Assembly (NCBI GenBank): GCA_001768195.1
Contig: MENI01000060.1
Coordinates: forward strand, 1-40,075
Direction of reading: 5' to 3'
Length of the DNA: 40,075 nt
DNA from: Bacteroidetes bacterium GWA2_40_15
Lineage (GTDB): Bacteria; Bacteroidota; Bacteroidia; Bacteroidales; VadinHA17
The stretch's first letter is position 1; each line of letters starts with the position of its first letter. A program made the position numbers and the translations under genes. The notes below the pieces were generated by a model. The model had not been told where the DNA came from. It made no database searches and was given only the letters and a program-made list of their open reading frames with translations. Positions 1 to 40,075 of the stretch are shown piece by piece.

Positions 1-39
1 CTCTAAATTTACAATACTATCCTTAGCTTGACGGCTATG

Positions 40-122
40 CCCTGAAGGGGGTCTTATTCCTACCCTTAACAAACGTTCGTTATTAACCGAAATAAAACCC
101 CCTTTAGATGGGCAGGGGGCTA
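40..122 (+). repeat. Intergenic palindromic repeat, family B, copy 1
   Basis: This copy has the family core: a CCCTGAAGGGGG hairpin, then TCTTATTCCTACCCTTAAC, an AACAAACG...CGTT segment, CCGAAATAAAA, and the closing ACCCCCTTTAG / GGGCAGGGGGCT run. The left boundary motif CTGCATGGACAG seen in copies 2, 4 and 5 is missing, so this copy is shorter or truncated. It is diverged (TTAACCGAAATAAAA instead of TAAAACGAAATATA). Other copies lie at 2116-2240, 17408-17612 (reverse), 23422-23607 and 29950-30092. The rest of 1-212 holds no recognisable gene; a near-match -7 box TATCTTTA lies at 186-193 ahead of ubiX. Confidence 0.85.
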
Positions 123-212
123 TTAGCTTGGTTCTGCGAATCTTCAAAGAATAGATAGAATTAACCGGCATAAATATTTAATAATTATCTTTACTCATCT
201 TATATAACCATA

Positions 213-797
213 ATGAAGGATTCATCCTGCAGATCACGAAAAATAGTTCTCGCAATAACCGGCGCCAGCGGTTCCATATACGCAAAGAAGCTTCTGGAGA
301 AGCTGAAGCAGCTGAAAAACCCTCCGGAGGAGATAGCTGTGATCCTCTCCGATACGGCAAAGGAGATCTGGCTGGCCGAAACAGGAGGAAAATTCATTGC
401 AGATTATCCTGCGAAGGAGTATTCGAACAGATCATTTCATGCACCATTCGCATCAGGATCTTCAAGCTACGACACAATGATTATATGCCCCGCATCGATG
501 GGAACCACAGGCAGGATAGCCAACGGAACATCCGACGATCTGACAGCCCGCACCGCTGATGTCATGCTCAAGGAAAGAAGAAGGCTTATTATAGTTCCGA
601 GAGAGGCTCCTTTCAACCTTATTCATATTGAAAACATGAAATCTCTCACTCTTGCAGGAGCAATAATCTGTCCGGCATCACCCTCATTTTACAGCAATCC
701 ACAAACAATCGACGACCTCGTCCTGACTGTCGTTGACCGGATAATCGACCTGGCAGGATTTGAGAATAACAGTTACAGGTGGATGGAAAATGGTTGA
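213..797 (+). CDS. ubiX: Flavin prenyltransferase UbiX
   Basis: UbiX joins a dimethylallyl group to reduced FMN to make prenylated FMN, the cofactor of UbiD-type decarboxylases; it is cytosolic. The 194-residue length is normal for the family. The N-terminal Rossmann-like nucleotide-binding turn ITGASGS follows the first strand, and the CPASMGTTGRIANG stretch and the later VPREAPFNLIHIENM segment are the family's flavin and phosphate-binding regions. The ATG at 213 places the ITGASG turn near residue 16, as expected. The gene overlaps the next by 8 nt, so the two are probably co-transcribed. No ubiD is visible in the window. The family call is strong; which decarboxylase it serves is unknown. 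Confidence 0.93.
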   Translation: MKDSSCRSRKIVLAITGASGSIYAKKLLEKLKQLKNPPEEIAVILSDTAKEIWLAETGGKFIADYPAKEYSNRSFHAPFASGSSSYDTMIICPASMGTTGRIANGTSDDLTARTADVMLKERRRLIIVPREAPFNLIHIENMKSLTLAGAIICPASPSFYSNPQTIDDLVLTVVDRIIDLAGFENNSYRWMENG

Positions 798-1221
798 CAG
801 CAGGATCATAAAATTCTTCAGGAAACATCATGTTCTTACAATAGCCACCTCTGTCGGCAATGAACCATGGTGTGCAAACTGCTTTTACGTTTATCTGGAG
901 GATGAGAACTCACTGGTCTTCACAACAGATGCCGACACCCGTCATGGAAAGGAGTTTTTGGCAAATCCGCTGGTTGCAGGATCAGTTGTCCTGGAGACGA
1001 TGATAATAGGTAGAATACGTGGTATTCAGTTCCAGGGAACTGTCTCGGAACCGGAGGGAGAACTTCTGCAAAAGGCAAAAAGCGCTTATTTAAAAAGATT
1101 CCCGGTGGCAGCGCTGATGGATACGAGGTTATGGATTGTAAAGCTCACGCTTATTAAGATTACAGATAACAGGTTGGGGTTTGGTAAAAAGTTAATTTGG
1201 GCGCAAGACGCAACGGCGTAA
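790..1221 (+). CDS. YhbP-like (UPF0306) pyridoxamine-phosphate-oxidase-fold protein
   Basis: This is a small split-barrel flavin-binding-fold protein of the UPF0306/YhbP family, whose exact reaction is not known. Family hallmarks recalled from E. coli YhbP are visible: WCANCFYVY near the N-terminus, a TRH motif, IRGIQFQG, LKRFPVA and the C-terminal LGFGKKLIW. I chose the ATG at 790, which overlaps the ubiX stop, over an in-frame upstream start at 760 because the shorter start gives the usual family length (about 143 aa). The last residues (AQDATA) and the TAA stop are encoded by the GCGCAAGACGCAACGGCGTAA run of the adjoining repeat, so the natural C-terminus seems to have been replaced or extended by the repeat. 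Confidence 0.85.
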   Translation: MVDSRIIKFFRKHHVLTIATSVGNEPWCANCFYVYLEDENSLVFTTDADTRHGKEFLANPLVAGSVVLETMIIGRIRGIQFQGTVSEPEGELLQKAKSAYLKRFPVAALMDTRLWIVKLTLIKITDNRLGFGKKLIWAQDATA

Positions 1222-1449
1222 CGGCGCAACGGGAAGAAATAACGGCGCAAGGGCGCAACGGGAGAAACGGCTCAGGGGCTCAGGGTTTAACGAATTTAGT
1301 TCCCCTCCCAGGAGGGGAGCTTTTGTGTCTGCCCTCCCAGGAGGGGAACTAAAAGCCTTGCGCCTTTGTGCCGTTGAGCCGTTCTACTCTTACCATTGTG
1401 CCGCTGCTTTGTCAGCCGAAGCCTCGGCGAAGGCTGGTGCCGTTGCGCC
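1201..1449. repeat. Nested palindromic intergenic repeat, family A, locus 1
   Basis: Left outer arm: tandem GCGCAACGG / GCGCAAGGG words at about 1201-1262. Right outer arm: their reverse complements (CCTTGCGCC, CCGTTGAGCC, CCGTTGCGCC) at about 1356-1449. Between them an inverted repeat pairs 1295-1320 with 1331-1353 (TTTAGTTCCCCTCC on the left, GGAGGGGAACTAAA on the right); each half contains its own CCTCCCAGGAGGGG hairpin. The element fills nearly the whole yhbP-ribE gap and reaches into the 3' end of the yhbP-like gene. Confidence 0.85.
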
Positions 1450-1454
1450 TTCCT

Positions 1455-1481
1455 ATTAAATTTATTAAATTTATTAAATTT
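1455..1481 (+). repeat. Three tandem copies of a 9-bp AT unit before ribE
   Basis: ATTAAATTT occurs three times without interruption, ending 28 nt before the ribE ATG. It lies where a promoter or untranslated leader would be, and no clear TAnnTTTG box is seen nearby. It could be a variable-number repeat or an AT-rich upstream element. Confidence 0.8.
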
Positions 1482-1509
1482 ACAACCGAATCAAAATCTA
1501 CTTAAAGCC

Positions 1510-2109
1510 ATGTTTTCAGGAATAGTCGAAGAAGCCGCAAAGGTTGTAAAACTTGAAAAAGAAAAAGACAACCTCCACATAACAATGAAATGTTCATTCG
1601 TAAATGAACTGAAGATCGATCAGAGCATATCACATAACGGAGTATGCCTTACTGTTGTCAGAAAAGACAGCGAAACATATACGGTAACCGCTATTAAGGA
1701 AACTCTGGAAAAGACAAACCTCGGCCTCCTTAAACCCGGCGACAAAGTCAACCTCGAAAGAAGCACAAAGCTCGATGGACGTCTCGACGGGCACATGGTA
1801 CAGGGACATGTTGACCAGACTGCAGTATGTACAAGTGTTACCGAAGCCGGCGGAAGCTGGTACTACACTTTTGAATATGAGCCTGCGCAGGATGACTATA
1901 TAACAGTGGAGAAGGGTTCGGTTTCGGTTAACGGCGTCAGCCTTACTGTTGTCAACTCAAAGCAGAATTCATTCCAGGTTGCCATCATCCCTTTCACATG
2001 GGAGGTCACCAACTTTCACCAGATAAAAAAAGGGACTGTTGTTAACCTGGAGTTTGATATTCTCGGGAAATATATCGCGAAGATCGTGAGGCAGGTGATG
2101 GGGAGGTAG
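1510..2109 (+). CDS. ribE: Riboflavin synthase (alpha subunit)
   Basis: Riboflavin synthase dismutates two molecules of 6,7-dimethyl-8-ribityllumazine to riboflavin and the pyrimidinedione precursor, the last step of riboflavin synthesis. The 199-residue protein shows the two tandem lumazine-binding barrels: the first starts at MFSGIVEE and contains NGVCLTVV, the second repeats the pattern with GSVSVNGVSLTVV; the linker carries LDGRLDGHMVQGHVD. The ATG at 1510 is chosen because MFSGIVEE is the invariant N-terminus; an in-frame start at 1396 lies inside the upstream repeat and is rejected. No other rib genes are nearby, so it is a stand-alone gene between two repeat elements. UbiX and riboflavin synthase both belong to flavin metabolism, which may or may not be coincidence. 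Confidence 0.95.
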   Translation: MFSGIVEEAAKVVKLEKEKDNLHITMKCSFVNELKIDQSISHNGVCLTVVRKDSETYTVTAIKETLEKTNLGLLKPGDKVNLERSTKLDGRLDGHMVQGHVDQTAVCTSVTEAGGSWYYTFEYEPAQDDYITVEKGSVSVNGVSLTVVNSKQNSFQVAIIPFTWEVTNFHQIKKGTVVNLEFDILGKYIAKIVRQVMGR

Positions 2110-2115
2110 AGCATT

Positions 2116-2240
2116 CTGCATGGACAGAAAGCCCCCGCTCCGCTGACGCGGAGCACCCCCTGAAGGGGGTCTTATTCCTACCCTAAACAAACCCTTGTTA
2201 TAAAACGAAATATACCCCCCTTTAGGGGGGCAGGGGGGCT
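2116..2240 (+). repeat. Intergenic palindromic repeat, family B, copy 2
   Basis: This is the fullest short-form copy. It has the left boundary CTGCATGGACAG, AAAGCCCCCGCTCC, a GCTCC..GGAGC hairpin, the ACCCCCTGAAGGGGGT hairpin, the TCTTATTCCTACCC core, AACAAACCCTTGTT, TAAAACGAAATATACCCCCC, and the right end GGGGGGCAGGGGGGCT. The ends AGCCCCC and GGGGGCT are inverted. It begins 7 nt after the ribE stop and may act as its terminator (inference). Confidence 0.88.
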
Positions 2241-2256
2241 GAAAGGAGATTTTTCC

Positions 2257-2264
2257 TATCTTTG
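2257..2264 (+). promoter_or_regulatory. -7 box of the ileS promoter
   Basis: TATCTTTG matches the Bacteroidota consensus TAnnTTTG exactly. It lies 43 nt before the ileS ATG, immediately after the repeat element; no good -33 TTTG is seen because that position falls in the repeat. Confidence 0.6.
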
Positions 2265-2307
2265 TGGGTATTTTTCAAAAAACACAATTGCATAATAATA
2301 CAGAACA

Positions 2308-5300
2308 ATGGGGAAACGGTTTCCTGAATACAAAGGCCTTGATCTCCCGAAAGTAAATAAAGAGATCCTCAAGGTTTGGGATGAGAACGATACATTTCAT
2401 AAGAGCATTCGTGAAGTGAACGGGAAAGGGGAGTTTGTCTTTTATGAAGGTCCTCCTTCTGCAAACGGAATTCCCGGAATACACCACGTGATGGCCCGTA
2501 CGATCAAGGATGCTATCTGCCGTTTCAGGACACAGAGTGGTTATGAGGTAAAACGCAAGGCCGGATGGGATACTCATGGTCTTCCTGTTGAACTGCAGGT
2601 TGAAAAAAACCTTGGCATCACCAAGGAAGATATCGGAAACAAGATCTCAATTGTAGATTTCAATAAAGCCTGCCGGACCGATGTAATGAAATACACCGAT
2701 CTGTGGGAAGAGCTTACAAGGAAAATGGGCTACTGGGTGAATATGGATCATCCATATGTTACCTATGACAACCGTTATATAGAAACTCTCTGGTGGCTTC
2801 TCAAACAACTTTATTCAAAAGGTTACCTCTACCAGGGTTATACCATTCAGCCTTATTCACCGGCTGCCGGAACAGGACTGAGCTCTCATGAACTTAATCT
2901 GCCCGGCTGTTACCGCGATGTTAAGGATACAACATGCATTGCCCTGTTCAAGGCGGTAAAAGATAAAAAGTCGGAGTTCCTGTATCACGATCTGGATACA
3001 AAAGAAATTCATTTTATGGCCTGGACAACCACTCCGTGGACACTTCCTTCGAATACCGCTCTTGCGGTAGGAAGAGATATAAGATATGTAAAGGTAAGAA
3101 GTTTTAATCCCTATTCAGGCGATCCGGTAACGGTTATCCTGGCAAAAGAGCTTCTTTATTCAATTTTCCCTGAATCAAATACCGGCCTGCATCTGTCAGA
3201 TTACCAGACAGGAGATAAAAAGATCCCCTTCAAAATAACAGGAGAGTTTGCAGGAGCTGACCTGAAAGGAATATTGTATGAGCAGCTGATCGATTGGGTG
3301 AATCCCGGGAAGGGGGCTTTCCAGGTACTTACAGGCGATTTTGTTACTACCGAGGACGGAACGGGTATAGTTCATATTGCTCCTACATTTGGCGCCGACG
3401 ACTACCGTATTGCGAAAGAGAATGGCGTGCCTCCTCTGATCATGAAGAGAAAAGACGGCTCTATGGGACCGATGGTTGATAAGCGCGGATATATGGTCCC
3501 TCTGTCTGACCTTGATGAGAATTTTGTAAAGGACTTCGTGAATGTTAAAACCTATTCCGGGTTTGAGGCAAAAGCCGTTAAAAACGAATATGATGATACC
3601 CTTTCACCGGATGCAGAGTCTCTCGATGTTGAGATTGCCGTGATGCTTAAACAACAGGGCAAGGCCTTCAGAATTGAAAAACAGGTTCACAATTACCCTC
3701 ACTGCTGGAGAACAGATAAACCAGTTCTTTACTATCCGCTTGATGCATGGTTCATACGTACTACAGCATTCCGTGAGCGAATGATAGAGCTCAACAATAC
3801 GATCAACTGGAAACCTCAATCGACCGGTACAGGCAGATTCGGCAAGTGGCTCGAAAACCTTGTCGACTGGAACCTTTCCCGTTCACGTTTCTGGGGAACT
3901 CCACTTCCGATATGGGTTACAGAGGAGAGGAAAGAGGAAAAATGCATCGGATCAGCTTCTGAGCTCAAAGCTGAAATTAAGAAATCAATTAAGGCCGGTT
4001 TCATGAAATCAAATCCCCTTAAGAATTTCATTGAGGGAGATAACTCCCAGGAGAACTATGAGAAGTTTGACCTTCACCGTCCGTTTGTTGATGAGATAAT
4101 ACTGGTAAGTGATTCAGGAAAGAAGATGTTCCGCGAACCCGATCTTATTGATGTATGGTTCGATTCAGGAGCAATGCCTTATGCACAGGCACACTATCCT
4201 TTTGAGAACAAAGAGAATTTCCATGAGATGTTCCCGGCAGATTATATTGCGGAAGGTGTAGATCAGACAAGGGGCTGGTTCTTCACACTGCATGCTATTG
4301 CAACAATGATATCCGATTCGGTATCATTTAAAAATATCATATCAAACGGTCTTGTATTGGATAAGAATGGCAATAAGATGTCGAAAAGGCTTGGAAATGC
4401 CGTTGATCCATTCACCACAATTGAAGAGTATGGTTCAGATCCTCTCAGGTGGTATATGCTTACTAATGCACAGCCATGGGATAATCTGAAATTCGATATT
4501 TCAGGGGTGGATGAGGTAAAACGCAAATTCTTCGGGACCTTATACAATACATATTCATTTTTTTCGCTTTATGCCAATGTTGACAATTTCAGGTATTCTG
4601 AAAAGGATATACCTGTAAATGAGAGGCCCGAGATAGACAGATGGATAATCTCTCTCCTGAACTCACTTGTAAAAGAGGTTACAAACTGCTACAATGATTA
4701 TGACCTTACCCGTGCAGGACGCGCAGTCCAGGATTTTGTTACCGAAAACCTGAGCAACTGGTATGTCCGCCTCAACCGCAAACGTTACTGGGGTGGGGAG
4801 TACGACAGGGACAAGCTTGCTGCCTACCAGACACTTTATACATGTCTGGAGACAGTCAGTCAGCTGGCAGCGCCTATAGCTCCTTTCTATACCGAACGTC
4901 TCTTCACGGACCTCAACAGCATTACCGGAAGGCATAAGGATAGCTCCGTTCACCTGGCCCTCTTCCCGGGATATGATGAGTCGCTTATCGATAAAGCCCT
5001 CGAGGAGAGGATGGACATAGCCCAGAAGATATCATCGATGATACTCGGCCTGAGGAGAAAAGTGAGCATAAAGGTACGTCAGCCCCTGGCGAAGATAATG
5101 GTGCCGGTTCCTGATAAAACCTTTAAGAATAAATTCGAAGCAGTTAAAGATCTGATTCTTGCAGAGGTGAATGTCAGGGAGGTCGAATACATTGATGACA
5201 CCGCATCAATCCTGGTGAAGAAGATCAAACCCAACTTCAAGACACTTGGACCAAAATACGGCAAGCTGATGAAGGATATCAGCAATGCAGTTGTTGCCCT

Positions 5301-5739
5301 TGGTTCGAAGGATATTATGGCTTTTGAAAATAATAAGAGCTATCAGCTCATTATTAACGGACAGGAGGTTGCACTTACAATTGATGATGTTGAAATAATA
5401 TCAGAAGATATTCCCGGCTGGCAGGTTGCAAATGAGGGCAAACTTACAGTAGCGCTTGATGTTAAAGTCACGGATGAATTACGGAATGAAGGCATCGCGA
5501 GAGAGTTTGTCAACAGGATCCAGAATATCCGCAAGGAGGCAGGGTTTGATGTTACTGACAAGATCACTGTTAAGATCGAAGATATTGATTTCGTAAGGGA
5601 AGCCGTCAAAAAGCACTCAGCTTACATTGGCTCGCAGACACTGGCAACGGCTGTAACTCTTACTTCCACTTTTTCTGGTAGTGTGAGAGAAGTGGAGATT
5701 GATGAGGTTGTGGTGAAGGTGGAGGTGAGGAAGAATTAA
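2308..5739 (+). CDS. ileS: Isoleucyl-tRNA synthetase, long (eukaryote-like) type
   Basis: It charges tRNA-Ile with isoleucine in the cytosol. At 1143 residues it is longer than the roughly 940-residue zinc-finger type and fits the type II, eukaryote-like class. The HIGH-equivalent GIHH is at residues 57-60 (context GIPGIHHVMARTIKD) and KMSKR is at 690-694. The editing domain lies between, with AWTTTPWTLPSNTALAV near its start, and WFDSGAMPYAQ precedes KMSKR. The C-terminal anticodon-binding region continues to EVVVKVEVRKN, with no cysteine zinc-finger cluster visible at the C-terminus. Family knowledge: this class tolerates mupirocin; resistance here is inference. A -7 box sits upstream, and a repeat element starts right after the TAA stop. 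Confidence 0.96.
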   Translation: MGKRFPEYKGLDLPKVNKEILKVWDENDTFHKSIREVNGKGEFVFYEGPPSANGIPGIHHVMARTIKDAICRFRTQSGYEVKRKAGWDTHGLPVELQVEKNLGITKEDIGNKISIVDFNKACRTDVMKYTDLWEELTRKMGYWVNMDHPYVTYDNRYIETLWWLLKQLYSKGYLYQGYTIQPYSPAAGTGLSSHELNLPGCYRDVKDTTCIALFKAVKDKKSEFLYHDLDTKEIHFMAWTTTPWTLPSNTALAVGRDIRYVKVRSFNPYSGDPVTVILAKELLYSIFPESNTGLHLSDYQTGDKKIPFKITGEFAGADLKGILYEQLIDWVNPGKGAFQVLTGDFVTTEDGTGIVHIAPTFGADDYRIAKENGVPPLIMKRKDGSMGPMVDKRGYMVPLSDLDENFVKDFVNVKTYSGFEAKAVKNEYDDTLSPDAESLDVEIAVMLKQQGKAFRIEKQVHNYPHCWRTDKPVLYYPLDAWFIRTTAFRERMIELNNTINWKPQSTGTGRFGKWLENLVDWNLSRSRFWGTPLPIWVTEERKEEKCIGSASELKAEIKKSIKAGFMKSNPLKNFIEGDNSQENYEKFDLHRPFVDEIILVSDSGKKMFREPDLIDVWFDSGAMPYAQAHYPFENKENFHEMFPADYIAEGVDQTRGWFFTLHAIATMISDSVSFKNIISNGLVLDKNGNKMSKRLGNAVDPFTTIEEYGSDPLRWYMLTNAQPWDNLKFDISGVDEVKRKFFGTLYNTYSFFSLYANVDNFRYSEKDIPVNERPEIDRWIISLLNSLVKEVTNCYNDYDLTRAGRAVQDFVTENLSNWYVRLNRKRYWGGEYDRDKLAAYQTLYTCLETVSQLAAPIAPFYTERLFTDLNSITGRHKDSSVHLALFPGYDESLIDKALEERMDIAQKISSMILGLRRKVSIKVRQPLAKIMVPVPDKTFKNKFEAVKDLILAEVNVREVEYIDDTASILVKKIKPNFKTLGPKYGKLMKDISNAVVALGSKDIMAFENNKSYQLIINGQEVALTIDDVEIISEDIPGWQVANEGKLTVALDVKVTDELRNEGIAREFVNRIQNIRKEAGFDVTDKITVKIEDIDFVREAVKKHSAYIGSQTLATAVTLTSTFSGSVREVEIDEVVVKVEVRKN

Positions 5740-5740
5740 A

Positions 5741-6253
5741 GGCGCAACGGCGCAAAGGCGCAGGGGCCTAACGAGAAGAAAAATAGGCGTAAGTTAATAA
5801 CATTTTCCCCTCCTTTTGAAGGAGGGGTGGCCGCAACACAATGACAGCTAATGCATTGCGAGGTCTTTTTGCGGCCGGGGTGGTTGATTTGTCTTTCCGA
5901 TCGATTCATTTCCATTATTTGTGACTTTCCTTATCTCAATTTTCCAATATTCAGGATCCCGAACACAAATCTGTTTTCAAACCTTAATACAGTGATTCCA
6001 ATGCTCTTCAGGTAGATATCCCCTTTTTCATCTATTTTATTCAACATGGAAATAAGGTAATAAGAGACTAGTAAATCAACCACCCCGGCCGCATATATTC
6101 ATTGTAACATATTAAATATCTGTGTGCTGCGGCCACCCCTCCTTCAAAAGGAGGGGAAACTTATTTACCCTACTTTCCTGCCATTGTACAGTTTCACTCT
6201 TACTCCATTCCTTTCTTACCATTGCGCCCTTGCGCCGCTGCGCCGTTGCGCCT
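5741..6253. repeat. Nested palindromic repeat, family A, locus 2, enclosing a gene remnant
   Basis: The locus has three nested layers. Outer: GGCGCAACGGCGCAAAGG at 5741-5765, with reverse-complement words at 6219-6253. Middle: 31 bp at 5804-5834 exactly inverted at 6129-6159; each arm is a CCCCTCCTTTTGAAGGAGGGG-like hairpin followed by TGGCCGC. Inner: 21 bp at 5870-5890 exactly inverted at 6073-6093, with key word GGCCGGGGTGGTTGATTT. Between the inner arms lies a degenerate DUF559 fragment on the - strand. The element fills most of the ileS-dnaG gap and begins 1 nt after the ileS stop. Confidence 0.92.
5848..6047 (-). pseudogene. Degenerate C-terminal fragment of a DUF559 (endonuclease-fold) protein
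   Basis: Reading the - strand from 6047, the frame gives MLNKIDEKGDIYLKSIGITV followed by LRFENRFVFGILNIGKLR and a stop at 5931. The segment YLKSIGITVLRFEN (6014 to 5973) matches the conserved end of DUF559 proteins, small relatives of Vsr and restriction endonucleases. A one-base frame change near 5940-5960 restores a plausible tail: EIRKVTNNGNESIGKT, then NQPPRPQKDLAMH, ending at a TAG at 5848. This tail is read through the inner inverted repeat (AATCAACCACCCCGG). The N-terminal part and the catalytic residues are absent, so it is a relic. The match is from memory of the family. Confidence 0.72.
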
Positions 6254-6311
6254 TTCTTATTCTCCAATAACAAAATTCTTATCCCTTAATCCCAATTAGC
6301 CAATTAACTGA

Positions 6312-6319
6312 TATCTTTG
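6312..6319 (+). promoter_or_regulatory. -7 box of the dnaG promoter
   Basis: TATCTTTG is an exact TAnnTTTG match ending 4 nt before the dnaG ATG. If used, transcription would begin at or beside the start codon, giving a leaderless or nearly leaderless mRNA. No clear -33 TTTG is visible. Confidence 0.5.
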
Positions 6320-6323
6320 ATCC

Positions 6324-8270
6324 ATGATCGACCGCTTCACCATAGACCGTATTCTCGATGCCGCACAAATAGTTGATGTGGTGGGTGAATTCGTACAACT
6401 GAAAAGGAGGGGTGTCAACTACCTTGGCTTGTGCCCTTTTCACAATGAAAAAACCCCTTCATTCACAGTTTCTCCATCGAAAGAGATATTCAAGTGTTTT
6501 GGCTGCGGGAAAGTTGGCAACTCGGTCAATTTTGTAATGGAGCACGAACATCTCACCTACCCCGAAGCGCTTAAATACCTTGCAAAGAAATACCACATAG
6601 AGGTTGACGAAAAAGAACTCAGCAGGGAAGAGCTTGAAAAACAGAATGAAAGGGAAAGCCTTCTTGTTGTTTCTGCATATGCTGCAAGACAATTCAGTGA
6701 GAATCTCTTTTCAACTGATGAAGGGATTTCGGTCGGACTGACATATTTCAAGGAGAGGGGATTCAGGCAGGATACCCTGAAGAAGTTTGAATTGGGATAC
6801 AGCTTTGAGAAACGGGATGCATTTTCGAAAAAAGCCCTCGGGGATGGATATAAGCAGGATTTCCTGGTAAAAACCGGACTCTCTATTCAGAGTGAGGACC
6901 GCATCTTCGACAGGTTCAGCGGAAGGGTGATGTTCCCCATTCACTCACTATCAGGCCAGGTGCTGGGGTTCGGCGGAAGAATACTCAAATCGGATGTAAA
7001 GACAGCCAAATACCTCAACTCTCCTGAATCGGAGATCTACCATAAGAGCCGGATCCTTTACGGCATCTTCCAGGCAAGGAAATCGATCACACATGAAGAA
7101 AAATGCTACCTGGTAGAAGGATACACTGATGTGATGTCACTTCATGAAGCCGGGGTAGAAAATGTGGTTGCTTCATCAGGAACATCTCTTACCCAGGAAC
7201 AGGTAAGGCTCATCAAGAGATTCACACCGAACATAACTATCCTTTATGATGGCGATCCTGCCGGTATCAAAGCCTCAATCAGGGGTATTGACATCGTCCT
7301 CGAAGAGGGAATGAATGTTAAGATCGTCCTCCTGCCCGAGGGAGAGGACCCTGATTCTTATTCAAAGAAAGTCAGTAATGAGGAGTTCAGCAGGTTCCTT
7401 AAGGAAAATGAGACTGATTTTATCCGTTTCAAAACCAAGCTCCTGCTTGAAGAGGCCAGCAACGATCCTGTAATGAAGGCAAACCTTATACGCGATGTTG
7501 TAAAATCGATAGCTGTAATACCTGAGGCGATAAACCGTACAGTATATATAAAGGAGTGCAGTACAGTGCTGGAAGTTGCTGAACCCATACTATACAACGA
7601 AGTTAACAAGCTGCGTGCTCAGAAAAACTTCCAGGACAGGAACAAATATCCCGGACCGGAGGACCTGCCTGTCAAACCTCAGCCTGTCATTAAGCCTGTT
7701 CAGCGTGAACCAGTATCATTCTATTCTGAACGGGAGATAATAAGGTTGCTCCTGAAGTTCGGCAGCACCGAATTTGAAAGGATGCTAAACAAGGAGGATG
7801 GGAAAGAGGACGTTCTGACAGTATCTGACTATATAGTAAGGGAGATAACATCCGATAATCTTGAATTTAATGACAAGGTATGTTCAAAGATCTTCAGTGA
7901 CTTCAGGTTTAATACGGAACAGGGACTTATCACCGGAGACAAACAGTTTGTAAAACACGAAGATCCTGAAATCTCAAGTCTTTCCGCTGACCTCCTCTCC
8001 GACTCCCATGAGCTAAGCCGTATCTGGCAGGATAAACAAACCTATGTTGAAACTGAGGAGATGAAGCTGAAAGAGATTGTTGGAGATGTTGTCCTGAAAT
8101 TCAAGAGTGACAAGATAATGATCCTCAGAAAAGAGATAATGTTCCAGCTCGAAGAAGCAGTTAAGACAAATGACCGGGAAAAAATACTGACACTTCAGAA
8201 GAGGTATGCGAATCTGAGTGTTGCCCTGGGGCTGATATCAAAAAAGCTGGGGAACAGGATATTGTTATAG
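6324..8270 (+). CDS. dnaG: DNA primase
   Basis: DnaG makes RNA primers at the replication fork and works with the DnaB helicase. The 648-residue protein has the normal order: CHC2 zinc finger with ligands C37, H40, C58 and C61 (CPFH...CFGC); the catalytic core from about residue 120; a TOPRIM domain with VEGYTD at 264-269 (E265) and DGDPAG at 309-314 (D309, D311) as metal-binding acids; and a diverged C-terminal helicase-binding region after about 450. The ATG at 6324 is right because MIDRFTIDRILDAAQIVDVV is the expected N-terminus. It stands alone between two repeat loci; rpsU and rpoD are not adjacent here. Confidence 0.95.
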   Translation: MIDRFTIDRILDAAQIVDVVGEFVQLKRRGVNYLGLCPFHNEKTPSFTVSPSKEIFKCFGCGKVGNSVNFVMEHEHLTYPEALKYLAKKYHIEVDEKELSREELEKQNERESLLVVSAYAARQFSENLFSTDEGISVGLTYFKERGFRQDTLKKFELGYSFEKRDAFSKKALGDGYKQDFLVKTGLSIQSEDRIFDRFSGRVMFPIHSLSGQVLGFGGRILKSDVKTAKYLNSPESEIYHKSRILYGIFQARKSITHEEKCYLVEGYTDVMSLHEAGVENVVASSGTSLTQEQVRLIKRFTPNITILYDGDPAGIKASIRGIDIVLEEGMNVKIVLLPEGEDPDSYSKKVSNEEFSRFLKENETDFIRFKTKLLLEEASNDPVMKANLIRDVVKSIAVIPEAINRTVYIKECSTVLEVAEPILYNEVNKLRAQKNFQDRNKYPGPEDLPVKPQPVIKPVQREPVSFYSEREIIRLLLKFGSTEFERMLNKEDGKEDVLTVSDYIVREITSDNLEFNDKVCSKIFSDFRFNTEQGLITGDKQFVKHEDPEISSLSADLLSDSHELSRIWQDKQTYVETEEMKLKEIVGDVVLKFKSDKIMILRKEIMFQLEEAVKTNDREKILTLQKRYANLSVALGLISKKLGNRILL

Positions 8271-8470
8271 GCACAGGGGCGCAAGGGCACAAGGGCGCAA
8301 CGGCTGATGTCCCGTACGGGACGGCAGAAAAAATGATGCTTTGGCTTTCTACCGATGTTAAGTGCATGCTGGCGCCGATTTACAATCGGCGCCATTTATT
8401 GTATGGCACGGATCACAGATCCGCGCCAGCGGTGCGTTTGAGCCATTGCGCCCTTGCGCCGTTGAGCCAT
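8271..8470. repeat. Nested palindromic repeat, family A, locus 3
   Basis: Outer arms: GCACAGGGGCGCAAGGGCAC and related words at 8271-8312, and the reverse-complement words GCCATTGCGCCCTTGCGCCG at 8441-8460 within 8438-8468. The inside differs from loci 1 and 2: a GTCCCGTACGGGAC perfect palindrome near 8320, then a separate inverted pair (8368-8430, listed on its own). It starts immediately after the dnaG TAG. Confidence 0.85.
8368..8430. repeat. REPIN-like inverted pair, GCTGGCGC type
   Basis: Two 27-nt imperfect palindromes face each other: 8368-8394 starts GCTGGCGCCGATTT and 8404-8430 ends GATCCGCGCCAGC. The second reversed matches the first at about three quarters of positions, and each also folds on itself (GGCGCCGAT..ATCGGCGCC). 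Two palindromes in inverted order with a short AT spacer is the layout of REPIN elements. The word GCTGGCGCGG also occurs in two family B copies (17600-17612 reversed, 23449-23459). Confidence 0.8.
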
Positions 8471-8514
8471 ATTTAATATTTCACCCCGTATTCTGCATTA
8501 TTCAGAATTATTCA

Positions 8515-8522
8515 TATTTTTG
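8515..8522 (+). promoter_or_regulatory. -7 box upstream of the lipoprotein gene
   Basis: TATTTTTG fits TAnnTTTG and lies 18 nt before the chosen ATG at 8541. The upstream region is AT-rich, with only an imperfect -33 match (TTCTG at 8491). Confidence 0.45.
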
Positions 8523-8540
8523 ATATGCAAAAAAAAAATT

Positions 8541-9443
8541 ATGAAATTCATCGCATCGTTCCTGGTAGTTTTTCTGTTAATCTTTACAATATCCTGCAAA
8601 CAGGGGCTAAAGGAGAATGAGTCCTTCGAACCTCTGTTTTCAACATACAAGAGTGATTCCACAGGCAAAGCCATCCCTTCAGAGAAAAACGAGATTTTTT
8701 ATGGTATTCTTACTCCGGTTGAAATATCCAGGATCTTTAACAGACTTGGAATTGCATACAACAAAGACATCATTAATCCGGTTTCAAACAAGGACCTGTA
8801 TCTCAGCAATGCAAAAGCTTCATTAAATACAGGGATATATGGCGTTGATCTGGGCTATGTTAAGATATTCGGTATAAGTCAGGGAATGATTGATTATATG
8901 GTTACCATACGCGAAATGAGCAATAAACTCGGGATCCCCGATCATTTTCTTACCGATCCCATAAGAAAAATGCAATCAGATGAAACAGAATCAGATTCTA
9001 TAATGAATCTGATGAATGATGCATTCAACCAGATGGAGGATCATCTCAGGGCAGGCGGAAGAGAAAGCACTGCCGGTCTGATGGTTCTCGGAGGTTGGGT
9101 CGAAGCATTGTATATATCAACCCAGCTGCTGTATAATCCTGCCAAACCCGACCCCGAGGTTGTACAGAAAATTGCCGAACAAAAGTATACACTTACAACA
9201 CTTCTCAGCTTCCTGAAAAACTATTATGATGATCCTGTTGTAGTCTACTATACAAAAAAACTCAAATACCTGAAAAAGTATTTCGATACATTCGATATCT
9301 ATTTCAAAAAAGGTGATCTTGAGATAGACAATTCCAAACAGGTGTTCCGTTCAACAGGAAGTGAAATGGATGTCACTGTTGAAACCCTGAACAAGATCAA
9401 AGATTATGTTGCCAGACTCCGGATGGAGATGGTGACACCGTAG
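8541..9443 (+). CDS. Hypothetical lipoprotein
   Basis: I do not recognise a named family. The protein starts MKFIASFLVVFLLIFTISCK, a lipoprotein signal peptide with lipobox ISC, so it is likely anchored to the inner or outer membrane facing the periplasm. The mature part is about 280 residues, mainly helical and charged, without repeats or obvious catalytic motifs; a RAGGRESTAGLMVLGGWVEA segment near residue 180 is the most conserved-looking part. I chose the ATG at 8541; a TTG at 8520 would put a charged KKK stretch before the signal and overlaps the -7 box. It precedes the alpha-2-macroglobulin gene by 65 nt and may share its transcript. Confidence 0.75.
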   Translation: MKFIASFLVVFLLIFTISCKQGLKENESFEPLFSTYKSDSTGKAIPSEKNEIFYGILTPVEISRIFNRLGIAYNKDIINPVSNKDLYLSNAKASLNTGIYGVDLGYVKIFGISQGMIDYMVTIREMSNKLGIPDHFLTDPIRKMQSDETESDSIMNLMNDAFNQMEDHLRAGGRESTAGLMVLGGWVEALYISTQLLYNPAKPDPEVVQKIAEQKYTLTTLLSFLKNYYDDPVVVYYTKKLKYLKKYFDTFDIYFKKGDLEIDNSKQVFRSTGSEMDVTVETLNKIKDYVARLRMEMVTP

Positions 9444-9508
9444 CCCGTCGCCTGTTACCTTTATTTTTCGTAACTTAGATTCCACATTCTGAAATCAATC
9501 TCCCTGTT

Positions 9509-12500
9509 ATGAGATACCTGAAAATCATTTCTGTTTTAGTTATCCTGCTGGCTGCTGCCTCATGCGGTAATAAGGAAAAAAAGATACCTCTGCAACTTAA
9601 GATGCTTACACGGCATGACCTGCCTGCTGTAATCCCTGTTGATAAGGGATTCTCACAATATATTGCCGGATACACTTCCGGCATTATCTCATCTAATTCG
9701 GTAATTGAGATAAGATTCACCCCTGAATTTGCAGCACTTGCCAATAAATCAGCTGCCAGCCTGTTTTCCTTTGATCCGAATATCAAGGGGAAAACTGAAT
9801 GGAAAAATGAAATAACACTGGTCCTTACTCCTGCCAGGCCACTCGACCCGGGCAAAATATATTCAGGAACTCTTCACCTCGGAAAGCTTGCAGAGGTAAA
9901 TGAACGATTCAGGTCATTCCCCATCAGAATCCAGACTCTCAGGAAAGATTTCCGCATAATAACGGGAATCATGGAATGTGATCCGGATAAGGAGAACGGC
10001 TATCTTCTTCACGGTGAGCTCGCTGCATCTGACTTCATCCCCGGTACGGAAACCGAATCTTATCTTTCGGCAACCCTTGGAAGAAAAAAGCTTGGGATAA
10101 CCTGGGATCATTCTGATAATCTGAATCATAAATTTACAATTAAAGGAATTGAAAGGGAGGTTAAAGAACAGGAATTAACAGTTGAATGGGATGGCTCATC
10201 AGGTGGCATAAAAAAGAAAGGCTCTTCTGTTTTAACTGTGCCCTCCACAGATTATTTCGGCGTTATTGATATCATTAAATATCCAGGACAGAGTCAAAGG
10301 ATCGATATTGTTTTTTCCGACCCGGTTGATGCATCTCAGGAACTTGAAGGACTCATTCATTTCTCTCCACGGAAAGAGATTAAGATAAGTACCGCTTCAA
10401 ACATCATCACCCTGTATCCTGCTGATGAACTGACAGGAGAAGTTACCCTGAATATTGAACCATCAGTAAAAACCAACAAGGGGGTGATCCTCCCTGAAGC
10501 CTACCGGAAACAGCTCGATTTTACACAGGTGCCCCCGGGTATCAGGGCTGAAGGAAACGGAGTTATCCTTCCTTCATCGCATAACCTTATATTCCCGTTT
10601 AAAGCAGCAAATCTTAAAGCCGTCGATCTGAAGATTATCAAGATATTTGAGAATAATCTTCCCCATTTTCTTCAGGAGAATGACCTGAACCAGGGTTATT
10701 CAGTAAAACGGTTTGGCCGGCCTGTCTATTCGGGAAGATACGACCTTATTTCCGGATCGGAGACAAATACGGGAACCTGGAATCTTTACACAATAAACCT
10801 GGCTGATTACATTGATGTTGAGCCCGGGGTTCTCTATAAAGTTACACTTGGAATGAAAAGATCATATTCTCATTATCCGTGCAAAGGGAATCCTGAGGAG
10901 AATAATTATGAAGAGCTGCTTCAACTCTCTGAAGAACAATCAAAAGATTTCTGGGATGATCCTGATATCTATTATGAAGATAATAGTGATGAAGTTTACT
11001 ATTCATATGGGTTCCGGTGGGAAGACCGGAATGATCCGTGTAAAGATGCCTATTACAGCCCCGACAAAAAAGTCTCGAGTAATATTCTCGCATCAAACTT
11101 CGGGATAATTGCCAAAAAAGGTTCTGACAATAACCTGCGTATTATTGTAAACGATCTCCTGACAGCACTTCCTGTAAAGGAAGCTGCAATTGATGTGTAC
11201 GACTACCAGCTACAGCTCATTGCCTCCGGAACAACTAACCAGGACGGATCAGCATCTCTCCCCTGTGACAGGAAACCTTTTCTTGTTACCGTAAAAAAGG
11301 ATAAAGATCAGAACTATCTGAAAATCAACGATGGTTCATCCCTCTCCCTCAGTTCATTCGACGTTACCGGAACTTCTCCCCGGAACGGAATAAAAGCATT
11401 TGTCTACGGAGAAAGAGATGTGTGGAGACCGGGCGACTCAATCTTCCTTTCAATCTTTATAAAAGATATGCAGAATGATCTGCCTCCGGGTCATCCTGTG
11501 CAGTTCGAACTGATAAATCCACTCGGTCAGAAGGTTGATAACCAGGTACAAAAGGCCGGCAATAAAAACCTGCTGGTCTTCTCTTCAAAAACATCTCCTG
11601 ATGCCCTTACCGGTAATTATAAAGCAAATTTCAGAATTGGCGGGGCAACTTTTTCAAAACGGATAAGGATTGAAACCATCAAACCCAACAGGCTGAAGAT
11701 AAACCTCGGTTTTGAAGGAGAAATTCTGGGGGGATCAAAACCTGTCTCACGCGGAACCCTGAATGTAAAATGGCTGAACGGGGCGGTTGCAAAAAACCTG
11801 AAATCGTCGGTCGACTATATCATGAAACGTACGAAAACCGAATTTAACAGGTATAAACAGTATAATTTCGACGACCCGGTAAGTGAATTCTATTCCGAAA
11901 CTGTTAATACTTTCAATGATGAAATTGACGGGAACGGCAATGCCACGGTATTGTTCAATCCCGGCAAGGACATTGTGGCCCCCGGCATGCTGAATGCGGT
12001 TTTTACAACAAGGGTCTCTGAAAAAGGGGGTGATGAAAGTATTATACAGACAACATATAAATATGCCCCCTATAATGTCTTTGCCGGAATTAACCTTCCG
12101 GGTCTGCAGGGCAAAAGCAGAATGCTTTTCACCGATACTGACAATGAAATAAAAGTTGTAACCGTTGACGAAAAGGGAAATCCTGTCAGGTCGGAAGTTG
12201 AGATAAGCGTTTACAAGATCTCATACAGATGGTGGTGGGAATCAGATGATGAGAACCTGGGTTATTACATATCAAATGACATATACAAACCTGTTATCAG
12301 AGAGACCATTGTAACCAGGAATGGAGAAGGCTCATTAGTTTTCAGGATAGGAAAGAATGACTGGGGCAGGTATCTTGTAAGGGCAACTACTCCCGGTGGC
12401 CATTCCACAGGCAAGATCCTGCTGATTGACTGGCCCTGGGAATATGGCATTAAAGGGAACAGCGACGGAGCAACGCTGCTCGCCATAAATACCGATAAGG

Positions 12501-15079
12501 AGAAATATAATCCGGGTGATGAGATAAAGATCACATTCCCGTCTCCTGAAAATTCACGCGCAATAGTGACAGTCGAAAATTCAACAGGTGTTATTGAGGA
12601 GATCCGGACAAATACCGGCAAGGGGAATACTGTTGTCAGATTCATGGCAAAACCAGGCATGGCTCCGAACATCTATGCTTATGTGACAGTTATCCAGCCT
12701 CATGCCCAGACAATAAATGACATGCCCGTAAGGCTTTACGGAGTAGTACCTGTTATGGTGGAAGATCCAGCTACCCGTCTTCAGCCAAAGATAGAAATGA
12801 GTGATGAGCTCAGATCGCAAAAGCCCTTCATTGTAAAAGTAAGCGAGACAAACAAAAAACCGATGAGTTATACACTTGCAGTTGTTGATGAAGGGTTGCT
12901 TGACATTACCGGCTTCCGGACTCCCGATCCATGGAACTATTTCTTTGCAAGGGAAGCCCTTGGAGTTATGACCTGGGATCTGTACGATTATGTCCTTGGT
13001 TCGTATGGCGGCACACTCGACAGATTATTTGCCGTTGGTGGTGACGAAGCTCTGACGGACAGGTCGGCAAATAAAGCACAGAGATTTCTCCCCGTGGTAA
13101 AGTTCTTCGGTCCGTATCATCTTGAAGCAGGAAAAACAAATACTCATCCCGTAGTTCTTCCCCAATATACCGGGTCAGTAAGGACCATGGTGATTGCCGG
13201 AAGTGATAATGCTTTCGGGATAGCAGAAAAATCATCTTTTGTAAGAGATCCGCTCATGGTCCTGGCAACTGCGCCACGTACCATCAGTCCGGGAGATAAT
13301 GTGGCTCTTCCTGTTACTCTTTTCATACAGAAGGAAGGTATAAAGGAAATAACCATAAAAGCTGAGGCAAATGAATTTGTGAAATTCAGGCAGACCACAG
13401 GAACAGTGTCCGTTTCAGGACCGGAGGAAGATACTGAATTATATTTCGTTGCAGGCGATAAAACAGGAGTAGCGAGGATAAATATCACAGCGACCGGAGG
13501 AGGAGAAACTGCCTTCTACAATATGGAAATTGATGTTCGAAGCCCCAATCCTGCCGAAGTGCGCTCAGAGCTAAAAGTCATTAAGCCGGGAGAGAAATGG
13601 GAAACCATTTTCAAACCATTCGGCATAGAGGGTACAGGTTCGGCGAATCTTTCAATATCATCACTCCCATCAATTGATCTCGGAAAAAGAATGGATTTCC
13701 TCATCAATTATCCTCATGGCTGCTCAGAACAGATAATATCAGCAGCTTTTCCCCAGCTATGGATAAAAGAGCTTACAGGACCTGATGCACAGATCTCAAA
13801 AAGAGCTTCAGCAAATGTTACCGGAGCTATTGAAGAACTTGCCTCGCGTCAGATGGTCAACGGCGGCATTGCATTGTGGCCGGGAGCTTCCCAGCCCGAT
13901 AACTGGGTTACTTCATATGCAGGCCACTTTATCGCTGAAGCAGAAAGGGCGGGTTACAGTATCCCGTCAGGTTTCAGACAAAAGTGGATGACTTACCAGA
14001 AAGCCAGGACGCTTGAGTGGCGTTATGACCCGAAATTCAGACAAACTTCCAATGACCAGGCTTACAGGCTGTTCAGCATGGCTCTTGCAGGGCAGCCTGA
14101 AAAAGCAGCTATGAACAGACTCAGGGAAACAGCAAATATTCCGCTGCTTTCCCGGTGGCTGCTTGCTGCAGCATTTGTTACTACAGGCCGGCGCGAGGTT
14201 GCTGATGACCTTCTTGATATGAGAAACATTACAACGGAACCCCAATACCATAATTACTTCTACGGCAGTGAGATCAGGGATAAGGCAATTATCCTCTATA
14301 CACTTTCGCTTCTTAATAAAAATGAAGAGGCGTTACCATTGCTCAGGGAGATCTGTGATAATTTCAACAAAGATAGCTGGTACAGCACACAATCAGTTGC
14401 CTGGGGCCTCTACTCATATATGAAGTGGGCCGGTAAAATGTCGGGCGAAAAAAATATGCCTGCAAAAATTAAGGTGGCTGTCAACCAGGAGATATCTGAT
14501 CAGACTATTCATCCGGGAAGGATATGGTCAATGGACCCGGGATTAAAACCGGGAGATAATTCACTTATAATCGAAAACACTTCAGAAAATCCGGTTTATG
14601 CAACCCTGACAATGAAAGGCATTCCGCTTGCGTCAGAGACCGGCAGGGAAGAAAAGGGGCTGAGCATGAAGATCGATTATGTGAACATGGACCTGAGTAC
14701 GGTTGATAAGAATGATCTTGAACAGGGATCAGATTTCATGATGGTGGTTAAGGTGACAAATATTACCTTCTCAGCCGTTGATAATATTGCACTTACAAAT
14801 ATGGTGCCTTCAGGCTGGGAGATACAGAATACCCGTCTCTTTGAAACCCGGACCGGAATAAAGGAGAGTACTTTTGAATACCGCGACTTCAGGGATGACC
14901 GTGTAAATACCTACTTCTCACTGCTGAGAGGTGAAACAAAAACCTTTTTGCTTGTTCTTACTGCTGCCTATAAGGGAGAATACTATCAGCCTTCGGTATG
15001 GTGCGAAGCAATGTACAATGAAGGATATTATTCACGTCACCCTGGTGAAACGGTAATTGTTTCAGGTCAAAATCCTTGA
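9509..15079 (+). CDS. Bacterial alpha-2-macroglobulin family lipoprotein (thioester type)
   Basis: This is a giant periplasmic protease-trapping protein, thought to protect the cell from host or competitor proteases. The 1856-residue product has a lipobox ending at C19 (LAAASC). It shows N-terminal macroglobulin-type domains, an MG2-like strand with VWRPGD, and the intact thioester motif C1405-S-E-Q1408 in the context NYPHGCSEQ, followed by the alpha-helical thioester domain and a C-terminal domain. The motif implies covalent capture of an attacking protease (family knowledge from YfhM and human A2M). The downstream pbpC overlaps it by a TTGA arrangement, the usual partnership. The long frame is uninterrupted. 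The sequence between the bait region and the thioester domain is not resolved by eye. Confidence 0.92.
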   Translation: MRYLKIISVLVILLAAASCGNKEKKIPLQLKMLTRHDLPAVIPVDKGFSQYIAGYTSGIISSNSVIEIRFTPEFAALANKSAASLFSFDPNIKGKTEWKNEITLVLTPARPLDPGKIYSGTLHLGKLAEVNERFRSFPIRIQTLRKDFRIITGIMECDPDKENGYLLHGELAASDFIPGTETESYLSATLGRKKLGITWDHSDNLNHKFTIKGIEREVKEQELTVEWDGSSGGIKKKGSSVLTVPSTDYFGVIDIIKYPGQSQRIDIVFSDPVDASQELEGLIHFSPRKEIKISTASNIITLYPADELTGEVTLNIEPSVKTNKGVILPEAYRKQLDFTQVPPGIRAEGNGVILPSSHNLIFPFKAANLKAVDLKIIKIFENNLPHFLQENDLNQGYSVKRFGRPVYSGRYDLISGSETNTGTWNLYTINLADYIDVEPGVLYKVTLGMKRSYSHYPCKGNPEENNYEELLQLSEEQSKDFWDDPDIYYEDNSDEVYYSYGFRWEDRNDPCKDAYYSPDKKVSSNILASNFGIIAKKGSDNNLRIIVNDLLTALPVKEAAIDVYDYQLQLIASGTTNQDGSASLPCDRKPFLVTVKKDKDQNYLKINDGSSLSLSSFDVTGTSPRNGIKAFVYGERDVWRPGDSIFLSIFIKDMQNDLPPGHPVQFELINPLGQKVDNQVQKAGNKNLLVFSSKTSPDALTGNYKANFRIGGATFSKRIRIETIKPNRLKINLGFEGEILGGSKPVSRGTLNVKWLNGAVAKNLKSSVDYIMKRTKTEFNRYKQYNFDDPVSEFYSETVNTFNDEIDGNGNATVLFNPGKDIVAPGMLNAVFTTRVSEKGGDESIIQTTYKYAPYNVFAGINLPGLQGKSRMLFTDTDNEIKVVTVDEKGNPVRSEVEISVYKISYRWWWESDDENLGYYISNDIYKPVIRETIVTRNGEGSLVFRIGKNDWGRYLVRATTPGGHSTGKILLIDWPWEYGIKGNSDGATLLAINTDKEKYNPGDEIKITFPSPENSRAIVTVENSTGVIEEIRTNTGKGNTVVRFMAKPGMAPNIYAYVTVIQPHAQTINDMPVRLYGVVPVMVEDPATRLQPKIEMSDELRSQKPFIVKVSETNKKPMSYTLAVVDEGLLDITGFRTPDPWNYFFAREALGVMTWDLYDYVLGSYGGTLDRLFAVGGDEALTDRSANKAQRFLPVVKFFGPYHLEAGKTNTHPVVLPQYTGSVRTMVIAGSDNAFGIAEKSSFVRDPLMVLATAPRTISPGDNVALPVTLFIQKEGIKEITIKAEANEFVKFRQTTGTVSVSGPEEDTELYFVAGDKTGVARINITATGGGETAFYNMEIDVRSPNPAEVRSELKVIKPGEKWETIFKPFGIEGTGSANLSISSLPSIDLGKRMDFLINYPHGCSEQIISAAFPQLWIKELTGPDAQISKRASANVTGAIEELASRQMVNGGIALWPGASQPDNWVTSYAGHFIAEAERAGYSIPSGFRQKWMTYQKARTLEWRYDPKFRQTSNDQAYRLFSMALAGQPEKAAMNRLRETANIPLLSRWLLAAAFVTTGRREVADDLLDMRNITTEPQYHNYFYGSEIRDKAIILYTLSLLNKNEEALPLLREICDNFNKDSWYSTQSVAWGLYSYMKWAGKMSGEKNMPAKIKVAVNQEISDQTIHPGRIWSMDPGLKPGDNSLIIENTSENPVYATLTMKGIPLASETGREEKGLSMKIDYVNMDLSTVDKNDLEQGSDFMMVVKVTNITFSAVDNIALTNMVPSGWEIQNTRLFETRTGIKESTFEYRDFRDDRVNTYFSLLRGETKTFLLVLTAAYKGEYYQPSVWCEAMYNEGYYSRHPGETVIVSGQNP

Positions 15080-17427
15080 ATAAGAGATTAATAAAGATAC
15101 TGATAGCTGCCGGAGTGATACTCATTCCGGTTTTGCTGTCTCCCCTGCCCCGTTTCGGTTCCCCCATCGCTACAGTAGTTGAGGCAAGCGATGGTACTCT
15201 CCTTGGAGCGAGGATTGCAGAAGACGGGCAGTGGAGATTTCCATCTTTCGACCAAATCCCCGATAAATTCGAAAAATCACTGCTTCTTTATGAAGACAGA
15301 TGGTTTTACTATCACCCGGGGATTAATCCGGTATCGATCATAAGAGCACTGACCGGCAATATAAAAGCAGGAGAGATTCTCAGCGGAGGCAGCACCATAA
15401 CCATGCAGGTTTCGAGGCTTGCCCTGGGTAACAGTAAAAGGACATACTTTGCCAAAGTTTCTGAGATACTTTCTGCTGTAAAGCTTGAGCTGCTCAAATC
15501 AAAAAAAACAATACTCCTGATGTATTCGGCCAATGCCCCCTTCGGCGGAAATACTGTAGGTATCGAGGCGGCATCATGGAGATATACCGGTAAACCATCA
15601 TCAGAGCTATCGTGGGCCGAGGCAGCCACTCTTGCTGTTCTGCCTAACTCCCCGGCCCTGATCTATCCGGGCAGGAACCAGGAGATACTCAGATCGAAAC
15701 GAAATAAGCTCCTGAAAAAGCTTTATGAAAAAGATTTCATTGACTCCCTGACACTTATCCTTGCTCTTGACGAGCCCCTTCCGGGAGAACCTAAACCAAT
15801 GCCGGTAAAAGCGCCTCATCTTACTGACTTTTTCTTTGTGAATAACAGGGGCATGAATGTAAGAACAACAATCGAACCCGGAATTCAGGAAAGGGCGACC
15901 GGGATACTGAATAATCACCAGAAAACACTTGAGGAGAACAATATATTCAATTCAGCATGCATCATTGTTGAGGTAAAAACAGGCAATGTCCTTGCTTATG
16001 TAGGTAACAGTACCCTTCCGGAAACAAAGTTACACGGAGGAGATGTCGATATCATACGCTCGCCAAGAAGTACAGGCAGCATTCTTAAACCATTCCTGTA
16101 TGCCGGAATGCAGCAGGCGGGAGATATCCTGCCCAACAGCCTTATAGCAGATGTCCCGACAAGATTTCCGGGTTTTACACCTGAAAACTTCGATCAGAGT
16201 TACAGCGGCGCCGTAAATGCAGCCTCTGCACTCTCTCAATCACTTAATATACCTGCGGTAAAAATGCTTCAGAAATATAACAGTGAGAGATTCCTCGCTA
16301 TTCTTAAAAAAACCGGATTCACTACTTTCACAAAACCAGCCGGTCATTATGGCCTGTCACTTATACTCGGAGGAGGGGAAACAACTCTCTGGCAACTGGC
16401 AGGAGCTTATGCATCGCTTTCCAGGGTGCTGAATAATTATACTCTTTACAAAAAATACTATAAGGATGATTATCATGAACCTCTCCTTATCGCGAATGAT
16501 AAATCCATTGATGGAAAACAGGAAGATCCGGAACCTCCTTATTCCGCCTCATCCGTCTGGCTGACTTACGAAGCGCTTCAGAAAGTTAACCGGCCGGATA
16601 GTGAAACCGGGTGGCAGTACTTTTCATCATCCCCGGCTATTGCCTGGAAAACAGGCACCAGCTTTGGCTTTCGTGATGGATGGGCCGTGGGCACTACGCC
16701 TGATTTTGTTGTAGGGGTGTGGGCCGGGAATGCTGACGGTGAAGGAAGACCCGGACTTACAGGCATTTCAGCCGCAGCTCCGCTTCTTTTTGAACTTACC
16801 GGATTACTCGATACTGAAAAATGGTTCGCTACGCCGGATGATGAACTGACAGCTATCACAGTTTGCAGCAGCAGTGGATTCCGCGCAGGACCCGACTGTC
16901 CTGAAACTGTTGATATCAGAGCATGCACTGCAGGGCTGAGAAGCGAATCATGCCCATACCATCATATCATACATCTGAACAAATCAAAGACCCTTCAGGT
17001 ATCGTCAGTTTGTGCTTCTCCTGATGAAATAATAAGTGAATCGTGGTTCGTACTGACCCCGGCAATGGAATATTTCTTCAAACAGAAAAATCCCGGGTAC
17101 AGGGTCCTTCCTCCTTTTGCACCAGGCTGTAATCCTGATAAAACAATTCCTGTTATGGAGTTCATCTATCCTACACAGGGGGTTAAGATATTCATCCCGC
17201 GCGATCAGGAGGGCAGGCTTACCAGGATCATCCCCGAGGTTGCTCACCGTAATCCGGCTGTGAAGATCTTCTGGCACCTTGATGATTCCTACATCTCCAC
17301 ATCAAGGTATATCCATCAGATTGAGATAGTTGCGGGGCCTGGCAATCATACTCTTACAGCAGTGGATGAGGATGGAAATACTGTAAAGTGCGGGTTTACG
17401 ATAGTATCAGCCCCCCAGCCCCCCTGA
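15076..17427 (+). CDS. pbpC: Penicillin-binding protein 1C
   Basis: PBP1C is a bifunctional glycosyltransferase/transpeptidase-type protein that can patch peptidoglycan, and it is classically encoded beside alpha-2-macroglobulin. There is an N-terminal membrane anchor (residues 5-22), then a GT51 domain with LLYEDRWFYYHPGI and GGSTITMQVSRL, and a transpeptidase domain with S335-I-L-K338, an SLN motif (SQSLNIPAV) and K525-T-G527. The C-terminal BiPBP_C domain follows. The length of 783 fits. The start is TTG at 15076, overlapping the TGA of the preceding gene; no ATG gives the anchor. The last residues (SAPQPP) and the stop are encoded by the GC-rich end of a repeat element. Confidence 0.93.
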   Translation: MNKRLIKILIAAGVILIPVLLSPLPRFGSPIATVVEASDGTLLGARIAEDGQWRFPSFDQIPDKFEKSLLLYEDRWFYYHPGINPVSIIRALTGNIKAGEILSGGSTITMQVSRLALGNSKRTYFAKVSEILSAVKLELLKSKKTILLMYSANAPFGGNTVGIEAASWRYTGKPSSELSWAEAATLAVLPNSPALIYPGRNQEILRSKRNKLLKKLYEKDFIDSLTLILALDEPLPGEPKPMPVKAPHLTDFFFVNNRGMNVRTTIEPGIQERATGILNNHQKTLEENNIFNSACIIVEVKTGNVLAYVGNSTLPETKLHGGDVDIIRSPRSTGSILKPFLYAGMQQAGDILPNSLIADVPTRFPGFTPENFDQSYSGAVNAASALSQSLNIPAVKMLQKYNSERFLAILKKTGFTTFTKPAGHYGLSLILGGGETTLWQLAGAYASLSRVLNNYTLYKKYYKDDYHEPLLIANDKSIDGKQEDPEPPYSASSVWLTYEALQKVNRPDSETGWQYFSSSPAIAWKTGTSFGFRDGWAVGTTPDFVVGVWAGNADGEGRPGLTGISAAAPLLFELTGLLDTEKWFATPDDELTAITVCSSSGFRAGPDCPETVDIRACTAGLRSESCPYHHIIHLNKSKTLQVSSVCASPDEIISESWFVLTPAMEYFFKQKNPGYRVLPPFAPGCNPDKTIPVMEFIYPTQGVKIFIPRDQEGRLTRIIPEVAHRNPAVKIFWHLDDSYISTSRYIHQIEIVAGPGNHTLTAVDEDGNTVKCGFTIVSAPQPP

Positions 17428-17612
17428 AGGACCTCATTACCAGTCTGATCAGCCCCCCTGCCCCTCCCGACCTCCGGTCGGGACAGGCTCTGAAGGGGGG
17501 TATATTTCGTTTTATAACAAGAGTTTGTTAAGTGTAGGAATAAGACCCCCTTCTTCGCCTTCGCGTAGCCGCTACGACGGAGCAAGGTAGGGGGTGGACC
17601 CGCGCCAGCGGA
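17408..17612 (-). repeat. Intergenic palindromic repeat, family B, copy 3 (reverse, long form)
   Basis: On the - strand it reads GCTGGCGCGGGTCC, ACCCCCT, an inserted segment (17541-17589 region), AAGGGGGTCTTATTCCTA, core, AACAAACTCTTGTT, TAAAACGAAATATACCCCCC, then the long-form hairpin CCCGACCGGAGGTCGGG, and GGGGCAGGGGGGCT ending near 17451. A further 17408-17430 piece repeats the AGCCCCCC...CCCCCCTGAAGG end and encodes the pbpC stop. The inserted segment widens the loop of the first hairpin compared with copies 2, 4 and 5. The remaining gap up to 17739 contains only the CTCCGTG repeat. Confidence 0.85.
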
Positions 17613-17627
17613 GTTACACTGTTTGGA

Positions 17628-17667
17628 CTCCGTGTCTTCCTCCGTGATACTCCGTGGAAATCCGTGG
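17628..17667 (+). repeat. Short imperfect tandem repeat, CTCCGTG unit
   Basis: CTCCGTG or TCCGTGG occurs four times in 40 nt (17628, 17640, 17650, 17661), spaced 10-12 nt. It lies between the family B element and the Nudix gene. Function unknown; similar CCGTG words are, from memory, common in intergenic DNA of many bacteria. Confidence 0.7.
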
Positions 17668-17739
17668 TAAAATTCTTAAAACAGATATAAGTTTAGTCAT
17701 TGAAAAGAAAGTCAAATAATAGTTACTTTTAACACCGTT

Positions 17740-18276
17740 ATGAACTATTCCGATCCTGCTGAAATATTTCCTGTAGTAGATGAAGAGGGAAACGCAATTG
17801 GCGAAGCTCCCCGCTCTGTCTGCCATGACGGAAAAAGCAAGCTGCTTCACCCTGTTGTACATATTCACCTCTTCAACAGCGCCGGTGAATTATATCTGCA
17901 AAAAAGGTCCGTGAATAAAGATATCCAGCCCGGGAAATGGGATACCTCAGTGGGCGGACATATAGCTCCGGGGGAATCGGTGCTTTCAGCTCTTGAGAGG
18001 GAAGCTGCGGAAGAGCTTGGATTAAAAGAGCTGCATCCTGATTACCTTGGAAAATACATTTGGGAATCGCCCCGGGAAAAAGAGCTTGTATACTCCTATT
18101 CTGTAAGCTCAGATGAATTGCCGGTGATCAACCAGGATGAAATTGAAGAAGGGAAGTACTGGACAATTGATGAGATTAAAATCAATCTGGGAAAGAGTAT
18201 CTTTACTCCGAATTTTGAATATGAATCCGGATTACTTTTATTCCCCTGGTTAAATAATTTATCCTCCTCAAAATGA
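17740..18276 (+). CDS. Nudix hydrolase
   Basis: Nudix enzymes hydrolyse nucleoside-diphosphate-linked compounds. The 178-residue protein has a complete Nudix box: G73, E79, R87-E88, E91-E92, G94, with the readable core ALEREAAEELGL. The N-terminal FPVVDEEGNAIGEAPRS and HPVVHIHLFNSAGELYLQKR segments resemble the YfcD and isopentenyl-diphosphate-isomerase-like branch, but the substrate cannot be told. The ATG at 17740 gives the standard N-terminus. A near-match -7 box (TACTTTTA) lies upstream. The 3' end overlaps the next gene by ATGA, indicating translational coupling. Confidence 0.9.
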   Translation: MNYSDPAEIFPVVDEEGNAIGEAPRSVCHDGKSKLLHPVVHIHLFNSAGELYLQKRSVNKDIQPGKWDTSVGGHIAPGESVLSALEREAAEELGLKELHPDYLGKYIWESPREKELVYSYSVSSDELPVINQDEIEEGKYWTIDEIKINLGKSIFTPNFEYESGLLLFPWLNNLSSSK

Positions 18277-18491
18277 GCGCTCCCGTAAAAATACTAACAT
18301 TCGGCAATGAATTCGAAGCAATGCTGCTCGACGGACTTCTTACAGAAAAAAACATCCCTCACATAATCAGGTCATATCACGATTCTGTTTATGACGGACT
18401 CTGGCAAACACAATCGAGCTGGGGTCATATTGAGGCTCCTGAAGAGTACCGCGATGAGATAATGGAGATATTTAAAGAAATGCAGCAATAA
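18273..18491 (+). CDS. Small DUF2007-like protein
   Basis: This is a 72-residue cytosolic protein. The pattern KILTFGNEFEAMLLDGLLTE followed by IPHIIRSYHDSVYDG and a closing EEYRDEIMEIFKEM resembles the DUF2007 fold (putative signal-transducing domain), in which a short beta-alpha unit binds a partner. It shares an ATGA overlap with the Nudix hydrolase gene, so the two proteins are probably made together. No catalytic residues are evident. The family call is from the pattern only. Confidence 0.7.
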   Translation: MSAPVKILTFGNEFEAMLLDGLLTEKNIPHIIRSYHDSVYDGLWQTQSSWGHIEAPEEYRDEIMEIFKEMQQ

Positions 18492-18524
18492 TCACAGGTA
18501 GTGTTTATACATAGTTTTTCTTCA

Positions 18525-18532
18525 TATCTTTG
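18525..18532 (+). promoter_or_regulatory. -7 box upstream of the PAP2-family gene
   Basis: TATCTTTG is an exact TAnnTTTG match, 41 nt before the TTG start at 18574. The -33 region (GTGTTTA at 18501) is only a loose match. It suggests an independent promoter rather than read-through from the Nudix operon. Confidence 0.55.
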
Positions 18533-18573
18533 CCGGGCAATTTTTTCACTGATTTTTCATCAGGGAAAAAGCA

Positions 18574-19278
18574 TTGAAATCATTTACCGATATTACTGAA
18601 CAGACAAAAGCAGTGACAAAAAAATACCGTTCTGAAGCGATCGAATCATTGATCGCTGTTTTTAGCAGCAGATATTTCTATATCGGATCCTTTTCAGTAC
18701 TTGCAGGAATAGGCTTAAATATAGCCTCGCAGACATATCTTCATAATTATATGAGTGAAGGAAAAACACTGCCTATGCTTTCCGACCTGATACTTGACAA
18801 TCTCCCTGTAATTGATCTTTCGCTCGTTTATGATATTGTATGCCTGATACCTATCTTCCTGATGTTTGTTTATATAGCACATAAAAAGGAGTATAACCGT
18901 ATCCCGTTTATTCTTCTGATGATCGGCATATTCTATATTGTCAGGGGAGTATTTATTGTTCTGACTCCCTTTGGAAATCCGCCTATGTTTGGCGGATCAG
19001 ATCCCCTGTTTAACGGATTCTCCAAATATGAGCTCGGAGTATATCCTTCAGGTCATACAGGAAACGTATTTATGCTGTTCCTGCTTGTAAAAGATTTTCT
19101 CTACAAAAAGATAATTCTAATCTGCCTGACAATCGTAATAATTACTCTCCTCCTGTCGCACGGACATTACAGTATTGATATCTTCTCAGGGATCTTTTTT
19201 TCATATGCAATAAAGGTTTATGGCATGAAGCATTTTCCAATGTTTGATCTCTCTTACAGCAAAAAAGAAATGCATTAA
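18574..19278 (+). CDS. PAP2_C / sphingomyelin-synthase-like membrane phosphotransferase or phosphatase
   Basis: This is a 234-residue integral membrane protein with about six hydrophobic segments. Catalytic motifs of the lipid phosphatase superfamily are present: YPSGHTGNVF (H161) and SHGHYSIDIF (H198, D202). A preceding YIVRGVFIVLTPFG segment resembles the R-rich third-helix motif of sphingomyelin synthases, so it may move a phospho-head group between lipids or dephosphorylate a lipid phosphate. Bacteroidota often make sphingolipids (family knowledge); substrate here is inference. No ATG fits; TTG at 18574 gives MKSFTDITEQ and keeps the cytosolic N-terminus. A lipid kinase is encoded two genes downstream. 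Confidence 0.78.
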   Translation: MKSFTDITEQTKAVTKKYRSEAIESLIAVFSSRYFYIGSFSVLAGIGLNIASQTYLHNYMSEGKTLPMLSDLILDNLPVIDLSLVYDIVCLIPIFLMFVYIAHKKEYNRIPFILLMIGIFYIVRGVFIVLTPFGNPPMFGGSDPLFNGFSKYELGVYPSGHTGNVFMLFLLVKDFLYKKIILICLTIVIITLLLSHGHYSIDIFSGIFFSYAIKVYGMKHFPMFDLSYSKKEMH

Positions 19279-19404
19279 AGAATACAAATGTGTTTTAACA
19301 CAAAGTAGTGCTGAACAAATTATTATGCAGAATGTTACTTATTAAGCTGTCAAATATCATTTGATTCGCTGGGTAATGATCATATTATTGCAGAAAGAAT
19401 AACC

Positions 19405-21030
19405 ATGAATAACGCTATTTATAATTTCCGGGAACCAAAAAATGAACCTGTTCTTACTTATAAACCCGGCAGCCCGGAACGCCTTTTACTCAAAGAAGAA
19501 TTAAAGATTCAGAGCAATACAGTAATAGATATTCCCCTCATTATCGGAGGAAAAGAGATCCGTACAGGCAAAACAGGGAAGGTTGTCAATCCCTCCGACC
19601 ATAAGCATATACTGGGAACCTATCATATGGCCACTGAGAAAGAGATCTCAATGGCTATAATGGCAGCTCTTGATGCAAAGCATGAATGGATGACCCTTTC
19701 ATGGATGGAAAGAGCAGCCATCATGTCCCGGGCTGCAGAGCTCATCTCAAAAAAACACAGGTTCCTATTAAATGCAGCTACAATGCTGGGACAGGGTAAA
19801 GGTGTGATGCAGGCTGAAATTGATTCAGCATGTGAAGTGATTGATTACCTGCGATTCAACAACTATTTTGCCTCACTGGTTTACATGGATCAGCCGATTT
19901 CTGAGAATGAAACAATCAACAGGCTCGAATACCGGCCGCTTGAAGGATTTGTTTTTACAGTGACTCCCTTTAATTTCACTGCTATAGCTTCGAACCTCAA
20001 TACAAGCGTTGCCCTGATGGGAAATACAACTGTATGGAAACCTGCTTCAACCTCATTGCTGTCAAATTATTACCTCATGAAGATACTTGGTGAAGCAGGA
20101 TTGCCTCCGGGTGTGATTAATTTTGTTCCGGGCTCAGGTTCACTGATAAGCAGTATTGTACTTAAACATAAAGACCTGGCTGGCATACACTTCACCGGCT
20201 CTAATACAACATTCAACTCCCTCTGGAAAGAGGTGTCGGAAAACCTTTCTTCCTACAGATCATATCCTAAACTTGTAGGAGAAACCGGAGGAAAGGATTT
20301 TATCTTTGCCCATTCATCAGCATCACCGCCTGAACTGGCGACAGCAATAATCAGGGGCGCTTTCGAATACCAGGGGCAGAAATGTTCCGCGGCATCAAGG
20401 GCCTATATCCCATCTTCATTATGGGAAGAAACGAAGCGGCTTTTACTGAAGATGACAGATGAAATGAAAACAGGTAATGTACAGGATTTCAGTAATTTTG
20501 TAAATCCGGTTATCGATGAAACGGCATTCGACAGGATAATGGGATACATAGAAAGAGTAAAGGAATCAGGCGAAGCAACCATTATTGCCGGCGGAAAAGG
20601 CGATAAATCTACAGGATATTTTATTGAGCCAACATTGGTAGTCACAACAAACCCTCATTTTGTCACCATGGAGGAGGAGATCTTCGGCCCGGTAATGACA
20701 CTTTACGTTTATAATAATAATAAATTCGAGGAAACTCTGAAGATCTGTGATGAAACATCACCATACGGCCTTACGGGATCCATCTTCAGTTATGACAAAT
20801 ACGCCATGATAACCGCATGCCGGACACTCCGGTATGCTGCCGGGAACTTCTATATCAATGATAAACCAACAGGCGCCATGGTGGGTCAGCAACCATTCGG
20901 AGGAGCACGTGCCTCCGGTACCAACGACAAGGCAGGAAGCCATCTCAACCTTACCCGCTGGGTAAGTCCGAGAACCATTAAAGAGACACTCATGCCGGCA
21001 ACTGACTATAAATATCCTTTTATGGGGTAG
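19405..21030 (+). CDS. pruA: L-glutamate gamma-semialdehyde (1-pyrroline-5-carboxylate) dehydrogenase
   Basis: It oxidises glutamate semialdehyde to glutamate with NAD, the second step of proline and ornithine breakdown, in the cytosol. The 541-residue single-domain form resembles eukaryotic ALDH4. Catalytic residues are E293 (GETGGKDF) and C327 (GQKCSAASRAY); FTGSNTTF is the cofactor-binding turn and EEIFGPVMTLYVY the conserved C-terminal segment. The start ATG at 19405 gives MNNAIYNFREPKNEPVLTYK, typical of this branch. No proline dehydrogenase gene is in the window, so the partner lies elsewhere. The 126-nt upstream gap holds nothing recognisable. Confidence 0.93.
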   Translation: MNNAIYNFREPKNEPVLTYKPGSPERLLLKEELKIQSNTVIDIPLIIGGKEIRTGKTGKVVNPSDHKHILGTYHMATEKEISMAIMAALDAKHEWMTLSWMERAAIMSRAAELISKKHRFLLNAATMLGQGKGVMQAEIDSACEVIDYLRFNNYFASLVYMDQPISENETINRLEYRPLEGFVFTVTPFNFTAIASNLNTSVALMGNTTVWKPASTSLLSNYYLMKILGEAGLPPGVINFVPGSGSLISSIVLKHKDLAGIHFTGSNTTFNSLWKEVSENLSSYRSYPKLVGETGGKDFIFAHSSASPPELATAIIRGAFEYQGQKCSAASRAYIPSSLWEETKRLLLKMTDEMKTGNVQDFSNFVNPVIDETAFDRIMGYIERVKESGEATIIAGGKGDKSTGYFIEPTLVVTTNPHFVTMEEEIFGPVMTLYVYNNNKFEETLKICDETSPYGLTGSIFSYDKYAMITACRTLRYAAGNFYINDKPTGAMVGQQPFGGARASGTNDKAGSHLNLTRWVSPRTIKETLMPATDYKYPFMG

Positions 21031-21048
21031 GATAAAGGAAATCTTCTG

Positions 21049-21056
21049 TACATTTG
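21049..21056 (+). promoter_or_regulatory. -7 box of the lipid kinase promoter
   Basis: TACATTTG fits TAnnTTTG and ends 3 nt before the ATG at 21060. As with dnaG, this predicts a leaderless or very short leader transcript. It also argues against a TTG start at 21054, which would lie inside the box. Confidence 0.45.
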
Positions 21057-21059
21057 GGC

Positions 21060-21974
21060 ATGGAAATGCCCACTGCAGGAAATAACAAAAAGCCTCTTTT
21101 TATTGTAAACCCTGATTCGGGTGTTGCTCCTGTAAATTACATTGTTTCATTGGGTCTCGATTTGCGGAAGAATGAATTGTCTGCCGTCAAGTCACTTTCA
21201 AAAACTGACACAGAGACCCTCGTAAGAAAAAACTTCGATAATCATGAAGTTTTTATTGCTGCAGGCGGAGACGGAACAGTTCATACTGTTGCCACTCAAC
21301 TGGCTGGCAGTGAAAAAATACTCGGCGTTCTGCCTCTTGGTTCCGGTAACGGATTTGCAAAAGAATTCGGGTTCAGAATGAATGTCAACTCCCTTCTTAA
21401 TGATGCCAGAAGAGCTGACAGCATGAAAATAGATGTTATTGAGATCAATGATAAAATGTGCCTTAATGTAGCCGGTATCGGTCTCGATAGTTTTGTTGCC
21501 CATTCCTTTAACGATATTAAACTGAGAGGATTCTTTCCTTATGTCTGGCTGACTCTTAAAACATTTTTACAGCTCCGTCCCTTTCACGTTACAATTCACA
21601 TCGGTGGAGAAAGGATCATCTCCGAAAAACTATTTGTCGTCACAGTTGCAAATACCAGACAGTTCGGTAATAATGCATTCATTGCCCCTGATGCCAGGCC
21701 AAACGATGGAATTATCGATCTTGTACTTATCAAACCATTTCCAAAGATATTCGGACCTGTTTTTGTTATCCGCCTCTTCACAAAGAAAATCAACAATTCC
21801 AAATATGTAAGACATTTCAAAACCGACAGGGAGATAGTTATTGAAACTGACGAAACAAGGTTACATGTTGACGGAGAACCGTTCAGTATCACCGGCAAAA
21901 TTACCGTAAAGATTAAAAGAGAAGTCCTGAAGGTTCTGTGTACATCCCATAACAGGTTTGTTTCCCGTTCCTGA
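21060..21974 (+). CDS. Diacylglycerol-kinase-family lipid kinase
   Basis: This is an ATP-dependent kinase of the DAGK/YegS/sphingosine-kinase catalytic family. The 304-residue product has the ATP-binding loop GGDGT at 69-73, a preceding FIVNPDSG strand, the PLGSGNGFAKEFGF motif, and the C-terminal double-psi region ending with DETRLHVDGEPF. The lipid substrate (diacylglycerol, sphingoid base or other) cannot be decided from sequence. ATG at 21060 is chosen; ATG at 21066 is possible. The neighbouring PAP2-type enzyme could perform the opposing reaction (inference). Confidence 0.87.
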   Translation: MEMPTAGNNKKPLFIVNPDSGVAPVNYIVSLGLDLRKNELSAVKSLSKTDTETLVRKNFDNHEVFIAAGGDGTVHTVATQLAGSEKILGVLPLGSGNGFAKEFGFRMNVNSLLNDARRADSMKIDVIEINDKMCLNVAGIGLDSFVAHSFNDIKLRGFFPYVWLTLKTFLQLRPFHVTIHIGGERIISEKLFVVTVANTRQFGNNAFIAPDARPNDGIIDLVLIKPFPKIFGPVFVIRLFTKKINNSKYVRHFKTDREIVIETDETRLHVDGEPFSITGKITVKIKREVLKVLCTSHNRFVSRS

Positions 21975-22013
21975 TGTTTTATTATCGCATCCAGATAATC
22001 AATTATAAGAAAA

Positions 22014-23363
22014 ATGAAATCACCTCTTGCATTAGTATTGGCATTGTCGTTAACTTTCTCAGGTATATGTTACGGACAGCAGACATCCAATAAACCCGAT
22101 CGTGAACAATGGTTCATGGATATGGGTTTCGGAATGTTCATACACTGGAGCATGGATTCCCAGGCAGGGGCAGTAATAAGCCACTCCATGGCAGGGGCTT
22201 CGGATGATTACCTTGAAAGATTTATCAACGAACTGCCCGCTACATTCAACCCGAAGAAATTTGATCCCGAAGAATGGGCAATTCTTGCAAAGCTTGCAGG
22301 TATGAAGTATGTCGTCTTTACTTCAAAACACCATTCCGGTTTTTGCATGTGGGATACAAAGACCTCGGATTTTAATATAATGAACACCGCATACAATCGC
22401 GATATAATGAAAGAGGTACTCGATGCATTCCGTAAACAGGGAATTGCTGTCGGTCTTTATTTTTCACCGGAGGATTTCCATTATTTCTATAAAAATAATA
22501 TCCCTGTTGGCAGGCTTCAAAATACTCTTCACTACCCTGCAAAAAATCAAGGCCTTATGGCTCATGATAAGGCGCAGCTAAAAGAACTGCTGACAAATTA
22601 CGGGAAGATAGATATCTTCTTTTTTGATGGTCCCGAAGAGGGTTTGAAAGAATATGCCTGGCAGTTGCAGCCCGATCTCGTAGTTACCCGCGGACAGATG
22701 CAGACACCGGAACAGAACCTTCCCGACAAACCCATTCCGGGGCCATGGGAAGCATGTTTCACAATGGGCACCGACTGGCAGTATAAACCTACAAATGATC
22801 CTCATAAGAGCGGTACCGAGATCATAAACATGCTGATAGAGATAAGGGCCAAAGGAGGAAATCTCCTGCTGAATATCGGTCCAAAGCCTGATGGTGAGAT
22901 CCAGATTGAGCAGGAAGCATTACTGCGTGAAGTTGCATTGTGGAATCTCGTTAACCAGGAAGGAATTCACAACATCCGGGCATGGGAGATCACAAAAGAG
23001 GGGGATATCTGGTTCACAAAAGATAAAGCTAAGAATACCATTTATGCATTTATACCTGCCGGCACTGAATGGAAATACGGGGATCGAAAAGAATTTGTAT
23101 TTAAAACTCTTGCCGGCAATGATCAGACGAAGGTCAGCATACTGGGATATGCAAGTGAACTGGTTGAATACAGGCCAGGCTATGACTCGAAAATATATAC
23201 AAGCAATACTTCTATAGGACTGGTTATCAGCGCTGTAAATGGTCATCGTCTGTACACAAACAACCAGTGGCCCAATCCGGTGGTGTTAAAGATCGAGAAT
23301 GTGAAGTACAAGCCTCCGGTAAATGCAGAAGGAAAGAAGAGCAGCATTGATGGTGCTAAGTAG
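22014..23363 (+). CDS. Secreted alpha-L-fucosidase, GH29 family
   Basis: GH29 enzymes release terminal alpha-L-fucose from glycans by retention. There is a signal peptide (ALVLALSLTFSGICYGQ), then the barrel start QWFMDMGFGMFIHWSMDSQ and KYVVFTSKHHSGFCMWDTK, the canonical fucose-binding region with its two histidines. The probable nucleophile is D205 in DIFFFDGPEEG; most relatives have WFDG, so FFDG is a variation. NLLLNIGPKPDGEIQ closes the barrel and a short C-terminal beta domain follows. Length 449 is normal. There is no susC/susD pair beside it, so it is not in a classic polysaccharide locus. Confidence 0.9.
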   Translation: MKSPLALVLALSLTFSGICYGQQTSNKPDREQWFMDMGFGMFIHWSMDSQAGAVISHSMAGASDDYLERFINELPATFNPKKFDPEEWAILAKLAGMKYVVFTSKHHSGFCMWDTKTSDFNIMNTAYNRDIMKEVLDAFRKQGIAVGLYFSPEDFHYFYKNNIPVGRLQNTLHYPAKNQGLMAHDKAQLKELLTNYGKIDIFFFDGPEEGLKEYAWQLQPDLVVTRGQMQTPEQNLPDKPIPGPWEACFTMGTDWQYKPTNDPHKSGTEIINMLIEIRAKGGNLLLNIGPKPDGEIQIEQEALLREVALWNLVNQEGIHNIRAWEITKEGDIWFTKDKAKNTIYAFIPAGTEWKYGDRKEFVFKTLAGNDQTKVSILGYASELVEYRPGYDSKIYTSNTSIGLVISAVNGHRLYTNNQWPNPVVLKIENVKYKPPVNAEGKKSSIDGAK

Positions 23364-23421
23364 GGCCCAAATCATATTTTCCCCTGTCTGCTTTACGATC
23401 CAGCCCCTGAAAAGGTGCATC

Positions 23422-23607
23422 CTGCATGGATGTAAAGCCCCCGGCCCCGCTGGCGCGGGTCCACCCCCTAAAGGGGGTTTTATTCCTACCCTTAACAAAC
23501 TCTTGTAATAAAACGAAATATACCCCCCTTTAGAGCCTGTCCCGACCGGAGGTCGGGAGGGGCAGGGGGGCCTTAATGTCAGGCAGTTAGCCCTTTAGGG
23601 GAGATAT
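23422..23607 (+). repeat. Intergenic palindromic repeat, family B, copy 4 (long form)
   Basis: Left boundary CTGCATGGATG, then AAAGCCCCCGG, CCCCGCTGGCGCGGG, ACCCCCTAAAGGGGGT, TTTATTCCTACCCTTAAC, AACAAACTCTTGTAATAAAACG, AATATACCCCCC, the extra hairpin CCCGACCGGAGGTCGGG, and GGGGCAGGGGGGCC. The following CAGGCAGTTAGCCCTTTAGG is shared with copy 5, so the unit may extend to about 23607. The rest of 23364-23696 shows no gene and no exact promoter box. Confidence 0.87.
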
Positions 23608-23696
23608 TAAACCAAGCCAGTCAGGTCTTCATTCCTGTCAATTAATTTTATTTTCTTAAATTTATAGAACTAACCTGATCTTAAAATCTGTAAATC

Positions 23697-26153
23697 ATGA
23701 AAATCAATCAGCTGATAAAAAGAACAATAATCAATTATTTCATTATTGCAACCATCTCTGTCTTCAATACTCAGGCTCAATCGCTGGAGCAGATCGAATC
23801 AACGCGGGTAACCCTTCCCAATACGTGGAGCCTGACTCCGGTTGGTAAACAACTTCCCCTGGGAGACCTTCCGCTGAATATTGCTGTGTCACCTTCCGGA
23901 AAGCTGGCAGCTGTAACAAATAACGGTCAGAGTGATCAGACTATTCAACTTATTGATATTGAGAATGAGATAATACTCGACTCAATAATAATAGACAGAG
24001 CCTGGCTGGGATTAACTTTTTCAAATGACGGTAAATACATATATGCCTCCGGAGGAAATGATAACAGGATAATAAAGTACTCTGTAAGCAACAATAAGCT
24101 GTCAGGAGTTGATACAATAACGATAGGCAAGCCGTGGCCGGAGAGGATATCTGTTGCGGGACTTGCAGTTGATGATGCAGGAAAGTTGTTATACACGGTC
24201 ACCAAAGAGAACAACTCTTTATATGTTATTGATTTGCAGAAGAAAAAGGTTGTCTCTCAGCAACCTCTTGGAGGAGAAGGCTATACCTGCCTCCTGTCTC
24301 CTGATAATAAAATCCTTTATATATCATGCTGGGGATGCGATAAAGTGATCATATGCGACACCAAAAAACAGAAAATCAGCAGCTCAGTTCCTGTGGGGGA
24401 TAATCCTAACGATATGTGTATAACTTCAGATGGAAAATTCCTTTTCGTGGCCAATGCCAATGATAACAGTGTATCAGTAATTGACTGTCAGCGGAAAAGT
24501 GTAATTGAAACACTTAATTCAGCCCTTTATCCTGATGCACTGTGCGGATCAACAACAAACAGTGTAGCACTGAGTGCAGATGGCAAAACACTCTACATAG
24601 CTAATGCTGATAATAATTCACTTGCAGTATTTGATGTCGCCAAACCCGGTTCATCATACAGTAAAGGCTTCATCCCTACTGCCTGGTATCCAACCTGTGT
24701 AAGAACTGCAAAGGATAAGATCCTGGTAAGCAATGGAAAAGGACTGACCTCAAAGGCAAATCCTTATGGCCCTGTCCCCATTCAGACAGGTTCAGAAGTA
24801 ATTCATCATGAGGGAGGAAAGGACCAAATAATAAAGGTACAGTATATCGGAAGCCTTTTCAGGGGGACAATGAGCATTATTAATAAACATGATGATAATC
24901 AGCTTGCAACTTTTTCAAAAGCAGTGTACAACAATACACCATATATCAAGGAAAAAGAACTGCTATCAGGCGGAGATGAGAATAATCCCGTTCCTAATAA
25001 AGTAGGTGGGAAATCACCAATTAAATATGTTTTCTATGTCATTAAGGAGAACCGGACATACGATCAGGTACTTGGCGGCATGAAAGAAGGTAATGGCGAT
25101 CCCGGCCTGGTACTTTTCGGAGAGAACATAACTCCCAATCAACATGCACTTGCAAGGGAATTCGTATTGCTCGATAACTTTTATGTAGACGGGGAAGTCA
25201 GTGCAGATGGTCATAACTGGACAATGGGAGCCTATGCAACAGATTATCTTGAAAAGAACTGGCCAACAAGCTATGGAGGCAGAGGCGGAGATTATCCCGG
25301 CGAGGGACAGAGAGAAATTTCGAATAATAAAAACGGATTTTTCTGGGATAACTGTAATCGGAATGGTATCAGCTATCGTTCATATGCCGAATTTATCAGC
25401 GGAAATAAACCTGCTATTCCTGTATTGGAAAATCACTATTGCAAAAGCTATTCCGGTTATAATCTGTCAATTCGTGATACTACCCGATTCTACCAGTGGA
25501 AACGTGACTTTGACTCTCTCCTTGCTGCAGATGCAGTACCTCAGTTTAATTCACTCCGTTTCGGTAATGACCATACCGAAGGACTTAGCCTCGGGAAACC
25601 ATCTCCTTTTGCCCATGTTGCCGATAATGACCTGGCTGTAGGCCTGTTTGTTGATTATCTCAGTCACTCACCAATATGGAAAGAGTGCCTGGTTATAGTT
25701 GTCGAAGACGATGCGCAGAATGGTCCCGATCATGTTGATGCCCACAGGAGTCCTGCTTTTCTTGCCGGTGGCTATGTGAAACAAGGTTTTGTGGATCATA
25801 CGGCTTATACAACCTCATCCCTTCTTCGCACGATGGAGCTGATCCTTGGTTTACCGCCAATGAGCCAGTACGATGCATCAGCTACCCCACTCTGGAGGTG
25901 TTTTGACAATACGCCGGATCATCCGGCATTCAATGTAAAACCATTGCAACATGACCTTGATGAAAAGAATCTTACTGAAAGCATCTGGCAGAAAAAGAGT
26001 GAAAAATTCGATTTCACTAAAGAAGACAGGATTAATGATAACGATTTTAACGAGGTGATCTGGAAAGCAGTTAAAGGCCTTGATTCACCCTGTCCTCCAT
26101 CTGTCCGTGCTGCGTTTTTCATGCAGAATGAGATCGGTGAAGAAGATGATTGA
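23697..26153 (+). CDS. Secreted YVTN/YncE beta-propeller fused to a phosphoesterase (PF04185-type)
   Basis: It has an N-terminal signal peptide (to about residue 28), then a beta-propeller of about 330 residues with repeated LFVANANDNSVSVID-type blades (also LYIANADNNSLAVFD). A C-terminal phosphoesterase/alkaline-phosphatase-fold domain begins near 440 with YVFYVIKENRTYDQVLGG. Metal-site features include the VIKENRTYD segment, the SADGHNWTMG segment, and VVEDDAQNGPDHVDAHRS near the end. Relatives include acid phosphatases and phospholipase C-like enzymes; substrate unknown. Length 818. It converges with the next gene, only 11 nt separating the stops, leaving no space for a separate terminator. 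Confidence 0.87.
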   Translation: MKINQLIKRTIINYFIIATISVFNTQAQSLEQIESTRVTLPNTWSLTPVGKQLPLGDLPLNIAVSPSGKLAAVTNNGQSDQTIQLIDIENEIILDSIIIDRAWLGLTFSNDGKYIYASGGNDNRIIKYSVSNNKLSGVDTITIGKPWPERISVAGLAVDDAGKLLYTVTKENNSLYVIDLQKKKVVSQQPLGGEGYTCLLSPDNKILYISCWGCDKVIICDTKKQKISSSVPVGDNPNDMCITSDGKFLFVANANDNSVSVIDCQRKSVIETLNSALYPDALCGSTTNSVALSADGKTLYIANADNNSLAVFDVAKPGSSYSKGFIPTAWYPTCVRTAKDKILVSNGKGLTSKANPYGPVPIQTGSEVIHHEGGKDQIIKVQYIGSLFRGTMSIINKHDDNQLATFSKAVYNNTPYIKEKELLSGGDENNPVPNKVGGKSPIKYVFYVIKENRTYDQVLGGMKEGNGDPGLVLFGENITPNQHALAREFVLLDNFYVDGEVSADGHNWTMGAYATDYLEKNWPTSYGGRGGDYPGEGQREISNNKNGFFWDNCNRNGISYRSYAEFISGNKPAIPVLENHYCKSYSGYNLSIRDTTRFYQWKRDFDSLLAADAVPQFNSLRFGNDHTEGLSLGKPSPFAHVADNDLAVGLFVDYLSHSPIWKECLVIVVEDDAQNGPDHVDAHRSPAFLAGGYVKQGFVDHTAYTTSSLLRTMELILGLPPMSQYDASATPLWRCFDNTPDHPAFNVKPLQHDLDEKNLTESIWQKKSEKFDFTKEDRINDNDFNEVIWKAVKGLDSPCPPSVRAAFFMQNEIGEEDD

Positions 26154-26164
26154 TATATAGTATT

Positions 26165-27424
26165 TTATTTCAATTCCGTAAGGGCTTTGACCAGAACATC
26201 GAGCTCTGCGGTTGTTGTATAAACATTCGGAGTTATCCTGCAACCATGAACATTTGCACCATCGATAGGAGCACAATAGATCTTGTATCTCTTCCGGAGA
26301 ACATCGCCTAACTCTCCTGGTTTCATGCTCTTTACCCCAACATTGGCAATGGCACACGATCGTGCAGGATCAGACGGAGTGTTGAGGATCACATGCGGCA
26401 TGTTCCTGACCTTATCTGTCCAGTAATTCTGTATATATCTTAACCTGGTTTCTTTCCTTTCAGCGCCAAGCATGTTATAATATCCTATTGCATCTTCAAC
26501 TGTAAGATCGGTATAAACAGGATGAGTACCAATATGATTCAGTCTTCTGATATCATCAGGACTCATGTCGTAGGGTGCAATCAGCGGCCATATTTTGCTG
26601 ATATTCTCCTTCTTCACCCAGAGCAATCCTGATCCCAGTGGAACGCTCAGCCACTTATGCAGGCTGCTTCCATAATAATCGCATCCAAGTTCGGGAATGG
26701 TAAATTTTATATGGCCGAATGCATGAGCACCGTCGACCATTACCTGAACTCCCTTATTGTGTGCCATGTCGCAGATCTTTCTTACCGGCAGTATCTGACC
26801 TGTAAGATTTATCATATGACATATCATCAGAAGTTTTGTCTGAGGCGTTATGGCATTTGCATACAGGTTCACTATCTCTTCGTCTGATGAAGGGTTATTA
26901 GGCACTGATACCATTTTATTGACAACACCATGCCTTTTTGCAACCTGCCGGAACATGCTCAGCATGGCAGGATAATCCTGTTCAGCCATTAAAGCTTCAT
27001 CGCCAGGGTTCCAGTAGAATCCGCCAATGATGGTGTCGAGTGATTCCGTTGTATTGCGTGTAATAACAAGTTCATCAGCAGGGCAACCGGCAAGCTCTGC
27101 AAGCTTTGATGCCATAGCTGCTTTCTTCTCGAACTGGACTGTCCGCATGTAATTCGATGCCTGGTAGTTAATATCCCTGATATGGGCTATCAGCTTTTCA
27201 AGTGTTTGTTCAGGAAGGAAGTTATAATAGCCATTTTCAAGATTGATCATATCTGGATTCAGCCTGTACCCTTTGCGGATTGTCAGCCAGAAATCCTCCT
27301 CTTTTGCGAGATCTGCTGCAGGTACCTTTGAAACGGAACTCATAAGATCTGCAAAATTCTCAATGCTCAGCATAGCTCCCAGGCCAAGCAGACCTGAATT
27401 TCTGATAAACGTTCGTTTGTCCAT
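26165..27424 (-). CDS. Exported class V aminotransferase (PLP enzyme)
   Basis: The 419-residue fold-type I PLP enzyme is of the class V / isopenicillin-N-epimerase-like branch. PLP lysine K257 (YGSSLHKWL) and D231 (VMVDGAHAFG) are present, with RNTTESLDTIIGGF as the cofactor phosphate region. The N-terminus MDKRTFIRNSGLLGLGAMLS looks like a Tat-type export signal (KRTFI rather than RRTFI), so it probably acts in the periplasm, where folded PLP-bound protein would require Tat. Its substrate is unknown; a desulfurase or epimerase role is possible. It is transcribed alone on the - strand and converges with the propeller-phosphoesterase gene. The short 27425-27513 gap has no clear promoter. Confidence 0.86.
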   Translation of the reverse strand: MDKRTFIRNSGLLGLGAMLSIENFADLMSSVSKVPAADLAKEEDFWLTIRKGYRLNPDMINLENGYYNFLPEQTLEKLIAHIRDINYQASNYMRTVQFEKKAAMASKLAELAGCPADELVITRNTTESLDTIIGGFYWNPGDEALMAEQDYPAMLSMFRQVAKRHGVVNKMVSVPNNPSSDEEIVNLYANAITPQTKLLMICHMINLTGQILPVRKICDMAHNKGVQVMVDGAHAFGHIKFTIPELGCDYYGSSLHKWLSVPLGSGLLWVKKENISKIWPLIAPYDMSPDDIRRLNHIGTHPVYTDLTVEDAIGYYNMLGAERKETRLRYIQNYWTDKVRNMPHVILNTPSDPARSCAIANVGVKSMKPGELGDVLRKRYKIYCAPIDGANVHGCRITPNVYTTTAELDVLVKALTELK

Positions 27425-27513
27425 GGCAGGATATATTACAGATTACCGGATATCTGATAAAGTTACGAAAAGAATAAATCCATTAACCGCAAAGGACACA
27501 ATGAAATAGTTTC

Positions 27514-29316
27514 CTATTTAAGCTTAAACTCCACCGGCACCTGGTAACGTACATCAACCGGCCTCCCGGCCTGAGTTCCGGGTTTCCAGTCAGGCATATT
27601 TCCGATAATTCTCTTAGCTTCAGCATCCAGTAAAGGATGAACCGGCTCCATCACTTCAGCATTTTTGATCTTACCCGAACTGCTGACAAGAAATGTTACA
27701 TAGACTTTCCCTGCAATTTTCTTTTTAACTGCCTCATCCGGGTACTTCAGGCTGGCATAAATCCATGATGTCATTGCATCAGGTCCACCCGGGAACTGAG
27801 GCAATTCCTCAACTACTACAAAGACATCCTTCCCGGCTTCAGTCTCTTTTGAAATTTCTGCAGGCGCCGGATTTGTCTGAACAGACTCAGATAACTCCTG
27901 ATAATGTTTTTTTGTAATTACTGATATGACCCCGTTTTTGCCTTTCTCTCCATATAAGTCAACAGCCGTTTTATCCTTATATACATGTACACTCTGGATT
28001 GTTCCAGGATCTAAACTATTTACATTGATATCCGTAACAGCGCCGTCCACAATAATCAGCGGAGGTGGACTAAAGGTCTTTGCATTACTTGTTTTAAAAA
28101 TATCCTCGATGGTGGCGGGTGGCGGTGGAGGTGGTGGAGGTGGAGCCATCGGATTAATTAAGCGTTCAGCATTAATAGTATCCAGTTCCATCCTTATTGT
28201 CATCTCCGAGGTGAACACAGGTTTAATTACAACTGATTTGTATCCGACATAGGAAACAGCCAGTGCTCCCCCATCAGGAATATTCGCAAATTTGAAGTGT
28301 CCCTCTGCATCTGTTGTGGTACCGGTTGTTGTACCGGTAACAACGATTACTGCTTTTTCAAGTGGTTTCCCGTTTTCATTCTGAATAACGGTGCCTTTAA
28401 CACTCCTGTCCTGTGCTACCGGACCCGGATAGTTTCCGGCCATGTTTTCGGTTTCATACCGGTATTCCGGCTTTGCAAAAGCATACAATACGATTGCAAA
28501 TACAGGAAGGATTAAAAGTACCTTCATCTTCCTGTATGGCGATATGATTATATTTTTCATCATTTCAAATCTTTTTTTACTTAGTGAATAGTTGAATGAA
28601 TTCGCCAGGCTGACGACCGGTGAGCCGGCAATCTGGTTCAGAAGAGTCACCCTGTAAACAGCCGGGTCGGATGTGCGCTGCAGTGCCACCTCATCGGCAA
28701 GATATTCATGGTTCTGCCTGATGAACCGGACATAGATCCAGACAAAAGGATTGAACCATTGCAACATACAGAGTAACCCGCCAAGCACAAGATCAATCCA
28801 GTGCTTCTGCCTGATATGTACCATTTCGTGATTCATTATCTCCCTTATCTCAATGTCTGTAACTGAAGGATTGACAAACACAAAAGAGAAAAATGAAAAC
28901 GAGCCGGGATAATCAGATGATCTTACAAGTTTTACCGGGGAGGATGTAATGATATCAGCTTTCCTGACAGACCGGAGAACCGATCTGCTCTGTCGTATTA
29001 TCATAAACCCCACAAAAATGATCCCCGATAAATAGAGAAGGATTAACAACGATCCTGCATCAGGTACACTGGTGCCGGATATATTTTCAAAACTGCTTAC
29101 AACTGAAGTTTCAGAATGAGTCACCTGAACTACCGGTAATACAACGCTATACCTGATTGTTATTAAAGGCAGCAGAAATGAGGCGATGATCCCTGAAAGG
29201 AGATAATACCTGTTCAGGGTAAAAAACCTTTCATTTCTTAAGAACAGAAGATAAACCAGTGCAAATCCTGAAAGCCAGATCACTGACTTAAGCAGATAAA
29301 GGGTGAATGCTTCCAT
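27514..29316 (-). CDS. M56 (BlaR1/MecR1-type) membrane metallopeptidase with periplasmic TonB-system domains
   Basis: This is a transmembrane sensor protease that would cleave the BlaI-type repressor encoded just upstream. Four hydrophobic segments occur in residues 1-285, with the zinc motif H163-E-M-V-H167 and a later NHEYLADE segment (E204-D208) as third-ligand region. C-terminal to the last membrane span: a carboxypeptidase-regulatory-like beta domain (about 305-380), a nine-proline run (392-400), a plug-like segment (418-470, IVDGAVTDIN and LYGEKGKNGVISVITKK, as in SusC-type receptors), and a TonB C-terminal-like domain (510-600). The ATG overlaps the blaI stop as TAATG. What it senses is unknown; no beta-lactamase gene is adjacent. 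Confidence 0.9.
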   Translation of the reverse strand: MEAFTLYLLKSVIWLSGFALVYLLFLRNERFFTLNRYYLLSGIIASFLLPLITIRYSVVLPVVQVTHSETSVVSSFENISGTSVPDAGSLLILLYLSGIIFVGFMIIRQSRSVLRSVRKADIITSSPVKLVRSSDYPGSFSFFSFVFVNPSVTDIEIREIMNHEMVHIRQKHWIDLVLGGLLCMLQWFNPFVWIYVRFIRQNHEYLADEVALQRTSDPAVYRVTLLNQIAGSPVVSLANSFNYSLSKKRFEMMKNIIISPYRKMKVLLILPVFAIVLYAFAKPEYRYETENMAGNYPGPVAQDRSVKGTVIQNENGKPLEKAVIVVTGTTTGTTTDAEGHFKFANIPDGGALAVSYVGYKSVVIKPVFTSEMTIRMELDTINAERLINPMAPPPPPPPPPATIEDIFKTSNAKTFSPPPLIIVDGAVTDINVNSLDPGTIQSVHVYKDKTAVDLYGEKGKNGVISVITKKHYQELSESVQTNPAPAEISKETEAGKDVFVVVEELPQFPGGPDAMTSWIYASLKYPDEAVKKKIAGKVYVTFLVSSSGKIKNAEVMEPVHPLLDAEAKRIIGNMPDWKPGTQAGRPVDVRYQVPVEFKLK

Positions 29317-29693
29317 TACTTTCTTCTTTTACTTTTCGACAATTCCTTCTTCGTATCCTCAAGAAGCTCCTCAAGTTCCTGCAGGGTAAGGTCTTTCTCC
29401 CTGGCAAAGAATGATGCCATTGCAGGAAAGGAGTTATTAAAATAGCTTTCCATCAGTCCGAAAAGCTGGCTCTTAGAATATTCACCTTTTGAAATAAGCG
29501 GATGGTAAAGATGAACATTACCATAGACTTTATGTCCGACGTGTCCTTTCTTTTCAAGTATCCTGAGAACCGTCGACACGGTATTACGTGCCGGTTTCGG
29601 TTCACTGAAACTGTTGCGGATATCTTTTACGAGACCCTCTTTCCTGTCCCATAAAATCTGCATGATCTGTTCTTCTGCGCGTGTCAGTTGCAT
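29316..29693 (-). CDS. BlaI/MecI/CopY family transcriptional repressor
   Basis: The 125-residue winged-helix repressor has TRAEEQIMQILWDRKEGLVK at the N-terminus, ARNTVSTVLRILEKKGHV as the recognition helix and wing, and a C-terminal dimerisation helix pair. Family knowledge: it blocks its own operon until its partner protease cuts it. The 3' end overlaps the protease gene (TAATG), so they are co-translated. Two identical palindromic operators and a full promoter lie 110-175 nt upstream, so autoregulation is well supported. Confidence 0.92.
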   Translation of the reverse strand: MQLTRAEEQIMQILWDRKEGLVKDIRNSFSEPKPARNTVSTVLRILEKKGHVGHKVYGNVHLYHPLISKGEYSKSQLFGLMESYFNNSFPAMASFFAREKDLTLQELEELLEDTKKELSKSKRRK

Positions 29694-29800
29694 ACACCAT
29701 TTATTATTAAGGGGCTACGACTCACGGCTCACGACACAAGAGAATAACCCCTTCAGCCTTTCGCCCTTCGCCTTCAGCCTGATTTTGCCAATCCTTCACT
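29694..29800 (-). other. blaI leader with low-complexity repeats
   Basis: Between the predicted transcription start (about 29795) and the blaI ATG there is a leader of about 100 nt made of CTTCAGCC / CTTCGCC words and a CACGGCTCACGACTC-like run. AAGGGG (29709-29714) can pair with CCCCTT (29748-29753) to give a hairpin. It is probably another intergenic repeat captured in the leader. Confidence 0.45.
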
Positions 29801-29801
29801 A

Positions 29802-29833
29802 CAAAGATATGACTATTTTTATAGTCATGCAAA
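29802..29833 (-). promoter_or_regulatory. Promoter of the blaI-M56 operon
   Basis: On the - strand TTTG (29833-29830) is followed after 20 nt by TATCTTTG (29809-29802), matching the Bacteroidota -33/-7 consensus TTTG-N19-20-TAnnTTTG. Operator 1 fills the spacer. Confidence 0.78.
29809..29828. promoter_or_regulatory. BlaI-type operator 1
   Basis: Palindrome with 7-nt arms ATGACTA and TAGTCAT separated by 6 nt. It lies between the -33 and -7 boxes of the - strand promoter, so binding would block RNA polymerase directly. Confidence 0.8.
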
Positions 29834-29848
29834 TATTTTTCGACAAAA

Positions 29849-29868
29849 ATGACTATTATTTTAGTCAT
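29849..29868. promoter_or_regulatory. BlaI-type operator 2
   Basis: The same arms ATGACTA and TAGTCAT with a 6-nt spacer, starting exactly 40 nt after operator 1 (four helical turns, same face). It lies just upstream of the -33 box. Confidence 0.8.
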
Positions 29869-29949
29869 TTGTTGTAATTAATTGATTATATGATATATAA
29901 TAACTGCCTCAATAAGATCCCCACGGCCAAGCTTTCCTTAAGGAGCAGC

Positions 29950-30092
29950 CTGCATGGACAGAAAGCCCCCGCTCTCCGCCGGCCAGCGGAGAGCACCCCC
30001 TAAAGGGGGTCTTATTCCTACCCTTAACAAACGCTTGATATAAAACGAAATATACCCCCCTTTAGAGCCTGGCAGTTAGTCATTTATAGGAG
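29950..30092 (+). repeat. Intergenic palindromic repeat, family B, copy 5 (right end deleted)
   Basis: Left boundary CTGCATGGACAG, AAAGCCCCCGCTC, a CTCTCCGCCGGCCAGCGGAG hairpin, ACCCCCTAAAGGGGGT, TCTTATTCCTACCCTTAAC, AACAAACGCTTGAT, TAAAACGAAATATACCCCCC, then TTTAGAGCCTGGCAGTTAGTC. Compared with copy 4, the segment between GCCTG and GGCAGTTAG is missing, removing the terminal G-rich end but keeping the downstream flank. The rest of 29869-30155 holds no gene. Confidence 0.85.
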
Positions 30093-30155
30093 TAATGGAG
30101 TAAAATCGAATTTTTTCCCTAATTTGCATCGGAAACCAATCTTAAAAACAATACT

Positions 30156-30887
30156 ATGAAAAGGAACATTATTTTGTCATGCATGGCAGCTGCACTCATA
30201 ATAACGTCAGCATGTGCCCAGAAACCAAATGCACTTACTTCACAGGAGAAAAAAAAAGGATGGGTACTTATGTTTAACGGAAAGGATTTTACCGGCTGGC
30301 GTCAGTGCAACGGAACAGCAATGCCAAAAAACTGGATCATTGAAGATAACGCAATGAAAGTTTTTACAGGCGAGGGAAAAGAACCCGGCCAGGGTGCCGC
30401 AGGGGATATCCTCTTTGGTGAAAAGAAGTTTAAAAACTTTGAACTTTCGATTGACTGGAAAGCAAGTAAAATGGCAAATTCAGGCATCTTTTTCAATGTA
30501 AGGGAGGTGCCGGATAAACCTATATACTATGCATCCCCTGAAATCCAGGTCCTCGATAACGTTGACGCAACCGACAACAAAATTCCCAGCCATCTTGCCG
30601 GTTCACTTTATGATATGATAGCCGCTGACCCAAAGACAGTTAATCCTGCCGGAGAGTGGAATACAATTGTTATAAAGGTTCTGAACGGAAAAGTTACCCA
30701 TACCCAGAACGGAGTGAAGGTGTTAGAATATACTTTGTGGACTCCCGGGTGGGATGCACTTGTGGAGAACAGCAAATTCAAAACATTCCCGGGCTTTACC
30801 GAGGGCATTTCAAAGGAGGGATTTATAGGTCTCCAGGATCATGGTTACACCGTATGGTTCAGGAATATTAAAATTCGCGAGTTTTAA
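30156..30887 (+). CDS. DUF1080 (3-keto-disaccharide hydrolase-like) lipoprotein
   Basis: The 243-residue single-domain protein has a concanavalin-like jelly-roll fold of the DUF1080 family, now linked to hydrolysis of 3-keto-glycosides. The signal peptide ends in a lipobox (ITSACA). The family pattern is clear: GWVLMFNGKDFTGWR at the start, WIIEDNAMKVFTGEG, LFGEKKFKNFELSIDWK, NSGIFFNVRE, PEIQVLDN, GEWNTIVIKV and the closing GFIGLQDHGYTVWFRNIKIR. It probably works on sugars at the cell surface, though no keto-glycoside-forming oxidoreductase is nearby. The upstream CTAATTTGC is one base short of a -7 box. Confidence 0.9.
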   Translation: MKRNIILSCMAAALIITSACAQKPNALTSQEKKKGWVLMFNGKDFTGWRQCNGTAMPKNWIIEDNAMKVFTGEGKEPGQGAAGDILFGEKKFKNFELSIDWKASKMANSGIFFNVREVPDKPIYYASPEIQVLDNVDATDNKIPSHLAGSLYDMIAADPKTVNPAGEWNTIVIKVLNGKVTHTQNGVKVLEYTLWTPGWDALVENSKFKTFPGFTEGISKEGFIGLQDHGYTVWFRNIKIREF

Positions 30888-30968
30888 TAGCCTTATAACA
30901 TCTGGCTCATTTTTTGTTGCTTTGTTCGGATTACCTGAACAGACAGATTGAATTCATCACTTAAATTA

Positions 30969-31676
30969 ATGAAAATGATGTTAAAGAATAGTTTTCTTAA
31001 AGCCGGTTTTTTTGTCCTGTTTCTTGTTGTGCTACCATTGATCGGATCGGCCCGTCAGGACAATAAAGGAAATCCCCTGCCACATTTTCTATTTCCACAG
31101 TTTAAAGAGGGGATAATAATAATGAAAGATGGCGCAAAATTTACTGCCATGATCAACTACAACATGGTTGAGGAAAGAATGATCACTGAGCTGGAAGGAA
31201 TATACAGATATTCGAAGAATCCCCAGAGCATCGAAAAAATATTCATTGAAAACCGGATGTTCATTCCTTTTAACAATGCATTTTATGAGATCCTTACAAG
31301 TGGAAATGTTACCCTGTTTCTTCAGAATAAAAGCCATTTCACCCCTAAAGGCAGTGATACGGGTTACGGTTCAAAGAACAGGTCGGTAGGCCCCACGGCA
31401 ACTAAGAGATTTGAGCTTACTCCGGTAACACATCAGTACCAGGAGGTTGCTTATATAGAACTGCCTCAGAATGTAGAGATCACTCCTTCTTCAGTATACT
31501 GGGTGAGTATGGGCGACAAGCTGGAAAAATTCAATAATGAAAAACAGTTTATTAAACTGTTCCCCGATTACTCGACTCAACTCAAAGACTTTATCCGGAA
31601 GGAAGGCATCAAAATAAAGAATCGTGAGGATTTGATAAAGCTGGGCATATACTGTAATGAAATAATGACGAAATAG
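30969..31676 (+). CDS. Hypothetical secreted protein
   Basis: Not recognised. It has an N-terminal signal peptide (MKMMLKNSFLKAGFFVLFLV and on to SARQ), then about 200 residues with alternating hydrophobic and charged stretches, a KEGIIIMKDGAKFTAMINYN segment and several aromatic positions, compatible with a beta-rich periplasmic or surface protein. I chose the ATG at 30969; a TTG at 30948 would add seven residues before the signal. The gene lies 81 nt after the DUF1080 gene and 45 nt before the hydrolase gene, all on the + strand, so a three-gene transcript is possible. Confidence 0.65.
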   Translation: MKMMLKNSFLKAGFFVLFLVVLPLIGSARQDNKGNPLPHFLFPQFKEGIIIMKDGAKFTAMINYNMVEERMITELEGIYRYSKNPQSIEKIFIENRMFIPFNNAFYEILTSGNVTLFLQNKSHFTPKGSDTGYGSKNRSVGPTATKRFELTPVTHQYQEVAYIELPQNVEITPSSVYWVSMGDKLEKFNNEKQFIKLFPDYSTQLKDFIRKEGIKIKNREDLIKLGIYCNEIMTK

Positions 31677-31721
31677 GATCGAAGTCCTGTTTATAATTGC
31701 TTTTACTCGACCATTTTATTC

Positions 31722-32807
31722 ATGAAAGAAAAGAATACTTCCGTCAGGAAGCAGCATGATCGCCGCAGTTTCCTGAAAACAAATGCCGCAATTGGTCTTG
31801 GAGCTATTGCCTCAGGAATGCTAATCCAGGGCTGTACTACAGAGAACAAACCTGTTGATTCAGACAATAGTTCATCAGACGATCTTCTATCCATGTACCT
31901 GGAGTGTCTTGGAGGTCCTTTCCCAGAGCAGGTACCATTGAATACGGTGTTGAGGGAGACCATTCAGAAAGATGGCTACCGCATTGAATCGGTTACCTAT
32001 GATGTGCAGCCGGGAGAAATAATTCCTGCCCTAATACTGATACCCGACAATGTTACATCTTCAAACCCGGCACCAGGAATAGCTGTATGGCACCAGCATA
32101 ACGGGGAGTATCACCTGGGTAAATCAGAACCGGCAGGACTGGCAGGTAATCCAATGCATTTTACTGCTGTTGCGCTTGTCAGGGAAGGGTATGTTGCTCT
32201 TTGCCCCGATTCTCTCTGTTTCGAGGAACGGCAGGATCCGACAGGAAAACTCAAGGGCGGAAACTATGAACGCTTTGAGTTTCTGCGTGAAGTGGTCAGG
32301 GGACGATCCCTTGCATGGAAGGACATCCTTGACATGAAAGTATCTGTTGACTTCCTGAGTCAAAGACCGGAGGTAAATTCTGACCGGCTGGGTTGTTACG
32401 GACATTCAATGGGTTCGACACATGCATGGCTGGTTGGTCCTCTGGAACCCAGACTGAAATGTATAATCGGCAACTGCTGCCTTCCAACTTACGATGCAAT
32501 TGAGGAGACGCATATCCTCCATTGTTTTCCCAACTTCGTCCCCGGATGGAAGAAGTATGGTGATACACCTGAAATAGCGGCACTTATAGCCCCACGGGCT
32601 CTTCATCTGAATTTCGGGGAAATGGATTCCGGCAGTCCGATTGAATCTGTAAAAAAAGGATTATCGCGGATTGCTGAAGTTTACAAAAAAGCTGGCGCTG
32701 ATGATAAGTTCACTTCCTACATCGAACCCGGAGCAGAACATGTTCTGTCCGAAACCATGTGGCAATATGTTAAAGAGTGTTTTGCGAAACACCTGAAGAC
32801 TGCTTAA
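31722..32807 (+). CDS. Tat-exported alpha/beta hydrolase (acetyl-xylan-esterase or dienelactone-hydrolase-like)
   Basis: The 361-residue protein has a twin-arginine signal (DRRSFLKTNAAIGLGAIAS) followed by a lipobox-like QGC, so it is probably exported folded and lipid-anchored. The hydrolase fold shows the nucleophile S229 in GHSMGS, a candidate aspartate in NFGEMDSGSP, and a candidate histidine in PGAEHVLSE. The TYDVQPGEIIPALILIP opening is seen in prolyl-oligopeptidase/DLH-type esterases. Substrate unknown; an ester on plant or microbial glycans would fit the nearby DUF1080 and GH29 enzymes. Confidence 0.83.
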   Translation: MKEKNTSVRKQHDRRSFLKTNAAIGLGAIASGMLIQGCTTENKPVDSDNSSSDDLLSMYLECLGGPFPEQVPLNTVLRETIQKDGYRIESVTYDVQPGEIIPALILIPDNVTSSNPAPGIAVWHQHNGEYHLGKSEPAGLAGNPMHFTAVALVREGYVALCPDSLCFEERQDPTGKLKGGNYERFEFLREVVRGRSLAWKDILDMKVSVDFLSQRPEVNSDRLGCYGHSMGSTHAWLVGPLEPRLKCIIGNCCLPTYDAIEETHILHCFPNFVPGWKKYGDTPEIAALIAPRALHLNFGEMDSGSPIESVKKGLSRIAEVYKKAGADDKFTSYIEPGAEHVLSETMWQYVKECFAKHLKTA

Positions 32808-33043
32808 AAAGAAATTTACAGGGTTCAAAACATGTTGAATTGAGATCAACTTAGAAAAGAGTCATCTGTTTGGAATCAGTAGATGCTGGAGGGAACTTTG
32901 TCTGACCTCAAATAATCATATGTTCATACAACATAATATGTGTTTGATACAATGATTACCTCTTTTATTTACTACTGAGTTTATTATCAGTAACTTTCCT
33001 GACAGATTTTCTGTTCACTCTACTAATTTAGGTTTTGACTATT

Positions 33044-33072
33044 CCATCCATCCGGGTTTTCCGGGTGGGTGG
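33044..33072 (+). terminator. Stable hairpin before the membrane-protein/caspase genes
   Basis: CCATCCATCCGG pairs with CCGGGTGGGTGG over 12 bp (two G-T wobbles) around a 5-nt loop, followed by ATTTCTATTT. It could end transcription from the hydrolase gene, 240 nt upstream. The rest of 32808-33159 contains no recognisable gene. Confidence 0.55.
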
Positions 33073-33085
33073 ATTTCTATTTAAG

Positions 33086-33116
33086 TTGCATTTTGGTTAA
33101 ACAAATTGTAAATTTG
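33086..33116 (+). promoter_or_regulatory. Promoter of the membrane-protein/caspase genes
   Basis: TTG at 33086-33088, 20 nt, then TAAATTTG at 33109-33116, which fits TAnnTTTG. It lies 43 nt before the chosen start at 33160 and just after the hairpin. Confidence 0.6.
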
Positions 33117-33159
33117 ATAGAATATTAAGATGTTATTGCAAAATCATAATTCCTCACTT

Positions 33160-33903
33160 ATGAATAAACAAGAACTCTTTCTGTCAGTCTTTCTTCTTTT
33201 TATTTCTTTAAGTATATCTTCCCAGTCGCCACAGATTGGAATTCCCAAATTGGAATTTGACGGACAAAAGCTTCTAATCTCATATAATATTATTAATGAA
33301 AACCAGTCAGATCAGTTCTATGTATGGGTAGTGATTCAGAAGAAAGACGGGCAAATCCTGAAAATGAATTCAATTTCTGGTGATTTAGGGGATATAAAGC
33401 CTGGCAAGAATAAACTTATCACCTGGGAACCTGCAAAAGATTCTGTATTTCTGAATGAAGAGGTTACTGTAAAGGTAAATGCAGAGAAATATGTGAAATC
33501 CTACAATAAAGGTTCGGCAATACTCCTTTCGGTACTGGTACCCGGACTTGGACAGTCAAAAATGAGCAAGGGCAAACCATTCTGGCTTATGGGAGTCGCT
33601 TCATATGGAGCTCTTGCCGGCGGACTTGTTACATATAGTGGTTATAAGTCAAATTATGATAAATACCTGGCAGAAGAAACTGATCCTAAGAAGCGAGCCG
33701 ATTATCTTAATCAGGCGGAAAAACAGGCTAATATGTCGGGTGCATTATTTGTTACTGCCGCAGCGATCTGGACAACAAACCTTATATGGGTGGCACTGAC
33801 ACCAAACAGGTATCAGCCTTTGAAGTACAAGCCACTTACACTCTCCCCTTCAGCAGATCCCTTAAACGGAGCTGCACTACTGACTTTGAGATATAAATTT
33901 TAA
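33160..33903 (+). CDS. Hypothetical membrane protein preceding the caspase gene
   Basis: Not assigned to a named family. It has a signal peptide (MNKQELFLSVFLLFISLSIS), a beta-rich extracytoplasmic domain of about 100 residues resembling an Ig-like fold (KLEFDGQKLLISYNIINENQ), then two hydrophobic segments (about residues 120-155 and 195-215) joined by a lysine-rich loop, and an aromatic C-terminal end (LTLRYKF). The segment SVLVPGLGQSKMSKGK resembles a glycine-rich helix hairpin seen in small membrane proteins. I chose ATG 33160 over 33130 because the signal peptide begins there. The caspase gene follows after 11 nt. Confidence 0.65.
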   Translation: MNKQELFLSVFLLFISLSISSQSPQIGIPKLEFDGQKLLISYNIINENQSDQFYVWVVIQKKDGQILKMNSISGDLGDIKPGKNKLITWEPAKDSVFLNEEVTVKVNAEKYVKSYNKGSAILLSVLVPGLGQSKMSKGKPFWLMGVASYGALAGGLVTYSGYKSNYDKYLAEETDPKKRADYLNQAEKQANMSGALFVTAAAIWTTNLIWVALTPNRYQPLKYKPLTLSPSADPLNGAALLTLRYKF

Positions 33904-33914
33904 GCATTACAGAG

Positions 33915-34814
33915 ATGAAAAAGCAATTGTTTGTTTCAGCAATTATTCTTTTGCAGATCATAAGTATTAATGCACAGGTTGTGAGCAGCAGCGAGGCTAC
34001 AATCCTGATAAATAATAAACCTGATCCTGGTCTTACTAAGGCTGTACCGGAAGTCGTTGAAAGCATAATGCCAGCTGCTGTCGCTGCAAGCAGTATAGTG
34101 CCGATAGGTGCCGGAAAGTACTATGCATTGATAATTGGTATCAACGATTATGCTGATCCTGATATCAACTCGCTTGATTTTTGCATCAGGGATGCAGAGT
34201 CTTTCTACAATGCAGTTACCTCCTTCTATACTTTTGAGAAGGAGAATATCAAATTTTTAAAAAATGCAACGATGTCCGATATAGTGACATCGCTAGATTA
34301 TTTTGCACAAGTGGTGAAGCCTACTGATAGTTTCCTGATATTCTATGCGGGACATGGCGTTTGGAATAAGACTTCAGAGACAGGTTTCTGGCTGCCTTCA
34401 GATGCAAGGAAAAACAGCACATTGAACTGGTTCCGCAACAGTGCGCTAAGGGATTTCCTGCGTGAGGTAAATTCAAGGCATACTTTACTTATTACAGATG
34501 CATGTTTTGCAGGATCAATTTTTAAGACACGCGCAGCCTTCAGCGATGCCAACCTTGCAGTCAACAAGCTTTATGAACTTCCAAGCAGAAAGGCAATGAC
34601 CAGCGGTACACTTACAGAAGTGCCTGATCAGAGCGCATTTCTGAAATATATGATAGAGCGGCTTAATGTCAATAAGGAGAAGTACCTCTCAAGTGAACAG
34701 CTTTTCAGCAGTTTCAGGATAGCCGTAATAAACAACAGCAACGTTATTCCTCAGTATGGAGAGATAAAGGATGTCGGAGATCAGGGGGGTGATTTTATAT
34801 TTATTCGCAAATAA
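33915..34814 (+). CDS. Secreted caspase-family (C14) peptidase
   Basis: The 299-residue protein has a signal peptide (MKKQLFVSAIILLQIISINA), then a 60-residue spacer and a caspase-like domain beginning at YYALIIGINDYADPDINSLD. The catalytic dyad is H147 (YAGHGVW) and C197 (ITDACFAGS), both intact. The domain ends with the strand GDFIFIRK. Export is unusual for caspase homologues, which are mostly cytosolic, though secreted clostripain-like and gingipain-type relatives are known. It lies 11 nt after a membrane protein gene and 44 nt before a broken FISUMP gene, probably one transcription unit. The target is unknown. Confidence 0.88.
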   Translation: MKKQLFVSAIILLQIISINAQVVSSSEATILINNKPDPGLTKAVPEVVESIMPAAVAASSIVPIGAGKYYALIIGINDYADPDINSLDFCIRDAESFYNAVTSFYTFEKENIKFLKNATMSDIVTSLDYFAQVVKPTDSFLIFYAGHGVWNKTSETGFWLPSDARKNSTLNWFRNSALRDFLREVNSRHTLLITDACFAGSIFKTRAAFSDANLAVNKLYELPSRKAMTSGTLTEVPDQSAFLKYMIERLNVNKEKYLSSEQLFSSFRIAVINNSNVIPQYGEIKDVGDQGGDFIFIRK

Positions 34815-34858
34815 TTCAACAACGTAATCAGGATACTTTAACCGGTAATTCTTAAAAC

Positions 34859-35721
34859 ATGAGAAATATATTCCGCACCACTGTTTTTCTGGGGCTATTA
34901 TCGGTATTATTTTCAGTAATAATAACCTGCATTAAGGTTGAGAAAAAGCTGATGGTCGCAACAGGTCAGGTCAATAATGTATTACCAAATACTGCACAGA
35001 TATCTGGTACAGTTGTAGATATTGGCGAGGGAGCTACCCAGCATGGACATTGCTATGGTACTTCAACTAATGACGGAGGAGCTCCTGTTACTGCACGAGG
35101 TGTTTGCTGGAGCACATCAACAAATCCGACAGTTGCATTAACCACTAAACTACTGATGCTGGCACCACAGGAGCATTTACAAGTTCAATAATTGGGCTTA
35201 CTCCAAATACTCAGTATTATTTAAGAGCTTATGCAACCAATAGTGTGGGTACAGCTTATGGTACACAGGTAAGTTTTACAACACTGATGTCGGGGCAATT
35301 TTCTGATATAGATGGCAATGTTTATAATACCATAACAATAGGAACGCAAATATGGATGAAGGAAAACCTTAAAACAACGAAGTATAATGATGGCTCTTCC
35401 ATACCATTAGTTACGGATAATACAGCCTGGATCAATTTATCAACTCCCGGGTATTGCTGGTACAATAACGATGCAGCTACCTATAAATCTGCTTATGGAG
35501 CAATGTACAACTGGTACACTGTTAACACAGGAAAAATTTGCCCCCCTAACTGGCATGTGCCTACCGATACCCAATGGGAAACACTGATAACGTATCTGGG
35601 AGGCAAAATTATTGCAGGAGGCAAAATGAAAGAAACTGGGACCGCTCATTGGACCAGCCCCAACATCGGCGCCACCAATGAAACGGGCTTTACAGCCCTC
35701 CCAGGTGGCTACCGTCACTAA
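34859..35721 (+). pseudogene. Broken lipoprotein with Fn3-like repeat and truncated FISUMP domain
   Basis: The first part (34859 onward) has a lipoprotein-like signal (LSVLFSVIITC) and an Fn3-like stretch ending GVCWSTSTNPTVALTTK. The second part resumes in another frame: TTDAGTTGAFTSSIIGLTPN, then YYLRAYATNSVGTAYGTQVS and the FISUMP domain (DIDGNVYNTITIGTQIWMKE, GKICPPNWHVPTDTQWE, TGFTALPGGYRH). A single A missing at 35147-35149 joins the two exactly. The first Fn3 unit also looks shortened (GTSTN fused to DGGAPVTARG). The FISUMP domain stops after GGYRH, where a 10-bp inverted repeat begins, so its usual C-terminus is lost. Surface or adhesion role is inferred. Confidence 0.82.
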
Positions 35722-35742
35722 ATTTGCCCACCGGGCAAATTT
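35720..35742 (+). terminator. Hairpin overlapping the truncated stop
   Basis: AAATTTGCCC (35720-35729) and GGGCAAATTT (35733-35742) form a perfect 10-bp stem with a 3-nt loop, followed by TAAA. The TAA stop lies in the stem. It may be a terminator or the end of an inserted repeat. Confidence 0.6.
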
Positions 35743-35916
35743 TAAACGTTCGGCCCTTCGCGACGGCGAGCCGTAGACTGAATTTGATTGAGGGTAGTTG
35801 GGAACCATTTGAAAGCCTCATATCAAATATTTTCAAGATTAAGCAATTTCAGAGCTTCCTCCAAGATCAAATATATTATTATCAGGGAATGTAAAACAAT
35901 TAGGCAATTATTTTTT
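35743..35916 (+). other. Gap with a possible gene remnant
   Basis: From 35775 one frame reads LIEGSWEPFESLISNIFKIK and continues to a stop at 35894; another reads GNVKQLGNYFFQKFNARD from 35885. Together they could be the end of a decayed gene with one frame loss, but no family is recognised. The first 30 nt is a GC-rich palindromic stretch (CGGCCCTTCGCGACGGCGAGCCG). Confidence 0.25.
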
Positions 35917-36693
35917 TCAGAAGTTCAATGCAAGAGATATCACCAACAACTTTACAGGGATCTTTCCAGTTGATTTTACGTTTACATTCATAGTCGGACT
36001 AGTGTCAATATCCTTATACGTAACATCATATGTTGGTTTGGCGGTGTAATATTCCATAGAAATTGCAGCAATACCATATCTTGCTGAGAATCCCCCTGTA
36101 TGAGACATCATCAAAGCTGGAGCACTTTCAGCAATAGCCATTTCACCAGTAAAGAGAAATGATTCACCTGCTGAGGTAGATTCATGCGCAATTTCATATT
36201 TGAAGGGAATAATTAATCCTGGACGATAATAAAATGCCAAAGAAAGGTTATCTATAGGGTTAACAAAAACTCCATATCTCTGTGCTATATCCATAATGCT
36301 TACTGGTTTAGAATATATCTCTTTATTTGAAAAGAATCCACCTATACTACTCCAGTCCAGGGATGTCTTCCAGTAAGAAGCCAATATCGGGAAATAATAG
36401 AATCCAACCATTTTATCAGGATTGGTAAGGTTCAATCCCATCCCCGCTTCTACAATAAAACCTGTTTTTGCTCCCATCACTCCAGAAGAATATTGTGGGA
36501 TAGAGCTGCGATTAGGAGTAGTCCCATAAAGTGAAAGCGGCATTGCAGCGCCGAATTTGATAGAAAAATTTGCTTTCCCAGCAGTCGTTGATTTATTTGA
36601 TTGAGGGCTCGAGGCACCATCACCAACAAACTGAGATGAAACAAAATTGCTAATCATGAGAAGGATCGCTCCTGTCAAAATTTTTATTTTCAT
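35917..36693 (-). CDS. Hypothetical outer-membrane-type protein
   Basis: The 258-residue protein has a signal peptide (MKIKILTGAILLMISNFVSS). The mature part alternates polar and aromatic residues (GFYYFPILASYWKTSLDW, LSLAFYYRPGLIIPF, ISMEYYTAKPTYDVTYK) and ends in the strand LVISLALNF with a terminal phenylalanine, as in outer-membrane beta barrels. No specific family recognised. It follows the PD40 propeller gene by 21 nt on the same strand, so the two are probably co-expressed. Confidence 0.65.
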   Translation of the reverse strand: MKIKILTGAILLMISNFVSSQFVGDGASSPQSNKSTTAGKANFSIKFGAAMPLSLYGTTPNRSSIPQYSSGVMGAKTGFIVEAGMGLNLTNPDKMVGFYYFPILASYWKTSLDWSSIGGFFSNKEIYSKPVSIMDIAQRYGVFVNPIDNLSLAFYYRPGLIIPFKYEIAHESTSAGESFLFTGEMAIAESAPALMMSHTGGFSARYGIAAISMEYYTAKPTYDVTYKDIDTSPTMNVNVKSTGKIPVKLLVISLALNF

Positions 36694-36714
36694 TTAAATA
36701 TATATATATGGTGG

Positions 36715-37749
36715 TTACTTTACAAGATCGATACTCCATATATTATAACTCCCCTGGGCATTTCCTCTCTGAGAGAGAAAATATATAGATTTCCCATCAG
36801 GTGCCCAGCAGGGGGAATTATCATTGCCTGGATGAAAAGTAAGCTGTTGAAATCCAGTGCCATCAATGTTGACAATAAATATATCCAGGTTTGTGTCTTG
36901 TGGTTTAACTCCGGGGGTGGATCGGACACACAATACACGTTTACCATCTGGTGAAATCTTGGGAGTTGAGAAACCCCTTACATTATCTCTTAGAATAAGC
37001 GTTTCCTGTCCCGATTTAAGGTTAAGCATCCATATTTCTCCCTGGGAAGTGGTGGTATTTGATTTTGTGAATAAAAGTTTATCTCCCGGAACATATTCTG
37101 GTGATGAACCTTCAACATACTGGGTCGCGATTGATGTATTTTTGTCCATCGACCAGATATAATATTTCCAGGTAGTGATTGGAGTAGTTCCTGAATATGT
37201 TGTCGAAGGAATTCCTCTGGTATAGAATATCCTTTGGCCATCTGAAGAAAAAACAGGTGCAGATGCCACACCTGATTGAGATTCTGTAAGGTGTTGTATA
37301 GCGCTTCCTTCGTTTGTATTTACCATGCAGATATTTGATTTCTCCTGACCTGGGAAAGTTCCGCTGAAAGATATTGAATTCCCATCGGGAGAAAAACAAG
37401 GACCTGTTGCAGAAATACCAAAAGTACGTTGCACAGAACTACGACCTCCCGTCGTGGATCTGACATAGACATTTCCCTCCTTTTGATCGGGAGCTGTGAC
37501 TCCAATATAAACAATATAACCTCCATCGTCAGAGACATCAAACATTGACCCTGTGAACCATTGCAGTTTCCCACCATTATTAATGACTCTAGGTCCCCAG
37601 ATTATCTGTTCTTCCGATGTTATTTGTTTGAATTGGTATCCACCTTCCTGTGGAACAGATATCTGGGAATAATCAATTAATCTGGTAGTCACACATGACA
37701 CTACGCTCAAAGAAAGCAATAAAAGGTAGAGTGATAGTTTATTATTCAT
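36715..37749 (-). CDS. TolB-like PD40 beta-propeller lipoprotein
   Basis: The 344-residue protein has a lipobox signal (LSLSVVSC) and several WD40-like PD40 blades with the signature SPDG or a variant: FSPDGNSISF, FSSDGQRIFY, ISPDGKRVLC, WAPDGKSIYF. This is the fold of the TolB C-terminal domain, usually a protein-binding platform in the periplasm. No peptidoglycan-binding OmpA domain is attached. It is the first gene of a - strand pair with the barrel-like protein, and diverges from the TIR gene. A TACTTTTG -7 box lies 27 nt upstream. Confidence 0.83.
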   Translation of the reverse strand: MNNKLSLYLLLLSLSVVSCVTTRLIDYSQISVPQEGGYQFKQITSEEQIIWGPRVINNGGKLQWFTGSMFDVSDDGGYIVYIGVTAPDQKEGNVYVRSTTGGRSSVQRTFGISATGPCFSPDGNSISFSGTFPGQEKSNICMVNTNEGSAIQHLTESQSGVASAPVFSSDGQRIFYTRGIPSTTYSGTTPITTWKYYIWSMDKNTSIATQYVEGSSPEYVPGDKLLFTKSNTTTSQGEIWMLNLKSGQETLILRDNVRGFSTPKISPDGKRVLCVRSTPGVKPQDTNLDIFIVNIDGTGFQQLTFHPGNDNSPCWAPDGKSIYFLSQRGNAQGSYNIWSIDLVK

Positions 37750-37775
37750 TATAGTATTTCCCCTCTCACAATTTA

Positions 37776-37783
37776 CAAAAGTA
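37776..37783 (-). promoter_or_regulatory. -7 box of the propeller/barrel operon
   Basis: On the - strand TACTTTTG fits TAnnTTTG, 26 nt before the ATG at 37749. No clear -33 box is visible upstream. Confidence 0.5.
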
Positions 37784-37960
37784 ATTTTACAATATTATTA
37801 AATAAAATAACATGGAAGTTAAAAACGTAAAATATTATCTTTTATCAGAATGGGATAACTTAATACGTTTAATTTTAATCAGGATTCTTATCTTTTGAAC
37901 AGAGAAAAACATGTAAAAGTGTTATCAATTTAGGTTAAATAATGTGTTGATTGATTTTTA

Positions 37961-37992
37961 TTTGACTCGCATTCAACTCTTTCATAACTTTA
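37961..37992 (+). promoter_or_regulatory. Promoter of the TIR receptor gene
   Basis: TTTG (37961-37964), 20 nt, TAACTTTA (37985-37992), one base off TAnnTTTG. It lies 18 nt before the ATG at 38011. The remaining part of the 37750-38010 divergent gap is AT-rich with no gene. Confidence 0.5.
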
Positions 37993-38010
37993 TAGAAATA
38001 AACCATCTGC

Positions 38011-40075
38011 ATGGCGAGTCTCATCTCAGGGTTTGAATATGACATCTTCATCAGCTACCGTCAGAAGGATAATAAACATGAAGGCTGGGTAACAGAGTTT
38101 GTTAATAACCTGAATGGAGAGAACTTGAGTCAACATTCAAAGAAGAGATAAGTGTTTATTTTGACATCAACCCTCACGACGGATTGCTGGAAACACATGA
38201 TGTTGATGCCTCATTGAAAGATAAACTGAAATGTTTAATCTTTATTCCAATCATATCACGCACCTATTGTGATCCAAAATCCTTTGCATGGGAGCATGAA
38301 TTCAAGTCATTCATTGAACAGGCTTCAAATGATCAGTTCGGATTGAAGGTAAAACTACCTAATGGCAATGTAGCAAACAGAGTCCTTCCAATTCAAATAT
38401 ATGATCTGCACCCTGAAGATAAATCGCTTATTGAAAAGGAACTCAGAGGTGTACTGAGAGCTATTGAGTTTATCTATAAAGAGCAGGGAGTGAACAGACC
38501 TCTTACTCCAAAGGATATTGAGGAGAAAAACTCGAACAAGACAAATTATAGAAATCAGGTCAATAAGGTAGCCAATGTCATTGATGAGATCATACATTGT
38601 CTTAAAGGAAAAGAGCCTGCTGCTTTTGCAAGAAAAGTATCAGCTGACAAGAATGTACATGACACTGAAGAAGATAAAAGCAATGATGTATCAGCTAAGG
38701 TTATGATTCCTAAAAAATCAAAGAGATGGCTGATAACAGCTCTCTCAATTCTTCTCTGCGTCGTTGGGGTGATTGCTCTGTACAAGGTGATTAATAGCGG
38801 GAAACATGTTAAGGATGCCTCTGAAAAAGATAAATCAATCGCAGTTTTACCTTTTAAGTTGATAAGTGATGAGCCTGATAAGCAATACCTTGCCGATGGC
38901 ATGATGGATGCTATCACACTTCATCTTTCAAAGATCAAGGATTTGCGTGTAATGTCCAGGACTTCTGTAGAACAATACCGGGGAACAACTAAAACAACAC
39001 GAACTATTGGTCAAGAACTTGATGTGGTGTATATGCTTGAAGGCAGTTTTCAGAAGTTTGGTGATGATGCAAAATTGATTGTTCAGTTGATTAAAGCGAA
39101 TGAGGAAAGTCATGTTTGGGGGGATGAATACAATATTAAATGGAGTGAAGTTTTGCTTTACAAAGCGAAGTAGCACAATCTATTGCCGGGGAATTGGGTG
39201 CAGCAATAACACCTGAAGAAAAACAGATTATTGAAATAATCCCTACCAAGAGCTTAACAGCTTATGATTTTTACCAGCAAGTTTTGGAGGTATATTATAG
39301 AAATCCTTTCCCAGGAACCACTCCTAAAACGTTGAGAAGAATGGAAGAATTGGTTTACAAAGCCCTGGAATCTGATTCTACATTTGCAATGGCCTATAGT
39401 GGATTGGCTGGGATTTACATGGCCAAAAACTGGAATTCGAAAGAGTCATATTTTAATGAGAATTACCTTGATTCTGTATTAATTCTAGCTGATAAGGCAC
39501 TTTCATATGATGCTCATCTGGATGATGCATATTTACGTAGAGCCCTATATTATAACAATACCGGTAATCCTGAGAAGGCAATAATAGAATTCGATAGAGC
39601 AATAAATTATAATCCAAATAACTGGGAAGCTTACAGAAGGAAAGGATCATGGGTGTATTTAAGCAGTCTTTACTATTCAGATTATGTTAAAGGATTGGAA
39701 TGTTTGCATAAAGCTGTAAGCTTAAATCATTCAGGAGAACTCGTAGCTATTTTACAAGAACTGGCCTATGCCTATACATATCAGGCCGGATTCCATGAGA
39801 TCGGGAAGAAATACTATACTGAATCATTTAAATTGCATGGGGATACAATGATATATCTTGATGATATAGGTTCTTTAGAGATACAATATGGAGAATTTGA
39901 TAAAGGCATGGAAAAAATACTCAAAGTCTATACCAAGTATCCAAATAACATTTGGGTAGCAGAAAAGTATTTCTATCATGGACAATACGAAGAATCATTA
40001 AAATATATTATGAGTATCAGGAATCAAGCATAAAAAACTCATTGATTTTGACTTCGTCGGGTTTTGCAACGGTTC
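38011..40075 (+). pseudogene. TIR - transmembrane - TolB_N-like - TPR receptor, frameshifted and cut by the window end
   Basis: The TIR domain starts GFEYDIFISYRQKDNKHEGW, loses frame at about 38119 (one base missing), and resumes ELESTFKEEISVYFDINPHD and SLKDKLKCLIFIPIISRTYC. A transmembrane helix (WLITALSILLCVVGVIALYK, about 38726-38785) follows, then a CadC/adenylate-cyclase-associated TolB_N-like domain (KSIAVLPFKLISDEPDKQYL, RTIGQELDVVYMLEGSF), a second frame loss at 39151-39154 (one T missing), and TPR repeats (NTGNPEKAIIEFDRAINYNP). A third loss near 40007 restores an open frame to the window end. If intact, it would be a membrane receptor with a cytosolic TIR and an extracytoplasmic sensor. 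Role in defence or signalling is inferred. Confidence 0.8.

Follow-up and report, generated by a model that had tools for sequence, protein, structure and literature searches.

The 40,075-nucleotide stretch of DNA analysed here, hereafter called the window, is contig MENI01000060.1 of Bacteroidetes bacterium GWA2_40_15. Between two genes of this contig, nested inverted repeats enclose the end of a DUF559-type gene. The locus raises the question whether the gene and the repeats travel as one mobile unit and, if so, which enzyme moves it.

The DUF559 relic and its inverted arms

The features of the site are listed by their position in the window.

2308..5739, + strand: flanking gene for a class I aminoacyl-tRNA synthetase, which we take to be IleRS
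5738..5781, + strand: outermost inverted layer, made of GCGCAAAG/GCGCAACG-type repeats, a separate dispersed repeat; its partner lies at 6212-6255
5783..5797, + strand: what is left of the outer terminal repeat CATAGSCGTYAACYTAAG, decayed to ATAGGCGTAAGTTAA and recognised by reading the sequence against sister copies, in which the repeat is intact
5804..5890, + strand: left inverted arm, with the hairpin CCCCTCC..GGAGGGG, a GGCCGC..GCGGCC segment and the inner end GGGGTGGTTGATTT; found by inverted-repeat search, belonging to an arm family with about 100 genomic sites
5804..5835, + strand: left half of the outer perfect layer of 32 bp; right half at 6128-6159
5807..5827, + strand: hairpin CCCCTCCTTTTGAAGGAGGGG; inverted copy at 6136-6156
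5856..6041, - strand: degenerate 3' portion of a DUF559 gene, found by tblastn, whose frame continues into the inner repeat (INHPGR)
5870..5890, + strand: left half of the inner perfect layer of 21 bp; right half at 6073-6093
6073..6159, - strand: right inverted arm, found by inverted-repeat search and 82% complementary to the left arm
6324..8270, + strand: flanking gene for the DNA primase DnaG

The two arms are 87 nt long each, with a spacing of 182 nt. The initial annotation had described two exactly inverted, nested layers of 31 and 21 bp. The nesting and the length of the inner layer were confirmed, but the outer layer measures 32 bp. There is also a third exact layer (17 bp; 5738-5754 and 6239-6255), which is marginal when taken alone, because exact inverted repeats of up to 16 bp arose when window positions 5701-6260 were shuffled 300 times in blocks of two. 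Rfam gave no match in window positions 5000-7000.

Other parts of the window carry nested repeats as well. The contig begins in the terminal part of a further copy of the outer repeat (positions 22-39 and ~36-119; CTTAGCTTGACGGCTATG). This copy sits within a hairpin doublet that belongs to a second family (GAAGGGGGTCTTATTCCTACCC...), and this doublet family appears again at ~2154-2240. The first 12 kb contain three pairs of inverted arms of the GCGCAAAG/GCGCAACG type (1194-1462, 5738-6255 and 8270-8468), and each of these arm pairs encloses, by reading, other hairpins in a nested Russian-doll pattern.

The gene fragment between the arms was identified with tblastn. The intact copy L008 matched window positions 6032-5856 on the minus strand (query region 5700-6260; E 9e-12, 50% identity over 60 residues), in line with the DUF559-type 3' end that had been proposed on this strand, and the matched stretch contains one in-frame stop. 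Two other intact copies of the same genome, L004 and L006, matched the same region with E-values of 1e-6 and 9e-5. In a PF04480 profile search the relic alone stayed below the threshold, whereas the intact sister copies L006 and L008, to which tblastn relates it, passed the curated cut-off. The profile check that the initial annotation had set for the fragment thus gave a mixed outcome.

The DUF559-matching frame enters the inner repeat as ...RQINHPGRKKTSQ and aligns there with the true C-terminus of L008, ...KSINHPGRNQPLQ; within the repeat it reads INHPGRKKTSQ, as at the L008 C-terminus. The gene end is co-linear with the repeat, as originally claimed, but the tail quoted in support of that claim (NQPPRPQKDLAMH) belongs to reverse-strand frame 1 and not to the DUF559 frame. 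The window copy is a dead, internally deleted but otherwise ordinary member of a family of mobile units.

Dispersed copies and the outer terminal repeat

The genome that contains the window (4.77 Mb in 127 contigs) has 32 matches to the PF04480 profile, of which 12 are near full length and the remainder are fragments. Nine of these 12 copies are free of internal stops, one of them (L009) containing a run of N. Six of the nine stop-free genes belong to the arm family of the window (L001, L003, L004, L006, L008, L009), some of them with variant arms or interrupted by N or by the end of a contig, and the other three (L005, L007, L010) lie within different hairpin arms. A genome search with the hairpin CCCCTCCTTTTGAAGGAGGGG, allowing at most three mismatches, yielded 97 forward and 102 reverse matches, against none in either direction for the reversed control. 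Since CCCCTCCTTTTGAAGGAGGGG is near-palindromic, these matches represent about 100 sites. Paired arms were found in at least 37 copies among the 61 stretches that were read (the window and L031-L090), and inverted palindrome doublets recur as repeated units also at L235 and L145 of cyanobacterial plasmids. The abundance of arm sites and the intact DUF559 copies within the window's arm family support the earlier suggestion that gene and arms travel together, and we have hardly any doubt that the units are mobile.

Among the relatives, the draft genome G020 (98% complete, ~410 contigs) contains 22 arm hits and 10 DUF559 matches, and its copies carry the outer repeat. One truncated DUF559 gene in this genome (profile positions 34-107, one stop) is present in three copies at separate places, as would be expected if defective copies move in trans. 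Across 37 genomes of the genus, DUF559 was found in all 17 genomes with CCCCTCC arms versus 13 of the 20 genomes without them (p 0.009, rank correlation 0.50, uncorrected for kinship); a further 22 genomes (G061-G082, eight of them with arms) fall outside this comparison. Two genomes, G009 and G033, have kept the arms and show only weak DUF559 matches. Among 247 genomes of Bacteroidota, 19 contained at least two ACCCCYAAAYCCCC motifs and all 19 contained DUF559 (base rate 138/247), while of 18 genomes with a single motif 11 contained DUF559 and seven did not. This motif test is weak and adds little, because 16 of the 19 genomes belong to one family.

The outer terminal repeat CATAGSCGTYAACYTAAG is also dispersed in the window's genome, with 46 + 56 matches compared to 1 + 1 in the control, and many of the copies that carry it sit inside other GC-rich palindromes. 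We compared the flanks of 29 copies bounded by this terminal inverted repeat (TIR). The flanks matched best at a length of exactly 10 bp and at offset 0, with a mean match of 0.60 versus 0.40 in the permuted null (maximum 0.528 of 2000 permutations). Ten of the 29 copies matched at 8 or more of the 10 positions, and five matched perfectly. Hence, a target duplication of the kind that the initial annotation proposed to look for was found, but it is tied to a larger unit with an additional terminal repeat.

This larger unit is not typical of DUF559 loci. The outer repeat was present within 600 bp of DUF559 at 8 of the 12 loci of the window's genome, compared to 1 of 29 loci in relatives, 2 of 80 loci in named genomes and none of 16 plasmid loci. 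Moreover, L097 has CCCCTCC arms and DUF559 as in the window family, without the outer TIR. Because the CATAG-type outer repeat is rare near DUF559 elsewhere, it is not the common feature of the units, and because it is also missing at L097, we treat the outer layer as added. This layer, which is largely confined to the genus, may have accreted to the units through the action of a different transposase. The 10-bp duplications go with the outer repeat only, which fits the activity of a second enzyme. Two named loci outside the genus, L185 and L188, have a one-sided CATAG-type match at most 600 bp from DUF559, which could reflect either chance or a wider spread of the repeat.

The same data bear on a possible, though distinctly less probable, explanation, in which MITE-like units with the CATAGSCGTYAACYTAAG TIR are moved in trans by a DDE transposon that makes the 10-bp duplication, while DUF559 and the hairpins are cargo or the remains of the target. 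The exact duplications at TIR-bounded copies agree with it, and an ISAs1-type transposase is present in the genome at contig ends. Contigs of this draft often end in the CATAGSCGTYAACYTAAG repeat as well, so that a longer partner could be absent from the assembly. However, the 29 TIR-bounded copies measure 182-914 bp, which is short for a DDE gene, and of the two longer pairs that were read, L120 has no open reading frame of more than 90 codons inside and L121 holds a Y1 gene instead. No transposase with CATAGSCGTYAACYTAAG ends was found in the TIR pairs and contig ends that were read, PF13808 being the family searched for. The ISAs1 copy that was read gives no support for ISAs1 as the owner of the CATAG ends, since by reading it ends in CAGGGTCAACGCA. 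The arms and DUF559 without TIR at L097, and the scarcity of the TIR near DUF559 loci elsewhere, also argue against this explanation.

A spread of the hairpins as REPs by Y1 (RAYT/TnpA-REP) transposases, with DUF559 merely inserted beside them, is unlikely. A Y1_Tnp match was found in 35 of 41 relatives, and the hairpin doublets resemble REPINs. At L121 (G000:C67:7000-11000), a Y1 (RAYT-like) transposase gene of 154 codons at positions 1406-1867 has its own GC-rich hairpins and lies between two CATAGSCGTYAACYTAAG ends, one of which has three mismatches. Yet the profile search gave no Y1 (PF01797) match in G020, in spite of the many arms and DUF559 matches of this genome, which disfavours a Y1 transposase as the mover. 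Furthermore, the inverted arms bracket DUF559 itself.

Association of the arms with DUF559 and occupation of host genes

We scored inverted arms within 250 bp of 109 DUF559 loci, comprising 29 loci from relatives and 80 on contigs of named genomes (the best 80 of 449 confirmed). Removal of seven duplicates left 102 unique loci, of which 13 were unusable owing to short flanks or N, so that 89 remained. An arm score of at least 13 was reached at 59 of these 89 loci versus 4 of 182 control ORFs taken from the same contigs (p 5e-32), while 30 of the 89 loci had no arms at this score. When only control ORFs of at most 220 codons were considered, the count was 1 of 70. The possibility that DUF559 genes are flanked by arms no more often than other genes is clearly at odds with these counts. 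Many DUF559 reading frames end in tails translated from the repeat, as the initial annotation had proposed for Bacteroidota.

Two other controls were rejected: mismatched pairs of flanks, in which arms common to sister elements inflate the score, and an initial set of ORFs, in which spurious scores arose from stretches of N and from ORFs at the edges of contigs. A search for hairpins with a stem of 6 found them at 38 of 95 DUF559 loci versus 1 of 189 controls. We treat this as a secondary count, because hairpins of the CCCCTTTAGGGG type escape it.

The association extends to plasmids. Sixteen plasmid loci were picked out of 43 records for the spread of their hosts, and in 10 of these, from three phyla, the arms exceeded all 100 block-of-two shuffles. 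These 10 were five of the six cyanobacterial loci, the loci of Azospirillum lipoferum, Sphingomonas and Sphingobium, and both Deinococcus loci. The other six (L150, L303, L304, L306, L310 and L311) did not exceed all shuffles, although degenerate arms are visible by eye at L150. On a Pseudanabaena plasmid (L145) a whole hairpin doublet stands on each side of DUF559, and one of the two is repeated in tandem downstream. In the cyanobacterial plasmids L146-L150, the annotation of the records places the DUF559 units within or next to defence-type loci (DUF1156, DUF499, PglX and BrxC).

Occupied and empty alleles were found at several sites. At the window site, three congeners were read among nine loci fetched. 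The site is empty in G009, where 7 bp separate the flanking genes, it has another filler in G002, and it is occupied in G015 by an element that retains the opposite end of the DUF559 gene. The comparison of empty and occupied sites that had been suggested at the outset thus yielded both states. At six further congener loci, blastn placed the flanking genes ~1.0-1.3 kb apart.

The PglX gene of cyanobacterial plasmids is empty in L236 and L237, contains a hairpin doublet without a gene in L235, and contains DUF559 between arms in L150. In the DUF1156 gene, L147 carries a unit, whereas L231-L234 are empty at this site. L147 and L150 do not count as in-frame cases, because their records annotate the host gene as split. 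In the genus of G300, the UvrD-type helicase genes of 12 genomes were aligned, of which four were occupied, seven empty and one carried a remnant; a listing of 61 genomes includes more in which the two flanks almost abut. In G300 and G335 the arms of this unit are present at other positions too. No clear target duplication was seen at the UvrD-type and PglX sites.

Some units are read through as part of the gene around them. Twenty loci were taken from 27 with open frames of at least 839 aa among the matches listed, a selected set from which no rate can be derived. In 16 of the 20, the DUF559 domain lies within the long open frame and is flanked by peptides resembling translated hairpins (e.g. 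SPTGRGAGGEG); L251, L252, L253 and L255 were not recovered by the motif search and were left off the host list. Pfam, run on 10 of the 16 interrupted proteins, gave LeuRS, MetH, an Eco57I-type methylase, HsdM, and two each of type I HsdR, UvrD-type helicase and type ISP enzyme. Two more interrupted LeuRS genes are those of L094, which was compared with solved LeuRS chains, and L109. Between the host domains of the 10 proteins, Pfam (E 1e-5) gave only DUF559 and a weak MTES_1575 match, and no splicing domain. We regard such chimeric DUF559 genes as nested insertions and not as genuine multidomain proteins.

The position of the units within two of these hosts was recorded as well. In LeuRS of several Bacteroidota (L094, L109, L240, L242), the in-frame DUF559 and its hairpin-like peptides are near the editing domain, a placement based on Pfam for L240, on phmmer for L094 and on reading for L109 and L242. 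In MetH, the cobalamin-dependent methionine synthase, the in-frame unit lies between two B12-binding domains (L245 by Pfam, L248 by reading).

The DUF559 nuclease and comparison with known systems

Eleven residues are invariant in 33 aligned DUF559 proteins (R24, T28, E31, W35, Q51, D60, F61, D73, G74, H77 and R87). An AlphaFold2 model of DUF559 (mean pLDDT 84) matched just two chains with an E-value of at most 0.001, namely 3hrl (NGO0050; E 5e-7) and 3r3p (E 1.6e-4), the latter being the catalytic domain of the homing endonuclease I-Bth0305I. According to this model, DUF559 is predicted to have an EDxHD/Vsr-like nuclease fold with conserved acidic and histidine residues of catalytic type. The section on inteins in PMC9403480 likewise places a DUF559 gene in the EDxHD family. 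For the inserts in the UvrD-type gene, three pairs gave dN/dS ratios of 0.05, 0.10 and 0.20, two of these pairs having a dS close to 1. Among five intact copies of the window's genome, the ratios of the ten pairs were 0.20-0.38. These low ratios imply that the DUF559 nuclease is under purifying selection.

A cellular role has been described for a DUF559 protein of Caulobacter. According to PMC12907096, VsrA is responsible for the DNA-damage response seen in a methylase mutant, and it is proposed there to act in mismatch repair as a Vsr-like enzyme; the words 'palindrom' and 'homing' are absent from the main text of that paper. It is very improbable that DUF559 is in general such a housekeeping Vsr-type repair nuclease, with ordinary terminators or chance palindromes as its arms, and for arm-bearing copies this is largely refuted by the up to 32 matches per genome, the decayed relics, the excess of flanking arms over control ORFs, and the unrelated genes that are occupied while their homologues are empty.

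The explanation that we favour, and consider fairly probable, is a hairpin mobile unit driven by DUF559, with non-autonomous derivatives, which would operate in the manner of REPIN-RAYT through an unrelated nuclease. The unit would consist of one gene, for a DUF559 nuclease of 120-150 aa with the Vsr/EDxHD fold, between inverted GC-rich hairpin arms. The nuclease may recognise the hairpin-bearing ends or targets and then cut or nick the DNA, after which repair or strand exchange would copy the unit elsewhere, frequently into a different GC-rich palindrome or into the linker of a coding gene. Copies without the gene would persist as REPIN-like hairpin doublets that can still be moved in trans. 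The recurrence of the unit, its spread in many copies, its tie to the arms, the empty and occupied sites, the in-frame hosts, the gene-less doublet, the conserved residues and the purifying selection were observed, whereas we infer the role of DUF559 as mobilising enzyme, its action on the arms and the route of copying. Points that speak against this explanation are the DUF559 loci without arms, the arms kept by G009 and G033 with only weak DUF559 matches, the lack of a clear target duplication at the UvrD-type and PglX sites, the Y1 transposases of most relatives, and the reading of DUF559 proteins as Vsr-type repair enzymes.

A broader proposal, on which we are evenly divided, is a pan-bacterial class of mobile DNA with the small DUF559 nuclease as its sole enzyme. 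Such a class would mobilise its own unit and, in trans, the doublets, would target GC-rich palindromes and protein linkers, and would be the source of many GC-rich palindromic repeats in Bacteroidota, Cyanobacteriota, Pseudomonadota and Deinococcota.

Bacterial genomes commonly contain GC-rich palindromic repeats, many of them without a known mover. The DUF559 domain is common as well, and its annotation is either unknown function or repair enzyme. If DUF559 is the motor, this would explain the patchy multicopy distribution, the repeat-derived tails and the presence of the units inside tRNA synthetases, methionine synthase and restriction enzymes. A small, expressible, named nuclease tied to palindromic repeats makes the question testable at the bench. 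In the open literature, with subscription papers and preprints outside the scope, no paper on DUF559 with inverted repeats was found, and the titles and abstract openings among the matches listed contained no description of DUF559-hairpin units.

The units share traits with four known systems. MITEs and ISAs1-type insertion sequences resemble many copies of the window's genome in their outer TIR and 10-bp duplication. In contrast to these elements, the search described above found no transposase with these ends, and the outer layer is absent near most DUF559 loci elsewhere. Rickettsia palindromic elements (RPEs) are, according to passages of PMC10969869, also found in frame within unrelated genes; they measure ~150 bp, whereas the full DUF559 unit encodes a nuclease.

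EDxHD homing endonucleases such as I-Bth0305I, as portrayed in parts of PMC3943268, have in common with the DUF559 units the predicted fold, the catalytic-type residues, and occupied and empty alleles at one site in host genes that stay open. Unlike these endonucleases, the DUF559 units have hairpin arms on both sides and many copies at non-allelic sites, and no splicing domain was seen in the DUF559 proteins scanned.

The REPIN-RAYT system, as outlined in passages of PMC3116915, likewise has a gene between inverted palindromes and many non-autonomous inverted doublets per genome. The linked gene, however, is a DUF559 gene of predicted Vsr/EDxHD fold here and a HUH Y1 transposase (PF01797) there, and DUF559 units also occur in frame inside coding genes. 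If the class proposed above exists, the REPIN-RAYT problem would have been solved a second time and independently.
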